The notes: generated by a model from the letters alone, not told the origin. A DNA stretch of 64,000 nt from Desulfobacteraceae bacterium (GCA_013003715.1 JABDIN010000097.1:1-64000); one strand, 5' to 3'. Positions 1 to 64,000 are shown, counted from the first letter of the stretch. Numbers and translations: made by a program.

Positions 1-90
1 ATACCCGGTTGCCATACCGCTACACCCTTCGCCCCCATCGGGCTGGGTCTGGGACTTGCAAAGCCTTGGTTTTACATGATAGACTCCGCT

Positions 91-128
91 CACCCTTAAG
101 AACATGTGCCGTACCCGGCACACAACAA
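91..128 (+). repeat. Short hairpin repeat preceding an attC-like site, copy 1
   Basis: This 38-bp stretch, beginning cacccttaagaa and ending cacacaacaa, is nearly identical to positions 4264-4301. Its centre is a small hairpin, GTGCC/GGCAC. A more diverged relative lies at about 1207-1243. It directly precedes an attC-like inverted repeat, so it may be the end of a cassette, a short terminator or part of a larger recombination site. The function is inferred only. Confidence 0.5.
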
Positions 129-246
129 CCAGGTGCACTTGGACGCCGTAAGCTGGCGCTTTTTCAAAGTGTGTCCTTAAAAATAACTATTAACCTTTTC
201 ACAATTTTTGTGGGAGCTTACGGCGCCCGTGACCTGGAGCGTTCTG
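121..246 (+). other. attC-like site A (integron cassette recombination site)
   Basis: A long imperfect inverted repeat pairs about 129-154 (CCAGGTGCAC..CGCCGTAAGCT) with about 215-238 (AGCTTACGGCG..GACCTGG), with extra unpaired bases as is usual for attC. The left end carries AACAAC and the right end GCGTTC, matching the AAC...GTT core-site logic of attC. The loop is large, about 60 nt, giving a site of about 126 bp. The next gene's Shine-Dalgarno (GGAG, 236-239) sits in the right arm. Confidence 0.6.
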
Positions 247-249
247 TGT

Positions 250-591
250 ATGAAAAGCGAATTAATGAATATTATTGCACTTATTTTCATTATGGTGATT
301 TCATTTTTCGGGTGCCATAGTGAAATTGTTGATGAAACTGTTGAATTGATTTGGGATGGTTCAGGAAAACCCCATGATATAACGACTCCAAATGGATTTG
401 AAATTAGTCCTGAGTATGCTTACTCAAAAGTGTGGGATAAAAAAATACTCTCTCCGAAACACATCTGGCACATATATGCAGATAAAGAAAGCTATTATAT
501 AATTGATTCTTTTCTTGGATCAAGTCCTCTCAGAGCTTTGCGAGAAGGAATTATAATTGATGGTAAAACAGGAATGATAAAAAATAGATAA
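250..591 (+). CDS. Small predicted lipoprotein, cassette-borne
   Basis: This 113-residue protein has no family I recognise. The start at 250 was chosen because it lies 10 bp after a GGAG motif and begins a lipoprotein-type signal: a hydrophobic stretch at residues 6-19 ending in F-F-G-C with Cys22 as the likely lipidation site. The mature part is short and polar with several Trp and Tyr residues. The gene lies between attC-like sites A and B, so it is the single gene of one cassette. Its AT-rich composition differs from the housekeeping genes further right, which fits acquisition by transfer. An envelope location is inferred from the signal sequence only. Confidence 0.65.
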   Translation: MKSELMNIIALIFIMVISFFGCHSEIVDETVELIWDGSGKPHDITTPNGFEISPEYAYSKVWDKKILSPKHIWHIYADKESYYIIDSFLGSSPLRALREGIIIDGKTGMIKNR

Positions 592-602
592 AGTATTCAC
601 AC

Positions 603-724
603 AGAACAAAACACTGGAGCAAACAGCAAGGAGAATGCGGCTGTAGAATTTTCCAATATTGGGGAGAAACGGACTACTTGGTGATTTTTCCTTTCCCTTG
701 CTGTTTGCTCAGCTTGCCGTTCGG
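603..724 (+). other. attC-like site B
   Basis: A perfect 15-bp inverted repeat, GAGCAAACAGCAAGG (617-631) with CCTTGCTGTTTGCTC (696-710), is flanked by AGAAC on the left and CCGTTC on the right. The AAC and GTT ends and the position 12 bp after the preceding stop codon fit an attC site of about 120 bp with a loop of about 64 nt. The cores deviate from the strict RYYYAAC/GTTRRRY consensus. Confidence 0.55.
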
Positions 725-748
725 CAACAACAAGAGGATACCTCCCAT

Positions 749-1153
749 ATGCCAATCGTTCCTTGCTCTAGTGAGCTGATGGATCAGGCCGAGTCTCTTG
801 TTCGGTTTGTGTTTAAATGGATGACCCCCATCGAAAGATTCAGCTTTTTTGCAATCAAGTATCCAGAAAGCATTGCAGGCCGTTTGCTGATGTCTCTTGC
901 CGGAATCAAGGATAAGGTCGCATTCGATGTCGCTGCACAACCGCGCCATTTAACGTATCTCCTGAACCTGGGGCTTTGTTATGTTGTGCTAACTTACCCG
1001 GAGCCTCGGCCTTATATGACGTTTCTGTTCGTCGGCTCACAGTTTTGCACTCGGGGTTGGACGCTCCCTACGATCGCTCTCGCCTGCGGTGAGCCTTCCG
1101 CTTCGCTTCGCCTTCAGACGGTCCCTGACGGTTCCGCCCTTGCCTTTGGCTAA
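749..1153 (+). CDS. Doubtful cassette reading frame
   Basis: An open frame of 134 codons starts at ATG 749, about 12 bp after a GAGGA motif, in the interval between attC-like sites B and C. The first 90 residues have a plausible protein composition (a Trp-Met-Thr-Pro segment, then hydrophobic stretches). The C-terminal 40 residues read like translated GC-rich repeat DNA. I recognise no family. The cassette may instead be non-coding or hold a decayed gene; an opposing frame at 674-949 looks no better. Confidence 0.22.
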   Translation: MPIVPCSSELMDQAESLVRFVFKWMTPIERFSFFAIKYPESIAGRLLMSLAGIKDKVAFDVAAQPRHLTYLLNLGLCYVVLTYPEPRPYMTFLFVGSQFCTRGWTLPTIALACGEPSASLRLQTVPDGSALAFG

Positions 1154-1235
1154 TGTTTGTGTCAATAATATCAGCCATTAACAGGATTCCCACATAGGGG
1201 ACTTACACCCCATAAGTTCACGCCCATGCCGGGCG

Positions 1236-1303
1236 TACACAATTAGGTGCACCTGACTGGTGTTTCGCTGCGCTACACACCACCAGGTGACCTTGGCGTT
1301 CAA
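1236..1303 (+). other. attC-like site C
   Basis: The left arm AGGTGCACCTGaCTGGTGT (about 1244-1263) pairs with the right arm ACACACCAcCAGGTGACCT (about 1275-1293) around a short GC-rich loop. The right core is GGCGTTC (1295-1301). The left core, ACACAATT, has lost the canonical AAC. Arm asymmetry with single bulged bases is the hallmark of attC. It directly precedes the SnoaL-like gene at 1322. Confidence 0.6.
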
Positions 1304-1321
1304 GATGATTGGAGAAATTAC

Positions 1322-1774
1322 TTGAGTACAGAAATAGCAAAAAAGATTCAAGAAATGGTAGATCTTGAAACCAAGGGGTGGGATACGAAAAATCCTGATC
1401 CATTCCTATCCATGATCCATCCAGATTTGGCTTGGCCATTTCCGCCAACAGCAGACTCCCATGATCCTATCGACTGGGTCTTTGTAATGGGCAAATTTGA
1501 TAGAGATCGGTGGCGCAGGAACTGGCAGGACCTATTTGATTCCTATGATTTAGTCCATAATCATCGTGATACTATGAAGATTGAAATTTCCAAAGAACAG
1601 GATGCAGCATTTGCTGTGGTCGATATAGACACCCTTTGGCGTCATAAAATCTCCAAAGAAGAATCTCATTGGAAGGGGCGCGTTTGTAAAATATACACAA
1701 AACTATCTACTGGTGAATGGAAATTTTATTACCAAACGGGGGCGCTCAAGTTTCCACCTCAAATGAGCGCCTAA
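1322..1774 (+). CDS. SnoaL-like / NTF2-fold protein, cassette-borne
   Basis: This 150-residue protein resembles small SnoaL-like or DUF4440 proteins of the NTF2 fold. It has an N-terminal helix with a Trp-Asp segment, an Asp-Pro-Phe-Leu-Ser-Met-Ile-His-Pro-Asp motif near residue 30, a Phe-Asp-Arg segment followed by a helix, then beta strands ending in a Trp-Lys-Phe-Tyr-Tyr-Gln strand typical of the fold's last sheet. A TTG start at 1322 is preferred: GGAG lies 7 bp upstream, whereas upstream in-frame starts fall inside attC-like site C. The stop codon TAA is embedded in the left core of attC-like site D, the classic arrangement of integron cassette genes. The substrate cannot be told. Confidence 0.65.
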   Translation: MSTEIAKKIQEMVDLETKGWDTKNPDPFLSMIHPDLAWPFPPTADSHDPIDWVFVMGKFDRDRWRRNWQDLFDSYDLVHNHRDTMKIEISKEQDAAFAVVDIDTLWRHKISKEESHWKGRVCKIYTKLSTGEWKFYYQTGALKFPPQMSA

Positions 1775-1841
1775 CGAATGCCTTTCACTCGGATGGCAAT
1801 TCCGCTGCGTTCCACCGCCACCGGTGAAGGCCACGTTATAA
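1769..1841 (+). other. attC-like site D
   Basis: The left core is GCCTAAC (1769-1775), an exact RYYYAAC match containing the stop codon of the upstream gene. The arms are CCTTTCACtcGGatGGC and GCCaCCGGTGAAGG around a loop of about 20 nt, and the right core begins GTTATAA (1835-1841). The total length, 73 bp, is typical of attC. This is one of the two clearest sites in the array. Confidence 0.75.
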
Positions 1842-1863
1842 CTGCATAGCTATGAGAAGTGAT

Positions 1864-2130
1864 CTATGAAATATTTCTGTAGATATCTTTTCGGTGACCG
1901 ATTTTTATTACCAAAATGACAAAGATATCCGCTTGAATTTCATAAACGATCCGATAATCTCCAACCCTAACTCGATGAAAGGGATTGTTCCCTTTCAGTT
2001 TTGTCGTTTCCGGGTCTGGGAGATCATCTGCAAAGCTATCGATTTTCTCAACTATGCGCGTTCTATCAGGTTTCGGAATTTTCTTGAGGGATTTCGCAGC
2101 GGAATTTTTGATTTCAATCCGATAGCTCAA
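1864..2130 (-). CDS. RelE/ParE-family toxin of a cassette-borne toxin-antitoxin module
   Basis: This 88-residue protein has the RelE/ParE pattern: N-terminal Y-R-I-E-I, then helices rich in Lys with a Lys-Lys-Ile-Pro segment, a central L-K-G-N-N-P-F-H-R-V-R-V-G-D-Y-R-I-V-Y block, and a C-terminal I-G-H-R-K-D-I-Y motif. RelE-type members cleave mRNA on the ribosome while ParE-type members poison gyrase; sequence alone does not decide which applies. The start overlaps the antitoxin stop by 4 bp, so translation is probably coupled. The pair reads opposite to the other cassette genes and carries its own promoter, as is common for toxin-antitoxin cassettes that stabilise integron arrays. Confidence 0.85.
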   Translation of the reverse strand: MSYRIEIKNSAAKSLKKIPKPDRTRIVEKIDSFADDLPDPETTKLKGNNPFHRVRVGDYRIVYEIQADIFVILVIKIGHRKDIYRNIS

Positions 2131-2378
2131 AGCTCAAGCTCCTTTTTCAATTCCTCCCAAGGTATCGGGTCACCGGGTTCATTTTTCGATTTCCAGGCGT
2201 CTTCAATATCTATCTGGTCCTCTAATTCTAGCAAAAGTTTGAGCTCTTTTATTGAAACTATCGCGGCCAAGGGCTCGCCACGGCGCGTTAGAACAAAGGA
2301 TTCATTTCCAAAGGCCACCCGGTTTAAAATATTTGAAAGTTTTTTTCTGGCGTCTGCGATTGTTATTTTGTTAAGCAT
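2127..2378 (-). CDS. Phd/YefM-family antitoxin
   Basis: This 83-residue protein resembles Phd/YefM antitoxins. It starts with a short strand and an A-D-A-R-K-K-L-S-N-I-L-N-R-V helix, followed by S-F-V-L-T-R-R-G-E-P-L-A-A-I-V-S, the conserved DNA-binding N-domain. The acidic C-terminus would wrap the toxin. The ATG at 2378 is chosen because GGAGA lies 7 bp upstream; an in-frame ATG at 2435 would run through the operator. It should repress its own promoter at the palindrome 2397-2430 together with the toxin. Confidence 0.85.
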   Translation of the reverse strand: MLNKITIADARKKLSNILNRVAFGNESFVLTRRGEPLAAIVSIKELKLLLELEDQIDIEDAWKSKNEPGDPIPWEELKKELEL

Positions 2379-2396
2379 GACTTTTCTCCAAATGTA

Positions 2397-2430
2397 TATA
2401 TTGTACAATTGGTAGCAATAGTACAATATA
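2397..2430 (-). promoter_or_regulatory. Autoregulatory promoter/operator of the toxin-antitoxin pair
   Basis: A perfect 10-bp inverted repeat, TATATTGTAC and GTACAATATA, is separated by 14 bp. Read on the minus strand it contains TTGTAC, a 17-bp spacer and CAATAT, which fits a sigma-70 promoter overlapping its operator. It lies 19-52 bp upstream of the antitoxin start. Binding by the antitoxin is inferred from position. Confidence 0.6.
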
Positions 2431-2471
2431 TACATAAAATATCAATAAACTTTATTCGTTATGATAACGTC

Positions 2472-2600
2472 AAGTTATAACATCACCATTCACAAGGATT
2501 CGCAGGGTCATGCTGATTTTACATTAGCGCAATATGGTGTTTACCAAGCTTTTGCAAAGGCTTCATTCCCTGCTCACCTGTGATGGTGGCCATTTCGATA
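2472..2600 (+). other. Degenerate attC-like site E
   Basis: The left arm CACCATTCACAaGGattcGCAGGG (about 2482-2505) pairs with the right arm CCCTGCtcaCCTGTGATGGTGG (about 2567-2590). The left end has TTATAAC; the expected GTT core on the right is not evident. The site separates the toxin-antitoxin cassette from the zinc-ribbon gene. It may be an attC decayed at one end. The remainder of 2601-2751 shows no gene. Confidence 0.4.
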
Positions 2601-2751
2601 GTTTATTATTGTAGATAACAAGTATTGCTAATTATAGGATTGTTACAACGTTGATTTGAAGAAAGATGTCTGGAAAAAATTATAGAAACCAAAGAAAGTG
2701 TGATAAGTGGTTTGTATTTACAGTTTCTTTACCATAAAGGAGTATTTCATT

Positions 2752-3018
2752 ATGGCCCACCAAAAGCACATCCCTGTCCCAAAGAACACGAAAGCATTTA
2801 TTTGCGCCGATTGTGGGGCTGTTTCACTTGATGTAAACAATATCTGCAAAGTCCAGGGAATGGTATTAAAATCAGACTGGTGTGGCGTCAAAGGGTCAAA
2901 GCCACCCAAAACCTGCCTTAAAAAAGAACATACAGAGAGATGGCAATGTCGAAATTGCGGGCAAACATCTGTTAATGCCAGTTTGTTGTGTGACCCGGAA
3001 CAAATAGAAATATCCTGA
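2752..3018 (+). CDS. Small two-module zinc-ribbon-like protein
   Basis: This 88-residue protein has two similar Cys modules: one at about residues 19-35 (F-I-C-A-D-C-G-A... N-I-C-K) and one near residues 65-81 (W-Q-C-R-N-C-G-Q-T-S-V... L-L-C-D-P-E-Q-I). An intervening loop holds two further Cys residues. The C-x2-C-G...L-C pattern suggests zinc binding. The start at 2752 is supported by AAGGAG 8 bp upstream. The second module matches a 55-residue chromosomal protein at 23686-23853 (C-K-N-C-G-R-S... L-C-K-P-Q-Q-F), so this seems to be a local protein family with one cassette-borne member. The function is unknown. Confidence 0.7.
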   Translation: MAHQKHIPVPKNTKAFICADCGAVSLDVNNICKVQGMVLKSDWCGVKGSKPPKTCLKKEHTERWQCRNCGQTSVNASLLCDPEQIEIS

Positions 3019-3169
3019 TAACTTAAACACAGCTAGTGGTCCCGGTAGTTTGGTAACCCACATACCATTAAGTTCATAATTTATTGCATTATATAGTATT
3101 CGAACCTCGGCTTTCAGGCGACTCGGTTCCCTCGCGCCTTATGCCGGCATGTTCTGCAACAGGATACAA

Positions 3170-3520
3170 ATGAAACGAAAACTTTCAGATATTTTCATTG
3201 AAATAGCTTTACAGGGCTTAAAGGAACCTAAATATGGCAATTCCGAAATAATGCACCCATTGATGATTTTGGCACATATTGCTTGGCAACGAGAAACGTC
3301 TGATCCAAATTTTATGGAAGGTCAATATGAAGAGGAAATTGCAAAATTCAATTTTCCACAAATAAAAATAAAGACTGAATTGATATCCACCGATTGGAGT
3401 TCAATACTAGAGAGAATGCGGAATTATAAAAGGCTCAGATTTCCAGATGATAATCGCATTGTAACTTTATGTGGTTTTACTCCACGGAATACTCTTCGGG
3501 TTGAATGGAAAGAAAATTAA
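3170..3520 (+). CDS. Hypothetical cassette protein
   Basis: This 116-residue protein is not recognised. It has a basic start, an amphipathic helix, then a segment with H-P-L-M-I-L-A-H-I-A-W, an acidic Met-Glu-Gly-Gln-Tyr-Glu-Glu-Glu stretch, and a C-terminal half with beta-strand character ending in Arg-Val-Glu-Trp-Lys-Glu-Asn. There is no signal peptide, so it is probably cytoplasmic. The ATG at 3170 is preferred over 3149 because AGGA lies just upstream. The gene is markedly AT-rich and is followed within 4 bp by attC-like site G, so it is a typical orphan integron-cassette gene. Confidence 0.6.
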   Translation: MKRKLSDIFIEIALQGLKEPKYGNSEIMHPLMILAHIAWQRETSDPNFMEGQYEEEIAKFNFPQIKIKTELISTDWSSILERMRNYKRLRFPDDNRIVTLCGFTPRNTLRVEWKEN

Positions 3521-3523
3521 GTG

Positions 3524-3653
3524 CAGAACAAATGTCGCTTGAGCGGTACCGAAAATAGCCTCGCATTTTAAACAATAAACATTGGGGCTGACTAATGAGA
3601 CTTCTGCAAAGGTTATCGGCCCACGTTTCCCGGCCTCTCAGCTTTGCGTTGGG
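3524..3653 (+). other. attC-like site G
   Basis: The left end CAGAACAAA (as in site B) and the right end GCGTTGGGA, with a GTTRRR core, bracket imperfectly pairing arms: AACaaAtG..GAGcGGtaCCG on the left, CGGcctctcAGctTTGCGTT on the right. The loop is long, about 60 nt. It begins 3 bp after the preceding stop codon. Pairing is weaker than in sites A-D, so the exact borders are uncertain. The following 3654-3788 holds another GC-rich hairpin (GCTGCTGCTC...GAGAGCAGCGG) but no gene. Confidence 0.45.
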
Positions 3654-3788
3654 ATTATCAGCGCGAATAGACCAATTAGTTGCCCTGAAAACTGACTGTT
3701 TGGATCATTATTTATAAAGAGATTACATGCTGCTGCTCCGGACGCTCGTCCCTTGCGCCTGAGAGCAGCGGCGTTTTTCGAGAAGAAA

Positions 3789-4208
3789 ATGAAGAATCTT
3801 ATTTTGCCAGTTATACTTTCAGCATGTGCATTCGGATGCCTCTATTCGGATGTTTCGATGTATTCTGTTAATGACAGATCTTACTTCAGAGAAATGCCAA
3901 TTGTTGAAGAATGTGAAGATAGGCTGAAGTTGAAATGGATCTTTGGAGAATTTGGATTCTACTTCTCACCATCATGCAAAAATCTTGATAAAAAGCTTTA
4001 TTGTATGGTGAGCGGTACAACTAGCACTGGAGACAGCACTGGCAAAACCGGGACAGTTTTAATCACAGATTATAAAGAGGTTCGTGCGGGAAAAAGATAT
4101 AGTGTCCATTGGATAGAACCTGATGGTCAAGTCATAAAATTGAAAATGGTCGATGGGGGAAAGAGTTGCAACTCAAACTCTGAAGAACAAAAAGGAAAAG
4201 AAGAATAG
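3789..4208 (+). CDS. Predicted lipoprotein, cassette-borne
   Basis: This 139-residue protein begins M-K-N-L-I-L-P-V-I-L-S-A-C-A-F-G-C, a short lipoprotein signal with a probable lipidated Cys at residue 17. The ATG at 3789 is chosen over 3753 because it follows a GAGAAGA purine stretch and starts the signal peptide. The mature domain has four further Cys residues that could form disulfides, a T-G-K-T-G-T-V-L-I-T strand and a basic tail. I know no family. Like the lipoprotein at 250-591, it suggests that this array is rich in envelope proteins. Confidence 0.6.
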   Translation: MKNLILPVILSACAFGCLYSDVSMYSVNDRSYFREMPIVEECEDRLKLKWIFGEFGFYFSPSCKNLDKKLYCMVSGTTSTGDSTGKTGTVLITDYKEVRAGKRYSVHWIEPDGQVIKLKMVDGGKSCNSNSEEQKGKEE

Positions 4209-4263
4209 AACGAATAACATGGTCTTCAGCAGATCGCGAGAACCATGCGCCCGCTGCTCATCG

Positions 4264-4301
4264 CACCCTTAAGAATAGGTGCCGTGCCCGGCACACAACA
4301 A
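4264..4301 (+). repeat. Short hairpin repeat, copy 2
   Basis: This matches positions 91-128 with only a few changes: cacccttaagaa, a GTGCC...GGCAC hairpin, then cacacaacaa. As in copy 1, an inverted-repeat region follows (GATGCAAATT...AATTTGCAAC, about 4318-4360), but there the expected GTT core is missing. The repeat marks the boundary between two cassette genes. Confidence 0.5.
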
Positions 4302-4376
4302 GACAAATTAACACGGATGCAAATTCCGCTATCAATCCATTTGCACTGGCAATTTGCAACATTAACCGACCGTCAA

Positions 4377-4661
4377 ATGAAAAAAACGAGCAAAACCCTT
4401 CAAAAGATTACGGGCTTGAGACGTCCCAGACACCCAATGCTGGATTTTGTTAAGCGAGCACTGAAAGAAAATGGCCTGATGGCTGAATACCAAGCGCGCC
4501 CTGCATATCAGCAGAATGACTATATCGGATGGATAAACAATGCGAAGCTTCAAGGAACGAAAGAAAAGCGACTTATCCAGATGCTTGAGGAGCTTAAGAA
4601 GGGTGGCGTTTATATGAAAATGCCGCACCAGCCATCGAAGAAAAACAAGAAAGGTGTGTGA
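4377..4661 (+). CDS. YdeI/OmpD-associated-like protein, short form
   Basis: This 94-residue protein resembles the C-terminal part of YdeI/OmpD-associated family proteins, with the segment R-P-A-Y-Q-Q-N-D-Y-I-G-W-I followed by a basic helix K-R-L-I-Q-M-L-E-E-L and Y-M-K-M near the end. Only the C-terminal helical region is present, so it is shorter than usual members, which carry an additional N-terminal domain. The start at 4377 is the first Met of the recognisable domain; the upstream frame runs through repeat DNA. The RidA gene starts inside its stop codon region (GTGA overlap), so the two appear translationally coupled within one cassette. The molecular function of the family is poorly defined. 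Confidence 0.6.
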   Translation: MKKTSKTLQKITGLRRPRHPMLDFVKRALKENGLMAEYQARPAYQQNDYIGWINNAKLQGTKEKRLIQMLEELKKGGVYMKMPHQPSKKNKKGV

Positions 4662-5077
4662 GTGCAATGAGCGTAAAATACCTAAATCCGGATCGTTTAC
4701 ATGAAAATCCTGCTTTCTCTCAGGTCGTTACTACCGAGGGTAATGCGCGAACCGTTTATGTAGGCGGTCAGAATTCCGTCAGTCCCTCCGGCGAGGTGGT
4801 CGGAAAAGGTGATATGCGACAACAAGCGAGTCAGGTTTTTAAAAACCTTGAGATCGCCCTCTCTGCAGCAGATGCACGGATAGAAAATGTCATCAAATGG
4901 AATGTTTACGTTGTTCAAGACCAACCGCCACATCCAGCGTTTGAAGAATTCCAACGTGTATGGGGTAACCGTCCGAACCCGCCACTTGTCACGGTTCTTT
5001 TTGTTGCAGGGTTGGCGAACCCGGACTTTCTGTTGGAGATTGATGCAATTGCAGTCGTCTCTGAAAACAATGGCTAA
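4658..5077 (+). CDS. RidA/YjgF/YER057c-family protein
   Basis: This 139-residue protein matches the Rid family in length and motif order: N-P-D-R-L near the start, a V-Y-V-G-G-Q-N-S-V-S segment, Q-A-S-Q-V-F-K-N-L-E-I-A-L helix, N-V-I-K-W-N-V-Y-V strand, P-P-L-V-T-V-L-F-V-A-G-L, and a terminal E-I-D-A-I-A-V. Archetypal RidA deaminates reactive enamine/imine intermediates using an Arg before the C-terminal E-I-x-A segment. Here the position reads A-N-P-D-F-L-L-E-I-D, without that Arg, so the protein belongs to one of the other Rid groups and deaminase activity is doubtful. A GTG at 4658 (coupled) or ATG at 4667 may start it. The stop TAA lies in the left core of attC-like site I. Confidence 0.8.
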   Translation: MSAMSVKYLNPDRLHENPAFSQVVTTEGNARTVYVGGQNSVSPSGEVVGKGDMRQQASQVFKNLEIALSAADARIENVIKWNVYVVQDQPPHPAFEEFQRVWGNRPNPPLVTVLFVAGLANPDFLLEIDAIAVVSENNG

Positions 5078-5131
5078 CAAAGAAAATTCAACTGACGCAA
5101 AAAGCCGCGCGGCTGATTTGCGGCGTTATGT
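5072..5131 (+). other. attC-like site I, clearest of the array
   Basis: GGCTAAC (5072-5078, with the RidA stop codon inside) opens the site and GCGTTATG (5123-5130) closes it. The inner arms GACGCAAAaAGCCGC and GCGGCTgATTTGCGGC form a long hairpin with single-base asymmetries. The 60-bp length, core sequences and stop codon placement are like classic resistance-cassette attC sites. Sequence immediately right of its crossover point (the G/TT step) is decayed IS-associated coding DNA. Confidence 0.8.
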
Positions 5132-5377
5132 GTGTAGAAAAAGTGGAATATTGTACGACAAAATTATCAATCAGGCAGGTATTTTTCATAATCGACTTAT
5201 CGCCGTATTAGCTAATGCCCTTGTCATCAGCGGCGCACAGCAAAAACAAGTACAAAGCCGCTGCGTGATGACTTAACCGGTCAATGTGCCGGTCAGGATC
5301 AACCGATGATCGATCCAACTGAAGCTGTTTGGGATTTTTCGTACCTGCCCGGGCAAGACCGGGAATTTGACAATCAT
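5132..5377 (-). pseudogene. Decayed IS-accessory gene (second of pair)
   Basis: From ATG 5377 on the minus strand the frame reads M-I-V-K-F-P-V-L-P-G-Q-V-R-K-I-P...S-W-I-D-H-R-L-I. This is the start of a protein I recall next to transposase genes in Desulfobacterota. After a frameshift near 5300 the similarity continues as D-R-H-I-D-R-L-S-H-H-A-A-A-L-Y-L-F-L-L. A TAA stop then replaces a Tyr codon before Y-G-D-K-S-I-M-K. The homologous reading ends at the attC crossover. One frameshift, one stop and a lost C-terminus make it a pseudogene. The family assignment is from memory. Confidence 0.6.
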
Positions 5378-5795
5378 AGCCTCCTCCTTTTTCTCTGGTT
5401 TTTGATATAAAATGTCCTGCCAGGATAGTTGCGTGCGAAAAAGGTTTAAAGCTATGCCATCTAGTAATGCGGAGCCTATAAATTTGAAAATTAATCCCAT
5501 GATAACCGGATGTTGATTCATTTAGAGATCTTGTAGCGGATCAGTTGCAATTTTACGATTATCCGTTTTAATTTCAAGCTTTTGCGGCATTAAGGAATCT
5601 TGTAGCGCATTTGCGGTTTTTGAACCCTTCCGCTTCCAATAGCCCGGATTTTGTTCCCGCCACCTTCAGACCCGCTCAACATTGAGGGCACCCTTGAAGT
5701 GATTTTGGTTTTCGGATTTGTTCAGCCATTTCTTCTGCGCTGCGGTTTTGGAGGCTTTTCGGCACAAGGGTGCTTGGCAGTATTTTTACCGCATG
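5376..5795 (-). pseudogene. Decayed IS-accessory gene (first of pair)
   Basis: On the minus strand the translation gives a Cys-Gly-Lys stretch, then after a frame change K-K-W-L-N-K-S-E-N-Q-N-H-F-K-G and, past an in-frame TGA, R-W-R-E-Q-N-P-G-Y-W-K-R-K. It then runs to a TAA before M-N-Q-H-P-V-I. This pattern (Cys motif, Trp-Leu, H-F-K-G, W-R-x-x-N-P-G-Y-W) is what I recall for the first accessory gene of the same IS module. At least two stops and one frameshift are present. The transposase gene is not in the window. Confidence 0.55.
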
Positions 5796-6150
5796 CGATG
5801 TCTATGGTCAGCTATGAATAACGCGTGGCAATGCTTGCCTATTCACTTTACCCTCCCAACTGGATTGATTAGGGTAAAAATGGACTTATCTCAGGTAGAA
5901 AAAAAGAAAAAGATTGGGCAAGAAAATAAGGGGGAAGTAAGTCTACAGTTTCATTCCGGTTGGAAGGCTACAGTTTACAGGTCGGTCCTGATAGAAAATA
6001 CCTGTCACTTTATCCGTAACCTTATGGACTCGCAATAATACAGACACCGGATAAAAACGCCGTGGGTCATTTTATGGTGTGCAACGCATTGGACTTGCAC
6101 ATGTGCAGCACATGTGCTACTTTACATCTAAACACAACAGGAGCTTAAAA
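5796..6150 (+). other. Gene-poor stretch
   Basis: No convincing gene was found. A frame at 5718-6038 starts inside the decayed IS module and shows no family features. A small motif, CATGTGCAGCACATGTG, near 6100-6116 is palindromic and sits about 35 bp upstream of the ribbon-helix-helix gene, where it could be an operator. Confidence 0.4.
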
Positions 6151-6435
6151 ATGAATACGACCGCACGACAGGAAACAATGCAAAGAAAACCAATCCTTAT
6201 GCCGCCTGAGATGATATCAAAAATAACTAAAATCGCACAGAGCAGGAACGTTTCTTTTGCTGCCGTTGTAAGGGAGGCGCTGGATGCCTTTGACAGTGAT
6301 CTGTCCTCCGAAAACACAGCCCTGATCGAGGCACTGGCAGACACGATGATTAAGACAACCCGGGATGTTGTTTCAAAAATTGATGCTATTGAAAAGAGGC
6401 TTAATGAAACTCACACCATGCTGGAGGGCAGTTGA
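6151..6435 (+). CDS. Ribbon-helix-helix (CopG/Arc-like) small DNA-binding protein
   Basis: This 94-residue protein has a ribbon-helix-helix-like core at about residues 10-45: a strand R-K-P-I-L-M-P, a helix M-I-S-K-I-T-K-I-A, and a second helix S-F-A-A-V-V-R-E-A-L-D-A-F. A long C-terminal helix with heptad-like Leu/Ile spacing follows. The start at 6151 follows AGGAG by 8 bp; an upstream ATG at 6079 lacks a good site. The following gene overlaps by one base (TGATG), so the two are coupled. It could be an antitoxin-like regulator paired with the next gene, or a partition-type DNA-binding protein. The palindrome at about 6100-6116 may be its operator. Confidence 0.6.
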   Translation: MNTTARQETMQRKPILMPPEMISKITKIAQSRNVSFAAVVREALDAFDSDLSSENTALIEALADTMIKTTRDVVSKIDAIEKRLNETHTMLEGS

Positions 6436-6629
6436 TGGGAATCAGCGAGAAGGTTATGGATGCATTACGATCCGGCATACTCTTGAATGAAAGGGTCAAC
6501 ACGCTCATCGATAAAGTGGATCGCATGGATACGGACATGCGCAAAATGAATGGAAGACTTATCCGCGTGGAGACAATGATTGAAATGGCCATGATGCAGA
6601 AAAGCCAACAACAATCCCTGGTGGAGTAG
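6435..6629 (+). CDS. Small coiled-coil protein paired with the RHH protein
   Basis: This 64-residue protein is almost entirely helical, with heptad patterning from L-N-E-R-V-N-T-L-I-D-K-V-D-R-M through M-N-G-R-L-I-R-V-E-T-M-I-E-M-A. It has no signal or membrane segment. Its ATG shares a base with the stop of the upstream gene. I know no specific family; short coiled coils of this kind often multimerise or bind a partner helix, here most simply the C-terminal helix of the upstream protein. Toxin activity is not supported by any recognised motif. Confidence 0.5.
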   Translation: MGISEKVMDALRSGILLNERVNTLIDKVDRMDTDMRKMNGRLIRVETMIEMAMMQKSQQQSLVE

Positions 6630-6998
6630 CGGCTGTTTCCTTGGAATTATTATTTTGCAAAGGTGGCGGGGGACCCTCCCGCCGAAGACAGTCAACAGGT
6701 TCCTTCAACCGCTACGGATAGCATACCGCGATCTGAAATTTGCCATTACCTGTTTTCATCGGACACTATTCCAATCGTATCATTTTTACATGCGGTTACC
6801 CTGATCCATGTCGCTCCGCTTGTTGACAAACCATGGGGAATGTATTAATCAACCGTACCAAATGCAGGCCGAAGCCTGGCAACAGACCATAATAATCAAC
6901 ATCACCACAATCCCGACCACGAAGGTAATCTGCTGTCATGAAGGCAGTAAAACACTTTGCGTGGTTTTTTTGTGGGCGCTTTGCAGGTGGAGGCATAA
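6630..6998 (+). other. Leader region of the nickel transporter operon
   Basis: No gene was found. A strong hairpin GGCGGG...CCCGCC (about 6665-6682) just after the preceding gene may end its transcription. I looked for a cobalamin riboswitch (no convincing B12 box) and for a NikR-type palindrome and found neither. The Shine-Dalgarno GGAGG of the first transporter gene ends this stretch. Confidence 0.4.
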
Positions 6999-7769
6999 AT
7001 GAAAAAGGCAATTGGTGCTATATTTGCTGCACTTCTGGTTCTCGTTACATCGGTCACGGCTTCGGCACATTTCGGCATGATCATTTCTTCGGACACCATG
7101 GTCATGCAGGCGGATGACAAACAGATTTCCCTGAAACTTTCCTTTTCGCATCCATTCGAGAACATCGGCATGGACATGTCCAAGCCCAGGGTGTTTGCAG
7201 TTCTCGTGAACGGGAAGAAAACGGATCTGGTGAATCAGCTCAAGCCGTCCAGTGTGATGGGAAATACCGCATGGGAATCGACGTACAGGATTCAACGGCC
7301 GGGGCTGTTCGTCTTCTACATGGAGCCGGAACCTTACTGGGAACCTGCGGAAGACTGTTTTATCATCCATTTTACAAAAACCATTGTCACCGCCTTCGGT
7401 GACGATGAGGGGTGGGATAAGGCGGCGGGATTGAAAACGGAAATCGTACCCCTGTCAAAACCCTATGGCCTCTATGCCGGCAATGTGTTTCAAGGTATCG
7501 TGAAACTAGATGGAAAACCGGTGCCCTTTGCCGAGGTGGAAGTTGAGTACTTCAACGAGGATGGAAAAAGCCAAGCACCCACGGCGTACATGATCGCCCA
7601 GACCATCAAGGCCGATCCGAACGGAGTCATCACCTATGCCGTGCCGTCCGCAGGATGGTGGGGGTTCGCGGCATTAAATGAAGCGGATTTTACCATCAGG
7701 AAAGACGGCGTGGAAAAACCCGTCGAACTGGGTGCGGTGCTCTGGGTGAAATTTCACCCCTGGCAATAG
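6999..7769 (+). CDS. nikK: NikK-like periplasmic DUF4198 protein of the nickel ECF system
   Basis: This 256-residue exported protein has a clear signal peptide (M-K-K-A... V-T-A-S-A, cleavage around residue 23) with mature H-F-G-M at the new N-terminus. DUF4198 proteins of this kind accompany ECF nickel transporters, where they are thought to help capture or present metal in the periplasm. The mature protein has a jelly-roll or Ig-like composition: conserved S-H-P-F-E, an F-Y-M-E-P-E-P-Y-W-E-P segment, and a final G-K-P-V-P-F-A-E-V-E-V carboxypeptidase-regulatory-like domain. It is the first gene of a five-gene operon. The His just after the signal peptide could be a metal ligand (inference). 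Confidence 0.8.
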   Translation: MKKAIGAIFAALLVLVTSVTASAHFGMIISSDTMVMQADDKQISLKLSFSHPFENIGMDMSKPRVFAVLVNGKKTDLVNQLKPSSVMGNTAWESTYRIQRPGLFVFYMEPEPYWEPAEDCFIIHFTKTIVTAFGDDEGWDKAAGLKTEIVPLSKPYGLYAGNVFQGIVKLDGKPVPFAEVEVEYFNEDGKSQAPTAYMIAQTIKADPNGVITYAVPSAGWWGFAALNEADFTIRKDGVEKPVELGAVLWVKFHPWQ

Positions 7770-7817
7770 TCGGAAAACGCACGGGCCCCGGTCCGAATTT
7801 GATTGGAAACTGAGAAT

Positions 7818-8423
7818 ATGCACATTTCCGAAGGTGTTCTGTCCGCTCCTGTTCTCATTTCAGGTGCAATACTCGCCGCCGGTGGCACGGCTATCGGCTT
7901 AAAACAACTGGATTATGAAAAAATCGCCCGGGTCGGCATCCTGTCCTCGGCTTTTTTCATCGCGGCACTCATCCATGTGAATATCGGCCCGTCGAGCGTT
8001 CATCTGGTACTCAACGGTTTGATCGGCCTGATGCTCGGGTGGTCGGTATTTCCGGCGATTTTAACGGCCCTGGTCCTGCAGGCCTTATTTTTTCAGTTCG
8101 GCGGTATCACCACACTGGGCATCAACACCTTCAACCTGGCCTTGCCGCCCCTGTTGTGTTATTTCATGTTCCGGAAACTTCTATGGCGGCGAAAACACGT
8201 CGGGCTGGCGGCCGCTTTCCTGTGCGGTTTTTTATCGGTATTTCTCTCCGCCATCCTGGTGGGCGCTTCCCTGATATTCACAGAAAAAAATTTTTGGGAA
8301 ACCGCCTCCATTCTGGTGGCCGCAAATTTTCCGGTGATGGTGATCGATGGCATCATTACCGGTTTTTGCGTGGGGTTTATACAAAAAGTCCATCCCAGCC
8401 TACTGCCGGGGTATAATCCATGA
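7818..8423 (+). CDS. cbiM: ECF transporter substrate-binding membrane subunit CbiM/NikM
   Basis: This 201-residue integral membrane protein has about six or seven hydrophobic segments and starts Met-His-Ile-Ser-Glu-Gly. In CbiM/NikM the free N-terminal Met and His2 help bind Ni2+ or Co2+, so the start at 7818 rather than 7803 is functionally required. The conserved L-I-H-V-N-I-G-P-S-S-V-H-L-V-L-N-G segment near residue 55 supplies further His ligands. It is the S component that hands metal to the CbiQ/CbiO module downstream. The nikK and nikL neighbours argue for nickel rather than cobalt. Confidence 0.88.
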   Translation: MHISEGVLSAPVLISGAILAAGGTAIGLKQLDYEKIARVGILSSAFFIAALIHVNIGPSSVHLVLNGLIGLMLGWSVFPAILTALVLQALFFQFGGITTLGINTFNLALPPLLCYFMFRKLLWRRKHVGLAAAFLCGFLSVFLSAILVGASLIFTEKNFWETASILVAANFPVMVIDGIITGFCVGFIQKVHPSLLPGYNP

Positions 8424-9076
8424 ATTTTCTGCGAATAGCCGTAATCCTGCTGTTGTTTACTTGCTTTAACATAATCGTCTTCGGTGCTTCCTTAGCCCAT
8501 GCCCATAAGATATCCGTGTTCGCCTGGGTGGAAGGGGACACCATCCACACCCAAAGCAAATTTTACGGCGGAAAAAAAATCAAAAACGCCAGGATCGTCA
8601 TATACGATGAAACCGGCAAACAGATCGACGAGGGTATCACGGATGAAAACGGCGAATCATCATTCCCCTTAGGTGTTAAACCACCCATAACCATCGTCGT
8701 GGACGCGGGAATGGGGCACCAGGGGCAATGGACAATCGAAAAATCCGATGCCGGAGAACCATTGGTGGTCGAAACGCCTGCCAATCCCCCGCCTGCGCCC
8801 TCAACGGGAGGACAGTCGGTGGAGCCCTCCTTTGTATCGGATTACGCGTCAAACGGGTGTGCCGATGTGTGCGAGGAAACCCTCATGCAATTTTACGCGG
8901 TTGTGGACGAAATCGTTGATGAAAAGCTATCCGGTATGCTCTCGAGACTTGAAAGCGGTCAGGACAAGCAGGGACCGGATATGACACAAATATTCGGCGG
9001 CATCGGATATATTTTCGGTCTGGCCGGCGTGGCTGCTTATGTTCATTCGCGCCGGCAAAACAGGAACAATCACTGA
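8420..9076 (+). CDS. nikL: NikL-like auxiliary protein of the nickel ECF transporter
   Basis: This 218-residue protein has an N-terminal signal or anchor (residues 1-28, ending A-H-A-H-K), an Ig-like carboxypeptidase-regulatory type domain (I-Y-D-E-T-G-K-Q-I-D-E-G...D-E-N-G-E-S-S-F), a Pro-rich linker, a Cys-containing helix region and a C-terminal membrane segment (I-G-Y-I-F-G-L-A-G-V-A-A-Y-V). This matches NikL proteins that replace CbiN in nickel ECF systems. The His cluster after the signal may bind metal outside the cell (inferred). It overlaps cbiM by 4 bp and cbiQ by 1 bp, so the complex is probably made from one coupled message. Confidence 0.75.
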   Translation: MNFLRIAVILLLFTCFNIIVFGASLAHAHKISVFAWVEGDTIHTQSKFYGGKKIKNARIVIYDETGKQIDEGITDENGESSFPLGVKPPITIVVDAGMGHQGQWTIEKSDAGEPLVVETPANPPPAPSTGGQSVEPSFVSDYASNGCADVCEETLMQFYAVVDEIVDEKLSGMLSRLESGQDKQGPDMTQIFGGIGYIFGLAGVAAYVHSRRQNRNNH

Positions 9077-9828
9077 TGGATGCGGAACCATTTGCATCCG
9101 GCCGGTCCTGGGTGCATCGCGTCGATGCCCGCCTGCGGATCATTGCCGCCCTCGTGTATTCGGTCATCCTGGCGGTTTCCAATGAATTCGCCACCCTGAT
9201 GCCCGGCCTGATCATCTCCGTATTGCTCACCTTGATGGCACGGCTGGACGCCATCGCCGTGTCAAAACGGCTACTCACCATTTTGGGTTTCATCGCACTC
9301 ATCTGGGTGATGCTGCCATTGACCTATAACGGTGACAGTTATATCCAACTGGGGCCGCTGGCCATCTCCGCAGAAGGTGTCGGCCTGTCGGCCCGTATCA
9401 GCCTCAAAACCATGGCGATATCCATGTCATTCATGGCCTTGATCGCCACCATGAGCACAGCCACCCTGGGCCACGCGCTCAGCCGTTTAGGTGTTTCACA
9501 ACGGCTTGTCATACTGTTGCTCATGACGTACCGGTACCTATTTGTCCTGGAAAACGAATATCACCGGTTGAGACGGGCGGCAAGGGTACGGGGTTTCAAA
9601 CCTGGCACCGACCTGCATACTTACAGGACATACGCCTATCTGGTGGGCATGCTGTTCATCCGCGCCGCCCAGCGGGCCGAGCGGGTTTATCAGGCCATGC
9701 GTTGCCGCGGATTCAAAGGCCGTTTTTTCACCATTGCCGATTTTCCGGCTTCGCCGAATAATTTTATGTTTTCACTGCTGATGGCCATATTTGCAGCCGG
9801 CCTGATACTGATGGAATTCAATTGGTAG
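9076..9828 (+). CDS. cbiQ: ECF transporter transmembrane coupling protein CbiQ/NikQ
   Basis: This 250-residue protein has about five membrane spans. It shows the two diagnostic Ala-Arg-Gly-type coupling motifs: R-R-A-A-R-V-R-G-F near residue 170 and Y-Q-A-M-R-C-R-G-F-K-G near residue 212, which contact the ATPase. The N-terminal V-D-A-R-L-R-I segment is also typical. It is the T component that links the metal-binding CbiM to the CbiO ATPase. It begins inside the nikL stop codon. Length and motifs are normal. Confidence 0.9.
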   Translation: MDAEPFASGRSWVHRVDARLRIIAALVYSVILAVSNEFATLMPGLIISVLLTLMARLDAIAVSKRLLTILGFIALIWVMLPLTYNGDSYIQLGPLAISAEGVGLSARISLKTMAISMSFMALIATMSTATLGHALSRLGVSQRLVILLLMTYRYLFVLENEYHRLRRAARVRGFKPGTDLHTYRTYAYLVGMLFIRAAQRAERVYQAMRCRGFKGRFFTIADFPASPNNFMFSLLMAIFAAGLILMEFNW

Positions 9829-9883
9829 GTTTAATCGCTCGAAACGTCCATCCCGTCGGGGATCGGGGCAACAAGGATAAATC

Positions 9884-10621
9884 ATGACAAGAACACAGGA
9901 CCGGACACCGATTATCCGTCTCACGGATATTACCTTCGGTTACCCGGCTGCCGGGCCCATTCTCCACGAGTTGAACTTCAGTTTTTACCGGAACGAGCGA
10001 ATCGGCCTGGTGGCCCCGAATGGCAGCGGCAAGACGACCTTGTTTCACCTGATCATGGGGTTGGTCAAGCCGGTCTCCGGAAGTGTTGAACTGTTCGGTA
10101 CCCGAATGGAAAGTGAAAAGATATTCGCCCGCGTCCGGCATCGGATAGGACTGCTGTTCCAGGACGCGGATGACCAGCTGTTCTCACCAACGGTATTGGA
10201 GGATGTGGCATTTGGTCCGCTTAATTTGGGCAAATCCAAAAAGGCGGCCATTGACAAAAGCAAGGAGACCCTGGCGGTCCTGGGTTTGTCCGGTTTCGAA
10301 GATCGTATCACCATCAAACTGTCCGGCGGAGAAAAACGGCTGGTGGCCCTGGCCACCATATTAGCCATGGACCCTGAAATGCTCCTGCTGGATGAACCGA
10401 CCAGTGGTCTGGATGACGCCACCAAGCATCGCCTGAAGTCCATACTCAGGGACCTGAACCTGCCTTACCTGCTTATCTCCCATGAATTCGATTTTCTGAA
10501 AAGTACCACGGACCATATTTACACCATGAACGACGGGAAAATCCTCATGGATCAGGAATTGATAATTCACAGCCATGAACATGCCCATGTTGCCGGCAGG
10601 CAACCGCACAAACATGTCTGA
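9884..10621 (+). CDS. cbiO: ECF transporter ATPase CbiO/NikO
   Basis: This 245-residue ABC ATPase contains Walker A G-S-G-K-T-T near residue 50, a Q-loop F-Q-D-A-D-D-Q-L-F typical of CbiO, the signature L-S-G-G-E-K-R, Walker B L-L-L-D-E-P-T and an H-loop S-H-E-F-D. It powers nickel/cobalt uptake. It is the last gene of the operon, 55 bp after cbiQ. The His-rich tail (S-H-E-H-A-H-V...P-H-K-H-V) could hold metal ions and fits a nickel transporter (inference). The minus-strand truD follows convergently. Confidence 0.92.
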   Translation: MTRTQDRTPIIRLTDITFGYPAAGPILHELNFSFYRNERIGLVAPNGSGKTTLFHLIMGLVKPVSGSVELFGTRMESEKIFARVRHRIGLLFQDADDQLFSPTVLEDVAFGPLNLGKSKKAAIDKSKETLAVLGLSGFEDRITIKLSGGEKRLVALATILAMDPEMLLLDEPTSGLDDATKHRLKSILRDLNLPYLLISHEFDFLKSTTDHIYTMNDGKILMDQELIIHSHEHAHVAGRQPHKHV

Positions 10622-10712
10622 GACAAGGATAGCATACCACCATTCGGCATTCGGGCTTTAGCATTCGACACAACGGCTATGCCATTGTCCTTACCCTGAT
10701 GGATTTTATAAT

Positions 10713-11837
10713 TCAGGGCGAATCGGTAATTGGGGATGGAACCTTTGTTTTCATGAATTCACGCAGTACAGTGGTGGCATATGCGCCTGACGGCAGGGTA
10801 AAGGAAAACCGGAGTCCCTGGCCGACGGTTTCGATGGCCAGATCAGGGATGTGCAGAATGGCCGGCCGCCGTGTGCCTTTCGCCCTCAGCGGTTTGAAAT
10901 CCAGTGGTGTCATACCAAACGATGCCAACAATCCGGTTTCAATACCACCGGCCGTTTCACCGGCGGACATCATTTTATAACCAAAAATCGGGCCGGTATA
11001 TACGATGGCCCCCTGATGCAAACGGCTGCGGGCCTCCTCCACGTCGGAAACGGTGAATAGACCGCCGGTGTCGGTTTTTTTCGCCACGTCGCCGGGCAGC
11101 ATTTCACTGAATTCGCCCCTTCCCATGCGTTGGGCCAGCCATGCGTTGAACAATGCAGCCTGGACCGCGGACACCAGAAATACATCGGATCTCCTTCGGC
11201 TTTTTTTCCGGGTACTAAACAGAGCCAGTCCACGGTCGAGATTTCTGTATGCTTCTCCGAATCGCTGTTCTCCGAAAAAATTAGGTATGCCGTTCTCTTT
11301 AAGCCGTTGGGCGACCGTGTTGGCCCGCTCCAGGGCATCCGGGACACAATCGGTGATGATGATACGAAACCGGTTGGCGGATACATGACCGATCTTCAAT
11401 TTATTCCCATGCCGTTTCAGTTCCAAAATCTCAACCGGCAGGTCCGACAATGCGTTTTGGATGTCCGAAAGTGGAACGGACAGACTGATCCTGATGGAAA
11501 AGGTTTGCGTGGTTACCGCCCATTTGTCTTTCCTGCCGCCATAACCGACATCCGTTGCGTTCACTCCCAATACCCGCTGGATTTGCCGGGCCACATCCAT
11601 GGTGTTGAGATTTTTACGCCGCAATACCACAAAAACATGCTCGCCCTCGCCGCAGGGTGCATAGGGCAGTATCTCTTCCACCTGGAAAAATTCCGGTTCG
11701 GATTTGAGTTGTCCGCCAATACCGTCGAGGGCCTCTGAAATACAGGGCAGGACGGCATTAACCCGTTTCAAGGGTTCAACAGCCGGGTGAAACAGCGATG
11801 CGTTGGGTGGTGAGGAGTTGACAGGTTCCATAAACAA
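10713..11837 (-). CDS. truD: tRNA pseudouridine(13) synthase TruD
   Basis: This 374-residue protein is a pseudouridine synthase of the TruD class, which modifies U13 of tRNA. Diagnostic segments are F-Q-V-E-E-I-L near the N-terminus, the catalytic motif G-G-R-K-D-K-W-A-V-T-T-Q near residue 100 with the active Asp, I-P-N-F-F-G-E-Q-R-F-G, and the C-terminal L-P-S-G-A-Y-A-T-T-V-L-R-E. Length is typical. Two start codons lie close together (M-F-M-E-P); either is possible. It is the last gene of a minus-strand run and converges on cbiO. Confidence 0.95.
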   Translation of the reverse strand: MFMEPVNSSPPNASLFHPAVEPLKRVNAVLPCISEALDGIGGQLKSEPEFFQVEEILPYAPCGEGEHVFVVLRRKNLNTMDVARQIQRVLGVNATDVGYGGRKDKWAVTTQTFSIRISLSVPLSDIQNALSDLPVEILELKRHGNKLKIGHVSANRFRIIITDCVPDALERANTVAQRLKENGIPNFFGEQRFGEAYRNLDRGLALFSTRKKSRRRSDVFLVSAVQAALFNAWLAQRMGRGEFSEMLPGDVAKKTDTGGLFTVSDVEEARSRLHQGAIVYTGPIFGYKMMSAGETAGGIETGLLASFGMTPLDFKPLRAKGTRRPAILHIPDLAIETVGQGLRFSFTLPSGAYATTVLREFMKTKVPSPITDSP

Positions 11838-11924
11838 CCCTCGATTTATCGGGTGCGGTGCAAACGGCTCATGGGTGACGATGCCGGCACATCAACCCTA
11901 ACCTTTTAATGGCAGGAGATCAAA

Positions 11925-12815
11925 TCAACAATTACGCATGAACTCGATGCGGCGGTCCTTTTCCAGCCACAACGAATTGAGCCAACCGTGAATTCGTTCC
12001 CTGAACTGGTTATCGTTGAGGTAGTCCCCTCGGAGGTCGTCGGTTACCGGCAGGGCGTTGATACGCACGTTGATACATTCGATTTTTCCGCATAAATATG
12101 CCCAAAAGCTTTTCTTGCCGTCGGGGTAGACGATGGTGACATCAAGAATCCGGCTGACCTGGTCTCCCATGGTGGACAGCACAAACGCAATGCCGCCGGC
12201 TTTGGTTTTCAGCAGATTTTTATATGGAGAGGCTTGTTTCCGGTGTTTTTCGAACGAAAACCGCGTACCTTCGACAAAATTCATGACTGAAATGGGCAGG
12301 GACTTGAACTTTTCACATGCCTTCCGGGTGATTTCCATGTCCCGCCCCCTCAAATGCGGTTTCCTGGCCAACAGTTTTTTCGAGTACCGTTTCATGAAGG
12401 GAAAGTCCATGACCCACCACGCCTGCCCGAGTAGTGGAAGCCATATGAGTTCTTTCTTGATAAAAAATTTGAGAAAGGGAATTTTCTTATGGAATATCTT
12501 CTGCAGAACGAGGATGTCCACCCATGACTGGTGGTTGGCGAGCACCATGTACCATTGTTTCGGGCTCAGGTTTTCCACGGAGCTGACGTCCCAGTTGATC
12601 GTACACGAGAGCTGCTGAATGAGGGTGTTGCCCCGGATCCAAAAACCGGCGATAGCCGACAGCGCCCGATTGCACAAATGCTGCCATGCTCTTATGGGGA
12701 CGAGCAGTTTGAAGGGAACGCACAGAAAAATCGGTACACTCCAGAAAACGGTGTTCACCGCCATCAATACAAACGAGATCACCCCGCGAACCGGGCCAGG
12801 TAACAGATGTAGCAC
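11925..12815 (-). CDS. PlsC-family acyltransferase, YihG-like
   Basis: This 296-residue membrane-associated protein has an N-terminal hydrophobic segment (V-I-S-F-V-L-M-A-V-N-T-V-F-W), the acyltransferase motif N-H-Q-S-W-V-D near residue 92 (the NHxxxxD catalytic pair), and F-V-E-G-T-R-F about 70 residues later. These mark 1-acylglycerol-3-phosphate-type acyltransferases. The W-W-V-M-D-F-P-F-M-K-R-Y segment is characteristic of the YihG subgroup, implicated in acyl-chain remodelling of phospholipids. It lies 11 bp downstream of the nitronate monooxygenase-like gene, so the two are probably co-transcribed. Confidence 0.85.
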   Translation of the reverse strand: MLHLLPGPVRGVISFVLMAVNTVFWSVPIFLCVPFKLLVPIRAWQHLCNRALSAIAGFWIRGNTLIQQLSCTINWDVSSVENLSPKQWYMVLANHQSWVDILVLQKIFHKKIPFLKFFIKKELIWLPLLGQAWWVMDFPFMKRYSKKLLARKPHLRGRDMEITRKACEKFKSLPISVMNFVEGTRFSFEKHRKQASPYKNLLKTKAGGIAFVLSTMGDQVSRILDVTIVYPDGKKSFWAYLCGKIECINVRINALPVTDDLRGDYLNDNQFRERIHGWLNSLWLEKDRRIEFMRNC

Positions 12816-12826
12816 GATTTACCTCA

Positions 12827-13909
12827 TTATCCGGCGGCCAGGGAGAATTCGGTCTGTAATATAGACATCAACTCTTTAACGGAGATAATTTTGTTTACCC
12901 GCCATGCATTTTCACCCGCAAAGGCAAAACCATGTTTAAATGCCCCTTTTTTAGCGCGGGCCAATGCCAGGGCAATACAATATGGACTTTTTTTCTGCTC
13001 ACATGTCTTGATGCAATGGTAGAGGCAGCGAAACGGTTTCTTCTTGCCGATATTGACCGCATCGATGAAATCATTGCGTAATGCCCGGCCGGGCATTCCC
13101 ACAGGACTTTTTATGACGACCAGATCCTCTTTGTTGGCTTTCACGTATGCCTGTTTGAAACCATCATCGGCGTCGCATTCATGGGTGGCGACAAACCGTG
13201 TACCCAATTGCACCCCGGCAGCCCCCATTTTTATGAATTTATGGATGTCGGCACCGGTGAATATGCCGCCGGCGGCGATCACCGGAATTTTCTTTTTAAC
13301 CTGGGCTTCAAATGTCTTGACGATATCGATGACTTCCCTGACCAGGTTTTCCAGGGAAAATTTCGGATCTTCCAGCTGTTCCTCTTTGAATCCCAGATGT
13401 CCTCCGGCTTTGGGCCCCTCTACGACGAAGGCATCGGGAAGGTAGTCGAATTTGGCCAGCCACTTTTTACAGATCAGGCCCGCCGCCCTTGCAGACGAAA
13501 CGATGGGCACTAGCTTGGTGGTCGACCCTTTTTTCAGGTATTGCGGCAGGTTGAGTGGCAGGCCGGCTCCTGAAAAAATGATATCGATTTTTTCTTCAAT
13601 GGATGTCTTGACCAGATCGGCGAAATTGGTCAGGGCAACCATGATATTGACACCTAAAACCCCCTTGGTGGCCTCTTTGGCCTTAATGATTTCCTGTTTG
13701 AGGGTTCGGATATTGGCTTGCACAGCATTTTCCCGGACATCGGGTTCTTCGATACCGGTCATGGCCGCAGAAATAACCCCGATGCCGCCTTCGTCGGCAA
13801 CGGCCGAGGCCAGCTTTGACATGGATATGCCGACGCCCATTCCCCCCTGCACAATGGCCAGCGGGCTGGTGAGGTCGCCGATTTCTAATTTGGGAATGTT
13901 CATATTCAT
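12827..13909 (-). CDS. Nitronate monooxygenase-like FMN TIM-barrel protein
   Basis: This 360-residue protein belongs to the nitronate monooxygenase / 2-nitropropane dioxygenase superfamily, FMN-dependent TIM barrels. Seen are P-L-A-I-V-Q-G-G-M-G-V-G at the first strand, V-V-E-G-P-K-A-G-G-H-L-G (FMN phosphate and catalytic His region) and A-A-G-G-I-F-T-G-A-D with G-V-Q-L-G-T-R-F. A C-terminal Cys-containing extension (C-L-Y-H-C-I-K-T-C... Y-C) could bind metal or an Fe-S cluster and is not part of the simple enzyme. Related proteins include FabK and PfaD, so the real substrate is open. The start is preceded by a purine-rich site. Confidence 0.8.
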   Translation of the reverse strand: MNMNIPKLEIGDLTSPLAIVQGGMGVGISMSKLASAVADEGGIGVISAAMTGIEEPDVRENAVQANIRTLKQEIIKAKEATKGVLGVNIMVALTNFADLVKTSIEEKIDIIFSGAGLPLNLPQYLKKGSTTKLVPIVSSARAAGLICKKWLAKFDYLPDAFVVEGPKAGGHLGFKEEQLEDPKFSLENLVREVIDIVKTFEAQVKKKIPVIAAGGIFTGADIHKFIKMGAAGVQLGTRFVATHECDADDGFKQAYVKANKEDLVVIKSPVGMPGRALRNDFIDAVNIGKKKPFRCLYHCIKTCEQKKSPYCIALALARAKKGAFKHGFAFAGENAWRVNKIISVKELMSILQTEFSLAAG

Positions 13910-14004
13910 TTATTCCTTTTACCTGAATGAGAAAGCCGGTATGGGCAAATCTATTTCATTTTGTATAGATCTGTCAGTCGACTCCGGTTATCTGAAAAAA
14001 CCAA

Positions 14005-14466
14005 TCATATGTCCATGAGCGGCAGTTCATGGTTTGAATCAATCTCTGAAAAGACAATGAACGTTTCACATCGGCCGAAGTCCGGGAGAGAGGAGATGCC
14101 GGTCTTCACCAGATCCCCCAACTTCTGCAGGTCCTGTACCTGGGTATGCAGTAAATAATCAAACCGGCCGCTCACATGGTAACACGCTTTAATACACGAA
14201 ATATCTTTAATGCTCTTTTCAAATCGGCGGATATTGCTGGATTCATGATTGTCCAATGTTACCGCCAGAAACGCCTGGATATTGAGACCCAGTTTTTCGA
14301 GATCGGCCACCACCTTGTAGCCTTTAATGATACCCTTCTCCTCCAGGCGCCGGATCCGTTCCTGAAGCGTTGTCGCAGGCATATTGAGTTCACGGGCCAG
14401 TGCGCTGTTCTTTGTCCGGGCATTCGAATACAGTGCGTTTAGAATTTTTATATCAATTCCGTCCAT
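14005..14466 (-). CDS. Lrp/AsnC-family transcriptional regulator
   Basis: This 153-residue regulator has an N-terminal winged helix (I-D-I-K-I-L-N-A-L, then N-S-A-L-A-R-E-L-N-M-P-A-T-T-L-Q-E-R-I-R-R-L-E-E-K-G-I-I-K-G-Y) and a C-terminal RAM domain (A-F-L-A-V-T-L ... A-C-Y-H-V-S-G-R-F-D-Y-L-L). Members sense amino acids or related metabolites as octamers. Nothing next to it shows its effector; the nitronate monooxygenase-like and acyltransferase genes downstream on the same strand are possible targets. The gene is about 95 bp from the former. Confidence 0.92.
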   Translation of the reverse strand: MDGIDIKILNALYSNARTKNSALARELNMPATTLQERIRRLEEKGIIKGYKVVADLEKLGLNIQAFLAVTLDNHESSNIRRFEKSIKDISCIKACYHVSGRFDYLLHTQVQDLQKLGDLVKTGISSLPDFGRCETFIVFSEIDSNHELPLMDI

Positions 14467-14692
14467 GAATTGTCCTAGCGTATACGTTTTTATAACATCC
14501 GTTCATCGTCAATGGTCGAATCATAAAAAATCACCCTGAAATCAGAACATCAGGGCTCGAACGGATCAATATACCCAAATGGTATTATTTATCAACCACA
14601 TAAATAGGAATCCGTACATAATCTAATAAAATCCAAACCATTCCGGTAAAAACCCCTGTGAACACGCGCAAAATCCAGCAACCGAAATCATT
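14467..14692. other. Non-coding interval before the Lrp gene
   Basis: These 226 bp between the TIGR02757 gene end and the Lrp-type gene start contain AT-rich stretches but no gene. The promoter of the regulator must lie here or just upstream of 14466. I see no clear palindrome that would identify its operator. Confidence 0.4.
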
Positions 14693-15508
14693 TTATTTTT
14701 GTGGCAGCCCGAATACATGATTCAGTTCCACGAAAAAGTCTGTTTCCGCCCTGATACCAAGCCGGGTCAACGAAAAATCATATTTGACCGGATCCCGGTG
14801 ATTAACAGATCTGAAGCCCTGGGTAATGTCCAGGGCGGCCCTGGCATTTGCCTGCTTTCGACGGGTGAATCCCAAGTAATGTCCTATGCGAAACATGTGC
14901 ACGTCCAGGGGGATGATCAGCAGTGATGGCGATATACCGTCCCACCCGCCGGGGTCCACGGCATCTTTTCGGACCATCCATCTTAAAAACAGATGCAGCC
15001 GTTTACAAGCGCTGCCCCTGGCCGGATCCGGTAAAAGGTGACCCGGATCCGATGTCGTGACGGCCAACAAATATTGCACAAAACGAGCCAATCCATCCAA
15101 CACTGAATCCTTCCCGGTGGGCATACCGTCCATGAAACAATTATGCAATGATCCGTATCGGTTAATACACCCCTTTATGCCCACCAGTAAAGCCACCAGG
15201 TGATCCGCGCGTGCAAACCGGTGAACAAAACCGTCATAAATCCGCCTGAGTTCGTTTTCCGACGTTGAATCGAGAAATACCCTCGGGGATGGGACCATTT
15301 TGTCAAGGACTATGGAAAGACTCCTCAGGATTTGCGCCACGCGCCCGTATGCAAGGCAGGCGGCGACCATGGCCGTGATTTCACGGTCCAGGGGGTCCGG
15401 ATAGGCATACAAAAATTCAAGGGGGTCTGGATGAACAAATTCCCGCCGGTTATACTTTTTGTAGAGTTTTTCAAGCGTTGCTTTATGCATTGCATGTCCG
15501 GAGTTCAA
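14693..15508 (-). CDS. TIGR02757 (DUF2400) family protein
   Basis: This 271-residue protein matches the DUF2400/TIGR02757 family. It begins with Y-K-K-Y-N-R-R-E-F-V-H-P-D-P-L-E-F and then D-R-E-I-T-A-M-V-A-A-C-L-A-Y-G-R-V. The middle has R-L-H-L-F-L-R-W-M-V-R-K-D-A-V-D-P-G-G-W, followed by P-L-D-V-H-M-F-R-I, where Asp and His recall helix-hairpin-helix DNA glycosylases. A nucleic-acid role has been suggested for the family but is unproven. A second Met at 15493 may be the start. It lies 15 bp downstream of comEC. Confidence 0.82.
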   Translation of the reverse strand: MNSGHAMHKATLEKLYKKYNRREFVHPDPLEFLYAYPDPLDREITAMVAACLAYGRVAQILRSLSIVLDKMVPSPRVFLDSTSENELRRIYDGFVHRFARADHLVALLVGIKGCINRYGSLHNCFMDGMPTGKDSVLDGLARFVQYLLAVTTSDPGHLLPDPARGSACKRLHLFLRWMVRKDAVDPGGWDGISPSLLIIPLDVHMFRIGHYLGFTRRKQANARAALDITQGFRSVNHRDPVKYDFSLTRLGIRAETDFFVELNHVFGLPQK

Positions 15509-15523
15509 GATTCAATTTAGACA

Positions 15524-18007
15524 CTATCGTCCGTTGTTCACATCGGCAGCCGGCGCATGTGGGCGATCAACCCACAATTTGTCTCCATCGGTGGCAATTA
15601 TAACGGCACCGCGTGTACCGGTATTGTACAGGCCGGCACCCGCAGCTTCATATCGATCAACCACAACCGGGTGGGGAAAGCCGAAATGATTTTTCCACCC
15701 CGCGGACACCACGGCGACGGCCGGTTCTACCCGGCGAATAAAATCGGGGGTACTCGAGGATCTGCTACCATGGTGAGGAACGAACATCACATCCGCGACC
15801 AGACCATTTTCAGGATACATGTCGAGGAGTTCCGCCTCAGCCGGGGCACCGATATCGCCGGTGAACAGGAATGAACGGTTTTTCAACGTGGCCTTGACCA
15901 CCAGGGAATTATTGTTCGTATCGCGCCAACGGTTCTTGTCCCGTCGGGAGAGAAAATCCGTGGGCGGATAGAGCACCGACATGGTCACCTCATTAACCCG
16001 GTGATCCCCTGCCAACCGTGGAAAAGCAAGGATTTCAATATTCTCCGCACGGATGATGTCCATAAATTCTTTATATCCATGTGTATCGGCGGTTTCACCA
16101 TTGCTCCACACCTGCTTGACGTTAAATTGGCGGGCCAGATAGAGCAACCCATTGAGATGGTCGGCGTTGGGATGTGTCAGGATCAGTGTATCGACGGTAT
16201 TGATTTTTTTTCGCCATAGAAAGGGCGCGATAATCTGACGGCCGACATCGAATATGCGATTGTCTGAAAATCCGCCACCGTCGACCATGATGGTTTTACC
16301 GCCGGGGATTTCGAGCAATGCCGCCGATCCCTGCCCCACATCCAATGCGGTGACCCTCAGATTCGGTTGCCAGAACCGTTGATAACTCCAATACAACACA
16401 TCGGCGGCCGCTATCATCAGAACCGCCACAAGGACATATTTACACCATCTGAAAGGTTTGATCATCAAAGCCGAAGCGGCGAGCAGGTAATAAAGGCCGA
16501 TCTCCAGGAGGGAAGGTGTCACCATATGCATGGCGGCAAACGGGAGGCCTGAGAGGACATGGAGCCCGGAAATCACCGGGTACAACACGAGGCCGGCAAG
16601 CTTCAAACACACAGCGGCCAGCCAGGTGCTCAGCGGGTAGGCGAAGGCGGCGCCGATTCCCAGGGGAAGGGCAATAAAACCAATCACCGGTACAATCGTC
16701 AGATTCACCGGCAGACCGATCAGTGAGATGCGGTTGAAATAATAAGCCACCAGGGGCAAGGTGCCGAAAATGGCGCATGCGGAAATCAACAGCATGGTCA
16801 TCGCCCGGTGTCCGGCTTCCGCCATCCAGCCGCCGGTATCGCTTTTGGCAATGGGAAACCGGAACAGCCCGACAAATATCCAGAACACCGCGGCGAAGGA
16901 CAATTGAAAGCTGACTGAGAAAACCGCAGGTGGATGAACGGCGATGATGACCACGGCGGCCACGGCGAGGGTGTTCATCAGGTCGTGCCGCCGGCCGGTC
17001 AGATAGCTCAGCATCACCACCGCCACCATAATGATGGCCCGTTGTGTGGATGCCGACATGCCCGTCAGTCCGCCGTATATGAGGACAGGTATCAGGGTCA
17101 GAAGTGCTGCCGACCGTCTCGAGAGCGCTCGATCCAGCAGAGGGGGACAATGGGACAATGACCGCGAAAAAATAAAAAAAAAGATAGCCGCCACAATACC
17201 GATATGCAATCCGGAAATGGCCAGCATATGACCGGTGCCTGTCCGGGTAATCGCCTCCTTCAGGCGGGGGGACATGTTCGACCGGTCACCGACCACAAGG
17301 GCCTTCAACACGGCGCGGATTTCAGTGGTGACAATCCGGTCGGAAAAAACAATCGATGAATCAATCAATGCCGAGAGGGCTTGACGCGCGCGGTGGATCT
17401 GTTTTTCAGGAAATCCACCGGAACGAACCTCAACCACCACATCACGGGCGGTCGCGTATGCACTGGCCCACACGCCCTGAAATGCCATGTATCCGACATA
17501 GTCGAATCCACCGGGATTTTGAAAATTGTGCAGCGCCTTGAGCTTGCCGAAAAACCGGACCTGGTCACCGGGACCCGGCACCGTGTCCAACCCCATCACG
17601 GTCAGACGGACATTCCCGGCCACCCGCCGGGTGCCGTTGCCGTCCGGAATCCGAAGATCGGTGAGGGTCAGTTTTACACGGCTCCCCTGGACCACCGGTT
17701 GCCGGCAAACCTTGCCGGTGATGGTATATTTGTTTGAGGTTCCGGCAAGCTGACGGACATGGTCGCCGGACGGACCCGGCATCATCCATGGCTGGATAAG
17801 CACATACCCGGTCATCACACAAAAAAGGGCCGGAACAGCCATTGCGTCCCGATGGTCGTGCCAATATTTCAGGATAAACCCGGCAGCCCCTGCCGCGGCC
17901 ATGAGCATGGGAACGAACGCACCGGCCGCATATCGCCCCACCACAATACCGGTGGCCAGGCATAGTGCAATGGGAATCATCGGCCGGAGACAATGGGTGT
18001 TTTCCAT
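15524..18007 (-). CDS. comEC: ComEC/Rec2-family DNA internalisation channel
   Basis: This 827-residue membrane protein has the full ComEC architecture. N-terminal membrane helices are followed by an OB-like DUF4131 domain, then the competence domain (L-K-A-L-V-V-G-D-R and G-H-M-L-A-I-S-G-L-H-I-G) with many spans. The C-terminal metallo-beta-lactamase domain shows L-D-V-G-Q-G-S-A, the metal motif T-H-P-N-A-D-H and F-V-P-H-H-G-S. The start at 18007 overlaps the U32 gene stop by one base; an in-frame ATG at 18028 would overlap more. ComEC transports single-stranded DNA inward during natural transformation; no other competence gene is in view. Its presence is interesting beside a cassette array that depends on acquired DNA. 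Confidence 0.93.
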   Translation of the reverse strand: MENTHCLRPMIPIALCLATGIVVGRYAAGAFVPMLMAAAGAAGFILKYWHDHRDAMAVPALFCVMTGYVLIQPWMMPGPSGDHVRQLAGTSNKYTITGKVCRQPVVQGSRVKLTLTDLRIPDGNGTRRVAGNVRLTVMGLDTVPGPGDQVRFFGKLKALHNFQNPGGFDYVGYMAFQGVWASAYATARDVVVEVRSGGFPEKQIHRARQALSALIDSSIVFSDRIVTTEIRAVLKALVVGDRSNMSPRLKEAITRTGTGHMLAISGLHIGIVAAIFFFIFSRSLSHCPPLLDRALSRRSAALLTLIPVLIYGGLTGMSASTQRAIIMVAVVMLSYLTGRRHDLMNTLAVAAVVIIAVHPPAVFSVSFQLSFAAVFWIFVGLFRFPIAKSDTGGWMAEAGHRAMTMLLISACAIFGTLPLVAYYFNRISLIGLPVNLTIVPVIGFIALPLGIGAAFAYPLSTWLAAVCLKLAGLVLYPVISGLHVLSGLPFAAMHMVTPSLLEIGLYYLLAASALMIKPFRWCKYVLVAVLMIAAADVLYWSYQRFWQPNLRVTALDVGQGSAALLEIPGGKTIMVDGGGFSDNRIFDVGRQIIAPFLWRKKINTVDTLILTHPNADHLNGLLYLARQFNVKQVWSNGETADTHGYKEFMDIIRAENIEILAFPRLAGDHRVNEVTMSVLYPPTDFLSRRDKNRWRDTNNNSLVVKATLKNRSFLFTGDIGAPAEAELLDMYPENGLVADVMFVPHHGSRSSSTPDFIRRVEPAVAVVSAGWKNHFGFPHPVVVDRYEAAGAGLYNTGTRGAVIIATDGDKLWVDRPHAPAADVNNGR

Positions 18008-20031
18008 CAATCCAATCCGATTTTCCAATTCCAGAGACCGGGACGTTTTTTAATCGGCATATTCACCGGCAACTTTTCATTGAGTGTGACGAACAGATCA
18101 AATCCGGCGGAGATCAATTCCTGCTGCCGGGCAGTGATGTCCAGCCGCCAATTGGGAAACAACCAATAATCATCACCTATTTTCCGGACAACAGCGGTTT
18201 CCCCCCGTGGACTGGAAAACGGATGATCGGGTTGGATATCCGGATCAAGGGTACGGGATACGCACAGGGGCCAATTGCCGGCAACGATGATCCCCACGGG
18301 TAAAGGGCTGTGCCGGGGCAGATCGACATAATCCTGCCTTCCCAGCTCCGGACTGACGATCACACCGGCGAATCCCATTTGCTGTAAGGCGTCTATGGCC
18401 ATACAATTCGAGATATTGCAAAACGGGCCTGCCCAGAGGGTCGGCGAATCCCCGGCTTTAAACAAGGCTTGCTGCCACGGTGCGTTCAATACAAATCGGT
18501 GTCCGCCTTTTTTCCTGATATCCCGAACCAGGCGGACATACCGCTCCTCGTTATCCGGCCAAACGACCGGCGGCAGCCACCACCAGCACCGGTCCATTCT
18601 CTTTTTGGGTAATCGCTTGAGAAGTTCTTCGTCGGCCCAGTATCCCGGATCCGACACGCCCTGCTGCCGGTGAACCAGGTCCCGGCCTACCGACATATGG
18701 ATGATGGTTCGTTTCCTCCGGAATTTTTTTGTCCTTAACGACAGTTTAAATCGGGGTTCAGGTGTCGATATTTCATCCGGAATCTCCAATTGTGTCTCCA
18801 GCCGCCTGATGAAATCGTTTAATGCTTTTTCCCGACGATCCTTGAGGAACACCGGCGTTCCCTTGGGTGGTTTCCGTCGTGAAGGAAGGTTGAGGTGAAA
18901 TTTGCCTTTTTTGGGGATAAACCGCCCTATCTCCACGATGGCATGCCAGGGCTCATCCTCATAGCCGATCCGCAGGACATCCCCTGACAGCAAGGCTTCC
19001 CGGTTGTGCAGATAATGCTGTCCGGCTTGAATGACAACACGGCCGATGAATAATCCGGAAGCGGTTTGACCCTTTTCATCAAAGGGCGTCTGCGGCCGTT
19101 GCGGCAAGAAATGATAATGGGTGCCGGGACGTCCGAGGGACATCTCCAGAAGGGCCAGAGCTGCCCGTTTCTGTCTGGGGTCACCATGATGATCCCGAAG
19201 CATCTTATAAGCCATGGTGGTATAGTAGACATAGTGAGGGCTTTTTTTCCGACCCTCGATTTTCCATACTTTTACCTCGGGAACGGAGGCCAGCACCTTC
19301 ACCAATACATCCACGCTCAGGTCCAGACAGGAGAAAAACCGTTTTTTATCGCCCGTCCTTTCGTATTGTCGCCGGCAGGGCTGGACGCACCGGCCCCGGA
19401 GACCGCTTTTCCCCCCCAGATAACTGCTCCAGTAACAACGGCCGGAAACCCCGTAACACAATGCCCCATGAATAAACGCTTCCAACTCCACACCCGTCGG
19501 GCAGGCGGCGGCCATGGCTTTGATATCATCAATGGACAACTCCCGGGGGATGACCACCCGTTGCACCTTAAGTCTCTCTCGAACCATCGACAGGGCCGAC
19601 GGAAAGCTTACGTTGGCCAGGGTGGACAGATGGAGTTCTCCTTTAAACCCTGCCAAGCCGGCCAGTTTAGGTATGGCCGGGTCCTGAAAGATGAGTGCGT
19701 CGGGTTGTACATGGACGGCCAGTTGCCGAAGCAGGCTTCCGGCCTCGTGGAGATCTTCGGTGGTGAGCATGGTATTGAGCGTCACATACACACTGATCCC
19801 GTGAGCGTGCGCCAACCCGGTGAGGGCCGCCAATTCCCGCAATTGGAAGTTTTTTGCCGCCATGCGGGCTGAAAATTGTTTCAGGCCGCAGTATATGGCA
19901 TCTGCACCAGCGGCTATGGCGGCCAAAAAAGCCGCTTTATTGCCGGCCGGCGCCAGGATCATGGGCACGGGGGTGCCGGAGCCGTCTTTTTCCGGACGCC
20001 CCGCCCTTTTTTTATTGTTATCTGTGTTCAT
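18007..20031 (-). CDS. Peptidase U32-family protein
   Basis: This 674-residue protein belongs to the U32 peptidase family. The N-terminal domain reads A-P-A-G-N-K-A-A-F-L-A-A-I-A-A-G-A-D-A-I-Y-C-G, and the hallmark Cys block C-Y-G-V-S-G-R-C-Y-W-S-S...R-G-R-C-V-Q-P-C-R-R-Q near residue 190 supplies four Cys residues that in homologues (UbiU/V, RlhA, TrhP) bind a [4Fe-4S] cluster. A second large C-terminal region is present, making it longer than RlhA. Related proteins hydroxylate RNA bases or ubiquinone precursors rather than degrade protein. Which applies here is not shown. It is coupled to comEC by a one-base overlap. Confidence 0.85.
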   Translation of the reverse strand: MNTDNNKKRAGRPEKDGSGTPVPMILAPAGNKAAFLAAIAAGADAIYCGLKQFSARMAAKNFQLRELAALTGLAHAHGISVYVTLNTMLTTEDLHEAGSLLRQLAVHVQPDALIFQDPAIPKLAGLAGFKGELHLSTLANVSFPSALSMVRERLKVQRVVIPRELSIDDIKAMAAACPTGVELEAFIHGALCYGVSGRCYWSSYLGGKSGLRGRCVQPCRRQYERTGDKKRFFSCLDLSVDVLVKVLASVPEVKVWKIEGRKKSPHYVYYTTMAYKMLRDHHGDPRQKRAALALLEMSLGRPGTHYHFLPQRPQTPFDEKGQTASGLFIGRVVIQAGQHYLHNREALLSGDVLRIGYEDEPWHAIVEIGRFIPKKGKFHLNLPSRRKPPKGTPVFLKDRREKALNDFIRRLETQLEIPDEISTPEPRFKLSLRTKKFRRKRTIIHMSVGRDLVHRQQGVSDPGYWADEELLKRLPKKRMDRCWWWLPPVVWPDNEERYVRLVRDIRKKGGHRFVLNAPWQQALFKAGDSPTLWAGPFCNISNCMAIDALQQMGFAGVIVSPELGRQDYVDLPRHSPLPVGIIVAGNWPLCVSRTLDPDIQPDHPFSSPRGETAVVRKIGDDYWLFPNWRLDITARQQELISAGFDLFVTLNEKLPVNMPIKKRPGLWNWKIGLD

Positions 20032-20306
20032 TGAACCTATATCTCATGAAAAAATGGTTAATTCAATGAAATCGATGCGGGTACACCAGGCGGCCTCATA
20101 TTGATCCGGTTTGTATTGGGATAAGCAGGCGAGGTCAATCCGGCACCGGAATTGACGGCCGATGGAAACGGCTTTAACGGGGCGGCAATTATCCCGATGG
20201 CGGAAACTCCGGGCGGTCCGGCCGTTCTCTTGCCCGATTCGGCATCGTGCTTTATATTGAAGCGTCAACCATTGAAACACCCTATGAAACCTCGAAAGGA
20301 TATCTC

Positions 20307-21065
20307 ATGAAGTTAGCCGTCAGCGGTAAAGGTGGTGTGGGAAAAACGACATTCTCGGCGCTCCTGGCACGCGCCCTGAACGAACAAGGTAAACGCGTAC
20401 TGGCCATAGATGCCGATCCGGATGCCAATCTGGCCGCCGCACTGGGCATTGCCGATGCCGAAAACATCATTCCCATCTCCGAAATGAAGGAACTGATCTT
20501 TGAACGGACTGGGGCCCAACCCGGAACTATCGGTGGATTTTTCAGCCTGAATCCAAAGGTCGACGATCTGCCCGACGCATTGTCGGCGCGTTTCGAAAAC
20601 ATCAAATTAATGCGTCTCGGCAGCGTTAAAAAAGGGGGCAGCGGATGCCTGTGCCCGGAAAGCGCACTATTGAAAGCGCTTGTCACCCATATTGTGTTGT
20701 TGCGGGATGAAGTGGTTATCATGGATATGGAAGCCGGTATCGAACATCTGGGCAGGGCCACGGCCAAAGCGGTGGACCGACTGATAGTGGTGGTCGAACC
20801 CGGCCGCCGAAGCATTGATACCGCCGAACACATCCGCAGGCTGGCCACCGAAATCAAGCTCAGCCGGATCAGCGTGGTGGGCAATAAAATCAGAACACCT
20901 AAGGATGAGGCTTTTCTGCGCGAGCATCTGCAGGATTTCGAATTTTTAGGTTTCCTGCCTTATGATGATGCCCTTATCGAAGCCGACGTCAATGGTTATT
21001 CGCCATTTGAAGCCGATTCGAGATCCAAAGCCATCGTCATGGAGATTATTGGCAACCTCACATGA
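20307..21065 (+). CDS. cooC: CooC-type nickel-insertion ATPase
   Basis: This 252-residue P-loop ATPase of the MinD/SIMIBI class begins at ATG 20307. It has the deviant Walker A K-G-G-V-G-K-T-T at residues 8-15 with the signature Lys, and D-A-D-P-D-A-N-L. The Cys-Leu-Cys motif in G-S-G-C-L-C-P-E, near residue 115, is the dimer-interface metal site of CooC. CooC inserts nickel into carbon monoxide dehydrogenase or acetyl-CoA synthase clusters. No cooS or acs gene is in the window, so the client lies elsewhere. The helicase gene starts inside its stop codon (ATGA). The ECF nickel transporter 10 kb away would supply the metal. Confidence 0.88.
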   Translation: MKLAVSGKGGVGKTTFSALLARALNEQGKRVLAIDADPDANLAAALGIADAENIIPISEMKELIFERTGAQPGTIGGFFSLNPKVDDLPDALSARFENIKLMRLGSVKKGGSGCLCPESALLKALVTHIVLLRDEVVIMDMEAGIEHLGRATAKAVDRLIVVVEPGRRSIDTAEHIRRLATEIKLSRISVVGNKIRTPKDEAFLREHLQDFEFLGFLPYDDALIEADVNGYSPFEADSRSKAIVMEIIGNLT

Positions 21066-23182
21066 AAAAATACCCAAGGGTCAATACCACACGGAAGGGA
21101 ACACGAAAATACCACCGCGGCAGCAAAAAATCCTATCCACCGCAAATCAAACTCAAACCCGGCGCCGATGCACGGCTGAAACACGCTTTTTCGGAAATCG
21201 GGGTGCCCCAAAAAACGGCCTTCAAACCCGATCCTTTTCAACTCGAGGCGCTCGAAGCGATCGAGGCTTCGGATTGTCTGGTCTCCGCGCCAACCGGTGC
21301 CGGAAAGACATGGATAGCCGAACAGGCCATCGGCCGGATATTCAACGCCGGTGGCAAAGCCTGGTATGCCTCGCCACTGAAAGCCCTGACCAATGCGAAA
21401 CTCACTGAATTCAGCGAGGCGTTCGGGCCGGAGAACGTGGGTATATTGACCGGGGACCGCAAGGAGAATCCGGATGCCCCCATCATCGTGGGAACCACCG
21501 AGATCCTGCGGAACCAGCTTTATGATGCCATGCACAAGGGGCAATCCCTGAACACGGATTTTGTGGTACTGGATGAGGCCCATTTTCTCGGCGATGAAGA
21601 ACGCGGTGTGGTCTGGGAGGAAATCATGATCTACCTGCCGGGACGCATCCCCTTGCTATTGTTGTCGGCCACCATCGGCAATGCCCGGCATATCGCCGAC
21701 TGGCTCACCACACTTCGCGGCCGGTACTGCAAGGTTGTAGAGGAAATGGTCCGTCCGGTTCCCCTGTACCCGATCCTGCTCCATCCCACCGGCACACTTC
21801 TGCCGCTGTTGGCCGACGGTAAAGAGAAATTGTACAAAAAGGTCGCAGCCCTGATTCATGGGAAACATCGGGTAGAGATTGCACCACCCGGAAAACTCCC
21901 GCCATTCGGCGACATCTTGAGAATATTACGCAAGTACCGGTTGTTGCCGGCTCTTTTTTTCCTCAAATCCCGGGCGGACTGTGATATCTCGCTTCAATTG
22001 TGCACTCAAAATCAGGATACGGATAACGATCGGCATGCGGAAAGAAACCAGCGAATCACGGCATTGATCGGTGAGAATCCTCACATCTCGAACCACCGGC
22101 AGCGATGGGCCTTGGAGCATCTGGCCGTCGGCAGTCACCACAGCGGCCAGCTCCCCGCCTGGAAGCTGGTGCTGGAAACCCTGATGACCGAAGGCTTGCT
22201 GGATGCCGTGTTCGCCACCTCCACCGTGGCCGCCGGGGTTAACTTTCCGGCCCGCACCATGGTGTTTTTAAACTCCGACCGTTTTAATGGCACCGATTTC
22301 GTGCCGCTGGATGCCACCCAATTTCACCAGATGACCGGCCGCGCCGGTCGGCGGGGAATGGACCGGATCGGCTTCGCCATGGCCATACCCGGAAAATTTA
22401 TGGATATCAAACGCGTGGCGAAATTATTTTCGACTCCGCCAGCCCACGTGGTCAGTAAAATCCACATCAACTTTTCCATGGCCCTCAACCTGTTGTTGTC
22501 TCACACGCCGAACGAAATCGAGAACCTGCTAAGACGCTCCTTTGCCACGTACCTCATCGCCCATACCCGAAAAAAAAGCATTACCCGCAAACAAATGGGC
22601 GACATCCAATACCATCTTTGGGATGAATTTCTGCGCCACCTGACGTTTTTGAAAGAAACCGGCTACGTGGACGAACACGACCGGCTCACCGATGACGGCA
22701 AGTGGGCTTCCCAACTCCGGATCGACCAGCCCCTTATGGTGGCAGAAGCCCTACGCTTCAACCTCTTTCCCGAATCCGATCCGGAACTGTTCGCCGCCGT
22801 CATCGCAGCCTTCGTCAATGAAAAGGAATCCGATGAACGGATCGACCGCCGGGTGATCCCAAAACCGCTGGTCAATGCCGTGCTCAAGGTTAAAAAAGGG
22901 CTCAAAGGGTTTTCGCGTCATATGAACATCAACGGATTTCCGGTTCGTACGCTCTATGTCCATCCGGCAGCGGCCATGCAGGCCTGGGCCGGCGGTAAAG
23001 AATGGGATGACGTCATCCGGAACGCCGGAACACCGGAAGGTGATTTTTCCATGCTGGTCATGCGCACGGCGGACAATCTACGGCACATACGATCGCTCTC
23101 CGGCGTCTTCCCGCAAGTGGCCGCCACTGCCCAACAAGCCATCGAGCGAATCATGAAACCGCCGGTATTGCCGCAACTCTAA
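21062..23182 (+). CDS. Ski2-like DEAD/DEAH-box helicase
   Basis: This 706-residue superfamily 2 helicase has a basic N-terminus, a Q-motif-like F-K-P-D-P-F-Q-L-E-A-L, motif I A-P-T-G-A-G-K-T-W near residue 78, motif II V-L-D-E-A-H-F, motif III L-S-A-T-I-G, a V-A-A-G-V-N-F-P-A-R segment and motif VI Q-M-T-G-R-A-G-R-R-G. The C-terminal half has the winged-helix and ratchet-like composition of Ski2/Mtr4/Hel308 proteins. It may act in RNA turnover or DNA repair. It is translationally coupled to cooC, but no functional link between the two is known to me. Confidence 0.9.
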   Translation: MKKYPRVNTTRKGTRKYHRGSKKSYPPQIKLKPGADARLKHAFSEIGVPQKTAFKPDPFQLEALEAIEASDCLVSAPTGAGKTWIAEQAIGRIFNAGGKAWYASPLKALTNAKLTEFSEAFGPENVGILTGDRKENPDAPIIVGTTEILRNQLYDAMHKGQSLNTDFVVLDEAHFLGDEERGVVWEEIMIYLPGRIPLLLLSATIGNARHIADWLTTLRGRYCKVVEEMVRPVPLYPILLHPTGTLLPLLADGKEKLYKKVAALIHGKHRVEIAPPGKLPPFGDILRILRKYRLLPALFFLKSRADCDISLQLCTQNQDTDNDRHAERNQRITALIGENPHISNHRQRWALEHLAVGSHHSGQLPAWKLVLETLMTEGLLDAVFATSTVAAGVNFPARTMVFLNSDRFNGTDFVPLDATQFHQMTGRAGRRGMDRIGFAMAIPGKFMDIKRVAKLFSTPPAHVVSKIHINFSMALNLLLSHTPNEIENLLRRSFATYLIAHTRKKSITRKQMGDIQYHLWDEFLRHLTFLKETGYVDEHDRLTDDGKWASQLRIDQPLMVAEALRFNLFPESDPELFAAVIAAFVNEKESDERIDRRVIPKPLVNAVLKVKKGLKGFSRHMNINGFPVRTLYVHPAAAMQAWAGGKEWDDVIRNAGTPEGDFSMLVMRTADNLRHIRSLSGVFPQVAATAQQAIERIMKPPVLPQL

Positions 23183-23340
23183 CACCTTTTGTCGCTCGGA
23201 ATTTCAATTCTGAAGGCTTGTGCTTTCCACAACAGCCCTCCTGGCCGTTGACTTCTGCAGTTTGGGTATAACCTTAATGGATAAGAATCAAACAGATGTT
23301 TTAAACAAAAACCACGCGTCTTCCCCGCAGGAGGTGTCTG

Positions 23341-23553
23341 ATGAATAAACAAATGTGTGAAAATGAAAAATGGTCGAGCCGGACAGTGGGCCTCATCATA
23401 CTGCCTTTCGCCCTTGTCTTGTCCGTAATCGGTTTTTTGATGCTTCCCTTCATAGGCTTATTCTTTTCCCTGCCGTTCGTGCTGCTTGCTTGCGTCCTCA
23501 TTGCAGCACCGGAGAGCCGTGTCTGCCGGTTGATCCTGGGACGAAACACCTGA
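23341..23553 (+). CDS. Small membrane protein
   Basis: This 70-residue protein has a short polar N-terminus and two hydrophobic segments at about residues 16-35 and 38-56 joined by a tight turn (F-I-G-L-F), so probably a hairpin in the inner membrane with both ends inside. The GCAGGAGG motif 7 bp before ATG 23341 is a strong ribosome-binding site. I recognise no family. It is monocistronic, with the perfect hairpin 23621-23660 downstream, and convergent with a tiny zinc-binding gene. Confidence 0.65.
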   Translation: MNKQMCENEKWSSRTVGLIILPFALVLSVIGFLMLPFIGLFFSLPFVLLACVLIAAPESRVCRLILGRNT

Positions 23554-23620
23554 CAGGCCAGCGGATTACTTTACGGACAAAAAACGGGTCCCTATCGCAA
23601 TACCCTCGCCTCTGATCCTC

Positions 23621-23660
23621 ACAACAAACGCCGAAGGACCGATCTTTCGGCGTTTGTTGT
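23621..23660. terminator. Bidirectional terminator hairpin
   Basis: A perfect 15-bp inverted repeat, ACAACAAACGCCGAA and its complement, has a 10-nt loop. It lies between two convergent small genes (stops at 23553 and 23686). The T-tract is short, but the stem is strong enough for a terminator in either direction. Confidence 0.75.
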
Positions 23661-23685
23661 ATTTACTATCCTGTTGCTGAAGGAC

Positions 23686-23853
23686 CTAAAATTGTTGCGG
23701 TTTACAAAGATTATCCTCTTTGACGGCGCTTCGTCCGCAATTTTTACAAAAATAGCGTGCGGGACTGATGAGTTTAATAAATTCCAAAGTATTTGATTTT
23801 ATATAACCTTCTTTCTCAAGCGCACACAGGGTTTTTTCTTTTTTATCGCTCAT
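23686..23853 (-). CDS. 55-residue zinc-binding-like protein
   Basis: Read on the minus strand, ATG 23853 follows AAAGGAG by 7 bp and opens a 55-codon frame. It is a Lys-rich helix, then P-A-R-Y-F-C-K-N-C-G-R-S-A-V-K-E-D-N-L-C-K-P. The C-x2-C...C pattern resembles half a zinc ribbon. The module is clearly similar to the second module of the cassette protein at 2752-3018, with the same C-x-N-C-G-x-[ST] and L-C-x-P spacing. It may be a widespread small family in this lineage. The strong ribosome-binding site and this similarity make it a real gene despite its size. Confidence 0.75.
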   Translation of the reverse strand: MSDKKEKTLCALEKEGYIKSNTLEFIKLISPARYFCKNCGRSAVKEDNLCKPQQF

Positions 23854-24094
23854 GGTCACTCCTTTCTTTGATGAAAGTCAGTATTTTTTAAGAGTAAGAT
23901 CAAAACCTGCAGATTCAAGTCATGTCCATGTCTGGAAGATATCAAGGGCCGGATGGATTCGCTTCAGGATGCGACAAAAAAAACCTGGCCGGATAAGACA
24001 TGGCAAACATTGTGCGCTTGACTCCGGGCATATTTTGATGCACCAATACATGGGTTGAGGGAGATATCTCAGATACCGGGGAGATTTAAATAGA

Positions 24095-25123
24095 ATGCAA
24101 ACGCTTGAAATTAAAGGTTCCGCCAGAAAATCCACCCTACTGGTGGGCGAATCCATAGAGAATCTGCCGGCTTATATACCGGCGGAGAAAACCATCATCA
24201 TTACGGACACCAATGTGAAGGCGCTATACGGCCACCGCTTTCCCAAATGTCCGGTTGTCACCATCGGTACAGGGGAAAAAATAAAAACCCTGGAGACGGT
24301 CAACCGGATATTCAAGAATCTGGTTGAAATGGAAGTTGACCGTTCCGCTTTTATTCTAGCCATCGGGGGAGGCATCGTATGTGATATCGCCGGGTTTGTC
24401 TCATCGACCTATCTCAGGGGCATCCGGTTCGGCTTTGCGGCCACTTCATTGCTGGCGCAGGTGGATGCCAGTGTTGGTGGAAAAAACGGCGTGAATTTCA
24501 GTGGCTATAAAAATATGGTTGGCGTTTTCAATCAACCCGAGTTCGTTATCTGTGACATGCATCTGCTCAAAACGCTGCCACAAAAGGAGATTCACTGTGG
24601 TTTCGGGGAAATCATCAAACACGCCGCCATTGCCGACGGCGGCATGATGGAAACACTCAAGACCGACCGTGAAAAAGCGCTCTCCCTGGACCATGCAGTA
24701 ATGGAACAGCTTGTCCATAAATCGGTGGTGATAAAATCGACTGTGGTCAACAGAGATGAAAAAGAACAAGGGGAACGCCGCATCCTCAATTTTGGACATA
24801 CATTCGGCCATGCCTATGAAAAAATATACCAGGTATCCCATGGTGAAGCCGTGGCAATGGGGATGGTGGTCGCGGTAAAATTATCTGTTAAAAGTGGGTT
24901 ATTATCCGTTGATGACTGCACAACATTGATAAATCTGATCGAAAGCTACAGGCTCCCCACTAAATTGCCCGTGGACAGCGTGTTGTTGATGGATGCCATC
25001 AAGAGAGACAAAAAACGGGATGGCCACCGCATCCATTTCATTCTGCTCGATCGGCTTGGTCATGCCGTCATCCGCGATTACGATATCTCCGACATCCAAC
25101 GGGATCTGGAGGCTCTGCCGTGA
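24095..25123 (+). CDS. aroB: 3-dehydroquinate synthase
   Basis: This 342-residue protein is AroB, the NAD- and metal-dependent enzyme that cyclises DAHP to 3-dehydroquinate in the shikimate pathway. Seen are the NAD-binding G-G-G-I-V-C-D-I-A-G-F-V-S-S-T-Y-L-R-G, D-A-S-V-G-G-K-N-G-V-N, the metal ligands in G-E-I-I-K-H-A and H-T-F-G-H-A-Y-E, and a C-terminal D-K-K-R-D-G segment. Length is typical. It stands alone, without other aro genes. Confidence 0.96.
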   Translation: MQTLEIKGSARKSTLLVGESIENLPAYIPAEKTIIITDTNVKALYGHRFPKCPVVTIGTGEKIKTLETVNRIFKNLVEMEVDRSAFILAIGGGIVCDIAGFVSSTYLRGIRFGFAATSLLAQVDASVGGKNGVNFSGYKNMVGVFNQPEFVICDMHLLKTLPQKEIHCGFGEIIKHAAIADGGMMETLKTDREKALSLDHAVMEQLVHKSVVIKSTVVNRDEKEQGERRILNFGHTFGHAYEKIYQVSHGEAVAMGMVVAVKLSVKSGLLSVDDCTTLINLIESYRLPTKLPVDSVLLMDAIKRDKKRDGHRIHFILLDRLGHAVIRDYDISDIQRDLEALP

Positions 25124-25173
25124 CACCACGAGAATCCATTTCCCAAGGTATGGTACGGTTCTGATGGTCGGGA

Positions 25174-25593
25174 TTAAACCAGATTCGGGTACACCTCCAG
25201 CAACCGGTTGCCGAGCATCTCTGACAAACGCTTGAATAGAATTACCTCGTTGGCCGGATCCTTCTCCAATATCCCGAGAAATTGTTCCCGGTCGACCTTT
25301 AGCAGATGGGTTTGTTCCAGGCATTGTGCTGAAGCGGAGAAGCTTTTACCGCCGATAATGCTTGACCACCCGATAATTTCACCCGGATGCCTTGCCACAT
25401 AAACGGTTTGGCCGACATCGCCGATGCTGAGTTGTACCCGGCCTTTGATGAGAATAAAAAAACTATAGGCCGGGGCACCCTCGCGAAACAGCCAATCGCC
25501 CTCCTCACTCGTTTGCCGTGTGGTCGTCTCCATTGCCTCCTGGACGAATTCCTTGCTCATACCCCAGAACAAATCACCTTGTTTTAAATACAT
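25174..25593 (-). CDS. Cyclic nucleotide-binding-domain protein without DNA-binding domain
   Basis: This 139-residue protein is a single cNMP-binding beta-barrel. It has E-G-D-W-L-F-R-E-G-A-P-A-Y-S-F-F-I-L-I-K-G-R-V-Q-L followed by a phosphate-cassette segment H-P-G-E-I-I-G-W-S-S-I-I-G-G-K-S-F-S-A-S-A-Q. The Arg that normally binds the cyclic phosphate is replaced (S-A-S-A), so nucleotide binding may be lost. No helix-turn-helix follows; the protein ends after a C-terminal helix. It may therefore be a regulatory subunit rather than a transcription factor. It converges on aroB. Confidence 0.8.
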   Translation of the reverse strand: MYLKQGDLFWGMSKEFVQEAMETTTRQTSEEGDWLFREGAPAYSFFILIKGRVQLSIGDVGQTVYVARHPGEIIGWSSIIGGKSFSASAQCLEQTHLLKVDREQFLGILEKDPANEVILFKRLSEMLGNRLLEVYPNLV

Positions 25594-25701
25594 GGTGCTG
25601 CCTCCTTTTTACTTTCTGTGCGTTCGAGGAAATGGCCCATCGGACGACATCCGGCCGGAAATGCTGTTACTTGCCGTCTGAAACCGTGAGGCCAGTGAAT
25701 A

Positions 25702-25757
25702 AATACCTGAATCTTGCATATGAAAGCCTCCAACACGTGTAAGATTCAGGAAATAAC
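25702..25757. repeat. 56-bp dispersed stem-loop repeat, copy 1
   Basis: A 12/13-bp stem (CCTGAATCTTGCA with TGTAAGATTCAGG) encloses the loop tatgaaagcctccaacacg. The same 56 bp recur at 37873-37928 with three differences, one of them in the right stem. Conservation of the loop as well as the stem suggests a structured RNA or REP-like element rather than a simple terminator. This copy lies upstream of the cyclic-nucleotide-domain gene, in a non-coding stretch. Confidence 0.7.
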
Positions 25758-26114
25758 ATTGTGAACATCAAGAAGGGCTCAACCGAGGGGAAATCAGTGG
25801 AACTGACCATAAGGCTGGAACGAACAGCGCTCAGTTCTGGATCGGTTCAATATTATCCGAAGACCGGCGACGATCAATTGTCATGCTGATATTATAAATT
25901 TACCGGTTGGGCCAAGCCCCTGTCAACAGAAAAGAAGGAAGGGGCCGGGGCAACCTCATTTGAAATCGGCTCAGATTTTTTATGCTTTCATTTTTAAGAG
26001 AAGACCGTGATAATGCCAACTTAAAAATGACAAACGGGGGGACTCTGTCGTTTGACAATCCCCCTTATTCGGGGTTTTCCTTTAAAGGGATAAAATGGTA
26101 CGGACGATCCTTCG
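25758..26114 (+). other. Non-coding leader before the glycosyltransferase gene
   Basis: No gene was found. Around 26028-26085 two nested inverted motifs (AAACG...CGTTT and CCCC...GGGGTTTT) just before the glycosyltransferase gene could form a terminator or attenuator. No known riboswitch consensus was recognised. Confidence 0.35.
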
Positions 26115-27236
26115 ATGAAAAAATTGAAAATCTGCTTTCTTGAGCCTTTCTTTGGTGGGTCCCATGAAGATTTTGCCACCGGGCTGTCCGCATCCAGCCG
26201 GCATGATATCCGTTTGTTCACCATGCCCGCGCGGTTCTGGAAATGGCGTTCCCGGGGAGCCGCACTCCATTTCATCCACAAGCTCGGCCGCGTTGATCGT
26301 TTTGATGGGATAATGGCTTCAGATCTCTTGAACCTTGCGGATTTCAAAGCCCTGGTACGCGGCACCTGCCCGCCGATCATGGTATATTTCCATGAGAACC
26401 AGCTTTCCTATCCCCTGGCGTCCGGTGAGCGCATGGATTATCAATTCGGCTTCACCAATATTACAACCGCCTTGACGGCCGACCGGATCCTCTTTAATTC
26501 GGCTACCCATCTCAATTCCTTTCTGGATCGTCTGCCCGGCTTTTTATCCATGATGCCGGATTATCGACCGAATTGGGTTGTCGATGCCATTGACCGAAAA
26601 GTCCGGGTCCTGCATCCGGGCTGCCGGTTTTCATCGAAAGATGAGGTTCGAATCGATGATGATGACCAGCCACCGTTGATCATCTGGAACCACCGGTGGG
26701 AATTTGATAAACAGCCGGCCCGGTTCTTTCAGGTCCTCGACATGCTTGTGGAGAAAGGGATCGATTTCCGATTGGCGCTGCTAGGCGAAAAGTATCAGAA
26801 AATCCCCGGAGAATTCGAATTGGCAAGAAAACGATTTCATCCCTATATTGTCCAATACGGGTACGTGGACGCCAAAGCCGATTACTTTAATTGGCTTAAA
26901 AAAGGGGATATCGTCATCAGTACCGCGCAACAGGAAAATTTCGGCATCTCAGTGGTCGAGGCCGTGCGCCATGGGTGCATGCCGTTTTTACCGAACAGGT
27001 TGAGCTATCCCGAAATCATACCGGCAGAACATCACGGTCAGGTATTATACGATTCCCGGGACAGTCTGCTGGAGAAAGTCATTGCCTTCTTTTCCAATCC
27101 TTCCCGATACAACACGTTGCGACGGCTGTTGTCCCGCGACATGGGTAAATATGCCTGGGAAAAAATGGCACCTTTGTATGACCGGGAATGGCAGGAGCTG
27201 ATCGGAGGCGATCAGGTGAAGCGCACCAATGCCTGA
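26115..27236 (+). CDS. Glycosyltransferase, DUF3524 / QTMAN-like
   Basis: This 373-residue GT-B-type glycosyltransferase has the DUF3524 N-terminal domain: L-E-P-F-F-G-G-S-H near the start, then F-H-E-N-Q-L-S-Y-P near residue 92, then F-N-S typical of this family. The C-terminal half resembles glycosyltransferase group 1, with S-T-A-Q-Q-E-N-F-G-I-S-V-V-E-A-V-R-H-G-C-M-P as nucleotide-sugar motif. Eukaryotic members (GTDC1/QTMAN) mannosylate queuosine in tRNA-Asp; bacterial members are less well characterised. A QueG-like protein at 61278-62096 hints at queuosine-related chemistry in this genome but is far away. The start ATG is preceded by a weak site. Confidence 0.8.
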   Translation: MKKLKICFLEPFFGGSHEDFATGLSASSRHDIRLFTMPARFWKWRSRGAALHFIHKLGRVDRFDGIMASDLLNLADFKALVRGTCPPIMVYFHENQLSYPLASGERMDYQFGFTNITTALTADRILFNSATHLNSFLDRLPGFLSMMPDYRPNWVVDAIDRKVRVLHPGCRFSSKDEVRIDDDDQPPLIIWNHRWEFDKQPARFFQVLDMLVEKGIDFRLALLGEKYQKIPGEFELARKRFHPYIVQYGYVDAKADYFNWLKKGDIVISTAQQENFGISVVEAVRHGCMPFLPNRLSYPEIIPAEHHGQVLYDSRDSLLEKVIAFFSNPSRYNTLRRLLSRDMGKYAWEKMAPLYDREWQELIGGDQVKRTNA

Positions 27237-27410
27237 TATGGCGTGATATAAGCCGGAAGCATCCATCACCGGCCTCTGGGTGCCCGGAATAAAAGCATTA
27301 GTCATTGACATGGCCGGGCAAACTTCGTTATGGATTACAGTTTGTTCGGAACAAAAAAAGATATATCCCATTTGAATGTCAAAAGTTAATCAAACCCTAA
27401 AGGAGGCAAC

Positions 27411-27935
27411 ATGTCCGTGGAAAAAATCGACTATTCTGAGGATATCGATCGCCTGGTGGCCGTTTTCGATACCACTCATGGTGAATTTGAAATCGAGTTA
27501 TACGCCAAGGAATGCCCGGAAACCGTATGGAATTTCATCAACCTGGCAGAAGGGCGCCAGGAGACGACAAGGGGCGGCAATTACTATGACGGCCTGGACT
27601 TTCATCGCATCATCAATGGATTCATGATCCAGGGTGGCTGTCCGTTCGGCAATGGTACGGGTGGTCCGGGGTATCAGTTCAAAGATGAATTCGACCCGAA
27701 CCTGAGGCATGACAGTGAAGGTATTTTGTCCATGGCCAATGCCGGTCCGAATACCAATGGCAGCCAGTTTTTCATCACCCTGGGTCCCACACCCCATTTG
27801 GACAACCGGCATTCGGTGTTCGGAAAAGTGGTGAAAGGGCTGGATGTGGTGATGAAAATCGGTGGTGTGAAAACCGGTTCCGCGGACAAGCCGGTAGAGC
27901 CGGTCAAAATCAACACGGTACGCGTTAATCGATAG
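27411..27935 (+). CDS. Cyclophilin-type peptidyl-prolyl isomerase
   Basis: This 174-residue single-domain cyclophilin has no signal peptide, so it acts in the cytoplasm. Seen are T-H-G-E-F-E-I-E-L-Y, Y-D-G-L-D-F-H-R-I-I-N-G-F-M-I-Q-G-G (catalytic Arg), N-G-S-Q-F-F-I-T-L and L-D-N-R-H-S-V-F-G-K-V. It catalyses cis-trans isomerisation of Xaa-Pro bonds. AAAGGAGG precedes the ATG by 7 bp, which predicts strong translation. The gene is monocistronic or shares a message with pepA, 103 bp downstream. Confidence 0.95.
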   Translation: MSVEKIDYSEDIDRLVAVFDTTHGEFEIELYAKECPETVWNFINLAEGRQETTRGGNYYDGLDFHRIINGFMIQGGCPFGNGTGGPGYQFKDEFDPNLRHDSEGILSMANAGPNTNGSQFFITLGPTPHLDNRHSVFGKVVKGLDVVMKIGGVKTGSADKPVEPVKINTVRVNR

Positions 27936-28037
27936 GACATAACGGCAAATTCGGTATCGCCTTGCATCCGCACAAAACCGCTGACCACCCTACCATTCAT
28001 TGAACTCTGCGGTTGATCAAGAAGGAGAGTGTATTTC

Positions 28038-29510
28038 ATGATTAGTTTAAAATCCATTGATCTGTCTAAAAAAAAGGTAAGCAATCTGGTGGTGCCGGTA
28101 TGCGAAGACGCCCCCATCCATGACCGGAAAGCGCTCCTCTCCCTCATCGAACAGGCCAGGATCATCGGCAATTTCAAAGGAGGCGCAAAAGAAGTCCTCA
28201 CCTTATATGATGTTCCCGGCGCCAAGGTTCACCGTATAACCTTCATCGGCCTGGGGGAACTCAATAAAATCGACCTTGAGAAATTGCGGGTTTTTACCGG
28301 TAAGGCGGTAAGATTGAATGCCGATGACAAGCAAACGCAATTAACCATCGCCGCTCCGGTACCTGCAAAATTAGGTGTGGCACCCGATGATTTGTTCACC
28401 AGCCTGTGTGAAGGCGTGGTGCTGGGCAATCACACGTTCAGCGTATACAAAAAGAGTGAAAAACCCGGTCTGAAAAAAGCGGATATTTTGACAACGGCGG
28501 ACCTGGTGAAGGCTTGCGGGACCGTGCCTGAAAAAACTTCAGCTATATGCAGGGGCACCATCCTCGCCAGGGACTGGGTAACGACACCTTCAAATGATAA
28601 AAAACCGGCCACATTGGCCACCAGTATCAAATCCGCAGCATCAAAGACGGGCCTTAAGGTGACGGTGCTGGATGAGAAAGAATTAAAGCAGAAAAAGTTC
28701 GGTGCCATGCTGGCTGTCAGCGCCGGCAGCAACAATAAGCCCCGTTTGGTCATATTGGATCACAAACCAAAGAAAGTCGTAAAAACCATCGTGCTGGTGG
28801 GCAAGGGCGTCACTTTTGACAGCGGTGGTATCAATTTGAAGCCCAGCGCCGGCATGGAACTGATGAAGTCGGATATGGCCGGTGCAGCGGCAGTGGCCGG
28901 GACATTGATCAGTATAGCCACCCTTAAACCCGATGCACGGGTTATCGGTGTTCTTCCCCTGGTGGAAAATATGCCCTCGGGAACCGCCACACGGCCTGGC
29001 GACATCATCACCAGCTTTGCCGGAAAAACTGTGGAGATCGGCAATACAGATGCCGAAGGACGCCTGATCCTTGCCGACGCCATTGCTTATGCGAACAAGA
29101 TCTATAAACCGGATACGATAATAGACATGGCCACCTTGACCGGGGCTTGTGTGATGGCACTGGGAGAGAAAATAGCGGGCGTTTTCACGCACAACGAAAA
29201 TCTGGCCCGGCAAATCGTTGCGGCCGGTGGGCATACCCAGGAACGCTGCTGGCAAATGCCCATGCCAGATGATTACAGGGAATACATGAAAAGCAAGTTC
29301 GCCGATATCTGCAACATGAGCAGCAGCAGATGGGGAGGGGCGATTACAGCCGCCTTGTTTTTATCGGCGTTTGCCGAGAGTGTGTCCTGGGCGCATATCG
29401 ATATTGCCGGAGTCGCCTATTCGGATAAAGGATCGGACTATTGCGGACCTGGGGGAACCGGTTTCGGTGTACGTCTGCTCAATCGGGTCATTGAACAGAT
29501 GCTTGTCTGA
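28038..29510 (+). CDS. pepA: Leucyl aminopeptidase (M17 family)
   Basis: This 490-residue M17 aminopeptidase removes N-terminal residues from peptides and uses two metal ions. Seen are V-G-K-G-V-T-F-D-S-G-G-I-N-L-K-P, M-K-S-D-M-A-G-A-A-A-V, N-T-D-A-E-G-R-L-I-L-A-D-A (signature with metal and bicarbonate-site residues) and a C-terminal S-W-A-H-I-D-I-A-G-V. The ATG at 28038 is favoured over GTG 28029 because AAGGAG then lies 10 bp upstream. Length is normal. PepA homologues can also bind DNA (XerC/D accessory in E. coli), which is not testable here. Confidence 0.95.
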   Translation: MISLKSIDLSKKKVSNLVVPVCEDAPIHDRKALLSLIEQARIIGNFKGGAKEVLTLYDVPGAKVHRITFIGLGELNKIDLEKLRVFTGKAVRLNADDKQTQLTIAAPVPAKLGVAPDDLFTSLCEGVVLGNHTFSVYKKSEKPGLKKADILTTADLVKACGTVPEKTSAICRGTILARDWVTTPSNDKKPATLATSIKSAASKTGLKVTVLDEKELKQKKFGAMLAVSAGSNNKPRLVILDHKPKKVVKTIVLVGKGVTFDSGGINLKPSAGMELMKSDMAGAAAVAGTLISIATLKPDARVIGVLPLVENMPSGTATRPGDIITSFAGKTVEIGNTDAEGRLILADAIAYANKIYKPDTIIDMATLTGACVMALGEKIAGVFTHNENLARQIVAAGGHTQERCWQMPMPDDYREYMKSKFADICNMSSSRWGGAITAALFLSAFAESVSWAHIDIAGVAYSDKGSDYCGPGGTGFGVRLLNRVIEQMLV

Positions 29511-29541
29511 CAAACGGATATACGTTGAAATGGATTTCCGA

Positions 29542-29580
29542 CATCGCCGGTACCATGGTGTGACCGTGATACCGGCGATG
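29542..29580. terminator. Bidirectional terminator between pepA and etfA
   Basis: A perfect 11-bp inverted repeat, CATCGCCGGTA and TACCGGCGATG, with a 17-nt loop is followed on the plus strand by a T-rich run (gtttcgtctctttt). It lies between the convergent pepA and etfA genes and can serve both. Confidence 0.7.
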
Positions 29581-29614
29581 GTTTCGTCTCTTTTCCTGGC
29601 GGATCCCGCCCCTG

Positions 29615-30583
29615 TTACATGCCACCGATCTTTTCAGTCAATTCCGGCATAAAATCGAGAATGTCAGCCACAATACCCACATCCGCCACCTGGAATATGG
29701 GTGCCTTGGCATTTTTATTCACGGCAACGATAAAGGGTGACCCCTTGATACCGCCCAAATGCTGAAAGGATCCGCTGATCCCCATGGCCATATAAACCTT
29801 CGGTTTGACGGTCTGCCCCGAAGTACCGACCTGCCTGGATTTTTCCATCCATTTGGCGTCGACGATGGGGCGGGAACATGATACGACAGCGCCCATGGCA
29901 TCAGCCAGTTCCTGGGCGATTTCCAGATTTTCCTCGTCTTCAATGCCGCGGCCGACAGATACCAGGATATCCGATTTGGTAATATCCACATCCCCCGTCT
30001 CCGCCTGGACGACCTCGAGGAAGGTTCTGTTCGCGGTAAGGTCACCGGCGTCACCGGACTTATCCACAAGTTGTCCGCCGGCGGATTTGCTTTCATCCGG
30101 CTGGAAAGATCCCGGCCGGCAGCTGATCACGGCACCGTCTCCGGCATCGCAGGTCACATGGGTGCTGGCCATACCGCTGTATTCCTGGCGGATGATCTTG
30201 ATGGCACCGCCGTCCCTGCCCTCGATATCCATCGCATCGGAGACAAACGACGTATTCATTTTAATGGAAAGCCCCGGAGCGATATCCATTCCGAAGTGTT
30301 CATGGGCAATCAGGATAATTGATCCCCCCGGAATAATATTGACCAGCAGTTTTCGAATAACTTCGGCATTCGGATACGCCAATGCGGCATTATCTATTTT
30401 CCAGACCTCGTTGTAGGATGCAGTCAGGTCATTACAAACCGTATCCAGGTCGGCACCGCTGCCGGTGACCACAGCGATCAACGAGGCATCGGCATCTATT
30501 TTTTTTGCCGCAGATATCAGTTCTAAAGCCGTATCGTCGGCAACCCCACCTTTGTGTAATATATATGCAAATATCTGAGACAT
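29615..30583 (-). CDS. etfA: Electron transfer flavoprotein alpha subunit
   Basis: This 322-residue EtfA carries the C-terminal FAD-binding domain with S-V-G-R-G-I-E, C-S-R-P-I-V-D, Q-V-G-T-S-G-Q-T-V-K-P and A-M-G-I-S-G-S-F-Q-H, followed by V-A-V-N-K-N. With EtfB it carries electrons from acyl-CoA dehydrogenases. Its start overlaps the etfB stop by one base, and the membrane oxidoreductase gene lies upstream in the same operon, so electrons likely go to menaquinone. I see no insertion suggesting a bifurcating partner here. Confidence 0.95.
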   Translation of the reverse strand: MSQIFAYILHKGGVADDTALELISAAKKIDADASLIAVVTGSGADLDTVCNDLTASYNEVWKIDNAALAYPNAEVIRKLLVNIIPGGSIILIAHEHFGMDIAPGLSIKMNTSFVSDAMDIEGRDGGAIKIIRQEYSGMASTHVTCDAGDGAVISCRPGSFQPDESKSAGGQLVDKSGDAGDLTANRTFLEVVQAETGDVDITKSDILVSVGRGIEDEENLEIAQELADAMGAVVSCSRPIVDAKWMEKSRQVGTSGQTVKPKVYMAMGISGSFQHLGGIKGSPFIVAVNKNAKAPIFQVADVGIVADILDFMPELTEKIGGM

Positions 30584-31374
30584 TATTTCAAACCTCCTTT
30601 GGCCTTTAAGTGTTCGATCAGCTTGTCGATAATCTCCTCGGTGCTGCCTTCGAGAATCTCGGCGCCATCGCCCATTTCAGGCACAAAATAGTCCATCCGT
30701 TTCACCTTGGCTCCGGTTTCCCCAACCGCATCGGCGGGAAGTCCCAGGTCGGCGACCCCATGGACCGGTATATCCACTGAAGCCACCTTGCGGATTCCAC
30801 GGATACCGACATAGCGGGGTTCATTGATACCGGTTTGGATTGAAAGCACACACGGCAGGCCGATTTCACTCATCTCCTGGTTCCCACCTTCGATCTCACG
30901 ACCTATTTTTAATGTCGAGTCGTCCACGACGTCAATGAGATTGACCAGTGATGCATAGGGTAAATCCATCATTGCCGCCAGCATGCCACCCACCTGCCCG
31001 GCACCGTCATCCGCCTGGGCGCCGGTGAGGATCAGGTCGTATTTACCTTTTTCGATCTCGGCCTTGAGGATAGCGGCCACACCTTTTCCATCCGAATTTT
31101 CAAACGCGTCATCGGACAACAGAATCCCGTTATCGGCTCCCATGGCCATTTCACGCCGGAGAACTTCCTCGGACTCTTCATCACCCACGGTGACGACGGT
31201 CACCGATCCGCCCACTTTATCACGGATCTGGATAGCCTCTTCAACCGCATAATTATCCCATTCGTTGACCGAATATACCAGGTCATCTCTTTCGATGTCG
31301 GTCCCATCACCCTTTACCTCGATCTCATTTTCGGCGGTATCCGGGACTCTCTTTACACACACTAAAATCTCCAT
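30583..31374 (-). CDS. etfB: Electron transfer flavoprotein beta subunit
   Basis: This 263-residue EtfB starts M-E-I-L-V-C-V-K-R-V-P-D-T and contains S-V-N-E-W-D-N-Y-A-V-E-E-A and T-G-A-Q-A-D-D-G-A-G-Q-V-G with L-P-Y-A-S-L-V, the nucleotide-binding and EtfA-contact regions. It pairs with the overlapping etfA gene and lies 53 bp from the membrane oxidoreductase gene. Whether the pair is bifurcating cannot be decided by eye; the direct link to a membrane quinone reductase favours simple electron transfer. Confidence 0.95.
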   Translation of the reverse strand: MEILVCVKRVPDTAENEIEVKGDGTDIERDDLVYSVNEWDNYAVEEAIQIRDKVGGSVTVVTVGDEESEEVLRREMAMGADNGILLSDDAFENSDGKGVAAILKAEIEKGKYDLILTGAQADDGAGQVGGMLAAMMDLPYASLVNLIDVVDDSTLKIGREIEGGNQEMSEIGLPCVLSIQTGINEPRYVGIRGIRKVASVDIPVHGVADLGLPADAVGETGAKVKRMDYFVPEMGDGAEILEGSTEEIIDKLIEHLKAKGGLK

Positions 31375-31427
31375 CTTTTACCCTCCGTACTTTTATTTGA
31401 TGACTATATCCTGTGACCTTAATCGTA

Positions 31428-33506
31428 TTATTTCACCAGATGTGCATCGATCAACTCCGCAAGATCGATGGCTTCCATCTTCCCTTCCAGACCTGCCACC
31501 TTGATGGCATCTTCCATATTGACCAGACAGAACGGACACGCCGTGACAATAACATTGGCACCGGCTTCTGCGGCCATTTCGACCCTTAACACCCCCATCC
31601 GCTGCTCTTCCTCGGGTTCGTAAAACAGCATGAGTCCGCCGCCGCCGCAGCAAAAGGAACGATCCCGGCACCGTTCCATGTCCACCCGTTTCAAACCCGG
31701 AATCGCATCCAGCGCGGTCCGGGGATCTTCGTACAAACCGTTATGGCGCCCGAGATAACAGGGATCATGGTAGGTATAGACCTTGTCACCTTCACCATTA
31801 CCGGCACTATGGAGTTTTAAGGTGCCTTCCGTTATTTTCCGGGTGATAAATTGGCTGATGTGTTCCACCGGTGGAAGGTCATTGTAATCGTTTTTCAACG
31901 CATTGTAGGCATGGGGGTCGGCGGTGACAATGCGGTTTGCCCCACTGGCCTGAATCGCATCCGTATTCTGATCTCTCAGATCCTGGAATAGCATCTCTTC
32001 TCCAAAGCGTCGGACTTCATGGCCGCTGTCTTTTTCAGCCTTACCGAGAATACCGAAATCCGTACCGGTGGACGACAGGATCCTGGCTGTGGCCTGACCG
32101 ATCTTCTGCATCCGGTCGTCAAAGGAGGTGATGCTGTCCACGAAATACAGGGTATCGGCGCCGGTCTTGCCGTCAAGAATTTTAACCGGTAAATCTTCAC
32201 CCAGTTCCTTGGTCCATTCCACCCGTTTTTTCTCCAATTTACCCCAGGGGTTGCCTCTTTTTTCCAGGGCGCTGAGGGGTTTCTGCAAGGATTGCGGCAC
32301 GTTGCCTTCGTCCACCATGCCCCGCCGCAAATCCACCATTTTGTCAATGTATTCAATACCGATGGGACATTCCTGCTCACAAGCGCCACAGGTTGTGCAG
32401 GACCAGATTTCATCTTCGTCGTATATCGTACCGATGAGATCCTCACTTTGCCTGAAATTTGCACCATACGGATAGATGGGATAATTATTGAAAACAAGAT
32501 CCCGTCCCTTGATGGAGATAAACCGCGGTGACAATGGACGGCTCACCGCATTTGCCGGACAGTGGTCGGAACATCGGCCGCAATCCGCACAGGAATAGAA
32601 ATCCAGGATGTGTTTCCAGGTAAAATCTTCCAGTTTTTTTACGCCGAATGATTCCAGGTCATCGAGTTCCGTATCCGTGATGCCGTGTTTCACCGGTTTT
32701 ACGGTGCCGCGGTCAAGTCTCATGAAAAAGACATTGAAAATGGAGGTGATGACATGAAAATGCTTCCCGAGAGGCAAGAAACACAAGAAAAAGAAAAAGG
32801 TCAGGTCATGAATATAATAGGACAGGATATGTATGGCCTGAAGCCCGGACGTGGATGTATTGGTCAGCAATAGTTTAAAAAACCAGGTAAGGGTCAGGGG
32901 AGCGATAAACTCGGCATGCATGTGCTGCTGGATCCGGGCGGCCGCGAGACTCGCCTCGAATGCGCTCTCCGTGATCATCAGGGTGGAAATAAGACCGAGA
33001 ACAAACAGAGCCTCACCCGTATGATCCTTTCCGTACTTTTCCGGAACACCATAGCGCGCGGGTTTGAACACACCGCGGCGGATGCCTGCAATGATACAGG
33101 CGACAAGTATCCAGGTCGCGGCATAATCTTTCAGGAGATTGTAGACAACACCAAGAAAGCCGTTAAAACCGGGCATGACAAAATCCGGATAGATTCCGAT
33201 GACCACAAGGGAGATGGATCGGATGCTCAGAATCAGGAAACCGGCGAAAATGAAGATGTGCAGAACACCGGCCAGCATGTAACGCGGCTGGCGATACTGC
33301 AGCAGCCATATACGAATAAGGTTTCCGATCCTTTCCATCAATCGTCCGGTACGGGGATCCGGTGCGGATCTGATCAGCGGTGCCATTCTCAGGACCATAA
33401 TATAGGTGAAGATCACCACACCGGCTAATGGAATAATGATTGAGAACAAAAACGTGGGCACAAATAGAAAAAAATACTTGGCTGGAGGAATCAACGCGCT
33501 TTCCAT
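31428..33506 (-). CDS. Membrane-bound ETF:quinone oxidoreductase (EMO-like Fe-S protein)
   Basis: This 692-residue protein has an N-terminal membrane domain with about six spans and conserved His residues (likely b-type haems), two [4Fe-4S] motifs (C-A-D-C-G-R-C-S-D-H-C-P near residue 305 and C-T-T-C-G-A-C-E-Q-E-C-P) and C-terminal CCG-type domains. The second CCG motif is complete (H-D-P-C-Y-L-G-R, S-F-C-C-G-G-G-G, A-C-P-F-C). In the first, the expected Cys residues are replaced by A-D-P-H-A-Y. The architecture matches the Etf:methylmenaquinone oxidoreductase (EMO) of syntrophic fatty-acid oxidisers. It heads an operon with etfB and etfA and would pass their electrons to the quinone pool. 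A TetR-type operator lies 48 bp upstream. Confidence 0.88.
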   Translation of the reverse strand: MESALIPPAKYFFLFVPTFLFSIIIPLAGVVIFTYIMVLRMAPLIRSAPDPRTGRLMERIGNLIRIWLLQYRQPRYMLAGVLHIFIFAGFLILSIRSISLVVIGIYPDFVMPGFNGFLGVVYNLLKDYAATWILVACIIAGIRRGVFKPARYGVPEKYGKDHTGEALFVLGLISTLMITESAFEASLAAARIQQHMHAEFIAPLTLTWFFKLLLTNTSTSGLQAIHILSYYIHDLTFFFFLCFLPLGKHFHVITSIFNVFFMRLDRGTVKPVKHGITDTELDDLESFGVKKLEDFTWKHILDFYSCADCGRCSDHCPANAVSRPLSPRFISIKGRDLVFNNYPIYPYGANFRQSEDLIGTIYDEDEIWSCTTCGACEQECPIGIEYIDKMVDLRRGMVDEGNVPQSLQKPLSALEKRGNPWGKLEKKRVEWTKELGEDLPVKILDGKTGADTLYFVDSITSFDDRMQKIGQATARILSSTGTDFGILGKAEKDSGHEVRRFGEEMLFQDLRDQNTDAIQASGANRIVTADPHAYNALKNDYNDLPPVEHISQFITRKITEGTLKLHSAGNGEGDKVYTYHDPCYLGRHNGLYEDPRTALDAIPGLKRVDMERCRDRSFCCGGGGLMLFYEPEEEQRMGVLRVEMAAEAGANVIVTACPFCLVNMEDAIKVAGLEGKMEAIDLAELIDAHLVK

Positions 33507-33553
33507 TATTTACTTTCCTTCTCCCTGATGCATGATAGATGACCACAATAAAA

Positions 33554-33571
33554 TGAATGAACATTCACTCA
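33554..33571. promoter_or_regulatory. TetR-type operator upstream of the ETF oxidoreductase operon
   Basis: TGAATGAACATTCACTCA is a near-perfect palindrome 48 bp upstream of the oxidoreductase start. It matches the 18-bp palindrome at 38598-38615 in front of the TetR gene. From memory it also resembles the TGAATGA..TA..TCATTCA box of Bacillus FadR. Binding by the local regulator is inferred. Confidence 0.65.
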
Positions 33572-34204
33572 TTATCTACTAATTGCATTTATGTCTGTCA
33601 AGCTAAAACAACTGTCCGTTATTGATAGAAATTCAATATGAATAACATGAACTCCCGGATCAATTCGAAGGGCCCGGGTTTTTCGAAACCTCATTGCCGA
33701 ATATCGCCTGCAAACTGAAAAATTGTCATTAACCACTGTTTTTATGGAATAAACAAATATCGTCCAAGGTGAAAGGGTCGAATAAAATATCGAAACACCC
33801 TAAAACTTTCGGTTCACGTCGTCAAGTTTTTATCCGGAACGGAACCCGGTGGTGATGGCTTTTTTACACTAATGATATGAGAATAGTTCGGACTGCCCAC
33901 CTGATTGGAAAAACTATGATCCGATGAACCGGCACGGTGGTTATTGTTGAAATAACCAATAGATTTTCTTGACAAAATTCCAGATGCCGACTAAAGATGA
34001 ATTTGATTCCCATCGTCAAGTCCTGAACGAGCAGCATCGGTTTTTTCCGGGCTTTCATTTGCCGGTGTTCCATCTGATTTACTGCATTTACTGCGGAAAA
34101 ACAGACTATCGCACGGGCACTCGCCCGGGCAGCGGCGAATAATGGCCCCCTTCACTTCCTCTGAAGCGGAGTTGACAATCACCACAGGACACAAGGAGGT
34201 TTTT
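33572..34204 (+). other. Intergenic region between divergent fatty-acid genes
   Basis: About 630 bp without a convincing gene separate the divergent oxidoreductase and fadD genes. It must hold the fadD promoter. I see no second copy of the palindromic operator here. The last 12 bp before fadD hold AAGGAGG, the ribosome-binding site. Confidence 0.5.
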
Positions 34205-35905
34205 GTGGCAAATCAAACCAATTACGCGGACAGACCATGGCTTGCCAATTATGATAAGGGCACACCGGCGAATATCGACTATGAGAAAACATGTCTGCCT
34301 GAATTCCTCAAACGATCGGCCGAACAATTTCCGGACAAGATGGCACTTAGTTTTCAAGGGTATGAAATTACATACCGGAAGCTTGATGAAATGGTCGACC
34401 GTTTTGCTTCGGCATTGACCGGATTCGGTATCAAACAGGGGGACAGCGTAGCGATTCATCTGCCCAATGTAATACCCTGCGTGGTGAGCTACTACGCTAT
34501 CTTGCGGATCGGGGCCATTGCGGTAATGAACAATCCCCTATATGCCGATCGTGAGCTCGAACACCAGTTTAACGACTCCGGCGCCAAGATTCTGATTACA
34601 CTGGACCTACTTGGCAACCGGATGATCGACCTCCGCCCCAGGACCAAGATAAAACAGATCATCTATACCAGCATCGGCGATTATCTGCCGTTCCCCAAAA
34701 ATCTATTGTTCCCCCTGGTGGCGAAAAAGAAAAAGCTGGCGGCAGCGGTAAAACCGGCGGAGAAGGTATACAAATGGAAAAATATCATTGCTGCAAGCAC
34801 GGCAGCGCCGCCATCCGTCAAGTTGTCGTTCGATGACGTGGCCATGTACCAGTACACGGGCGGCACCACCGGGGTGTCCAAAGGTGTCATGCTCACGCAT
34901 TCGAATTTGAGCGTCAATGTCCAGCAATGTTCCTGCTGGTTTCCGGATCTGGGAACGGATGAAATCATGCTGGGCGCCCTGCCGTTTTTCCATGTTTTCG
35001 GACTCACCGTGGCGATGAATTTTGCAATTTTCAAGGGGTGGAGCCATGTCCTGGTTCCCAAACCACAGCCCGACCAGCTGCTGGAGGCCATCACCAAAGG
35101 CCATGTTACCTTTGCACCGCTGGTCCCCACGATGTATATCGGCATCCTGAATCATCCGGATGTGGACAAGACCGACCTGACCTCCATCAAGGGATGCTTT
35201 TCAGGCAGTGCGCCGCTGCCCGTGGAAGTGATCAACGATTTCGAGAAACGTACCGGGGCGGTTATCGTCGAGGGATACGGGCTTACCGAAACCTCGCCCG
35301 TCACCCATGTCAATCCATTTGAAGGCGGCAAACGGAAAGTCGGCAGTATCGGTATTCCGCTCAGTGATACGGAACTGAGGATTGTCGACCTCAACGACGG
35401 TGTCACGGATATGCCGGTGGGTGAAAGCGGCGAGGTGTTGATTCGCGGACCGCAGGTGATGACAGGGTATTGGAACCGGCCCGATGAGACCGCCAAAACA
35501 CTCTCGGATGAGGGGTGGCTGCACACCGGCGATATCGGGAAAATGGACGAAGACGGTTATTTCTACATCGTCGACCGGAAGAAGGATATGATCATCTCCG
35601 GTGGATACAATGTCTATCCCCGTGACATCGAGGAGGTCATCTACGAAAATCAAAAAGTGCTGGAGGCTACGGCCATCGGTATTCCTCACCCCAATAGAGG
35701 GGAAGCCGTGAAAGTCTTCGTCGTATTGAAAGATGGTGAGACCGCAACTCAGGAGGAGCTTATCGCCTATTGCAAAGGCAAGCTGGCGACATATAAACTG
35801 CCCACTGAAATCGAATTCCGTATCGAACTGCCGAAAACCAATGTGGGGAAAATACTGAAAAAGGATCTGCGTGCCGAAGAGCTGTCCAAGCGTGAATCAA
35901 ATTAA
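34205..35905 (+). CDS. fadD: Long-chain fatty acid-CoA ligase
   Basis: This 566-residue AMP-forming acyl-CoA synthetase activates fatty acids with ATP and CoA. Seen are the P-loop Y-T-G-G-T-T-G-V-S-K-G, G-Y-G-L-T-E-T-S-P, H-T-G-D-I-G, D-R-K-K-D-M-I-I-S-G-G-Y-N-V-Y-P and the C-terminal catalytic Lys in K-T-N-V-G-K-I-L-K-K. GTG 34205 is the start because AAGGAGG lies 5 bp upstream; the open frame extends further back to 34142 without support. It neighbours genes for the later dehydrogenation and electron-transfer steps. Confidence 0.93.
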   Translation: MANQTNYADRPWLANYDKGTPANIDYEKTCLPEFLKRSAEQFPDKMALSFQGYEITYRKLDEMVDRFASALTGFGIKQGDSVAIHLPNVIPCVVSYYAILRIGAIAVMNNPLYADRELEHQFNDSGAKILITLDLLGNRMIDLRPRTKIKQIIYTSIGDYLPFPKNLLFPLVAKKKKLAAAVKPAEKVYKWKNIIAASTAAPPSVKLSFDDVAMYQYTGGTTGVSKGVMLTHSNLSVNVQQCSCWFPDLGTDEIMLGALPFFHVFGLTVAMNFAIFKGWSHVLVPKPQPDQLLEAITKGHVTFAPLVPTMYIGILNHPDVDKTDLTSIKGCFSGSAPLPVEVINDFEKRTGAVIVEGYGLTETSPVTHVNPFEGGKRKVGSIGIPLSDTELRIVDLNDGVTDMPVGESGEVLIRGPQVMTGYWNRPDETAKTLSDEGWLHTGDIGKMDEDGYFYIVDRKKDMIISGGYNVYPRDIEEVIYENQKVLEATAIGIPHPNRGEAVKVFVVLKDGETATQEELIAYCKGKLATYKLPTEIEFRIELPKTNVGKILKKDLRAEELSKRESN

Positions 35906-35945
35906 TTCACCATTGACTGGTGAATCCAGTAGTTATCGAAATACC

Positions 35946-35978
35946 AAAAAAAGCCGCGCCAATGGCGCGGCTTTTTTT
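35946..35978. terminator. Bidirectional rho-independent terminator
   Basis: A perfect 9-bp GC-rich stem, AGCCGCGCC/GGCGCGGCT, with a 3-nt loop is flanked by A7 on the left and T7 on the right. It lies between the convergent fadD and acyl-CoA dehydrogenase genes and is a textbook terminator for both. Confidence 0.95.
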
Positions 35979-36001
35979 CTTTGCAATTTGAGATTCCCCT
36001 T

Positions 36002-37819
36002 TTATTTGCCCCCGAAAGCATCCTCTGTTATGTCCACAGCGGCAGGGTGGGTGGCAAGAATTGAATCCATCTTACCTATGGTGATCGGCAGCATCACACT
36101 ATTGAAAAATTGAGCGCTGCTGAGTTGACCTTCATAAAAAGCCGTATCTTTCTTCTTGGTCCCCTGCTCAAGTTTCTCAGCCGCCAGCACGGCTCTCCAC
36201 ATCAGCATCCACGCCATGAGGACATCACCGGATGCCTCCAAAAAAGGATGGGCAAAGGCAAAGGCCGCCAGCACTTTCGGACTCATGGCCGTGGCCCCTA
36301 AATGCATGGCCGTTTCAGCCAGTTTGTTGAGCGCGGCCTCGAGTTTGGCCGCATGCTCTTTCAGATGGTCCACCTGTTTGGCCTCGGCGATGGTCTTTTG
36401 TATTTCTGCCATCAGATCCAGAATCGGTTTACCTTTGTTCATACCCAGTTTTCGGCCCAGCAGGTCCATGGCCTGGATGCCGTTGGTGCCCTCATAAATC
36501 ATGGTGATGCGGCAATCCCGAAGCAATTGTTCCTGGGGATATTCTTTAATATAACCATAACCGCCGTATACCTGTATACCATGACTGCAGACCTCCAGGG
36601 CTTTGTCGGTGACATACCCCTTGCACACCGGAATCAGAAGATCGATCAATCCCTGTAATCTGACTTTTTCCGTTTCATCGTCGGAAATCTGTATTTGGTC
36701 GCCCAGAAATCCCACATAATATAGGAGGCTGCGCATACCTTCGACATAGGATTTCATTGTGAGCAGCATCCGCCGGACATCCGGATGCTGAATTATCGGG
36801 ACGGGCGGAGTGGACGGGTCCATCATTTGAAGAAGGTTTCGCCCCTGAACGCGCTCCCTGGCGTAATTGACGGCGTTCAAATAGGAGGCACTGGCGCAGG
36901 ACAATCCCTGCATCCCCACCAGCAGGCGAGCCTCATTCATCATCAAAAACATGGCCCGCATACCCTTGTTCTCCTCTCCCAGGAGCAGACCCCGACATTG
37001 CCCTTTTCCACCAAGTGTCAGTGAACAGGTGGAATTGGCATGAATGCCCATTTTTTCTTCTATACCCGTACAAACCACATCGTTGGAACCGGCCAGCGAC
37101 CCGTCCTCATTCACCCATATCTTGGGGACCAGAAACAGGGAGATGCCTTTCGTTCCGGCCGGCGCCCCCTCAATCCGTGCAAGCACCGGGTGGATAATAT
37201 TTTCGGCGAGGTCATGCTCTCCGGAAGAGATGAATATTTTGCTGCCGGAAATAGAATAGGTACCATCATCGTTTTTCACCGCCGTTGCATTCAACGCCCC
37301 CACATCGGATCCGGCTTCGGGTTCGGTGAGGAGCATCGTACCGGTCCACTTGCCCGTGAACATATTTTTCAGGAACATCTCTTTTTGTTTGGGCGTGCCG
37401 AATTCTTCCACCAATTTGGCGGCACCGTGGGTGAGTCCCGGATACATCATAAAGGCATAGTTTGCCCCGTTGAAATAATCCCCGGCAGCCATCGAGACGG
37501 TTCTGGGCATACCTTGTCCGCCCCAGTCCGGGTCTTCCGGCATGGCCAGCCACTCACCTTCGAGAAACAGGTCCCACACCTTATGAAAACATTCGGGCAC
37601 CGTTACCTTGCCCCCCTCAAAACGGCACCCCTCCTGATCACCGAGTTGCCGCGTCGGCAAAATTTCCTTGATGGACAGATTCCGGGCTTCGGATATGGTG
37701 AGATCGATGGTTTTTTTGTTAAACTCGGCGAACTTTTCGTGCTTGCTCAGCTCACCAACATTTAATTGTTCGTGAAGAACGAAATCAATGTCTCTTCGGT
37801 CGGCGATTAATTGAGCCAT
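36002..37819 (-). CDS. Acyl-CoA dehydrogenase, large form
   Basis: This 605-residue enzyme has the acyl-CoA dehydrogenase fold with an N-terminal extension and a C-terminal helical domain, as in FadE-like or AidB-like long forms. Seen are L-T-E-P-E-A-G-S-D-V-G-A-L (FAD/substrate region), I-S-S-G-E-H-D, and the catalytic base region M-I-Y-E-G-T-N-G-I-Q-A-M-D-L. It introduces the alpha-beta double bond into acyl-CoA and reduces FAD; EtfAB would accept the electrons. A diverged half-operator (TGAATG...TCAT) lies just upstream at about 37843-37856. Chain-length preference is not evident. Confidence 0.92.
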   Translation of the reverse strand: MAQLIADRRDIDFVLHEQLNVGELSKHEKFAEFNKKTIDLTISEARNLSIKEILPTRQLGDQEGCRFEGGKVTVPECFHKVWDLFLEGEWLAMPEDPDWGGQGMPRTVSMAAGDYFNGANYAFMMYPGLTHGAAKLVEEFGTPKQKEMFLKNMFTGKWTGTMLLTEPEAGSDVGALNATAVKNDDGTYSISGSKIFISSGEHDLAENIIHPVLARIEGAPAGTKGISLFLVPKIWVNEDGSLAGSNDVVCTGIEEKMGIHANSTCSLTLGGKGQCRGLLLGEENKGMRAMFLMMNEARLLVGMQGLSCASASYLNAVNYARERVQGRNLLQMMDPSTPPVPIIQHPDVRRMLLTMKSYVEGMRSLLYYVGFLGDQIQISDDETEKVRLQGLIDLLIPVCKGYVTDKALEVCSHGIQVYGGYGYIKEYPQEQLLRDCRITMIYEGTNGIQAMDLLGRKLGMNKGKPILDLMAEIQKTIAEAKQVDHLKEHAAKLEAALNKLAETAMHLGATAMSPKVLAAFAFAHPFLEASGDVLMAWMLMWRAVLAAEKLEQGTKKKDTAFYEGQLSSAQFFNSVMLPITIGKMDSILATHPAAVDITEDAFGGK

Positions 37820-37872
37820 TTTTGTCTCCTTTATGTGACTTGATGAATGCTGCTCATGGTTATTGATTAAGT

Positions 37873-37928
37873 AATACCTGAATCTTGCATATGAAAGCCT
37901 CCAACACGTGCAAAATTCAGGTAATAAC
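37873..37928. repeat. 56-bp dispersed stem-loop repeat, copy 2
   Basis: This is identical to 25702-25757 at 53 of 56 positions, in the same orientation. The stem is CCTGAATCTTGCA with TGCAAAATTCAGG, and a base change on one side of the stem is partly compensated. It overlaps the stop codon of the TetR gene (37917-37919) and lies upstream of the acyl-CoA dehydrogenase, so it could act as a terminator or a processed RNA element. Confidence 0.7.
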
Positions 37929-38555
37929 TGGATTACCCTTCTGTTCTTTCGGCAGGTGCCTCACTTTTACCGGGGATGCAACACCGTGATTGCCGATGCC
38001 TCGAATAATCAAATCCGCCAACGGATCCGCCATGGAAACCAGGTCATAGCTGCCATCGGTGTGTATCCATGAATTGATCACCTCGTCGATGGCACCGTTG
38101 ATAAACCGTTTTACCAGGCCCAGATAGAGATCCCGCCGCATGGTACCGTCTTCCTGACCGAGTTCCACAAGTTCGGAGATGATATCGCGGTACAATTTGG
38201 ATATCTTCCGGATCTGTTCCCCGGCGAGCCGTTTTTTCTGATGGGTTTCCGCCTGAAATACAATGGCCATATGCCGATCATTTTGAAATTCGTATAAATG
38301 GGTGTAGATGAGCCGGCGCAGCTTTTCCACGGCGGTGTCAACCTTATCCACTTCCTTCCTGAACCGCTGAAACACCTGACTTGTCTTAAACTCATAGAAC
38401 TGGACTAAAATATCATCTTTATTTTTGAAATACAGATAGATCGTACCGTCAGCGACGCCTGCTTCCCCGGCAATTTGAGACACGGTGGACTGGTGAAATC
38501 CCTGTTCGGCAAACACCTTGATGGCGGCATTTAAAATGCGCTCGTATTTTTCCAT
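37917..38555 (-). CDS. TetR-family regulator, probable fatty-acid regulon repressor
   Basis: This 212-residue protein has the TetR N-terminal helix-turn-helix (R-I-L-N-A-A-I-K-V-F-A-E-Q-G-F-H-Q-S-T-V-S-Q-I-A...V-A-D-G-T-I-Y-L-Y-F-K-N-K) and a helical ligand domain resembling FadR-type TetR proteins that sense acyl-CoA. ATG 38555 fits the family N-terminus, but its AGGAGG lies about 24 bp away; the in-frame ATG 38612 falls inside the operator, so the true start is uncertain. Its own promoter carries the palindrome 38598-38615, and the same palindrome precedes the Etf oxidoreductase operon, so it likely controls beta-oxidation genes. Confidence 0.88.
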   Translation of the reverse strand: MEKYERILNAAIKVFAEQGFHQSTVSQIAGEAGVADGTIYLYFKNKDDILVQFYEFKTSQVFQRFRKEVDKVDTAVEKLRRLIYTHLYEFQNDRHMAIVFQAETHQKKRLAGEQIRKISKLYRDIISELVELGQEDGTMRRDLYLGLVKRFINGAIDEVINSWIHTDGSYDLVSMADPLADLIIRGIGNHGVASPVKVRHLPKEQKGNPVIT

Positions 38556-38597
38556 GTTTTTGGGAGTGCCGATATGAAACCTCCTTTTGTACCAAAG

Positions 38598-38615
38598 TGA
38601 ATGAATACTCATTCA
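38598..38615. promoter_or_regulatory. TetR-type operator, autoregulatory
   Basis: TGAATGAATACTCATTCA is an 18-bp palindrome with 7-bp half sites, TGAATGA and TCATTCA. It lies 43 bp upstream of the regulator's preferred start. It pairs with the site at 33554-33571. A related but shorter palindrome, TGAATGATCATTCA, lies at 38758-38771. Confidence 0.75.
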
Positions 38616-38757
38616 TTTATCATTGGCCGCCGATGATTGTCAAGCTGAATTGCAATTGTTCCCCTGCATGAAAAAATGCCGCACACGATTATATCAAATA
38701 CGAAGGATATCCCGCATGAACCCATCCGTGTTCAGACCATTCCATCCGACACGCTGT

Positions 38758-38771
38758 TGAATGATCATTCA
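38758..38771. promoter_or_regulatory. Possible second operator with compressed spacing
   Basis: TGAATGATCATTCA contains the same 7-bp half sites as the TetR-type operators but with no central spacer. It lies about 290 bp upstream of the selenoprotein Fe-S oxidoreductase gene. Changed spacing would alter the helical phase, so binding by the same regulator is uncertain. Confidence 0.35.
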
Positions 38772-39056
38772 TTTCCCGCCACGCCCGCCAAACCTGCAAC
38801 GCGGCAGAATATAATTCAGATAATACTTATTGTTCATCTATTGACATCACAAAAAAAACAGGTTTTATTCACGCTTTGGATAATTTTGTTAGAATCGGCC
38901 TTAAATATATACCTTCGATTTATGGACCGATTACCGGAAATCATGCACCTGTTTTTTTTCTTGTAATTTGTAATGGATTCCGTAATGAATGTTATTCCTT
39001 TAAACAATACTGACCAATAGACACGGATTGGAAATCAAATATGGAGGTTTGTTTTT

Positions 39057-40376
39057 ATGGCTGAAGAAGCGATTAAACTTGGCGGCAAGAAAAAAAGCGC
39101 CTTTATGGACAAGGTAAAAGAGCTGCTTCCCGAAGGAGGCAATCTGAACCTGTGCCTCACCTGCGGCGCATGCTCGTCCGGGTGCCCCGCCACTGGGTTG
39201 GAAGGTATGGATCCACGGAAATTCCTGCGGATGGCTGCCCTGGGCATGGACGAGGAGGTCACGACAACACCTTGGGTATGGTGGTGCAGCATGTGCCAGC
39301 GTTGCATATATGTTTGCCCGATGAAAATCGATATTCCTCAGTTGGTGTTTAATGCCAGAGCCGCATGGCCCAGGGAAGAACGCCCGAAGGGTATAGTGGG
39401 TTCATGTGACATGGCCTTGCGCAATGATACCTGCAGTGCCATGGGTGCCACCGAAGAAGATTTTCAGTTCGTCGTTGAGGACGTACTTGAAGAATATCAG
39501 GAATCCCAACCCGAATTCGCCGATATGCCGGCACCGGTCAATAAAAAGGGCGCCACCTTTTTCCTTAACCAGAATTCGCGGGAACCGGTAACCGAACCCG
39601 ATGAAATGGTGCCCCTGTGGAAAATCCTACATCTGGCAGGCGCGGATTGGACTTATGGCACCAAAGGCTGGGCGGCGGAAAACTACTGCATGTTTATGGC
39701 CGACAATGAGAATTGGGAAAAGATCGTACGGACGAAAGTGAAGGCCGTGGAGGACCTTGAATGCAAGGTCTGGCTCAACACAGAGTGAGGGCACGAACTT
39801 TTCGCAGTCCGGGCCGGACTGAACAAATTCAAAATTCCGTATAACTTCGAGATCAAAAGCATCATTCAATATTATGCCGAGTGGATTCGTGACGGCAAAT
39901 TAAAACCCTCCTCAGCGTGGAATGCCGAACGTCAAGTTAAATTCACTGTTCAGGATCCCTGCCAGCTGGTGAGGAAAACCTTTGGCGATCCGGTGGCCGA
40001 AGATCTCAGATATATCGTCAAGGCAGTGGTTGGAGAAGAGAACTTTGTCGAGATGCATCCCAATCGTTCCAATAATTTTTGCTGCGGCGGCGGCGGCGGT
40101 TTCCTGCAATCCGGATATCCGGATCAACGCCGGGCATACGGAAGTCTGAAAACCAAACAGATTCTTGAAACCAAAGCAGCGTATTGCATCACCCCCTGCC
40201 ACAATTGTCATGCGCAGGTGCATGACCTGAGCGAACAAAATGAGCACGCGTGGCAAACCGTCCACCTGTGGACACTGCTATGCCTTTCTTTGGGAATTCT
40301 GGGACCCAATGAGCGGACTTACCTGGGCGAGGATCTGAAAGACGTGGATGTTTTTCATCCGGAGTCGGAAATGTAA
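39057..40376 (+). CDS. Selenocysteine-containing CCG-domain Fe-S oxidoreductase (HdrD/DsrK/GlpC-like)
   Basis: Read through the in-frame TGA at 39786-39788, this is one 439-residue protein with selenocysteine at position 244. The N-terminal part has two [4Fe-4S] motifs (C-L-T-C-G-A-C-S-S-G-C-P near residue 32; C-S-M-C-Q-R-C-I-Y-V-C-P near residue 80). The C-terminal part has CCG domains: L-N-T-E-Sec-G-H-E-L-F where homologues have Cys in E-C-G-H, then Q-D-P-C-Q-L-V-R, F-C-C-G-G-G-G-G and T-P-C-H-N-C-H. Homologues reduce disulfides or relay electrons in heterodisulfide reductase- and Dsr-type complexes. A GGAGG site precedes the ATG. It is monocistronic and convergent with fdhA. Family features on both sides of the TGA argue against a pseudogene. 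Confidence 0.85.
39786..39821 (+). promoter_or_regulatory. Candidate SECIS element of the Fe-S oxidoreductase
   Basis: The UGA codon is followed 16 nt later by the hairpin CAGUCC-GGGCC-GGACUG (39805-39821), a perfect 6-bp stem whose loop begins GG. Bacterial SECIS elements place a small hairpin with a G-rich apical loop roughly 16-37 nt after the UGA, so position and loop both fit. Recognition by SelB is inferred. Confidence 0.7.
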
Positions 40377-40403
40377 ACCTAAGAAACCGTCCATATAAAT
40401 CAT

Positions 40404-40441
40404 AAGAGCCCGGCAAAGGTGACCTTTACCGGGCTCTTTTA
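40404..40441. terminator. Bidirectional rho-independent terminator
   Basis: AAGAGCCCGG pairs with CCGGGCTCTT, and the inner AAAGGT pairs with ACCTTT, giving a stem of about 17 bp with one mismatch and a tiny loop. T-rich sequence follows on the plus strand. It lies between the two convergent selenoprotein genes. Confidence 0.92.
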
Positions 40442-40460
40442 TTTTCGGTTCTTCCCTGTT

Positions 40461-43229
40461 TCAGGCGGCTTTGGAGACTTTCACCGCACAGACTTTAAAT
40501 TCCGGTATACCGGATACAGGGTCAAGCTGAGCATTGGTGAGTTTATTGGCGGCGGCCTCGGCAAAATGAAAGGGAATAAACACAGTACCATTCACCGCCA
40601 TGGAACTGACCTTCACCCGCGCCGTGATATCCCCGCGTCTGGAAGCGACATTCACCATGTCGCCGTTCGCCAAACCATTGGCCTGGGCGTCTTTATCGGA
40701 TATTTCCACAAAGCTTTCAGGTGACCGCTCATTCAATCCTTCGGTCTTCATTGTCATGGTGCCGGTGTGGTATTGGTACAGCACCCGGCCGGTGGTCAGG
40801 TACATGGGATAGTCCTCGTCCGCATGTTCCGACGGCGGCAGCCATTCGATGGCATGGAACATCCCTTTGCCGCGGGTAAACTGCTGGCCGTGTAAGATAG
40901 GTGTTCCCGGATGATCCGCGGTGGGACAAGGCCAGTGCAACCCTTCATGCTCGATCCGGTCATAGCTGATGCCCCCGTATGATGGCGTGACGGCGGCGAT
41001 CTCCCGCATAATCTCTTCACTTGAACCATAGGACATGGGAAATCCCATGCGTGTGGCGATCTCACAGGTAATTTCCCAATCATATTTGACATCACCCGGT
41101 GGTTTGACGGCTTCCCGCACACGCTGGACCCGGCGCTCGGTATTGGAAAAGGTGCCCTCTTTTTCCGCAAAACACCGTGACGGCAATACCACGTCGGCCA
41201 CCCGGGCGGTTTCGGTCATGAAAATATCCTGGACCACGAGAAATTCTAGATTTTTTATCGATTTTTCTGCATGATTCAAGTCCGGATCCGATACCAATGG
41301 GTTCTCACCGATGATATACAATGATTTGAACTCCCCATCATGGGCTTTTGGAATCATCTTGGTGACCGTCAATCCGACTTCCGTTGGAAGGCCTGTCACC
41401 CCCCATGCCTTCTCCATCTTCTGAATCGCATCCGCGTTGGTCACGGGCTGATATCCGGTCAGCACGTTGGGCAATCCGCCCATATCACAGGCCCCCTGGA
41501 CATTGTTTTGTCCCCTCAGAGGATTCACCCCGCCCCCGGCAATCCCGAGATTACCAGTCAGCATGGCCAGATTGGCCAGGGATTTAACATTATCGGTGCC
41601 GGTGATATGCTGTGTAATCCCCATGCAATAAAGAATGCTGCCGGCTTTCGCCGACGCGAACAGTTTGGCGGCTGCAACAAGCTCCCGGGCGGGAATGCCG
41701 GTAATACTTTCAACAAATTCGGGTGTATATTTCTCCACCGTTGCCTTCATTTCCGCAAAGCCTTCCGTGCGGGCGTCTATGAACGCGGTGTCGTGGAGGT
41801 TTTCGTTGAGTATTACATGCATCATCCCATTGATCCAGGCCACATCCGTACCCAGGTTCTGACGCAACCAATGGTCTGAGAACTCGGTGATCTTAATACG
41901 CCGGGGATCGACGACAATCAGTTTCGCCCCTTTGAATGCGACCGCCCGCTTGACCACCGAAGAGAGCACGGGATGGTTTTCGGTGGTATTGGAGCCGGTA
42001 ATCAGAATCACATCAGCTGTTTCAATATCCGCAATGGTGTTTGTCATTGCGCCACTTCCGAAAGCTGCGGCCAGACCGGCCACGGTTGAGGAATGTCAGA
42101 GACGCGCGCAATGATCGATATTATTGGTTTTCAACACCGCACGCGTAAACTTATGAGCGATGTAATTTTCCTCGTTGGTAACCCGCGCGGAAGTCAGGAC
42201 CCCCATGGTATCCGGCCCATGGGTATCGCGGATGGTTTTGAACCGGTCGGCGACCAGGTCTAACGCTTCATCCCAGGAGGCCTCCCGGAATTCACCGTTC
42301 TCTTTAATAAGCGGTGAGGTGAGCCGTTCTTCCGAATTAATAAAATGATATCCGAATCGTCCTTTCACACACAGGCTGCCGTAATTGGGCACGGCATCGG
42401 GCATGCCCGTGACGCTGACCACCCGGTTGTCTTTAACATGCAACAGGAGCTGACAACCGACGCCACAATAGCTGCACGTGGTCCTGACCTTCGTGGTTTC
42501 CCAGGGCCGGACCTTGTACCGGACATCTTTTTCCACCAGCGCCCCCACCGGACATGCCTGAACGCACTCACCGCAGAACACGCAGTCGGAATCTTTTAGG
42601 GGTCTGTCACCGGCAGCGATGATTTTACTATCGGGTCCACGGTAGCCGAAATTGATGGCATTGTTCACCTGAATCTCGTTGCACGCCTGCACGCATCGAC
42701 CGCACTGGATGCATCGGGAAAAATCACGGACGATAAACGGGTTGACCGTCTCCATGGGATAGCGTGTCTCCGTGGCGGAGAATTTCTCGCCGGACACCTG
42801 GTAGCGGTATGCCAGATCCTGTAAACGGCAATCCCCCCAGACCGGGCATAGTTCGTCACTGTTGTCATCTTTGGCGACCTGGAGCTGAAACCGGGTCCAG
42901 TCTTTTCCATCCGAACCACGCACGGCACAGTTATGATTACCCGACGACAGCATCAATTGAAGGATCAATTTACGGGCTTCCACAACCTTTGGGGATTCAG
43001 TGAGCACTATCATCTGATGTACGACTGGTGTGGAACATGCCGGCATAAGGGTCCTGGCATTCTCAACCTCAACCACACAGATGCGGCAGGCACCCGTGGG
43101 AGCGGCTCCCTTGAGGTGACACAAAGTCGGGATATCAATGCAATGACGGCGGGCTACTTCCAGGATGGTTTCACCGGTTTCAAAAGGGAAAACATTCCCG
43201 TTAATCGTTATGGTACGTTTGGTGTCCAT
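40461..43229 (-). CDS. fdhA: Formate dehydrogenase alpha subunit, selenocysteine form, with NuoG-like N-terminus
   Basis: Read through TGA at 42098-42096 this is one 922-residue enzyme with selenocysteine at 378, in D-H-C-A-R-L-Sec-H-S-S-T-V-A-G, the canonical Mo/W active-site motif. The N-terminus is NuoG-like: a [2Fe-2S] ferredoxin domain (C-H-L-K-G-A... G-A-C-R-I-C...A-C), a His-Cys cluster segment, then C-I-Q-C-G-R-C-V-Q-A-C and C-V-F-C-G-E-C-V-Q-A-C-P. The catalytic domain follows with T-C-S-Y-C-G-V-G-C. It oxidises formate or reduces CO2; the N-terminal clusters imply a NuoEF/HylBC-type or ferredoxin partner. No partner gene is adjacent. Confidence 0.95.
42067..42098 (-). promoter_or_regulatory. 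SECIS element of fdhA
   Basis: Downstream of UGA the message reads a 12-nt spacer, then GUGGCC-GGUCU-GGCCGC, a 6-bp stem (one G-U pair) with loop GGUCU. The loop matches the GGUCU-containing apical loop of the E. coli fdhF SECIS as I know it, and the distance from the UGA is almost the same. Confidence 0.85.
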
Positions 43230-43348
43230 GGCAGGTCCGGCTCCTTTGCATAAGCGATGGTACGGTCAGGGCTTTCCGGTTTCACGTAAGCTACCGCAAA
43301 CTATCGGTTTTCAGTCCGTAGATCAAGTAATTATAGCAGCTTATCTAC

Positions 43349-43780
43349 CTATAGGAAGTTCATTATTTTGTCAATCCATGAAATCCGGCGGAAAACATTC
43401 CGGTGAACGATCACTACCTGGTGATAGGCAAGGCTGCCCAGTATACTGCCGACTCCATCCGCCACCAGATCCAGGACATCGGCGTGGCGGACGGAAACAA
43501 AGGATTGATGAATTTCGTCGGTCAAACCATAGAGAGTGGAGGACAATATGCTCAAAACGATCAGAAGCAATGGTGACCGGGATAATTTACCCGTATTGCG
43601 ATAGGCCCTGAAAAACAGGGTTGCCAATAGGGCGTAGGCGGCGATATGCAGCAGCTTGTCCCCGAAATCAATAACCGGGACGACACGCGGTGTGGAAAAT
43701 CCGGACTGGACGAAGATGAGTGCGCATAAAACGATCACCGGCCACCAGTAGAAAAAGCGGGTCCGGTTGTGTCGCCTCAT
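43349..43780 (-). CDS. VanZ-like membrane protein
   Basis: This 143-residue protein has four hydrophobic segments and the VanZ-like pattern: an early F-V-Q-S-G-F-S-T-P segment, F-G-D-K-L-L-H-I-A-A-Y-A-L-L-A, and Y-G-L-T-D-E-I-H-Q-S-F-V-S-V-R-H-A-D-V-L-D-L-V-A-D-G-V-G. The D-K-x-x-H, D-E-x-H-Q and D-x-x-A-D-x-x-G residues are the conserved core. The family is named for teicoplanin resistance but most members have no known role. It lies 8 bp from the thrS stop on the same strand, so the two may share a message. Confidence 0.85.
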   Translation of the reverse strand: MRRHNRTRFFYWWPVIVLCALIFVQSGFSTPRVVPVIDFGDKLLHIAAYALLATLFFRAYRNTGKLSRSPLLLIVLSILSSTLYGLTDEIHQSFVSVRHADVLDLVADGVGSILGSLAYHQVVIVHRNVFRRISWIDKIMNFL

Positions 43781-43788
43781 CCGACGAA

Positions 43789-45720
43789 TCAGGATTTCAC
43801 CGGCTGTTCTTCGGTGAAGTCAATAGTCTGTTTTCGTTCGGAAACATGCGTGGTCACCGTGCTTAAAAATGCGTCGCGGTCGACCCCCATACGGACCTTG
43901 CCGTCTAAAGTTCTCACCGAATATGTGCCGGCGGCTTTCTCTTTTTCACCGCAGGTGAGAATCAACGGGATATTGTGAAGCTGTGCTTCACGCACTTTCC
44001 GGTTGAGGCTTTCCGTACGGTCATCCACCTCACAACGCAGCCCGATGGCTTCCAAATCGGATTTCACCTTCTCGGCAAATGCCACCAGGTCGTCGTTGAT
44101 CGGTAACACCATGACCTGCACCGGAGCCAGCCACAATGGGAATTTCCCCGCATAATGTTCAACGAGGATCCCCAGAAATCTTTCGATGGAACCGAAAACC
44201 GTCCGGTGAATCATGATGGGGCGATGCTTTTCATTGTCATTGCCGATATAGGAAAGATCGAACCGTTCCGGCAGGGACATGTCCAACTGGATGGTACCGC
44301 ATTGCCAGGTACGGCCCAGGGCGTCTTTGATGTGCAAGTCGATCTTCGGTCCGTAAAAAGCGCCGTCCCCTTCGTTCAGTTTATAGGGCTTCCCGTATGC
44401 TTCCAGGGCTGATCGCAATCCTTCCGTGGCCACCTCCCACTGCTCGTCCGTGCCGATGGATTTTTCCGGTCGGGTGGACAATTCCAGATCAAATCCGAGA
44501 CCGAAGGTGCTGTACATCCGTTCTTCAAGCCGGAGGAGGTTTAAAATTTCAGATTGAATCTGCTCGGGCACCATGAAAAGGTGTGCGTCATCCTGATGAA
44601 AGGCGCGAACCCGAAACAAACCGTTCAACACACCAGACAGCTCATGGCGGTGCACAAGGCCGATCTCGGCGGCCCGAATCGGCAATTCCTTATACGAATG
44701 CGGTTTGGTGCTGTAAAGCAACATTCCACCAGGGCAATTCATGGGCTTGATGGCGTATTCCAGATCATCAACGGTGGTGGTATACATGTTTTCTCTGTAA
44801 TTTTCCCAGTGTCCGCTTTTTTCCCAAAGGTTCCGGCGGAGCGCAATGGGTGTTTTGGTCTCCACATATCCTGCCCGGCGATGTTCAAACCGCCAATAGT
44901 CCAGTAGGGTATTCCACAATACCATTCCATTGGGATGGAAAAACGCCATGCCCGGCGCCTCATCATGAAAGCTGAAGAGTTCCAGGGCCGCACCGATTTT
45001 GCGATGATTGCGCTTTTTGGCCTCTTCAAGAAAATTGAGGTACTTTTTCAACTCTTTTTTATCGAAAAACGCGGTGCCGTAGATCCGTTGGAGTTGCTGT
45101 TTGGATTGATCGGCGCGCCAATAAGCGCCGGAAACCTTCATCAGTTTGATGGCTTTGACAAACCCGGTGTGCGGCACATGGGGGCCGCGGCACAGATCCG
45201 TAAAGTCCCCCTGCTCGTAAAAAGAGATGGTTCCGTCTTCAAGCTCGGAAATCATTTCAAGCTTATAGGGCTCGTTCCGGTAGAATTCCAGGGCATCGGC
45301 CTTGGACACTTCCCGGCGTTGGATCTGTAGTTTGGCTTTAATGATTTTTTTCATCTCGGCTTCAATTTTGGCAAAATCATCCTCCGAGACAGGTACCATG
45401 TCGATATCGTAGTAAAAACCATCCTCCACAACAGGCCCGATAGTCAACTTGGCCTCCGGGAAAAGATGCATGACGGCCTGGGCCATCACATGCGCAGCGC
45501 TGTGGCGCATAATTTCAAGCGCCTTATCATCCCTGGTGGTCACCAGCCGGACATTGCAGTCGGCCGCTATAGGCGCAAAGAGATCTTCCAGTTCGCCATC
45601 ACGCTCCATGGCCACTGTCTGTTGTGCCAAACGCTCGGAAATACTCATGGCCACATCGTACCCGGTGGGGGTGTTTTCAAATTGTTTGACGCTGCCGTCA
45701 GGCAAGGTGATATTGGTCAT
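43789..45720 (-). CDS. thrS: Threonyl-tRNA synthetase
   Basis: This 643-residue class II synthetase has an N-terminal TGS domain (residues 1-60, I-T-L-P-D-G-S-V), the editing domain with H-S-A-A-H-V-M-A-Q-A (zinc-binding HxxxH), and the catalytic core with M-N-C-P-G-G-M and R-V-R-A-F-H-Q-D-D-A-H. The C-terminal anticodon-binding domain begins near P-L-W-L-A-P-V-Q-V. Length is typical. The expected partner genes infC, rpmI and rplT are not adjacent downstream; VanZ is found instead. Confidence 0.97.
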   Translation of the reverse strand: MTNITLPDGSVKQFENTPTGYDVAMSISERLAQQTVAMERDGELEDLFAPIAADCNVRLVTTRDDKALEIMRHSAAHVMAQAVMHLFPEAKLTIGPVVEDGFYYDIDMVPVSEDDFAKIEAEMKKIIKAKLQIQRREVSKADALEFYRNEPYKLEMISELEDGTISFYEQGDFTDLCRGPHVPHTGFVKAIKLMKVSGAYWRADQSKQQLQRIYGTAFFDKKELKKYLNFLEEAKKRNHRKIGAALELFSFHDEAPGMAFFHPNGMVLWNTLLDYWRFEHRRAGYVETKTPIALRRNLWEKSGHWENYRENMYTTTVDDLEYAIKPMNCPGGMLLYSTKPHSYKELPIRAAEIGLVHRHELSGVLNGLFRVRAFHQDDAHLFMVPEQIQSEILNLLRLEERMYSTFGLGFDLELSTRPEKSIGTDEQWEVATEGLRSALEAYGKPYKLNEGDGAFYGPKIDLHIKDALGRTWQCGTIQLDMSLPERFDLSYIGNDNEKHRPIMIHRTVFGSIERFLGILVEHYAGKFPLWLAPVQVMVLPINDDLVAFAEKVKSDLEAIGLRCEVDDRTESLNRKVREAQLHNIPLILTCGEKEKAAGTYSVRTLDGKVRMGVDRDAFLSTVTTHVSERKQTIDFTEEQPVKS

Positions 45721-45781
45721 CTTTTATCTCACTTTTAAAAAAAGGTTGTGATTTTTTAGTAAAAAATGTATCCGACGTATT

Positions 45782-46990
45782 ATGGATGCGAGTCAACAAT
45801 TAAGTAAAAAGGGCCAACGGGTCAAGAAAAAAAAAGGGGACGCACCTCTCGATGCATATCAATTCATCGAATCCCGGAAGGACCTGACCATTCTTGCCAA
45901 AGCCCTCGAAACGGCAACTGCGATAGCCGTGGATATGGAAGCCGACTCCATGTACCACTATAAGGAGAAGGTCTGCCTGGTTCAAGTATGTGCCGACAAT
46001 ATTCATGCCGTCATCGACCCGATTAAAGTATCCGATCTCTCACCACTGAAAAAGATTTTTGCCCAGCGGGGAATCCGGAAAATTTTCCACGGTGCCGATT
46101 ATGATGTGCGGTCCTTGTATCGCGATTTTAAGCTGACCATCAACAATCTGTTCGACACCCAACTCGCCAGCATGTACCTGGGAACCAGGGAAACCGGTCT
46201 GGATGCCGTTCTTCATCAACGCTTCGGCGTAAGGCTCAACAAGGCATATCAGAAAAAAAATTGGGCGCAACGTCCCCTCCCCGAGGATATGATCAAATAC
46301 GCCTCCGAGGATGTCCGGTATTTAATTCCGCTGGCCGACATGCTCCGGGAGGAACTGGACCACAAGAACCGATTATACTGGGTCGAAGAAGAATGCCACA
46401 AATTGAGCCATGTCAGACCGGCCATGAACAATGATGCCCCATTGTTTCTTAAATTCAAGGGAGCGGGTCGCCTGAAACCGAAACAACTGGCAATACTGGA
46501 AGCATTGCTACAGGTACGCGATGCCATTGCCCGCGAAAAAGACAGACCGCATTTTAAAATTTTAAGCAACACCTCGCTGCTGAAAATTGTCCATGAAACA
46601 CCAACCACACTGGCAAACCTTCAAGCCATGAATGTCATCAGCCAGAAACAATTCGACATGTATGGGAGATTGCTTGTGGCCGCAGTTCGGAAAACCAGGA
46701 AAAACCAGTCGGACAGCCTTCCGGTTTATCCTAAAAAAAAGGCGCCGCGCTTATCGCCCCGCGTCCCGGGACGCATACGCGCCATTAAAAACTACCGGGA
46801 CAAACAGGCGAATCGGTTTGCACTGGATCCCGCGCTGTTGATGAACAAGGCATTGATGAGCACCATTGCCATTTCCAACCCAATGGATATAAGCGCTTTA
46901 CGCACCATAGAAGAAATTAAAAAATGGCAGATAAAAGAGTTCGGCAAGGATATTGTATTTATCCTGCGGGGATTGCATAATGGTCGATAA
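45782..46990 (+). CDS. rnd: Ribonuclease D
   Basis: This 402-residue DEDD exonuclease has A-V-D-M-E-A-D-S-M (ExoI), I-F-H-G-A-D-Y-D-V-R-S-L (ExoII) and Y-A-S-E-D-V-R-Y-L (ExoIII), followed by an HRDC domain (L-K-P-K-Q-L-A-I-L-E-A-L-L-Q-V-R-D) and a C-terminal helical region. It trims the 3' ends of tRNA precursors and other small RNAs. A 20-residue Lys-rich N-terminal extension precedes the catalytic domain; the true start could be downstream. It is divergent from thrS. Confidence 0.93.
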   Translation: MDASQQLSKKGQRVKKKKGDAPLDAYQFIESRKDLTILAKALETATAIAVDMEADSMYHYKEKVCLVQVCADNIHAVIDPIKVSDLSPLKKIFAQRGIRKIFHGADYDVRSLYRDFKLTINNLFDTQLASMYLGTRETGLDAVLHQRFGVRLNKAYQKKNWAQRPLPEDMIKYASEDVRYLIPLADMLREELDHKNRLYWVEEECHKLSHVRPAMNNDAPLFLKFKGAGRLKPKQLAILEALLQVRDAIAREKDRPHFKILSNTSLLKIVHETPTTLANLQAMNVISQKQFDMYGRLLVAAVRKTRKNQSDSLPVYPKKKAPRLSPRVPGRIRAIKNYRDKQANRFALDPALLMNKALMSTIAISNPMDISALRTIEEIKKWQIKEFGKDIVFILRGLHNGR

Positions 46991-47277
46991 TGCGGCCGCT
47001 ATCCTGCTGACAAAATAAAAACCGGATTGTATCTGATTGTCGCTTTTTTACACTGAGTTCCGGGCACCGGGCAAAAACTTCTCGTATAGTTCCCTTTCGG
47101 CTAATCCTGCATTATAGTAGTGAATAGTACAAATTCATTGTCAAATTCTTGACAGCATTTTGATTTCTCTCACACCAAGTGAAATTGAGCACAATTCAGC
47201 GATAAAAGCACTTTAAGGCATGGAATCAAACTGCCGGTACCAATTGATGGGCGATGGCGTCACGCCGGCATAAAAAC
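46991..47277 (+). other. Non-coding region upstream of the prkA cluster
   Basis: No gene was found in 46991-47486. The region is AT-rich and contains a TTGACA (about 47151) without a convincing -10 at proper spacing. The candidate sigma-54 promoter at 47280-47293 and a leader of about 180 nt occupy the right part. Confidence 0.4.
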
Positions 47278-47296
47278 AAGGCATACATCTTGCTTT
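47278..47296 (+). promoter_or_regulatory. Candidate sigma-54 promoter for the prkA-yeaH-spoVR cluster
   Basis: AGGCATACATCTTGCTTT carries GG and GC exactly 10 nt apart (47280-47281 and 47292-47293), matching the TGGCAY-N5-TTGCW consensus at most positions. It lies about 195 bp before the prkA start. The E. coli yeaGH operon is reported to be under sigma-54/NtrC control, which gives the match added weight. No enhancer site was identified. Confidence 0.5.
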
Positions 47297-47486
47297 AACC
47301 CATATCAGATAGATCGGACATAACAGACAAAGGTCCCATTGTCGGCTATAAAAATATTTATAATCGATTTTAATATCATACCAGTCTCAAGAAGATAACA
47401 ACCGGTGATCTGAAAACCGGAAAAAGATCCATATCGAAACAGGCAGGCTTTCATTCCAAAATCCTAATCAAATGACGGGGGATAAG

Positions 47487-49547
47487 ATGGCAAAAAACAA
47501 GAACGCAACCTTAGCACACCACCTTTCCGAAGTAAAAAAGGGGAATCGAAGATTTGAAAACGCATTTCAGGGTGTGGCCAGGATGATCCTTGACGAAGAA
47601 ATCAGTAAAGTGGTTGTAAACGGAAAAACAACCTATGATTTCAGTATCTTCCGGACAGGAAAAAAACATGTCATCGGAATGTATGATGAGATCAACAGTT
47701 TTGTTTCCTTTGTCAAGGACGCGGCGGAGAATGGGTCCTCCCAGGAGATGGCCTATGTTCTGGTAGGTGAACCGGGAAATGGCAAAACCTTTTTTGTGGA
47801 ATTTCTTTGCACCAAATACAGGTCCTTCCTGGCCCAGGACAAAAATCGCAAATACACTTTCAGATTCAAGGATATGTCACCGCTCGGTCATTACGGCCGC
47901 ATCCAGGTCATTGAATCCCAGACTTACGAAGACCCCATGGTCCTTGCCATGAACCTTTTCGATGATCCGGATAAAAACAAGGCGTATTTGGAGAGCCAGT
48001 TCGGCTTTTCCACGGACGATATCGAAAAAATGTACGACAACTACCGTCCCCTCGGCGCCTGCAGCGGCTATATCTGGAACGACATCCGGGGCCACGCCAA
48101 TGATGTTCTGGATGATATGTTGAAATTTATCGAAATCATCCCCGTGCCCCTCACCGAAAGTCTGGGCACGGTCACCGGCAAGTATCCGGCGAAGGATAAA
48201 ATCACCTCTTCGGCGGTGGACCTGTTGGGAGAAGAGTCCATCCAGAGGCTCCTGCATATTACCGACACCAACAATCCGTATCGTTTTGATCTGCGACGCG
48301 GCGCACTGGCTCGTGTGGCCGGGGGCGGCATACACTTTTCAGACGAGATTTACAAAAACAAAAAAGACCTGGTTCAGGTATACCTGGGTGTAATTCAAAA
48401 CCGGAATATTGAAATAGATGGTTACAAGTGGCCCATCGACACCTTGATTATCGCCACCAGTAATAATTCGGAGTTCAACCGGTTCCTTGAAGAAAAAGAA
48501 GAAGCACCCATCGTTGACCGTTGCCGAATCTGCTACGTCTCCCATAACACGAACTACAAATTGCAAACGGACCTGACGGTCTATACCATCGGCAACGAAG
48601 CCCGGACAACGCTGACCCACGAAGCCCTGCATCAGGATCCCAATTTGAATTATGCAGCCTCGGTGGCGGTGGTGCTCAGCCGTCTGCCCCGATCCGAAAA
48701 GCTGACCACCATTGAAACCATGAAACTGGCCGCCGGGGAAGTGGCTGGCGAGAAAAGCATTAAAACGCTTGCGGAAGTCATCGATCTGCTCAACCAGGAA
48801 CCGGATATCACCAAACGTTTCGGGCAGAAAGGCCTTGGCCAGCGAAACCTCGGGCGTGCGGTTCAATTATTGATTGAGAGCAGTGAGACCAATGAAGGGC
48901 AGTGCATGTTCGCCTATGATATTTTCAGATCGGTCGAACGGGTGATTCTGGATTATGTCACGGATTCCAATGACCGCATAAAATACCTTGAAGATCTGAA
49001 AAGCGCCAAGGGCCTGTATCGTGAACGCATCATGACGGAAATGTTCAATGCCTATATGGACGAACCGCTGGCCATCCGGAAAGATGTGATGAACTATGTG
49101 AACATGATCATCGGTATAGATGCCGAGAACCTGGGTCCTGATAAAATGTGGAAGTATAAAAATCCGCAGACCAACGAGCTGAAAGCGCTGAAAATAGATG
49201 AGCGGTACATTAAGAGTGTGGAAGAACGCCTGGGCTTGAAAACCGAAGAGCAGCGGGAAACCTTCAGAACCTCCATACGGAAAATCTATGGCCAGAAAAT
49301 ATCGGTCAATCCCGACTATGATTTCATGGATAACCTCGAACTGGTGAAAGCGGTTACCGATGTTCGCCTCAAATCGGATATAGCCGGCGCCGGAAGCCTC
49401 ATCGGCGCATTGGCCAATCGGACGAATGAAGAGAATCAGAAACTCTATGATCGCATGGTGGATACCATGCTGAACAAATTGGGATATTGCCGGACCTGCG
49501 CACAGAAAACCATCGAATATTTCTGTACCCAGGAAGATGAGAGTTAA
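47487..49547 (+). CDS. prkA: PrkA-family serine protein kinase / AAA+ protein (YeaG-like)
   Basis: This 686-residue protein has an AAA+ PrkA domain with Walker A G-E-P-G-N-G-K-T-F near residue 97, a G-G-G-I-H-F-S-D-E segment, and R-C-R-I-C-Y typical of the family, then the helical PrkA C-terminal domain. PrkA/YeaG proteins are stress- and starvation-linked; kinase activity is reported for some and protease activity for others. The start 47487 follows a GGGGGAT motif; ATG 47472 lacks one. It is the first of four same-strand genes that always travel in part together (prkA, DUF444, spoVR). Confidence 0.93.
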   Translation: MAKNKNATLAHHLSEVKKGNRRFENAFQGVARMILDEEISKVVVNGKTTYDFSIFRTGKKHVIGMYDEINSFVSFVKDAAENGSSQEMAYVLVGEPGNGKTFFVEFLCTKYRSFLAQDKNRKYTFRFKDMSPLGHYGRIQVIESQTYEDPMVLAMNLFDDPDKNKAYLESQFGFSTDDIEKMYDNYRPLGACSGYIWNDIRGHANDVLDDMLKFIEIIPVPLTESLGTVTGKYPAKDKITSSAVDLLGEESIQRLLHITDTNNPYRFDLRRGALARVAGGGIHFSDEIYKNKKDLVQVYLGVIQNRNIEIDGYKWPIDTLIIATSNNSEFNRFLEEKEEAPIVDRCRICYVSHNTNYKLQTDLTVYTIGNEARTTLTHEALHQDPNLNYAASVAVVLSRLPRSEKLTTIETMKLAAGEVAGEKSIKTLAEVIDLLNQEPDITKRFGQKGLGQRNLGRAVQLLIESSETNEGQCMFAYDIFRSVERVILDYVTDSNDRIKYLEDLKSAKGLYRERIMTEMFNAYMDEPLAIRKDVMNYVNMIIGIDAENLGPDKMWKYKNPQTNELKALKIDERYIKSVEERLGLKTEEQRETFRTSIRKIYGQKISVNPDYDFMDNLELVKAVTDVRLKSDIAGAGSLIGALANRTNEENQKLYDRMVDTMLNKLGYCRTCAQKTIEYFCTQEDES

Positions 49548-49601
49548 TTCGAATCCCACACTCCGAAAGGTATATGCAACCTATAAAGATTTGATAAAAC
49601 T

Positions 49602-50993
49602 ATGAAATCAGAACTAAAAAAAATATATAAACGACTCAAATCGGAAGGACTGTCGGCCGAACGGGATGCAAAAATCCGTCTTGAAGTTGACGGTGAATTG
49701 ACCCATGACCCGCCGGCCGCGCCATATGGGGATCTGCCCACCGGAACCGATGGTCTGTCGCCGATCAAGAAACTCTATGCCTATCATGACATGGCGGTAC
49801 TCCAGGCAACCAGTGGGGCGCAGAGTTCCTCCACAAACCGGATACAGACCATGGATGAGTTGCTGGAGAAAGACAAGCTCCGGGAGAAGGACGGCTTCCC
49901 CAGAAAAATCCGTGTGGGCAGAATGATCAAACCCGGCAAGGCCGGACAGGGAAAGATTGTGGTTATTCCCACCACGGTGGAAGAAAAATTTATGCACGAT
50001 CCGACCATGAAGCCCACGGACGATGAACAGGCCGGCGGCCATGGTGAAGGGGAAGAAGGAGAAGTCATCGGAGAACAACCGATCCACGACCCCCAGGATC
50101 AATCCGGTGCCGGTCCCGGCGAGGGTGAAGGCGGACAGCATGAGATGGAATCCAGTGCCTATGATCTCGGCCGGATTCTCACCGAGCAATTCGAACTGCC
50201 CAACCTCAAGGAAAAAGGGAAAAAAAGATCACTGACCCGGTACACCTATGATTTGACGGATAAAAACAGGGGATTCGGACAGGTTCTCGATAAAAAAGCC
50301 ACGTTGAAACAAATAGTGGAAACAAATATCAGCCTCGGTAATTTGCCGGATATGAACGATATCGACCCCACCGGCTTTCTGATTGCACCTTCCGATAAAA
50401 TCTATCGGATTCTCTCCCGCGAGAAAGATTACGAGTCCCAGGCAATGATCTTTTTCCTTCGCGACTATTCAGGTTCCATGGCGGGCAAGACCACTGAACT
50501 TGTGGTGGCCCAGCATGTGCTGATTTACAGCTGGCTTTTATATCAATACGCCAACCAGGTGGAAACCCGCTTTATCCTTCACGACACCTCCGCAAAAGAA
50601 GTCAAGGATTTTTACACCTATTACAACTCAAGAGTGGCAGGCGGCACTCAGGTTTCATCCGCTTATCGCCTGGTAAACGAGATTGTGGAAAATGAAAATC
50701 TCAGGAGCGACTATAACATTTATGTTTTCCATGGCACCGATGGTGATGACTGGGACACGGACGGCAGGGAATCCATCCCCGAACTCAAAAAAATATTGTC
50801 CTACGCCAGCCGAACCGGAATCACCATTGCCGAACACAGCTCGGGCAGTTCAACCAAAACCGAAGTGGAACGCTACCTCCTTCGATCTGAATTGCTCGAG
50901 AAAATGCCCAAGCTGATACGATTGGATGTGATCAGCGAGGATGCCGATGAAAAACGTCTCATCGACGGCATCAGAAAATTAATATCCGAGTAA
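49602..50993 (+). CDS. yeaH: DUF444 / YeaH-family protein with VWA-like domain
   Basis: This 463-residue protein is DUF444 (YeaH/YhbH). It has a charged N-terminus, an acidic Gly-Glu-rich linker near residues 140-185, and a C-terminal von Willebrand A-like domain with a MIDAS motif D-Y-S-G-S-M near residue 291. Further conserved segments are V-A-G-G-T-Q-V-S-S-A-Y and F-H-G-T-D-G-D-D-W. Such proteins probably act as adaptor partners for the AAA+ PrkA, in the way VWA proteins pair with MoxR ATPases (inference). It lies 54 bp after prkA and 79 bp before spoVR. Confidence 0.92.
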   Translation: MKSELKKIYKRLKSEGLSAERDAKIRLEVDGELTHDPPAAPYGDLPTGTDGLSPIKKLYAYHDMAVLQATSGAQSSSTNRIQTMDELLEKDKLREKDGFPRKIRVGRMIKPGKAGQGKIVVIPTTVEEKFMHDPTMKPTDDEQAGGHGEGEEGEVIGEQPIHDPQDQSGAGPGEGEGGQHEMESSAYDLGRILTEQFELPNLKEKGKKRSLTRYTYDLTDKNRGFGQVLDKKATLKQIVETNISLGNLPDMNDIDPTGFLIAPSDKIYRILSREKDYESQAMIFFLRDYSGSMAGKTTELVVAQHVLIYSWLLYQYANQVETRFILHDTSAKEVKDFYTYYNSRVAGGTQVSSAYRLVNEIVENENLRSDYNIYVFHGTDGDDWDTDGRESIPELKKILSYASRTGITIAEHSSGSSTKTEVERYLLRSELLEKMPKLIRLDVISEDADEKRLIDGIRKLISE

Positions 50994-51072
50994 CCCTTAT
51001 CAGGATGTTGGACCATGATCGTAACGGATCTTTTTGTCAACAACCTGTAAACATTCGACGCAGGAATACACC

Positions 51073-52731
51073 ATGGAATTGATCGACCAACACACCAAAA
51101 AGATCATGGAAGGGTGCAAAAAAAGAGCCCGGGACGCCGGATTGAGTTTTCAGGACGAATCCCTGGAATATATCGTCACCAACCGGGATCTTCTGGAACT
51201 GTCCCCTAAAAACATGATTCCGACACTCTACGACTACTGGGTTCATGATGTCGAAGTCATGAGAGAGAAGGGCAAATATGAACTGTATCCCCACAATCCA
51301 TACGAAACGGTGATCAATACCCGCCCGGCCATTTCGTTTTACAACGATAACAATCCGGATTGGCTCAATGTCATGATATTCTATCATGTGCTGGGCCATA
51401 TTGATTTTTTCCAGAACAATCTCTATTTCCGCCATACTTGGGACTATGATTTCACCGGTGAAGCATTGTCCGACAAGCGTATGTTTACCCGGCTCAGAGC
51501 CGAAAAAGGCCGCTGGGTGGAGTACATTATTGAATTTGCGCGCGGTATAGATAACCTTGTGGGCTACCATAAGGAACTTTCCGCCAAGCATGAACGCCCC
51601 GCTCCTGACCACTCAAAAAAGGTGGATTTCTATTTTGATATCTTTCTCCAGAAGGTCAAAAAAATCCGGGTAAGTGAATATATTAAAGAAATCGAAAGAT
51701 TTAACTCTTGCCGGAGAGAAATGGGCGGCATGTGCGAGGACTCCTTTTTCTCCGATGTGGAGCAGAATCATCCCGAATTCAACACCATGTTCAACAAAAG
51801 CCTGGATAAAAAACCAAAGGAGACCAAAGACCTGCTCCAGTTTCTGATGATGAATTCGAAAATGTTGAACAATGAGAAAAACAACTGGATGAAAACCATA
51901 TTGCAAATCGTGCGCAAAACCTCACTCTTTTTCCAGCCGCAAATTCGCACCAAGATTATGAATGAAGGGTGGGCAAGCTATTGGCACGACACCTTGTTCA
52001 TGAAGGATGATCGTATCGCCGGCCATGAAGTAGACTATGCACGTGTCAACGCGGGGGTTACGTCCATGCCGCGGGTGGGTCTGAATCCCTACGCCCTGGG
52101 AATGCGGATGTTTTCCTATATCGAAGAACTCGCCGAAAAAGGGAAGATGACCTGGGATTTCCAGAAAATCAAAGATGCCGATGAGCGCCGCGATTACGAC
52201 AAAAAGAATGGCAATGGCCAGGACCAGATATTTAAAATCCGTGAGAATTTATGCGATTTCACTTTTTTAAATACATTTGTAGATCAGGACTTTGTTACCA
52301 AAAACAAATTGTTCGTGTCCGGAAAGCGGTTGAATGAATCGAAGATGGTTTGGGAGTACTATGTCAAAAGCCGCAACGCCGCGGACTATCGTGACATGCT
52401 GCTCACACAATTGTATCACCCGCCGCACATTGTAATAGATTTGGAAAAAAGCGACAACGGCCAGCTTTATCTCGTCCATAAATTTGAAGAAAAACCGTTG
52501 ATCAAGGATTTTCTCGACAATACCATGCTCGGTATTGAATACCTGTGGGGGGGCCCTGTTCATCTTGAAACCCATGAGGTTGTGGCACAACCCACAAAAT
52601 CGATGCCGCCGACAATACCTATCCCCGGGGTTCCGCCCCAGCGCGATGAGACTGAAAGAAAACAGGAGATCCAATGGCAACGGGTCCAGTATTCCATGGA
52701 AGACCGCAAATTATCGAAAAAGAAACTATAA
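51073..52731 (+). CDS. spoVR: SpoVR-family protein (YcgB-like)
   Basis: This 552-residue protein matches the SpoVR/YcgB family: P-Y-E-T-V-I-N-T-R-P-A-I-S-F-Y-N near residue 75, V-L-G-H-I-D-F-F-Q-N-N, F-F-Q-P-Q-I-R-T-K-I-M-N-E-G-W-A-S-Y-W-H and a C-terminal G-K-R-L-N-E region. SpoVR is named for a spore cortex defect in Bacillus; in non-sporeformers the gene accompanies prkA and yeaH and is linked to stress survival. The H...N-E-G-W-A-x-x-W-H arrangement could bind metal (inference). The start 51073 follows AGGA. Confidence 0.92.
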   Translation: MELIDQHTKKIMEGCKKRARDAGLSFQDESLEYIVTNRDLLELSPKNMIPTLYDYWVHDVEVMREKGKYELYPHNPYETVINTRPAISFYNDNNPDWLNVMIFYHVLGHIDFFQNNLYFRHTWDYDFTGEALSDKRMFTRLRAEKGRWVEYIIEFARGIDNLVGYHKELSAKHERPAPDHSKKVDFYFDIFLQKVKKIRVSEYIKEIERFNSCRREMGGMCEDSFFSDVEQNHPEFNTMFNKSLDKKPKETKDLLQFLMMNSKMLNNEKNNWMKTILQIVRKTSLFFQPQIRTKIMNEGWASYWHDTLFMKDDRIAGHEVDYARVNAGVTSMPRVGLNPYALGMRMFSYIEELAEKGKMTWDFQKIKDADERRDYDKKNGNGQDQIFKIRENLCDFTFLNTFVDQDFVTKNKLFVSGKRLNESKMVWEYYVKSRNAADYRDMLLTQLYHPPHIVIDLEKSDNGQLYLVHKFEEKPLIKDFLDNTMLGIEYLWGGPVHLETHEVVAQPTKSMPPTIPIPGVPPQRDETERKQEIQWQRVQYSMEDRKLSKKKL

Positions 52732-52748
52732 GCCGGAGCATACCCCAC

Positions 52749-55037
52749 ATGAACAATATTGATAAAGCGATGACACACATCAATAAGTGCATGGATGATG
52801 TTGAAAAAAGAGATCCTGTGCAGTTCAAGGATTTTTTGAATATCATCACGAAAAATCCATCGGCGGTTATCCGAAATATTTTCCAGGTGTTCCACGACAT
52901 GGTCAAATTTCATATCGGCGGCGGTATAAATGAGTACCCGGACGACCCCGAATCCATCGGCTACGTCCAGTATGATTGCACCAACTTGTTCGTCGAGGGC
53001 TCGGACCACCCCTTTTTTGCCGACCGTTTATTTGCCAATCGATTCGTGAGCCATGTGGAGGCCCTCCTGCGCGGCGCCCAGCAGAATAAAATCTACATTT
53101 TCGACGGTCCGCATGGTTGCGGCAAAAGCACTTTTTTGAACAACTTATTGAAAAAATTCGAAGAATACGCCAACACAGTGGCTGGTTCCAGTTATGAAAC
53201 CGTTTGGCGGATAAGGCCCGATCTGCTCGGCAGGGTGCCATCCAATGAAACCGTATCCATCCTTGAACGATTGTTCCAATTGCAGAAGGACCCGGACCAG
53301 GAACAATATGAAACCATCAAATCAAGGACCTTGAATCCGGATGATGACAACTATGTGGAGATCCCCTGTCCCAGCCATGACAATCCATTGCTTCATATCC
53401 CGAAACAATACCGGCGCCCCTTCTTTGACGATCTGTTTAAAAACGATGAATTCAAATGGTCCTTGTTTACGGCCAAGGAATATGAGTGGGTGTTCAGGGA
53501 CAGCCCTTGCACCATCTGCAGTTCCATCTACGAAGCACTTGTCCAGCGCCTGAAGAATCCGCTGAAAGTATTCGAAATGCTGTTCGCCCGCCCGTATGGT
53601 TTTAACCGGCGTCTCGGTACAGGTGTCAGTGTGTTTAATCCCGGTGACCGACCCTTGAAGCAAGCCATCATGTCCAACAACATGTTACAGCGCAAACTGA
53701 ACAGCCTGTTCAGCGACAGCAACCAGGTGAAATACCTGTTCAGCCGGTATGCGAAAACCAACAACGGGATTTATTCCCTGATGGATATCAAATCCCATAA
53801 CATCGAGCGCCTCATCGAGCTTCACAACATCATCAGCGAAGGCGTCCACAAGGTTGAAGATATCGAGGAAAATGTGAATTCGCTCTTCCTGGCCCTGATG
53901 AATCCGGAAGACAAAAAGAATATCCAGGATATCCAATCCTTCTCCGACCGGATTGCCTATATCAACATCCCTTATGTCCTGGACATCAACACGGAAGTGG
54001 AAATATACCGCAACATATTCGGAAAACACATCGATGAAAGTTTTCTGCCGCGGGTGCTTCACAACTTTGCCCGCGTCATCATCTCTTCCCGGTTGAATTT
54101 GAGATCGGAATCCCTGCTGGAGTGGATAGAAGATCCGGACAAATACCGCCGATACTGCGACAAGAATCTTCAATTATTGAAAATGGAAATATATACCGGA
54201 CATATACCGGCATGGCTCGGCGAGGAAGACCGGAAACGGCTCAACTCCAAACGCCGCCGAAATGTCATCAACGAATCGGACAGCGAGGGCAAGCACGGCA
54301 TATCAGGCCGGGATTCCATTAAAATTTTCAACGAATACTATTCGACCTATGCCAAATCCGACAAACTCATCGACATGAGCATGTTATGCAAATTTTTCAA
54401 GTCCAAAAAGGAGTTGCGCACTTCCATTCCGGACGGATTCCTGGAGTCACTGCTCCATCTCTACGATTACTCCATTCTCCAGGAGGTCAAGGAATCACTG
54501 TACTATTATAACGAAGAACAGATCGCCAGGGAAATCCAGAACTACCTGTTCGCCATCAACTTTGAGGTCGGGTCGGTGGAAACCTGCAATTATTCCGGTG
54601 ATAAAATTGAGGTTACCGAAGAGTTTTTCGAGGGGTTTGAACGCCGCATTCTGGGGTACAATGCGTTGAAAGCGAGATTACGGGAATTTCGCAGGGATAC
54701 TCAGAAAGAATACGCCACCCGGACCCTGACCCAGGAGATCATGCTGGAAGACAAACCGATCACCCAAACGGAATTGTACCAGAACCTGAATGAACGCTGT
54801 GTCTATAATCTGAAGGAAAAGGTACTGGACCCGTTCCTGGAAAATGAAAACTTCAGACGCGCGGTCAAGGATTTTGAAACAGAGGAGTTTAAAACCTACG
54901 ACAAAAAAATCAGGGATGACGTCTCCTATATGATCAAAAACCTGATGACCAAATTCCACTATACAAAAGCAGGTGCGCGGGCGGTTTGCATATATGTCAT
55001 CGATAATGACATCGCCAAGAAATACATGGACAACTGA
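52749..55037 (+). CDS. Second PrkA-like AAA+ serine protein kinase, large form
   Basis: This 762-residue protein has the PrkA AAA+ fold but is diverged from the first copy. The Walker A is G-P-H-G-C-G-K-S-T near residue 117, after V-E-G-S-D-H-P-F-F. A large insertion contains P-C-T-I-C and C-P-S segments, then R-P-Y-G-F-N-R-R-L and a long helical C-terminus. The start 52749 follows CGGAG; the frame extends upstream into spoVR without support. A second PrkA-type gene directly after spoVR is unlike the three-gene enterobacterial arrangement. It may assemble with or regulate the first PrkA. Confidence 0.85.
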   Translation: MNNIDKAMTHINKCMDDVEKRDPVQFKDFLNIITKNPSAVIRNIFQVFHDMVKFHIGGGINEYPDDPESIGYVQYDCTNLFVEGSDHPFFADRLFANRFVSHVEALLRGAQQNKIYIFDGPHGCGKSTFLNNLLKKFEEYANTVAGSSYETVWRIRPDLLGRVPSNETVSILERLFQLQKDPDQEQYETIKSRTLNPDDDNYVEIPCPSHDNPLLHIPKQYRRPFFDDLFKNDEFKWSLFTAKEYEWVFRDSPCTICSSIYEALVQRLKNPLKVFEMLFARPYGFNRRLGTGVSVFNPGDRPLKQAIMSNNMLQRKLNSLFSDSNQVKYLFSRYAKTNNGIYSLMDIKSHNIERLIELHNIISEGVHKVEDIEENVNSLFLALMNPEDKKNIQDIQSFSDRIAYINIPYVLDINTEVEIYRNIFGKHIDESFLPRVLHNFARVIISSRLNLRSESLLEWIEDPDKYRRYCDKNLQLLKMEIYTGHIPAWLGEEDRKRLNSKRRRNVINESDSEGKHGISGRDSIKIFNEYYSTYAKSDKLIDMSMLCKFFKSKKELRTSIPDGFLESLLHLYDYSILQEVKESLYYYNEEQIAREIQNYLFAINFEVGSVETCNYSGDKIEVTEEFFEGFERRILGYNALKARLREFRRDTQKEYATRTLTQEIMLEDKPITQTELYQNLNERCVYNLKEKVLDPFLENENFRRAVKDFETEEFKTYDKKIRDDVSYMIKNLMTKFHYTKAGARAVCIYVIDNDIAKKYMDN

Positions 55038-55105
55038 CGGCTGGTGCGGGTGGTTGGGAATCCGCAAAGGCAAACACCCCGTTAACAATCAGATACGCGA
55101 AAAAT

Positions 55106-55714
55106 ATGACTACGGAAACGATTGAATTCACGTCAGACAAATTCACACTCGAAGGGATTCTGGATAAAAACGACGTGTCCAGGGCGGTGGTGGTGACCCA
55201 TCCGCATCCCCTGTATGGCGGCGATATGCACAACCCGGTAACCGGATCGATCCATACGGCATATGCCAGCAGCGGATATACGACACTTCGGTTCAACTTC
55301 AGGGGTGTCGGCGCCAGCCAGGGCACCTATGCCAAGGGCACCGGGGAGCAAGGTGACGTTCTGTCGGCCGTCGGCCGCCTTCGTGATATGGGCGCACAAT
55401 GGGTGGAGATCGCCGGATATTCCTTCGGCGCCTGGGTGAATGCGCTGGCCGTTGCCAACGGTGCCGCTGTGGATCGCCTGATCATGGTCTCACCACCTGT
55501 GGGTTTTCTCGACTTTGACGGTGTGGGGGAATTGGACGGCCTGCACCTCGTGATCACAGGCAGCAAGGATGAAATCGCACCACCTGATGTCATCAAAAAA
55601 TACATGCCGGAGTGGAATCCGCGCGCACGTCTGGAAGTGATAACCGGGGCGGATCATTTTTATGGCAGTTATTTCCCGACCCTTGAATCCACAATAATAA
55701 ACGGCATCAAATAA
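55106..55714 (+). CDS. Alpha/beta hydrolase, COG2945-like
   Basis: This 202-residue alpha/beta-hydrolase has T-H-P-H-P-L-Y-G-G-D-M-H-N-P-V (oxyanion-hole region), N-F-R-G-V-G-A-S-Q-G, a nucleophile elbow G-Y-S-F-G-A with Ser as nucleophile, and late Asp/His candidates in G-S-K-D-E-I and G-A-D-H-F-Y. Members are small cytoplasmic esterase-like enzymes with unknown substrates. It follows the kinase cluster by 68 bp and may be co-transcribed. Confidence 0.88.
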   Translation: MTTETIEFTSDKFTLEGILDKNDVSRAVVVTHPHPLYGGDMHNPVTGSIHTAYASSGYTTLRFNFRGVGASQGTYAKGTGEQGDVLSAVGRLRDMGAQWVEIAGYSFGAWVNALAVANGAAVDRLIMVSPPVGFLDFDGVGELDGLHLVITGSKDEIAPPDVIKKYMPEWNPRARLEVITGADHFYGSYFPTLESTIINGIK

Positions 55715-56133
55715 AAACCAGCCCCCCAGGGGGATTGCAGCTAGATGATATATCATTGCATCGGATACGATTCCAACCATACCATTTTCCCATGCGATTG
55801 CCCTGCCCCCCGCACATCGGCATTGACACCGCAACCGCCCTCAATTAGAATTTGATTATCCTGGCACAAGCGACATCGCCTTTACCCTCTATATGAAGTT
55901 GCAGTCCCGGTTCACCATCTCCGCCTGATCTTGTGCAACTGGCAGATCTGACCGCCAACCACACCGGCAGCGCTAGTTGATTGTGGCACCGACATCTTCA
56001 TGAAACCTCTCGCAAAGCGATATCCCCGTCTCTCAAGCTGATTATCGATTATATTTAGCCATATTCCGTCATATTCCGTTTCCGAAAGGCGTCTGTTTTC
56101 AAAATATCATCCATCCGACCGAAAGGAGATCAT
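55715..56133 (+). other. Non-coding interval
   Basis: About 420 bp hold no gene. CCCCCCAGGGGG-type palindromic sequence near 55723-55735 directly after the hydrolase gene may end its transcript. GAAAGGAG at 56119-56126 is the ribosome-binding site of the next gene. Confidence 0.45.
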
Positions 56134-56790
56134 ATGAAATCGATCCAAAAAATTGTCGAAGAGCAGGCACACCGATGGCAATTGCTGCATGCAAAAGCGC
56201 CGGAAGCCCCCCGGACACTGCCGGTGGTAACGGTATCCAGAGAACCGGGCAGCGGCGGCAAACTGGTAGCGCAGGGCATTGCCGAGGAACTGGGTCTGGA
56301 CCTGTTCCACCAGGAGGTCATCCATGAAATGGCCAAAAGCGCAAAAGTCAGCATGCGGCTCCTGGAGACGCTGGATGAAAAAGGATTGACTGTCCTGGAA
56401 GAGTATATTTCATCCCTGGTCCACCGCGAGCACCTGTGGCCCGATGGTTATCTGAAACAACTGCTCAAGGTGATCGGCACCATCGGCGGTCATGGAAGGG
56501 CCGTCATCGTCGGCAGGGGCGCTAATTATGTATTACCAGCGGATCATCGTTTCAGAATTCGTGTGATAGCACCAAAAGCCTTCAGAGCCTCAAAAGTGGC
56601 TGCCCAATTCGATATATCACCGGATGAGGCGTTACGCCGGATTATTCGCACCGGATCAGACCGGAAGGCGTTTGTCCGGAAATACTTCAACAAGAATATC
56701 AGCGATCCCTTGAATTACGACATGATTCTGAATACCGGCACCATGAGCATCAGCCATTGTGTATCGGCCGTGTGCGCCGCATTGATATAG
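56134..56790 (+). CDS. Cytidylate kinase-like family protein
   Basis: This 218-residue protein is cytidylate-kinase-like (AAK_26 type). It has V-V-T-V-S-R-E-P-G-S-G-G-K-L-V-A as a modified P-loop, F-H-Q-E-V-I-H-E-M-A, and G-R-G-A-N-Y-V-L followed by R-V-I-A-P in place of the usual substrate-binding segments. The family occurs widely in Desulfobacterota without an assigned substrate; true CMP kinase (Cmk) normally differs in the P-loop. A strong ribosome-binding site lies 8 bp upstream. Confidence 0.82.
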   Translation: MKSIQKIVEEQAHRWQLLHAKAPEAPRTLPVVTVSREPGSGGKLVAQGIAEELGLDLFHQEVIHEMAKSAKVSMRLLETLDEKGLTVLEEYISSLVHREHLWPDGYLKQLLKVIGTIGGHGRAVIVGRGANYVLPADHRFRIRVIAPKAFRASKVAAQFDISPDEALRRIIRTGSDRKAFVRKYFNKNISDPLNYDMILNTGTMSISHCVSAVCAALI

Positions 56791-56918
56791 GCGCAGCTGA
56801 TCCGGTGATGCAATGCCGTTAAAAGGCAATGAATGTCTAAAGTAATCGGCGGGCACTGCCGATAGAAAAACCGCATGCTATTATAACCGCGGATTCGTTT
56901 GAAGGGAAACCGTCCACT

Positions 56919-57584
56919 ATGGTTCCAGGAATACAATCACCTTATCATTCTCAAACATCTGTTGCCCAGGACCGCAGACCATTGCGGACCTCCGGTGGAC
57001 GGCCGGGTATCCATTCCCGACTATCTGAAAAAACTTCCGATATCGTATCTTTATCCCATGCGGGAAAACAGTCCCGGCAGATGTTGAAATCGAATGATGC
57101 GGCTGGGGGTAGATCGCTGACCCCGGAGCAGAATAACGAGGTCAACCGGTTAAAAAAGATCGATCAGAAGGTGAAATCCCACGAACAAGCGCACATGGCG
57201 GCCGGGGCGGACCTGGTGAGCGGTGGCGCTTCCTTCACCTTTGTCAAAGGACCGGATGGTAAAAACTATGCGGTAGGTGGTGAAGTGAAAATCGACACAT
57301 CCGCCGAAAACGACCCGGATCAGACCATCCGCAAGATGCAACAGGTCAAACGTGCTGCCCTGGCACCTGCCGAACCGTCGAGCACCGACAGATCAGTGGC
57401 CGCCAAGGCTTCCCAGGTGGAAGCCAGGGCACGTATGGAAAAGTCCAGGCAAACAGATGATCAGGTGCCGGCATCGGAAGAAAATCGAACCGGGATACAC
57501 GGATACGATATGTCAGCCAATCCGATCACGTCACCACCGGAGGAACCGGCACCGGTGGGCCTACGGATTAATATTTCGATTTAA
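56919..57584 (+). CDS. SprA-related putative metalloprotease
   Basis: This 221-residue protein has the SprA-related core: [30 protein letters not shown] near residues 68-97, where H-E-Q-A-H is a zinc-type HExxH motif, then [19 protein letters not shown]. The region before it is Ser- and Arg-rich without a clear domain, and no signal peptide is seen. Peptidase function is annotated for the family on the strength of HExxH but unproven. The start may be internal. Confidence 0.75.
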
Positions 57585-57635
57585 ACATCACGGATAACAC
57601 CGTAAGAAGCCGCATCATCGATCCCTACCCTGATG

Positions 57636-58547
57636 TCAATCGACCAATGCCCTGCCCTTTCGAAAAAAACCGTACAATTGGGAGATCACCATCCCGGCGA
57701 GCATGAGGGCGCAGCCCAAAAGTTCGCGTCCGGTAAAAATTTCCCCCAATATCATCGCACCGCCGATGGCGGCGAACACGGCTTCCATGCTCAACAATAT
57801 CGCAGCATGCGCCGGATGCGCCCTTCGCTGGGCCACAACCTGAAGGGTATAAGCAATTCCCACCGAAAAGGTTCCACCATAAAAAATCGGTATCGCCGCC
57901 CGAATCAGACCGTCAACGGTGATGGACTCGATGAACGAAGCCGTGATTAAACTGAGGATACTGCATCCGGCATATTGGGTGACGGCCAGACGCGAAGAAG
58001 AGATTTTCGGAGAAAGCCATCCGATGATCAGCACATGCCCGGCCCAGAAAAAGGCGCTGACCAATACCAGGAAGTCTCCGGGTGCAATGGTGAAAGATTC
58101 CGTAACACTCAGGAAATAAAGCCCAATTGCTGCAAACGCAGCGCCCATCCACGTACCCGGATTGGTTTTGTGTTTGAAGAACAAGCCTAAAATGGGAACA
58201 ATCACCACATAGAGCCCGGTGATAAAGCCGGCATTACCGGCCGTTGTATAAACCATTCCGCATTGTTGAAACGAAGCCCCCAGAAACAGGGCCAAACCGG
58301 CCATGGCGTTACCAATGAAAATAATTTTCCGGCTCACCGGTGGTGGCTGGGGTGCCTCAAGGTGCCGGGACTTTCGCTGTGCGATCAGCAAGGGGATCAG
58401 CACCAGACCACCCAACGCAAAGCGAATGCCGTTGAAGGTGAACGGTCCCACATAATTCATGCCCAGCCGCTGCGCCACAAATGCAAAACCCCAGATACAG
58501 GCTGTCAGCAGTAAAAGCCCATCTGATTTTAGCACATCCCGGTTCAT
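57636..58547 (-). CDS. EamA/DMT-superfamily transporter
   Basis: This 303-residue protein has ten predicted membrane spans in two EamA repeats (about residues 10-140 and 155-285), with A-C-I-W-G-F-A-F-V-A-Q-R near the start and A-A-I-L-L-S-M-E-A-V-F-A in the second repeat. It belongs to the drug/metabolite transporter superfamily; the substrate is unknown. It converges on the SprA-related gene. Confidence 0.9.
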   Translation of the reverse strand: MNRDVLKSDGLLLLTACIWGFAFVAQRLGMNYVGPFTFNGIRFALGGLVLIPLLIAQRKSRHLEAPQPPPVSRKIIFIGNAMAGLALFLGASFQQCGMVYTTAGNAGFITGLYVVIVPILGLFFKHKTNPGTWMGAAFAAIGLYFLSVTESFTIAPGDFLVLVSAFFWAGHVLIIGWLSPKISSSRLAVTQYAGCSILSLITASFIESITVDGLIRAAIPIFYGGTFSVGIAYTLQVVAQRRAHPAHAAILLSMEAVFAAIGGAMILGEIFTGRELLGCALMLAGMVISQLYGFFRKGRALVD

Positions 58548-58820
58548 AAGACATTCATCCTGGTCCGAAACTCCGCCATAAACAAGCCGGCAGTCCGTAA
58601 AAACCTGTAAAAGGATCGAAGGTTAACCAAACAGCCCCGGAATGTAAACCCCCAAATACCCATGTGCGCCAAGGCTAAAGTATTTGAAAACGGTTCAAAA
58701 TGTTCATGTTTTCATTCTTGCTGTCTTGAAAGAAGACCATGGTTGGTCTGAAAAACAATGAAAATGTGAATCATCTTGATGACAACGGCCTCAAACAGGT
58801 CGGGATTAGGTATTTAACAA

Positions 58821-58849
58821 TTGACTCTTTGCCGCCGGATTCTTAATAT
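58821..58849 (+). promoter_or_regulatory. Sigma-70-type promoter of the TIGR03546 operon
   Basis: TTGACT, a 17-bp spacer and TAATAT match the -35/-10 consensus at 5 of 6 and 5 of 6 positions. The start codon at 58953 lies about 100 bp downstream, preceded by AGAGAGGTGA. The rest of 58548-58820 shows no gene. Confidence 0.6.
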
Positions 58850-58952
58850 AGCTGAATTATTATCGCTTTTCACAGATCTTATTTACCAGGATGTTCCAAG
58901 CGAAACCAGTAACCCGCAACCCACTCCAATAAACAATCAGTGAGAGAGGTGA

Positions 58953-59477
58953 ATGATGATCGACATGATTGCTAAACTGATAAAGGTATTGAACTCGGAG
59001 ACCGAGCCCGGCCAGATAAGCCTGGCGGTGTGCTTCGCCATGATTATGGGATTCACGCCGCTGTGGAGCATTCACAATGCCATCGTGCTTTTGCTCGTAT
59101 TGATCATTCGGTTAAACCTTTCCACCTTCCTTCTGGCATGGGGTGTTTTCTCCGCCATCGCATACCTGCTGGACCCGTTATTCCATCGCATCGGGTTGTC
59201 CGTGCTCACCGCCGAATCATTGAACGGCACATGGACCGTGCTGTACAACAACATCTGGTTCCGTCTGGACGGTTTTAACAATTCCGTCGCCATGGGCAGC
59301 TTGGTATTCTCGCTGGTGCTTTTCATACCGGTTTTTCTCGTCCTGAACATGGTAATTCGACGATACCGGGAACATATTCTCACCTGGGTGAAAAAGACGC
59401 GAATCGTTCAGATGCTGGAGACAAGCAAACTCTATCAGGCATATCAAACCGTTTCCGGTTGGGGAGGTCGTTCATGA
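58953..59477 (+). CDS. TIGR03546-family membrane protein
   Basis: This 174-residue protein has three hydrophobic segments: I-S-L-A-V-C-F-A-M-I-M-G-F, I-V-L-L-L-V-L-I-I-R-L and a late F-S-L-V-L-F-I-P-V-F-L-V. It matches the TIGR03546 family, which occurs next to TIGR03545 genes. Its stop overlaps the next start by 4 bp (ATGA), so both are coupled. A membrane function is inferred; no activity is known. Confidence 0.82.
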   Translation: MMIDMIAKLIKVLNSETEPGQISLAVCFAMIMGFTPLWSIHNAIVLLLVLIIRLNLSTFLLAWGVFSAIAYLLDPLFHRIGLSVLTAESLNGTWTVLYNNIWFRLDGFNNSVAMGSLVFSLVLFIPVFLVLNMVIRRYREHILTWVKKTRIVQMLETSKLYQAYQTVSGWGGRS

Positions 59478-61249
59478 AAAAATGGATACGTTGGAAAGGC
59501 ATTATCCCGTTTATCTGCATCACCGCGCTGGTGTTGGTCTTCTGGGTTGTTTTCCTGGATGCGATCGTTGAGCGGATTATTGAATCCTTCGGCACCAAGG
59601 CCGTAGGTGCAAAAGTGGAATTATCCGATGCGGATGTGTCATTGTTCCCGGCCGGGCTTTCGCTTTCAGGGCTCTCGGTCACCAATCCGGAAGCACCCAT
59701 GACCAACGCGGTGGAGGTTGCGCAGATGGATTTGTCCATCGATACCCGGGCGCTGCTGCGCAGGAAGGTTATTATAGATGAAATCTCCATGGATGGGGTT
59801 CGTCTCAATACGGCGAGAAAATCGTCGGGTGCGATCAGAAAAGGCCGGAAAAAAGATACGGCCGGTGAGACCGAAAGATTCAAGAAAGTCCTCGAAAAGG
59901 CCGGTTGCGCGGAGCTGACATTACCTTCCTTCAAGACGCCTGATATCAGCAAACTTCTGGCCGATGAACAGCTCCAGTCGCTTCAAATCATCCAGAATTT
60001 TCAAAGCCGATTGGATACCGAGAAACAGAAGCTGAACAAGACCCTCGATACGCTTCCGGATGAGAAGACGTTTGCCGACTATCAGGCAAGAATCGAAAAG
60101 TTGCAGGGCGGCAACACATCAATAAGTTCCCTGTTAGGCGGCGCCACTGAAGTCGTAGCGCTCAAAAAAGACATCCAAAAGGATATTGACCGCCTCAACA
60201 CTGAAGTTAAATCTTTCAATACAACGATGAAGGGGTTTAACACCCAGTTCTCACAATTGTCAAAAGCACCCCGCGACGACATCCAAAGACTTAAAGACAA
60301 GTACGCCCTCTCACCGAAAGGTATGGCCAATCTGAGTCAGACGCTGCTCGGCGCCCGGTTTTGCGATTGGTGGGAGAAAGGATATCATTGGTACCAAAGG
60401 GTCAAACCGTATGTAAATCGGCCGGGAAAAAAGGGACCGGGCCCGGAAACCGTCACACCGGTTCGCGGCAAAGGGGTTGATGTGAAATTCGCGGAACACA
60501 ATCCGCAACCTGATTTCCTCATTCGCCTTACCCGGGTGAACGTCAAGCTCGACCTCGGTGATATCACCGGTATCATCGAGAACATCACCGCCGAGCAGCA
60601 CATTGCGGGCAAGCCCACGACCTTTAGATTTTTAGGCCAGGCGATGAAGGGAATGAAAGCCTTCAGTGCCATTGGGGAAATGAATCATGTGAACCCCGGC
60701 AATCCCAAGTATGGGATTGATATGAACCTTAAGGCCTACGAATTGGCCGATTTTGTTATATCCAAAACCAAAGTACTGCCGGTGACCATACAGAAAGCAT
60801 TGGCTGACCTGGATTTGGAATTTTCGCTGGCCGGATCGGATCTTTCCGCCCGAATGAATACCGGATTCAGCGCCGTGAAAATGATTTCCGACGTTGAGGC
60901 AGATGCCGGCGCCGTCGTGGATGCCATTGGTGCGGCGCTCTCCGGAATCGACAAATTCGGCCTGAAAGCGCTGGTGGACGGCACCATCGAAGACTATACC
61001 ATTGATATCCGTTCCGACCTGGACAAGGTGTTATCATCCGCTGTGGGCGATCTCGTTCAAAAAGAGGCCGGGAAAATAACCGCAGAAATAGAAAAGCAAG
61101 TGTTGGCGAAAGTCAGCGGCCCCATGGCGGAGGCCAACCAAAACCTGGGTGCGCTCGGCCCCATCGGCAGCGAGTTGACCAAACGGTTGACCTCGGGCCA
61201 GACCTTGCTCAAAAAAGAGTTATTCAAAGGAATCAAGCTGCCGTTGTAA
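59474..61249 (+). CDS. TIGR03545-family protein, AsmA-like
   Basis: This 591-residue protein has one N-terminal membrane anchor (I-I-P-F-I-C-I-T-A-L-V-L-V-F) followed by an AsmA-like start, V-E-L-S-D-A-D-V-S-L-F-P-A-G-L-S-L-S-G-L-S-V-T-N-P. A long coiled-coil region then spans about residues 170-290, and the C-terminal part is rich in beta strands. AsmA-like proteins bridge inner and outer membrane and move lipids. That role is plausible but only inferred here. It is coupled to TIGR03546; the QueG-like gene follows after 28 bp. Confidence 0.85.
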   Translation: MKKWIRWKGIIPFICITALVLVFWVVFLDAIVERIIESFGTKAVGAKVELSDADVSLFPAGLSLSGLSVTNPEAPMTNAVEVAQMDLSIDTRALLRRKVIIDEISMDGVRLNTARKSSGAIRKGRKKDTAGETERFKKVLEKAGCAELTLPSFKTPDISKLLADEQLQSLQIIQNFQSRLDTEKQKLNKTLDTLPDEKTFADYQARIEKLQGGNTSISSLLGGATEVVALKKDIQKDIDRLNTEVKSFNTTMKGFNTQFSQLSKAPRDDIQRLKDKYALSPKGMANLSQTLLGARFCDWWEKGYHWYQRVKPYVNRPGKKGPGPETVTPVRGKGVDVKFAEHNPQPDFLIRLTRVNVKLDLGDITGIIENITAEQHIAGKPTTFRFLGQAMKGMKAFSAIGEMNHVNPGNPKYGIDMNLKAYELADFVISKTKVLPVTIQKALADLDLEFSLAGSDLSARMNTGFSAVKMISDVEADAGAVVDAIGAALSGIDKFGLKALVDGTIEDYTIDIRSDLDKVLSSAVGDLVQKEAGKITAEIEKQVLAKVSGPMAEANQNLGALGPIGSELTKRLTSGQTLLKKELFKGIKLPL

Positions 61250-61277
61250 CCCAAACCCAGGAATCGAACAGACACTT

Positions 61278-62096
61278 ATGAACCCGATCGCGATAGCGGA
61301 TCTGAAAAAGATAGTGGAACAATATGTCGCCGGATATCCGGACAATACCGGTGAGCCGGATATCTGGAGAACTCCATTGGTGGCAACAACCACAGCAGAC
61401 GAGCGTTTTGAACAGCTTCGGCAGATGGCCGCCAATGACCATGCCATGCCTTGGGATCTGCTGCCTTCCGCCGCAACCGTGGTGGTCATATTCATACCCT
61501 TTAAAAAGTCCCTGGCCGTGGAGAACCGACCGGGGGATGTCCCTTCACGGCAATGGGGATTGGCCTATGAATCCACCAATCGTCTGATCAACACCCTTTG
61601 CGTACACCTTAAAGGCCACCTTGAAACCCAGGGCTTTGAGACGGCGTTGACGCCGGCGACACATAACTTCGATCGCATTCGCCTGGTCTCCAGGTGGTCC
61701 CATAAGCACCTGGGGTATATGGCCGGCCTCGGCAGATTCGGTGTGAATGCGCAATTTATCACACCCGCCGGTTGTGCCGGTCGCCTGGGAAGCCTGGTAA
61801 CCAGTGCCGAATACGGTAACAACCCCCTGGTTCATGAAGAAGAGCTTTGCCTGTATAAAAAAGGACAGGAATGTCTGGCCTGCGTGAAGCGCTGCCCGGT
61901 GGATGCCGTTTCCGTGACCGGTATCGACCGCAAGCGATGCTGGGAACGGCTCAACCATAACCTCCATTCCAGCGAACAATTGAAAGGTTTGTCCGATTCC
62001 ACCCACGTATGCGGCAAATGCCAGGTGCTCGTCCCCTGCAGCCTGAAGATACCCCGAAAATCCTCATCAACCGATAGAGTAAAATCACCCGAATGA
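61278..62096 (+). CDS. Epoxyqueuosine reductase-like 4Fe-4S protein
   Basis: This 272-residue protein ends with a double [4Fe-4S] region: C-L-A-C-V-K-R-C-P-V near residue 199 and later C-G-K-C-Q-V-L-V-P-C-S. The N-terminal part resembles the corrinoid-binding region of QueG and reductive-dehalogenase-like proteins (V-V-I-F-I-P-F near residue 70; K-H-L-G-Y-M-A-G-L-G-R-F-G near 150). It is much shorter than true QueG, so epoxyqueuosine reduction is uncertain. The flavin oxidoreductase gene overlaps its end by 4 bp and is the likely electron partner. Confidence 0.75.
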   Translation: MNPIAIADLKKIVEQYVAGYPDNTGEPDIWRTPLVATTTADERFEQLRQMAANDHAMPWDLLPSAATVVVIFIPFKKSLAVENRPGDVPSRQWGLAYESTNRLINTLCVHLKGHLETQGFETALTPATHNFDRIRLVSRWSHKHLGYMAGLGRFGVNAQFITPAGCAGRLGSLVTSAEYGNNPLVHEEELCLYKKGQECLACVKRCPVDAVSVTGIDRKRCWERLNHNLHSSEQLKGLSDSTHVCGKCQVLVPCSLKIPRKSSSTDRVKSPE

Positions 62097-63229
62097 CCAA
62101 ATTATCCGACGCCTTTGACATCAATGGGATGCATTTACGGAACCGGTTGGTTCTGCCGGCATTGACGACCAATTTTGCCACCACCGAAGGGGCGGTGACC
62201 GGAGATATTCTCGACTTCTACCGCCTGCGGTCAAAGGATGTGGGGTTGGTGATTGTGGAGGCTGCCGCGGTGAAACAAAGCGGCCGGATCACCCCGCGAA
62301 GCATGGGGGTTTGGTCCGATGACCAGGTGCCCGGCTTATCGGCCCTGGTGAGGGCGATCAAGGCGGAAGGCGCCGCCGCCGTGCTTCAAATCGCCCATGC
62401 CGGGGCCCAAAGTGTTCCCGGGATCCACGGGCAGTGGGGGGCGACCCCTTCCGGCATCGCCTTCAATCCGGATGTAGACGCCGTTCCCATGAAAACAGCC
62501 GACATCCGGCAAACGGTATCCGCGTTTGCCGAGGCGGCGGCGCGTGCCGCAGCTGCCGGTTTTGACGGCATCGAAATTCATGGGGCGCACTGGTACCTGG
62601 TGAGTCAATTTTTATCTCCCGTCACCAACAAGAGAGATGATGCATACGGCGGCAATGCGCGAAACAGAGCCCGCATGGCCGTTGAGATCGTGACAGAAAT
62701 CCGGAAAACACTCGGAAAAACCTATCCGGTTCTGTTTCGCCTCAATGCGGTTGAAAAAATAAACGGCGGACAGTCGGTTGAAGACGCGCTGACTGCGGCG
62801 AAATTACTGGCCCGTGCCGGTGTGGATGCCATCGATGTGTCGCTCATCGCCCAGTGCAAATGGAGCGGGATCGACGGTCACTCCTATTTGACAGGGACCT
62901 CTGTGTTGCCGATGGACGCACCCGCCGGTGCCAATGCGCCATTGGTGGCGGCATTCAAGGCGGCCATGGATACACCGGCCATCGGGGTTGGAAAGCTTGG
63001 GGACAACGCATCCGCATCCCACATGGTCGGTACCGGCCAGGCGGATCTGGCGGCCATTGGCCGTCAACTGATGGCGGACCCGGATGCCGGGGGCAAGATT
63101 ATCAACGGCCAACCGGATGACATCATCAGGTGCAAGGAGTGCCTGGCCTGCATGGAGCGTATCGGCCGCGGAAAACCGGTCATCTGTGCGGTAAATGATG
63201 ATTTAACCGGCAGGGCGGGAAAACCTTAG
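62093..63229 (+). CDS. Old-yellow-enzyme-type flavin oxidoreductase with a Cys cluster
   Basis: This 378-residue protein is an FMN TIM barrel of the old yellow enzyme class, with R-N-R-L-V near the start, L-Q-I-A-H-A-G-A-Q, F-D-G-I-E-I-H-G-A-H-W-Y-L-V-S-Q-F-L-S-P and A-A-I-G-R-Q-L-M-A-D-P. The C-terminus carries C-K-E-C-L-A-C...C, the [4Fe-4S] site known from 2,4-dienoyl-CoA reductase and trimethylamine dehydrogenase. The FAD/NAD domain those enzymes carry is absent, so electrons must come from elsewhere, perhaps from the QueG-like partner. It is the last gene of the operon. Confidence 0.88.
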   Translation: MTKLSDAFDINGMHLRNRLVLPALTTNFATTEGAVTGDILDFYRLRSKDVGLVIVEAAAVKQSGRITPRSMGVWSDDQVPGLSALVRAIKAEGAAAVLQIAHAGAQSVPGIHGQWGATPSGIAFNPDVDAVPMKTADIRQTVSAFAEAAARAAAAGFDGIEIHGAHWYLVSQFLSPVTNKRDDAYGGNARNRARMAVEIVTEIRKTLGKTYPVLFRLNAVEKINGGQSVEDALTAAKLLARAGVDAIDVSLIAQCKWSGIDGHSYLTGTSVLPMDAPAGANAPLVAAFKAAMDTPAIGVGKLGDNASASHMVGTGQADLAAIGRQLMADPDAGGKIINGQPDDIIRCKECLACMERIGRGKPVICAVNDDLTGRAGKP

Positions 63230-64000
63230 TCTTGAAACAGCCGGTTTTTGATTCGCCCGGCGGTCATCTTCATATATTGCATATTGACATCAACGACCAT
63301 GCGCCGATCGAAATTGGGATTGGTAACGCCGCCGAAAAAGGAAAGGTAGTGGACATGATCCGCAACAGAGACCGGACATCCCGGAACCCTGATGACCCTT
63401 TTTCGACGGTTCGCCATGCAGTTGGCGATGGTTTTCATGTTTTTGAGCAGCATGTCATTGGAGGGCGGGCGGTGGTTGTTCCGCTTTTTTTGTCTTCCGT
63501 ATGTGGATTTTATATGCACCGGCATACCATCAATTTTACCACGCCACCGGGTGCAGTCACCGACAAATAAAACGGTCTCATCCGGCGCCACATCCAATGG
63601 CCCCGCCACGTTGCCCACCACATACCGGATTTTTCCCATCCGGTGAAGCACATCCGGAGAATACGCCTTTAAAATATGAACCGCCTCCTGAAGTGCACCG
63701 GGGCATCCCCCCCAGCAATAATCCGGTGAATATTTTTCCGGAAATGTACCCACCGTGCATTGGAGGTTGGCGTTGGAACCGAAGCTGTGATCTATATGCT
63801 TGAGATAAAACTCAAACGTCCTGTTTTTTTCCTGAATTTCAGATAACGGAAAATCACCTTCAACGGCAATATCAGCCAGATCGATGGGACCGATTCCCCG
63901 CTCAGAGGCGAACCGGATATGGGGGATCTCCACCGGGTCCACATTGACCATGTGACACCCCACCGCATCCACCGCGCAGGCATTGGTGCCCATGACAATC
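63226..64000 (-). CDS. DUF362-family protein, partial
   Basis: The reading frame runs off the right edge, so the N-terminus is missing. The visible 255 residues contain I-V-M-G-T-N-A-C-A-V-D-A-V-G-C-H-M, the conserved DUF362 segment, then C-W-G-G-C-P-G-A-L and V-L-F-V-G-D-C-T-R-W, and R-V-P-G-C-P-V-S near the C-terminus. DUF362 proteins are often fused to or near ferredoxin-like domains and are linked to anaerobic metabolism. Several Cys residues suggest metal or cluster binding (inference). It overlaps the flavin oxidoreductase stop by 4 bp, convergently. Confidence 0.8.
   Translation of the reverse strand, partial: IVMGTNACAVDAVGCHMVNVDPVEIPHIRFASERGIGPIDLADIAVEGDFPLSEIQEKNRTFEFYLKHIDHSFGSNANLQCTVGTFPEKYSPDYCWGGCPGALQEAVHILKAYSPDVLHRMGKIRYVVGNVAGPLDVAPDETVLFVGDCTRWRGKIDGMPVHIKSTYGRQKKRNNHRPPSNDMLLKNMKTIANCMANRRKRVIRVPGCPVSVADHVHYLSFFGGVTNPNFDRRMVVDVNMQYMKMTAGRIKNRLFQD

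Follow-up and report, generated by a model that had tools for sequence, protein, structure and literature searches.

An integron cassette array carrying group II intron fragments in a Desulfobacteraceae genome, and an integrase gene that may be governed by its own LexA

The stretch of DNA analysed here, called the window, is the first 64,000 nucleotides of contig C98 (138,727 bases) of a Desulfobacteraceae genome of 5.5 Mb in 115 contigs. Its first 5,131 bases, at the very start of the contig, are an integron cassette array, confirming what a sequence-only reading had proposed: attC sites alternate with small genes, and several junctions carry fragments of group II introns of two types, alpha and beta. 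The features are as follows, with bit scores from two attC covariance models, R1 and R2, described below.

1-121, minus strand: 5' part of a type beta intron, its 5' end adjoining attC site A; runs off the contig end
120-247, plus strand: attC site A (R2 30.6 bits, R1 14.0); its left core is the intron junction
250-591, plus strand: cassette gene, 113 aa, with a lipoprotein-like signal (FFGC), unmatched in Pfam and NCBIfam
601-725, plus strand: attC site B (R2 29.8 bits, R1 26.0)
749-1153, plus strand: cassette reading frame, seen in sequence and translation, whose 3' part continues into intron sequence, antisense
919-1238, minus strand: type alpha intron, the 5' 320 nt including domain I, without the 3' part (Rfam and plasmid match)
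1239-1304, plus strand: attC site C (R1 21.4; R2 20.0 bits at 1239-1299), its left core interrupted by the intron
1322-1774, plus strand: cassette gene of about 150 aa that starts at TTG and matches no family; stop within the left core of an attC
1769-1841, plus strand: attC site D (R2 31.6 bits, R1 17.6)
1864-2130, minus strand: ParE-type toxin gene of a toxin-antitoxin pair inside the array (Pfam PF05016, 51 bits)
2127-2435, minus strand: Phd/YefM-type antitoxin gene (Pfam PF02604, 44.8 bits)
2752-3018, plus strand: cassette gene, 88 aa, cysteine-rich and zinc-ribbon-like; family matches sub-threshold only
3099-3157, plus strand: seventh attC site (R2 16.7 bits; R1 just 2.7)
3170-3520, plus strand: cassette gene, 116 aa, no meaningful family match
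3523-3654, plus strand: attC site G (R2 18.1 bits, R1 8.2)
3789-4208, plus strand: lipoprotein-like cassette gene of 139 aa that matches no family
4211-4263, plus strand: possible attC remnant lacking a right core, recognised by eye with no model match, adjoining an intron scrap
4264-4294, minus strand: type beta intron, a 31-nt scrap from its 5' end (91% identity over 34 nt to window 91-124)
4377-4661, plus strand: YdeI/OmdA-like gene, first of a two-gene cassette (Pfam PF13376, 32.2 bits)
4667-5077, plus strand: Rid-family (L-PSP) cassette gene (Pfam PF01042, 67.2 bits); stop within the left core of an attC
5072-5131, plus strand: attC site I (R2 14.4 bits, R1 10.0), the end of the array

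The letters are those of the sequence-only reading, which gave them without coordinates; they are taken to denote the intervals above. The end of site C at 1304 was set by eye, reaching the right core GTTCAAG. Judging from the sequence, the actual gene within the frame at 749-1153 probably stopped or was truncated near 920. A 20-nt near-perfect inverted repeat (2392-2435) spans the start of the Phd-type antitoxin gene, and from its position is probably that gene's own operator. The region of site I (5039-5129) is 79% identical to a second locus in the genome, C73:127453-127541.

Searching with a fixed attC pattern did not discriminate the sites in the window sharply enough, and covariance models were therefore used. 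For R1, intI loci were taken from other genomes, and 34 attC sites upstream of intI, chosen by core and stem pattern, were aligned; 88.6% of the cells in this alignment are paired, with a covariation score of 0.51, compared with 0.16 after shuffling and 0.05-0.11 after sliding. Checked on 14 integron loci of other genomes, R1 placed 80 of 81 matches on the expected strand upstream of intI, about 50 of the 81 being outside its training set. R2 was built from 86 sites, five from other contigs of the same genome and none from the window. Calibration of both models was short, so that their E-values are rough and bit scores are the safer guide.

On both strands of the 64 kb, the top five R1 matches all fall in 1-5131 on the plus strand. 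R2 finds seven attC sites (14.4-31.6 bits), all likewise on the plus strand of 1-5131; its best score beyond the array is 9.3 bits, and it also gives 11.7 bits on the minus strand within an intron fragment. All six inverted repeats with AAC...GTT-type cores picked out by the sequence-only reading are among these seven, including both D and I, the two sites at which a covariance match had been proposed as a check, with I the weakest of the seven. At these same two sites the upstream stop codon does lie inside the left core, as had been noticed: TAA at 1772-1774 in GCCTAAC, and TAA at 5075-5077 in GGCTAAC. The seventh site (3099-3157) and the intron fragments had gone unremarked in that reading. 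Several attC sites, all oriented alike and with their R and L boxes paired, lie close together in the array, and its small genes stop within or shortly before them. An Rfam search of the window returned no match to an attC family, the intron being all that it recognised. Four of the seven sites score 20 bits or less, below most reference sites, so some of them may be decayed. Three hairpins, at about 93-121, 1208-1238 and 4264-4294, represent the 5' ends of introns and do not count as attC sites.

Could the inverted repeats be chance structures, or ordinary terminators separating small genes? R1 gives some of the sites low scores (8-10 bits), and 3099-3157 is detected only with R2. This explanation would, however, need matches of equal strength scattered elsewhere, and in 483 kb of the same genome nearly all R2 matches are confined to arrays; in the 64 kb, the seven best are packed into 5.1 kb on one strand. 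The stops within the cores at D and I, and the location at these sites of introns of the group IIC-attC type, also speak against it, and it is scarcely credible.

Three cassette junctions in the window carry 5' fragments of group IIC-attC-like introns fused to attC. In the type alpha copy, domain I of the ribozyme core is recognisable: Rfam family RF02001 (D1-D4-3) matches 919-1135 on the minus strand with 85.1 bits. Its 5' end, which abuts attC at 1238, matches that of a group II intron lying antisense between cassettes in the class 1 integron of plasmid pCFR-0b27. Type beta has no Rfam family match and no useful match in plasmids, and is assigned to the introns solely by a 53-nt stretch (79%) that it shares with type alpha. 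The beta fragment at 1-121 is 81% identical to C14:2105-2200, which likewise abuts an attC, and type beta probably abuts attC at 4294 as well. The junctions at 121 and 4294 read TTGT/GTGCC (the slash marks the junction), and TTGT/G is found at five of the seven junctions compared, including that of pCFR-0b27 and all three in the window. TTGT is the target reported for group IIC-attC introns in PMC7923331. The insertions are in the bottom strand of attC at TTGT, antisense to the cassettes. In these respects, and in 5' sequence, they resemble the pCFR-0b27 intron (between cmlA6 and catB11); a class C reverse transcriptase, also typical of such introns, is encoded elsewhere in the genome. Unlike them, the window copies are truncated at the 3' end, as both internal ones are, and lack a reverse transcriptase, which makes them remnants rather than intact members; the truncated introns described in PMC7923331 are cut at the 5' end. 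It had been considered whether the first bases of the intron restore a good left core; this was abandoned, since the TTGT junction turns the core AAC into CAC.

Several other contigs hold related sequences. A class C intron reverse transcriptase gene lies at a contig edge (C94 1-2440) beside an IS66-like transposase gene, with attC sites further downstream. A group II intron that lacks an ORF and retains both its ends adjoins a probable attC at about C66 7830-8478, antisense to a cassette-like gene; a provisional view that no intron 3' ends were left in the genome was rejected on account of this copy, which an RF00029 search had missed. On C100 (10412-11070), a 74-nt alpha intron fragment is joined to an attC, and supplies the last codons and the stop of a methyltransferase-like frame.

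Intron fragments between a gene and an attC call to mind the model of Leon and Roy (2009), in which, as cited in PMC7923331, recombination between introns joins an attC to a gene; the fragments would then be traces of cassette formation. In the window and on C100 the intron 5' end is at an attC and a gene or an attC end adjoins the opposite side, as this model would have it, and the stop codon provided by the C100 intron fits as well. Against it, fragments without a 3' end could not splice, the gene at 749-918 looks cut, and decay by deletion accounts for all cases; the scars are quite unlikely to have arisen by cassette formation. Read most simply, the introns invaded attC sites and later decayed. 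Scars of this kind are known, and what is unusual is their number.

The sequence-only reading had named an integrase within tens of kb as something that would support it, and one is present in the genome but not on the contig: a profile search of all 138.7 kb of C98 found no intI, and the sole complete IntI is encoded by an intact gene at the edge of another contig (C86:85-1029; 470 bits against a cut-off of 265, family TIGR02249), with just 12 bases between its start codon and the end of that contig. Its closest named relatives are from Deltaproteobacteria, Desulfobacteraceae, Desulfococcaceae and Desulfobacterales MAGs, in keeping with the Desulfobacterota host that had been surmised. The broken start of a second intI, with no lexA behind it, is at C64 1-308; it equals the C86 gene for the first 127 bases and then clearly diverges, and this exact sharing is the mark of an assembly branch. 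At least six other contigs (C73, C65, C95, C100, C14 and C94) carry further arrays, and C66 probably does too. An integron system is thus present in the genome, and the C86 unit, outside the window, is tied to the window array only as the genome's sole complete integrase.

C86 and C98 both terminate on the relevant side. Joining them through their ends was tried and rejected, since C86 shares its 127 bases only with C64; that integrase and array are on different contigs with no ends in common counts against their belonging together. One possibility, also raised by the sequence-only reading, is that the array is a CALIN, a cluster remote from any integrase that arose by off-target insertion or rearrangement, with the C86 IntI acting on it at most in trans. 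The absence of intI from the 138.7-kb contig favours this, as does the number of array contigs, at least six besides this one, compared with one complete intI: probably some of the arrays have become detached, unless all of them belong to a single long array. On the other side, the first base of C98 already lies within the array, in an intron of a repeated type; the side expected to hold intI is hence missing, and the orientation of the sites is compatible with an intI to the left. A CALIN is a serious contender, if slightly short of an even chance.

With chromosomal (sedentary) integrons and CALINs the window array shares like-oriented attC sites at the 3' ends of small, mostly uncharacterised genes, toxin-antitoxin genes within the array, and an IntI of family TIGR02249. 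Desulfobacterota have previously been found to carry integrons (PMC8618304). The differences are the distribution of the array over several contigs and a lexA gene of its own behind intI. On C86 (13-1679) the stop of intI overlaps the start of lexA, which encodes a product of 207 aa, and the same pair is found in eight other loci (L029, L030, L031, L165, L032, L133, L134 and L137). None of the other 75 loci in the first set has it, nor do most of those in the order sample; L034 and L132 have an intI-lexA pair with an unrelated LexA. In a tree of 111 IntI rows, the eight relatives and this genome form one clade of nine (98/99). Their LexA proteins also form a clade of their own (100/99), far from host-type LexA, and the two trees have the same branching order where resolved. 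Another lexA in this genome, at C112, is of the host type.

A palindrome, GAACAAATGTTC, lies upstream of intI in all eight relatives with promoter sequence, and the exact 14-mer TGAACAAATGTTCA in seven of the eight; in the genomes searched, the exact 14-mer is confined to those intI promoters. In L165 the palindrome is placed between TTGACA and TACAAT, and in L029, L030 and L032 directly before a TATAA-like box. The more distant intI of L034, with its different LexA, is without it. The palindrome has the form GAAC-N4-GTTC, which is that of Gram-positive LexA boxes. No exact operator was found in the genome studied here, as would be expected if it lay beyond the edge of C86, where the intI promoter is. 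In the LexA alignment the AG cleavage site is kept (AA in L032), as is the Ser/Lys pair. One genome, G196, has two such operons (L174 on C127 and L165 on C109), both with the exact operator.

The lexA gene might instead be a chance neighbour or passenger with no part in control. Chance neighbours do occur: in L143 a host-type lexA follows an unrelated intI by about 280 nt, and was excluded as an operon member because its LexA is host-type. This explanation is nonetheless unlikely, given a pair present in nine of nine members of one IntI clade, matching branching of the IntI and LexA trees, and an exact palindrome that stands nowhere in the genomes searched except in front of these intI genes. 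A dedicated regulator is the reading preferred here, and its closest known counterparts are integrases under SOS control. In Vibrio and class 1 integrons, as described in PMC3108266 and PMC8946536, the integrase is held off by the host LexA until the SOS response. The relatives' LexA-type palindrome at the intI promoter, the AG cleavage site and the Ser/Lys pair are features shared with such integrases (PMC3108266); the differences are that here the repressor gene is inside the integrase operon and the operator is GAAC-N4-GTTC.

Taken together, the following account seems likely as a whole. Positions 1-5131 would be the downstream end of a cassette array in a Desulfobacterales-type genome, with cassettes inserted and shuffled at its attC sites by the C86 IntI, whose action on this array, like any recombination here, is predicted from the gene and the sites. 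Group IIC-attC introns would have entered several attC sites on the bottom strand, their 5' remnants now parting genes from attC, and the intron repeat is probably the cause of the contig break at base 1. The intI operon is most likely repressed by its own LexA, through putative binding to GAACAAATGTTC near the promoter; in this genome the palindrome is presumed from the relatives, as the promoter lies past the contig edge. RecA-triggered self-cleavage of LexA would then free the operon, in a postulated SOS release.

The array by itself is ordinary, one more chromosomal integron, and the novel part is the intI-lexA unit; in a search of the open-access literature, no report of an intI-lexA operon of this kind was found. 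The intron scars between genes and attC sites are natural material on the origin and decay of cassettes. There is a fairly good case that a Desulfobacterales-type integron lineage, this genome included, has an SOS switch of its own: an intI and a dedicated, separately evolved LexA in one operon, with a private operator, GAACAAATGTTC, allowing shuffling after DNA damage without the host LexA. If this is true, the integron would bring its own LexA for SOS control, instead of relying on that of its host.
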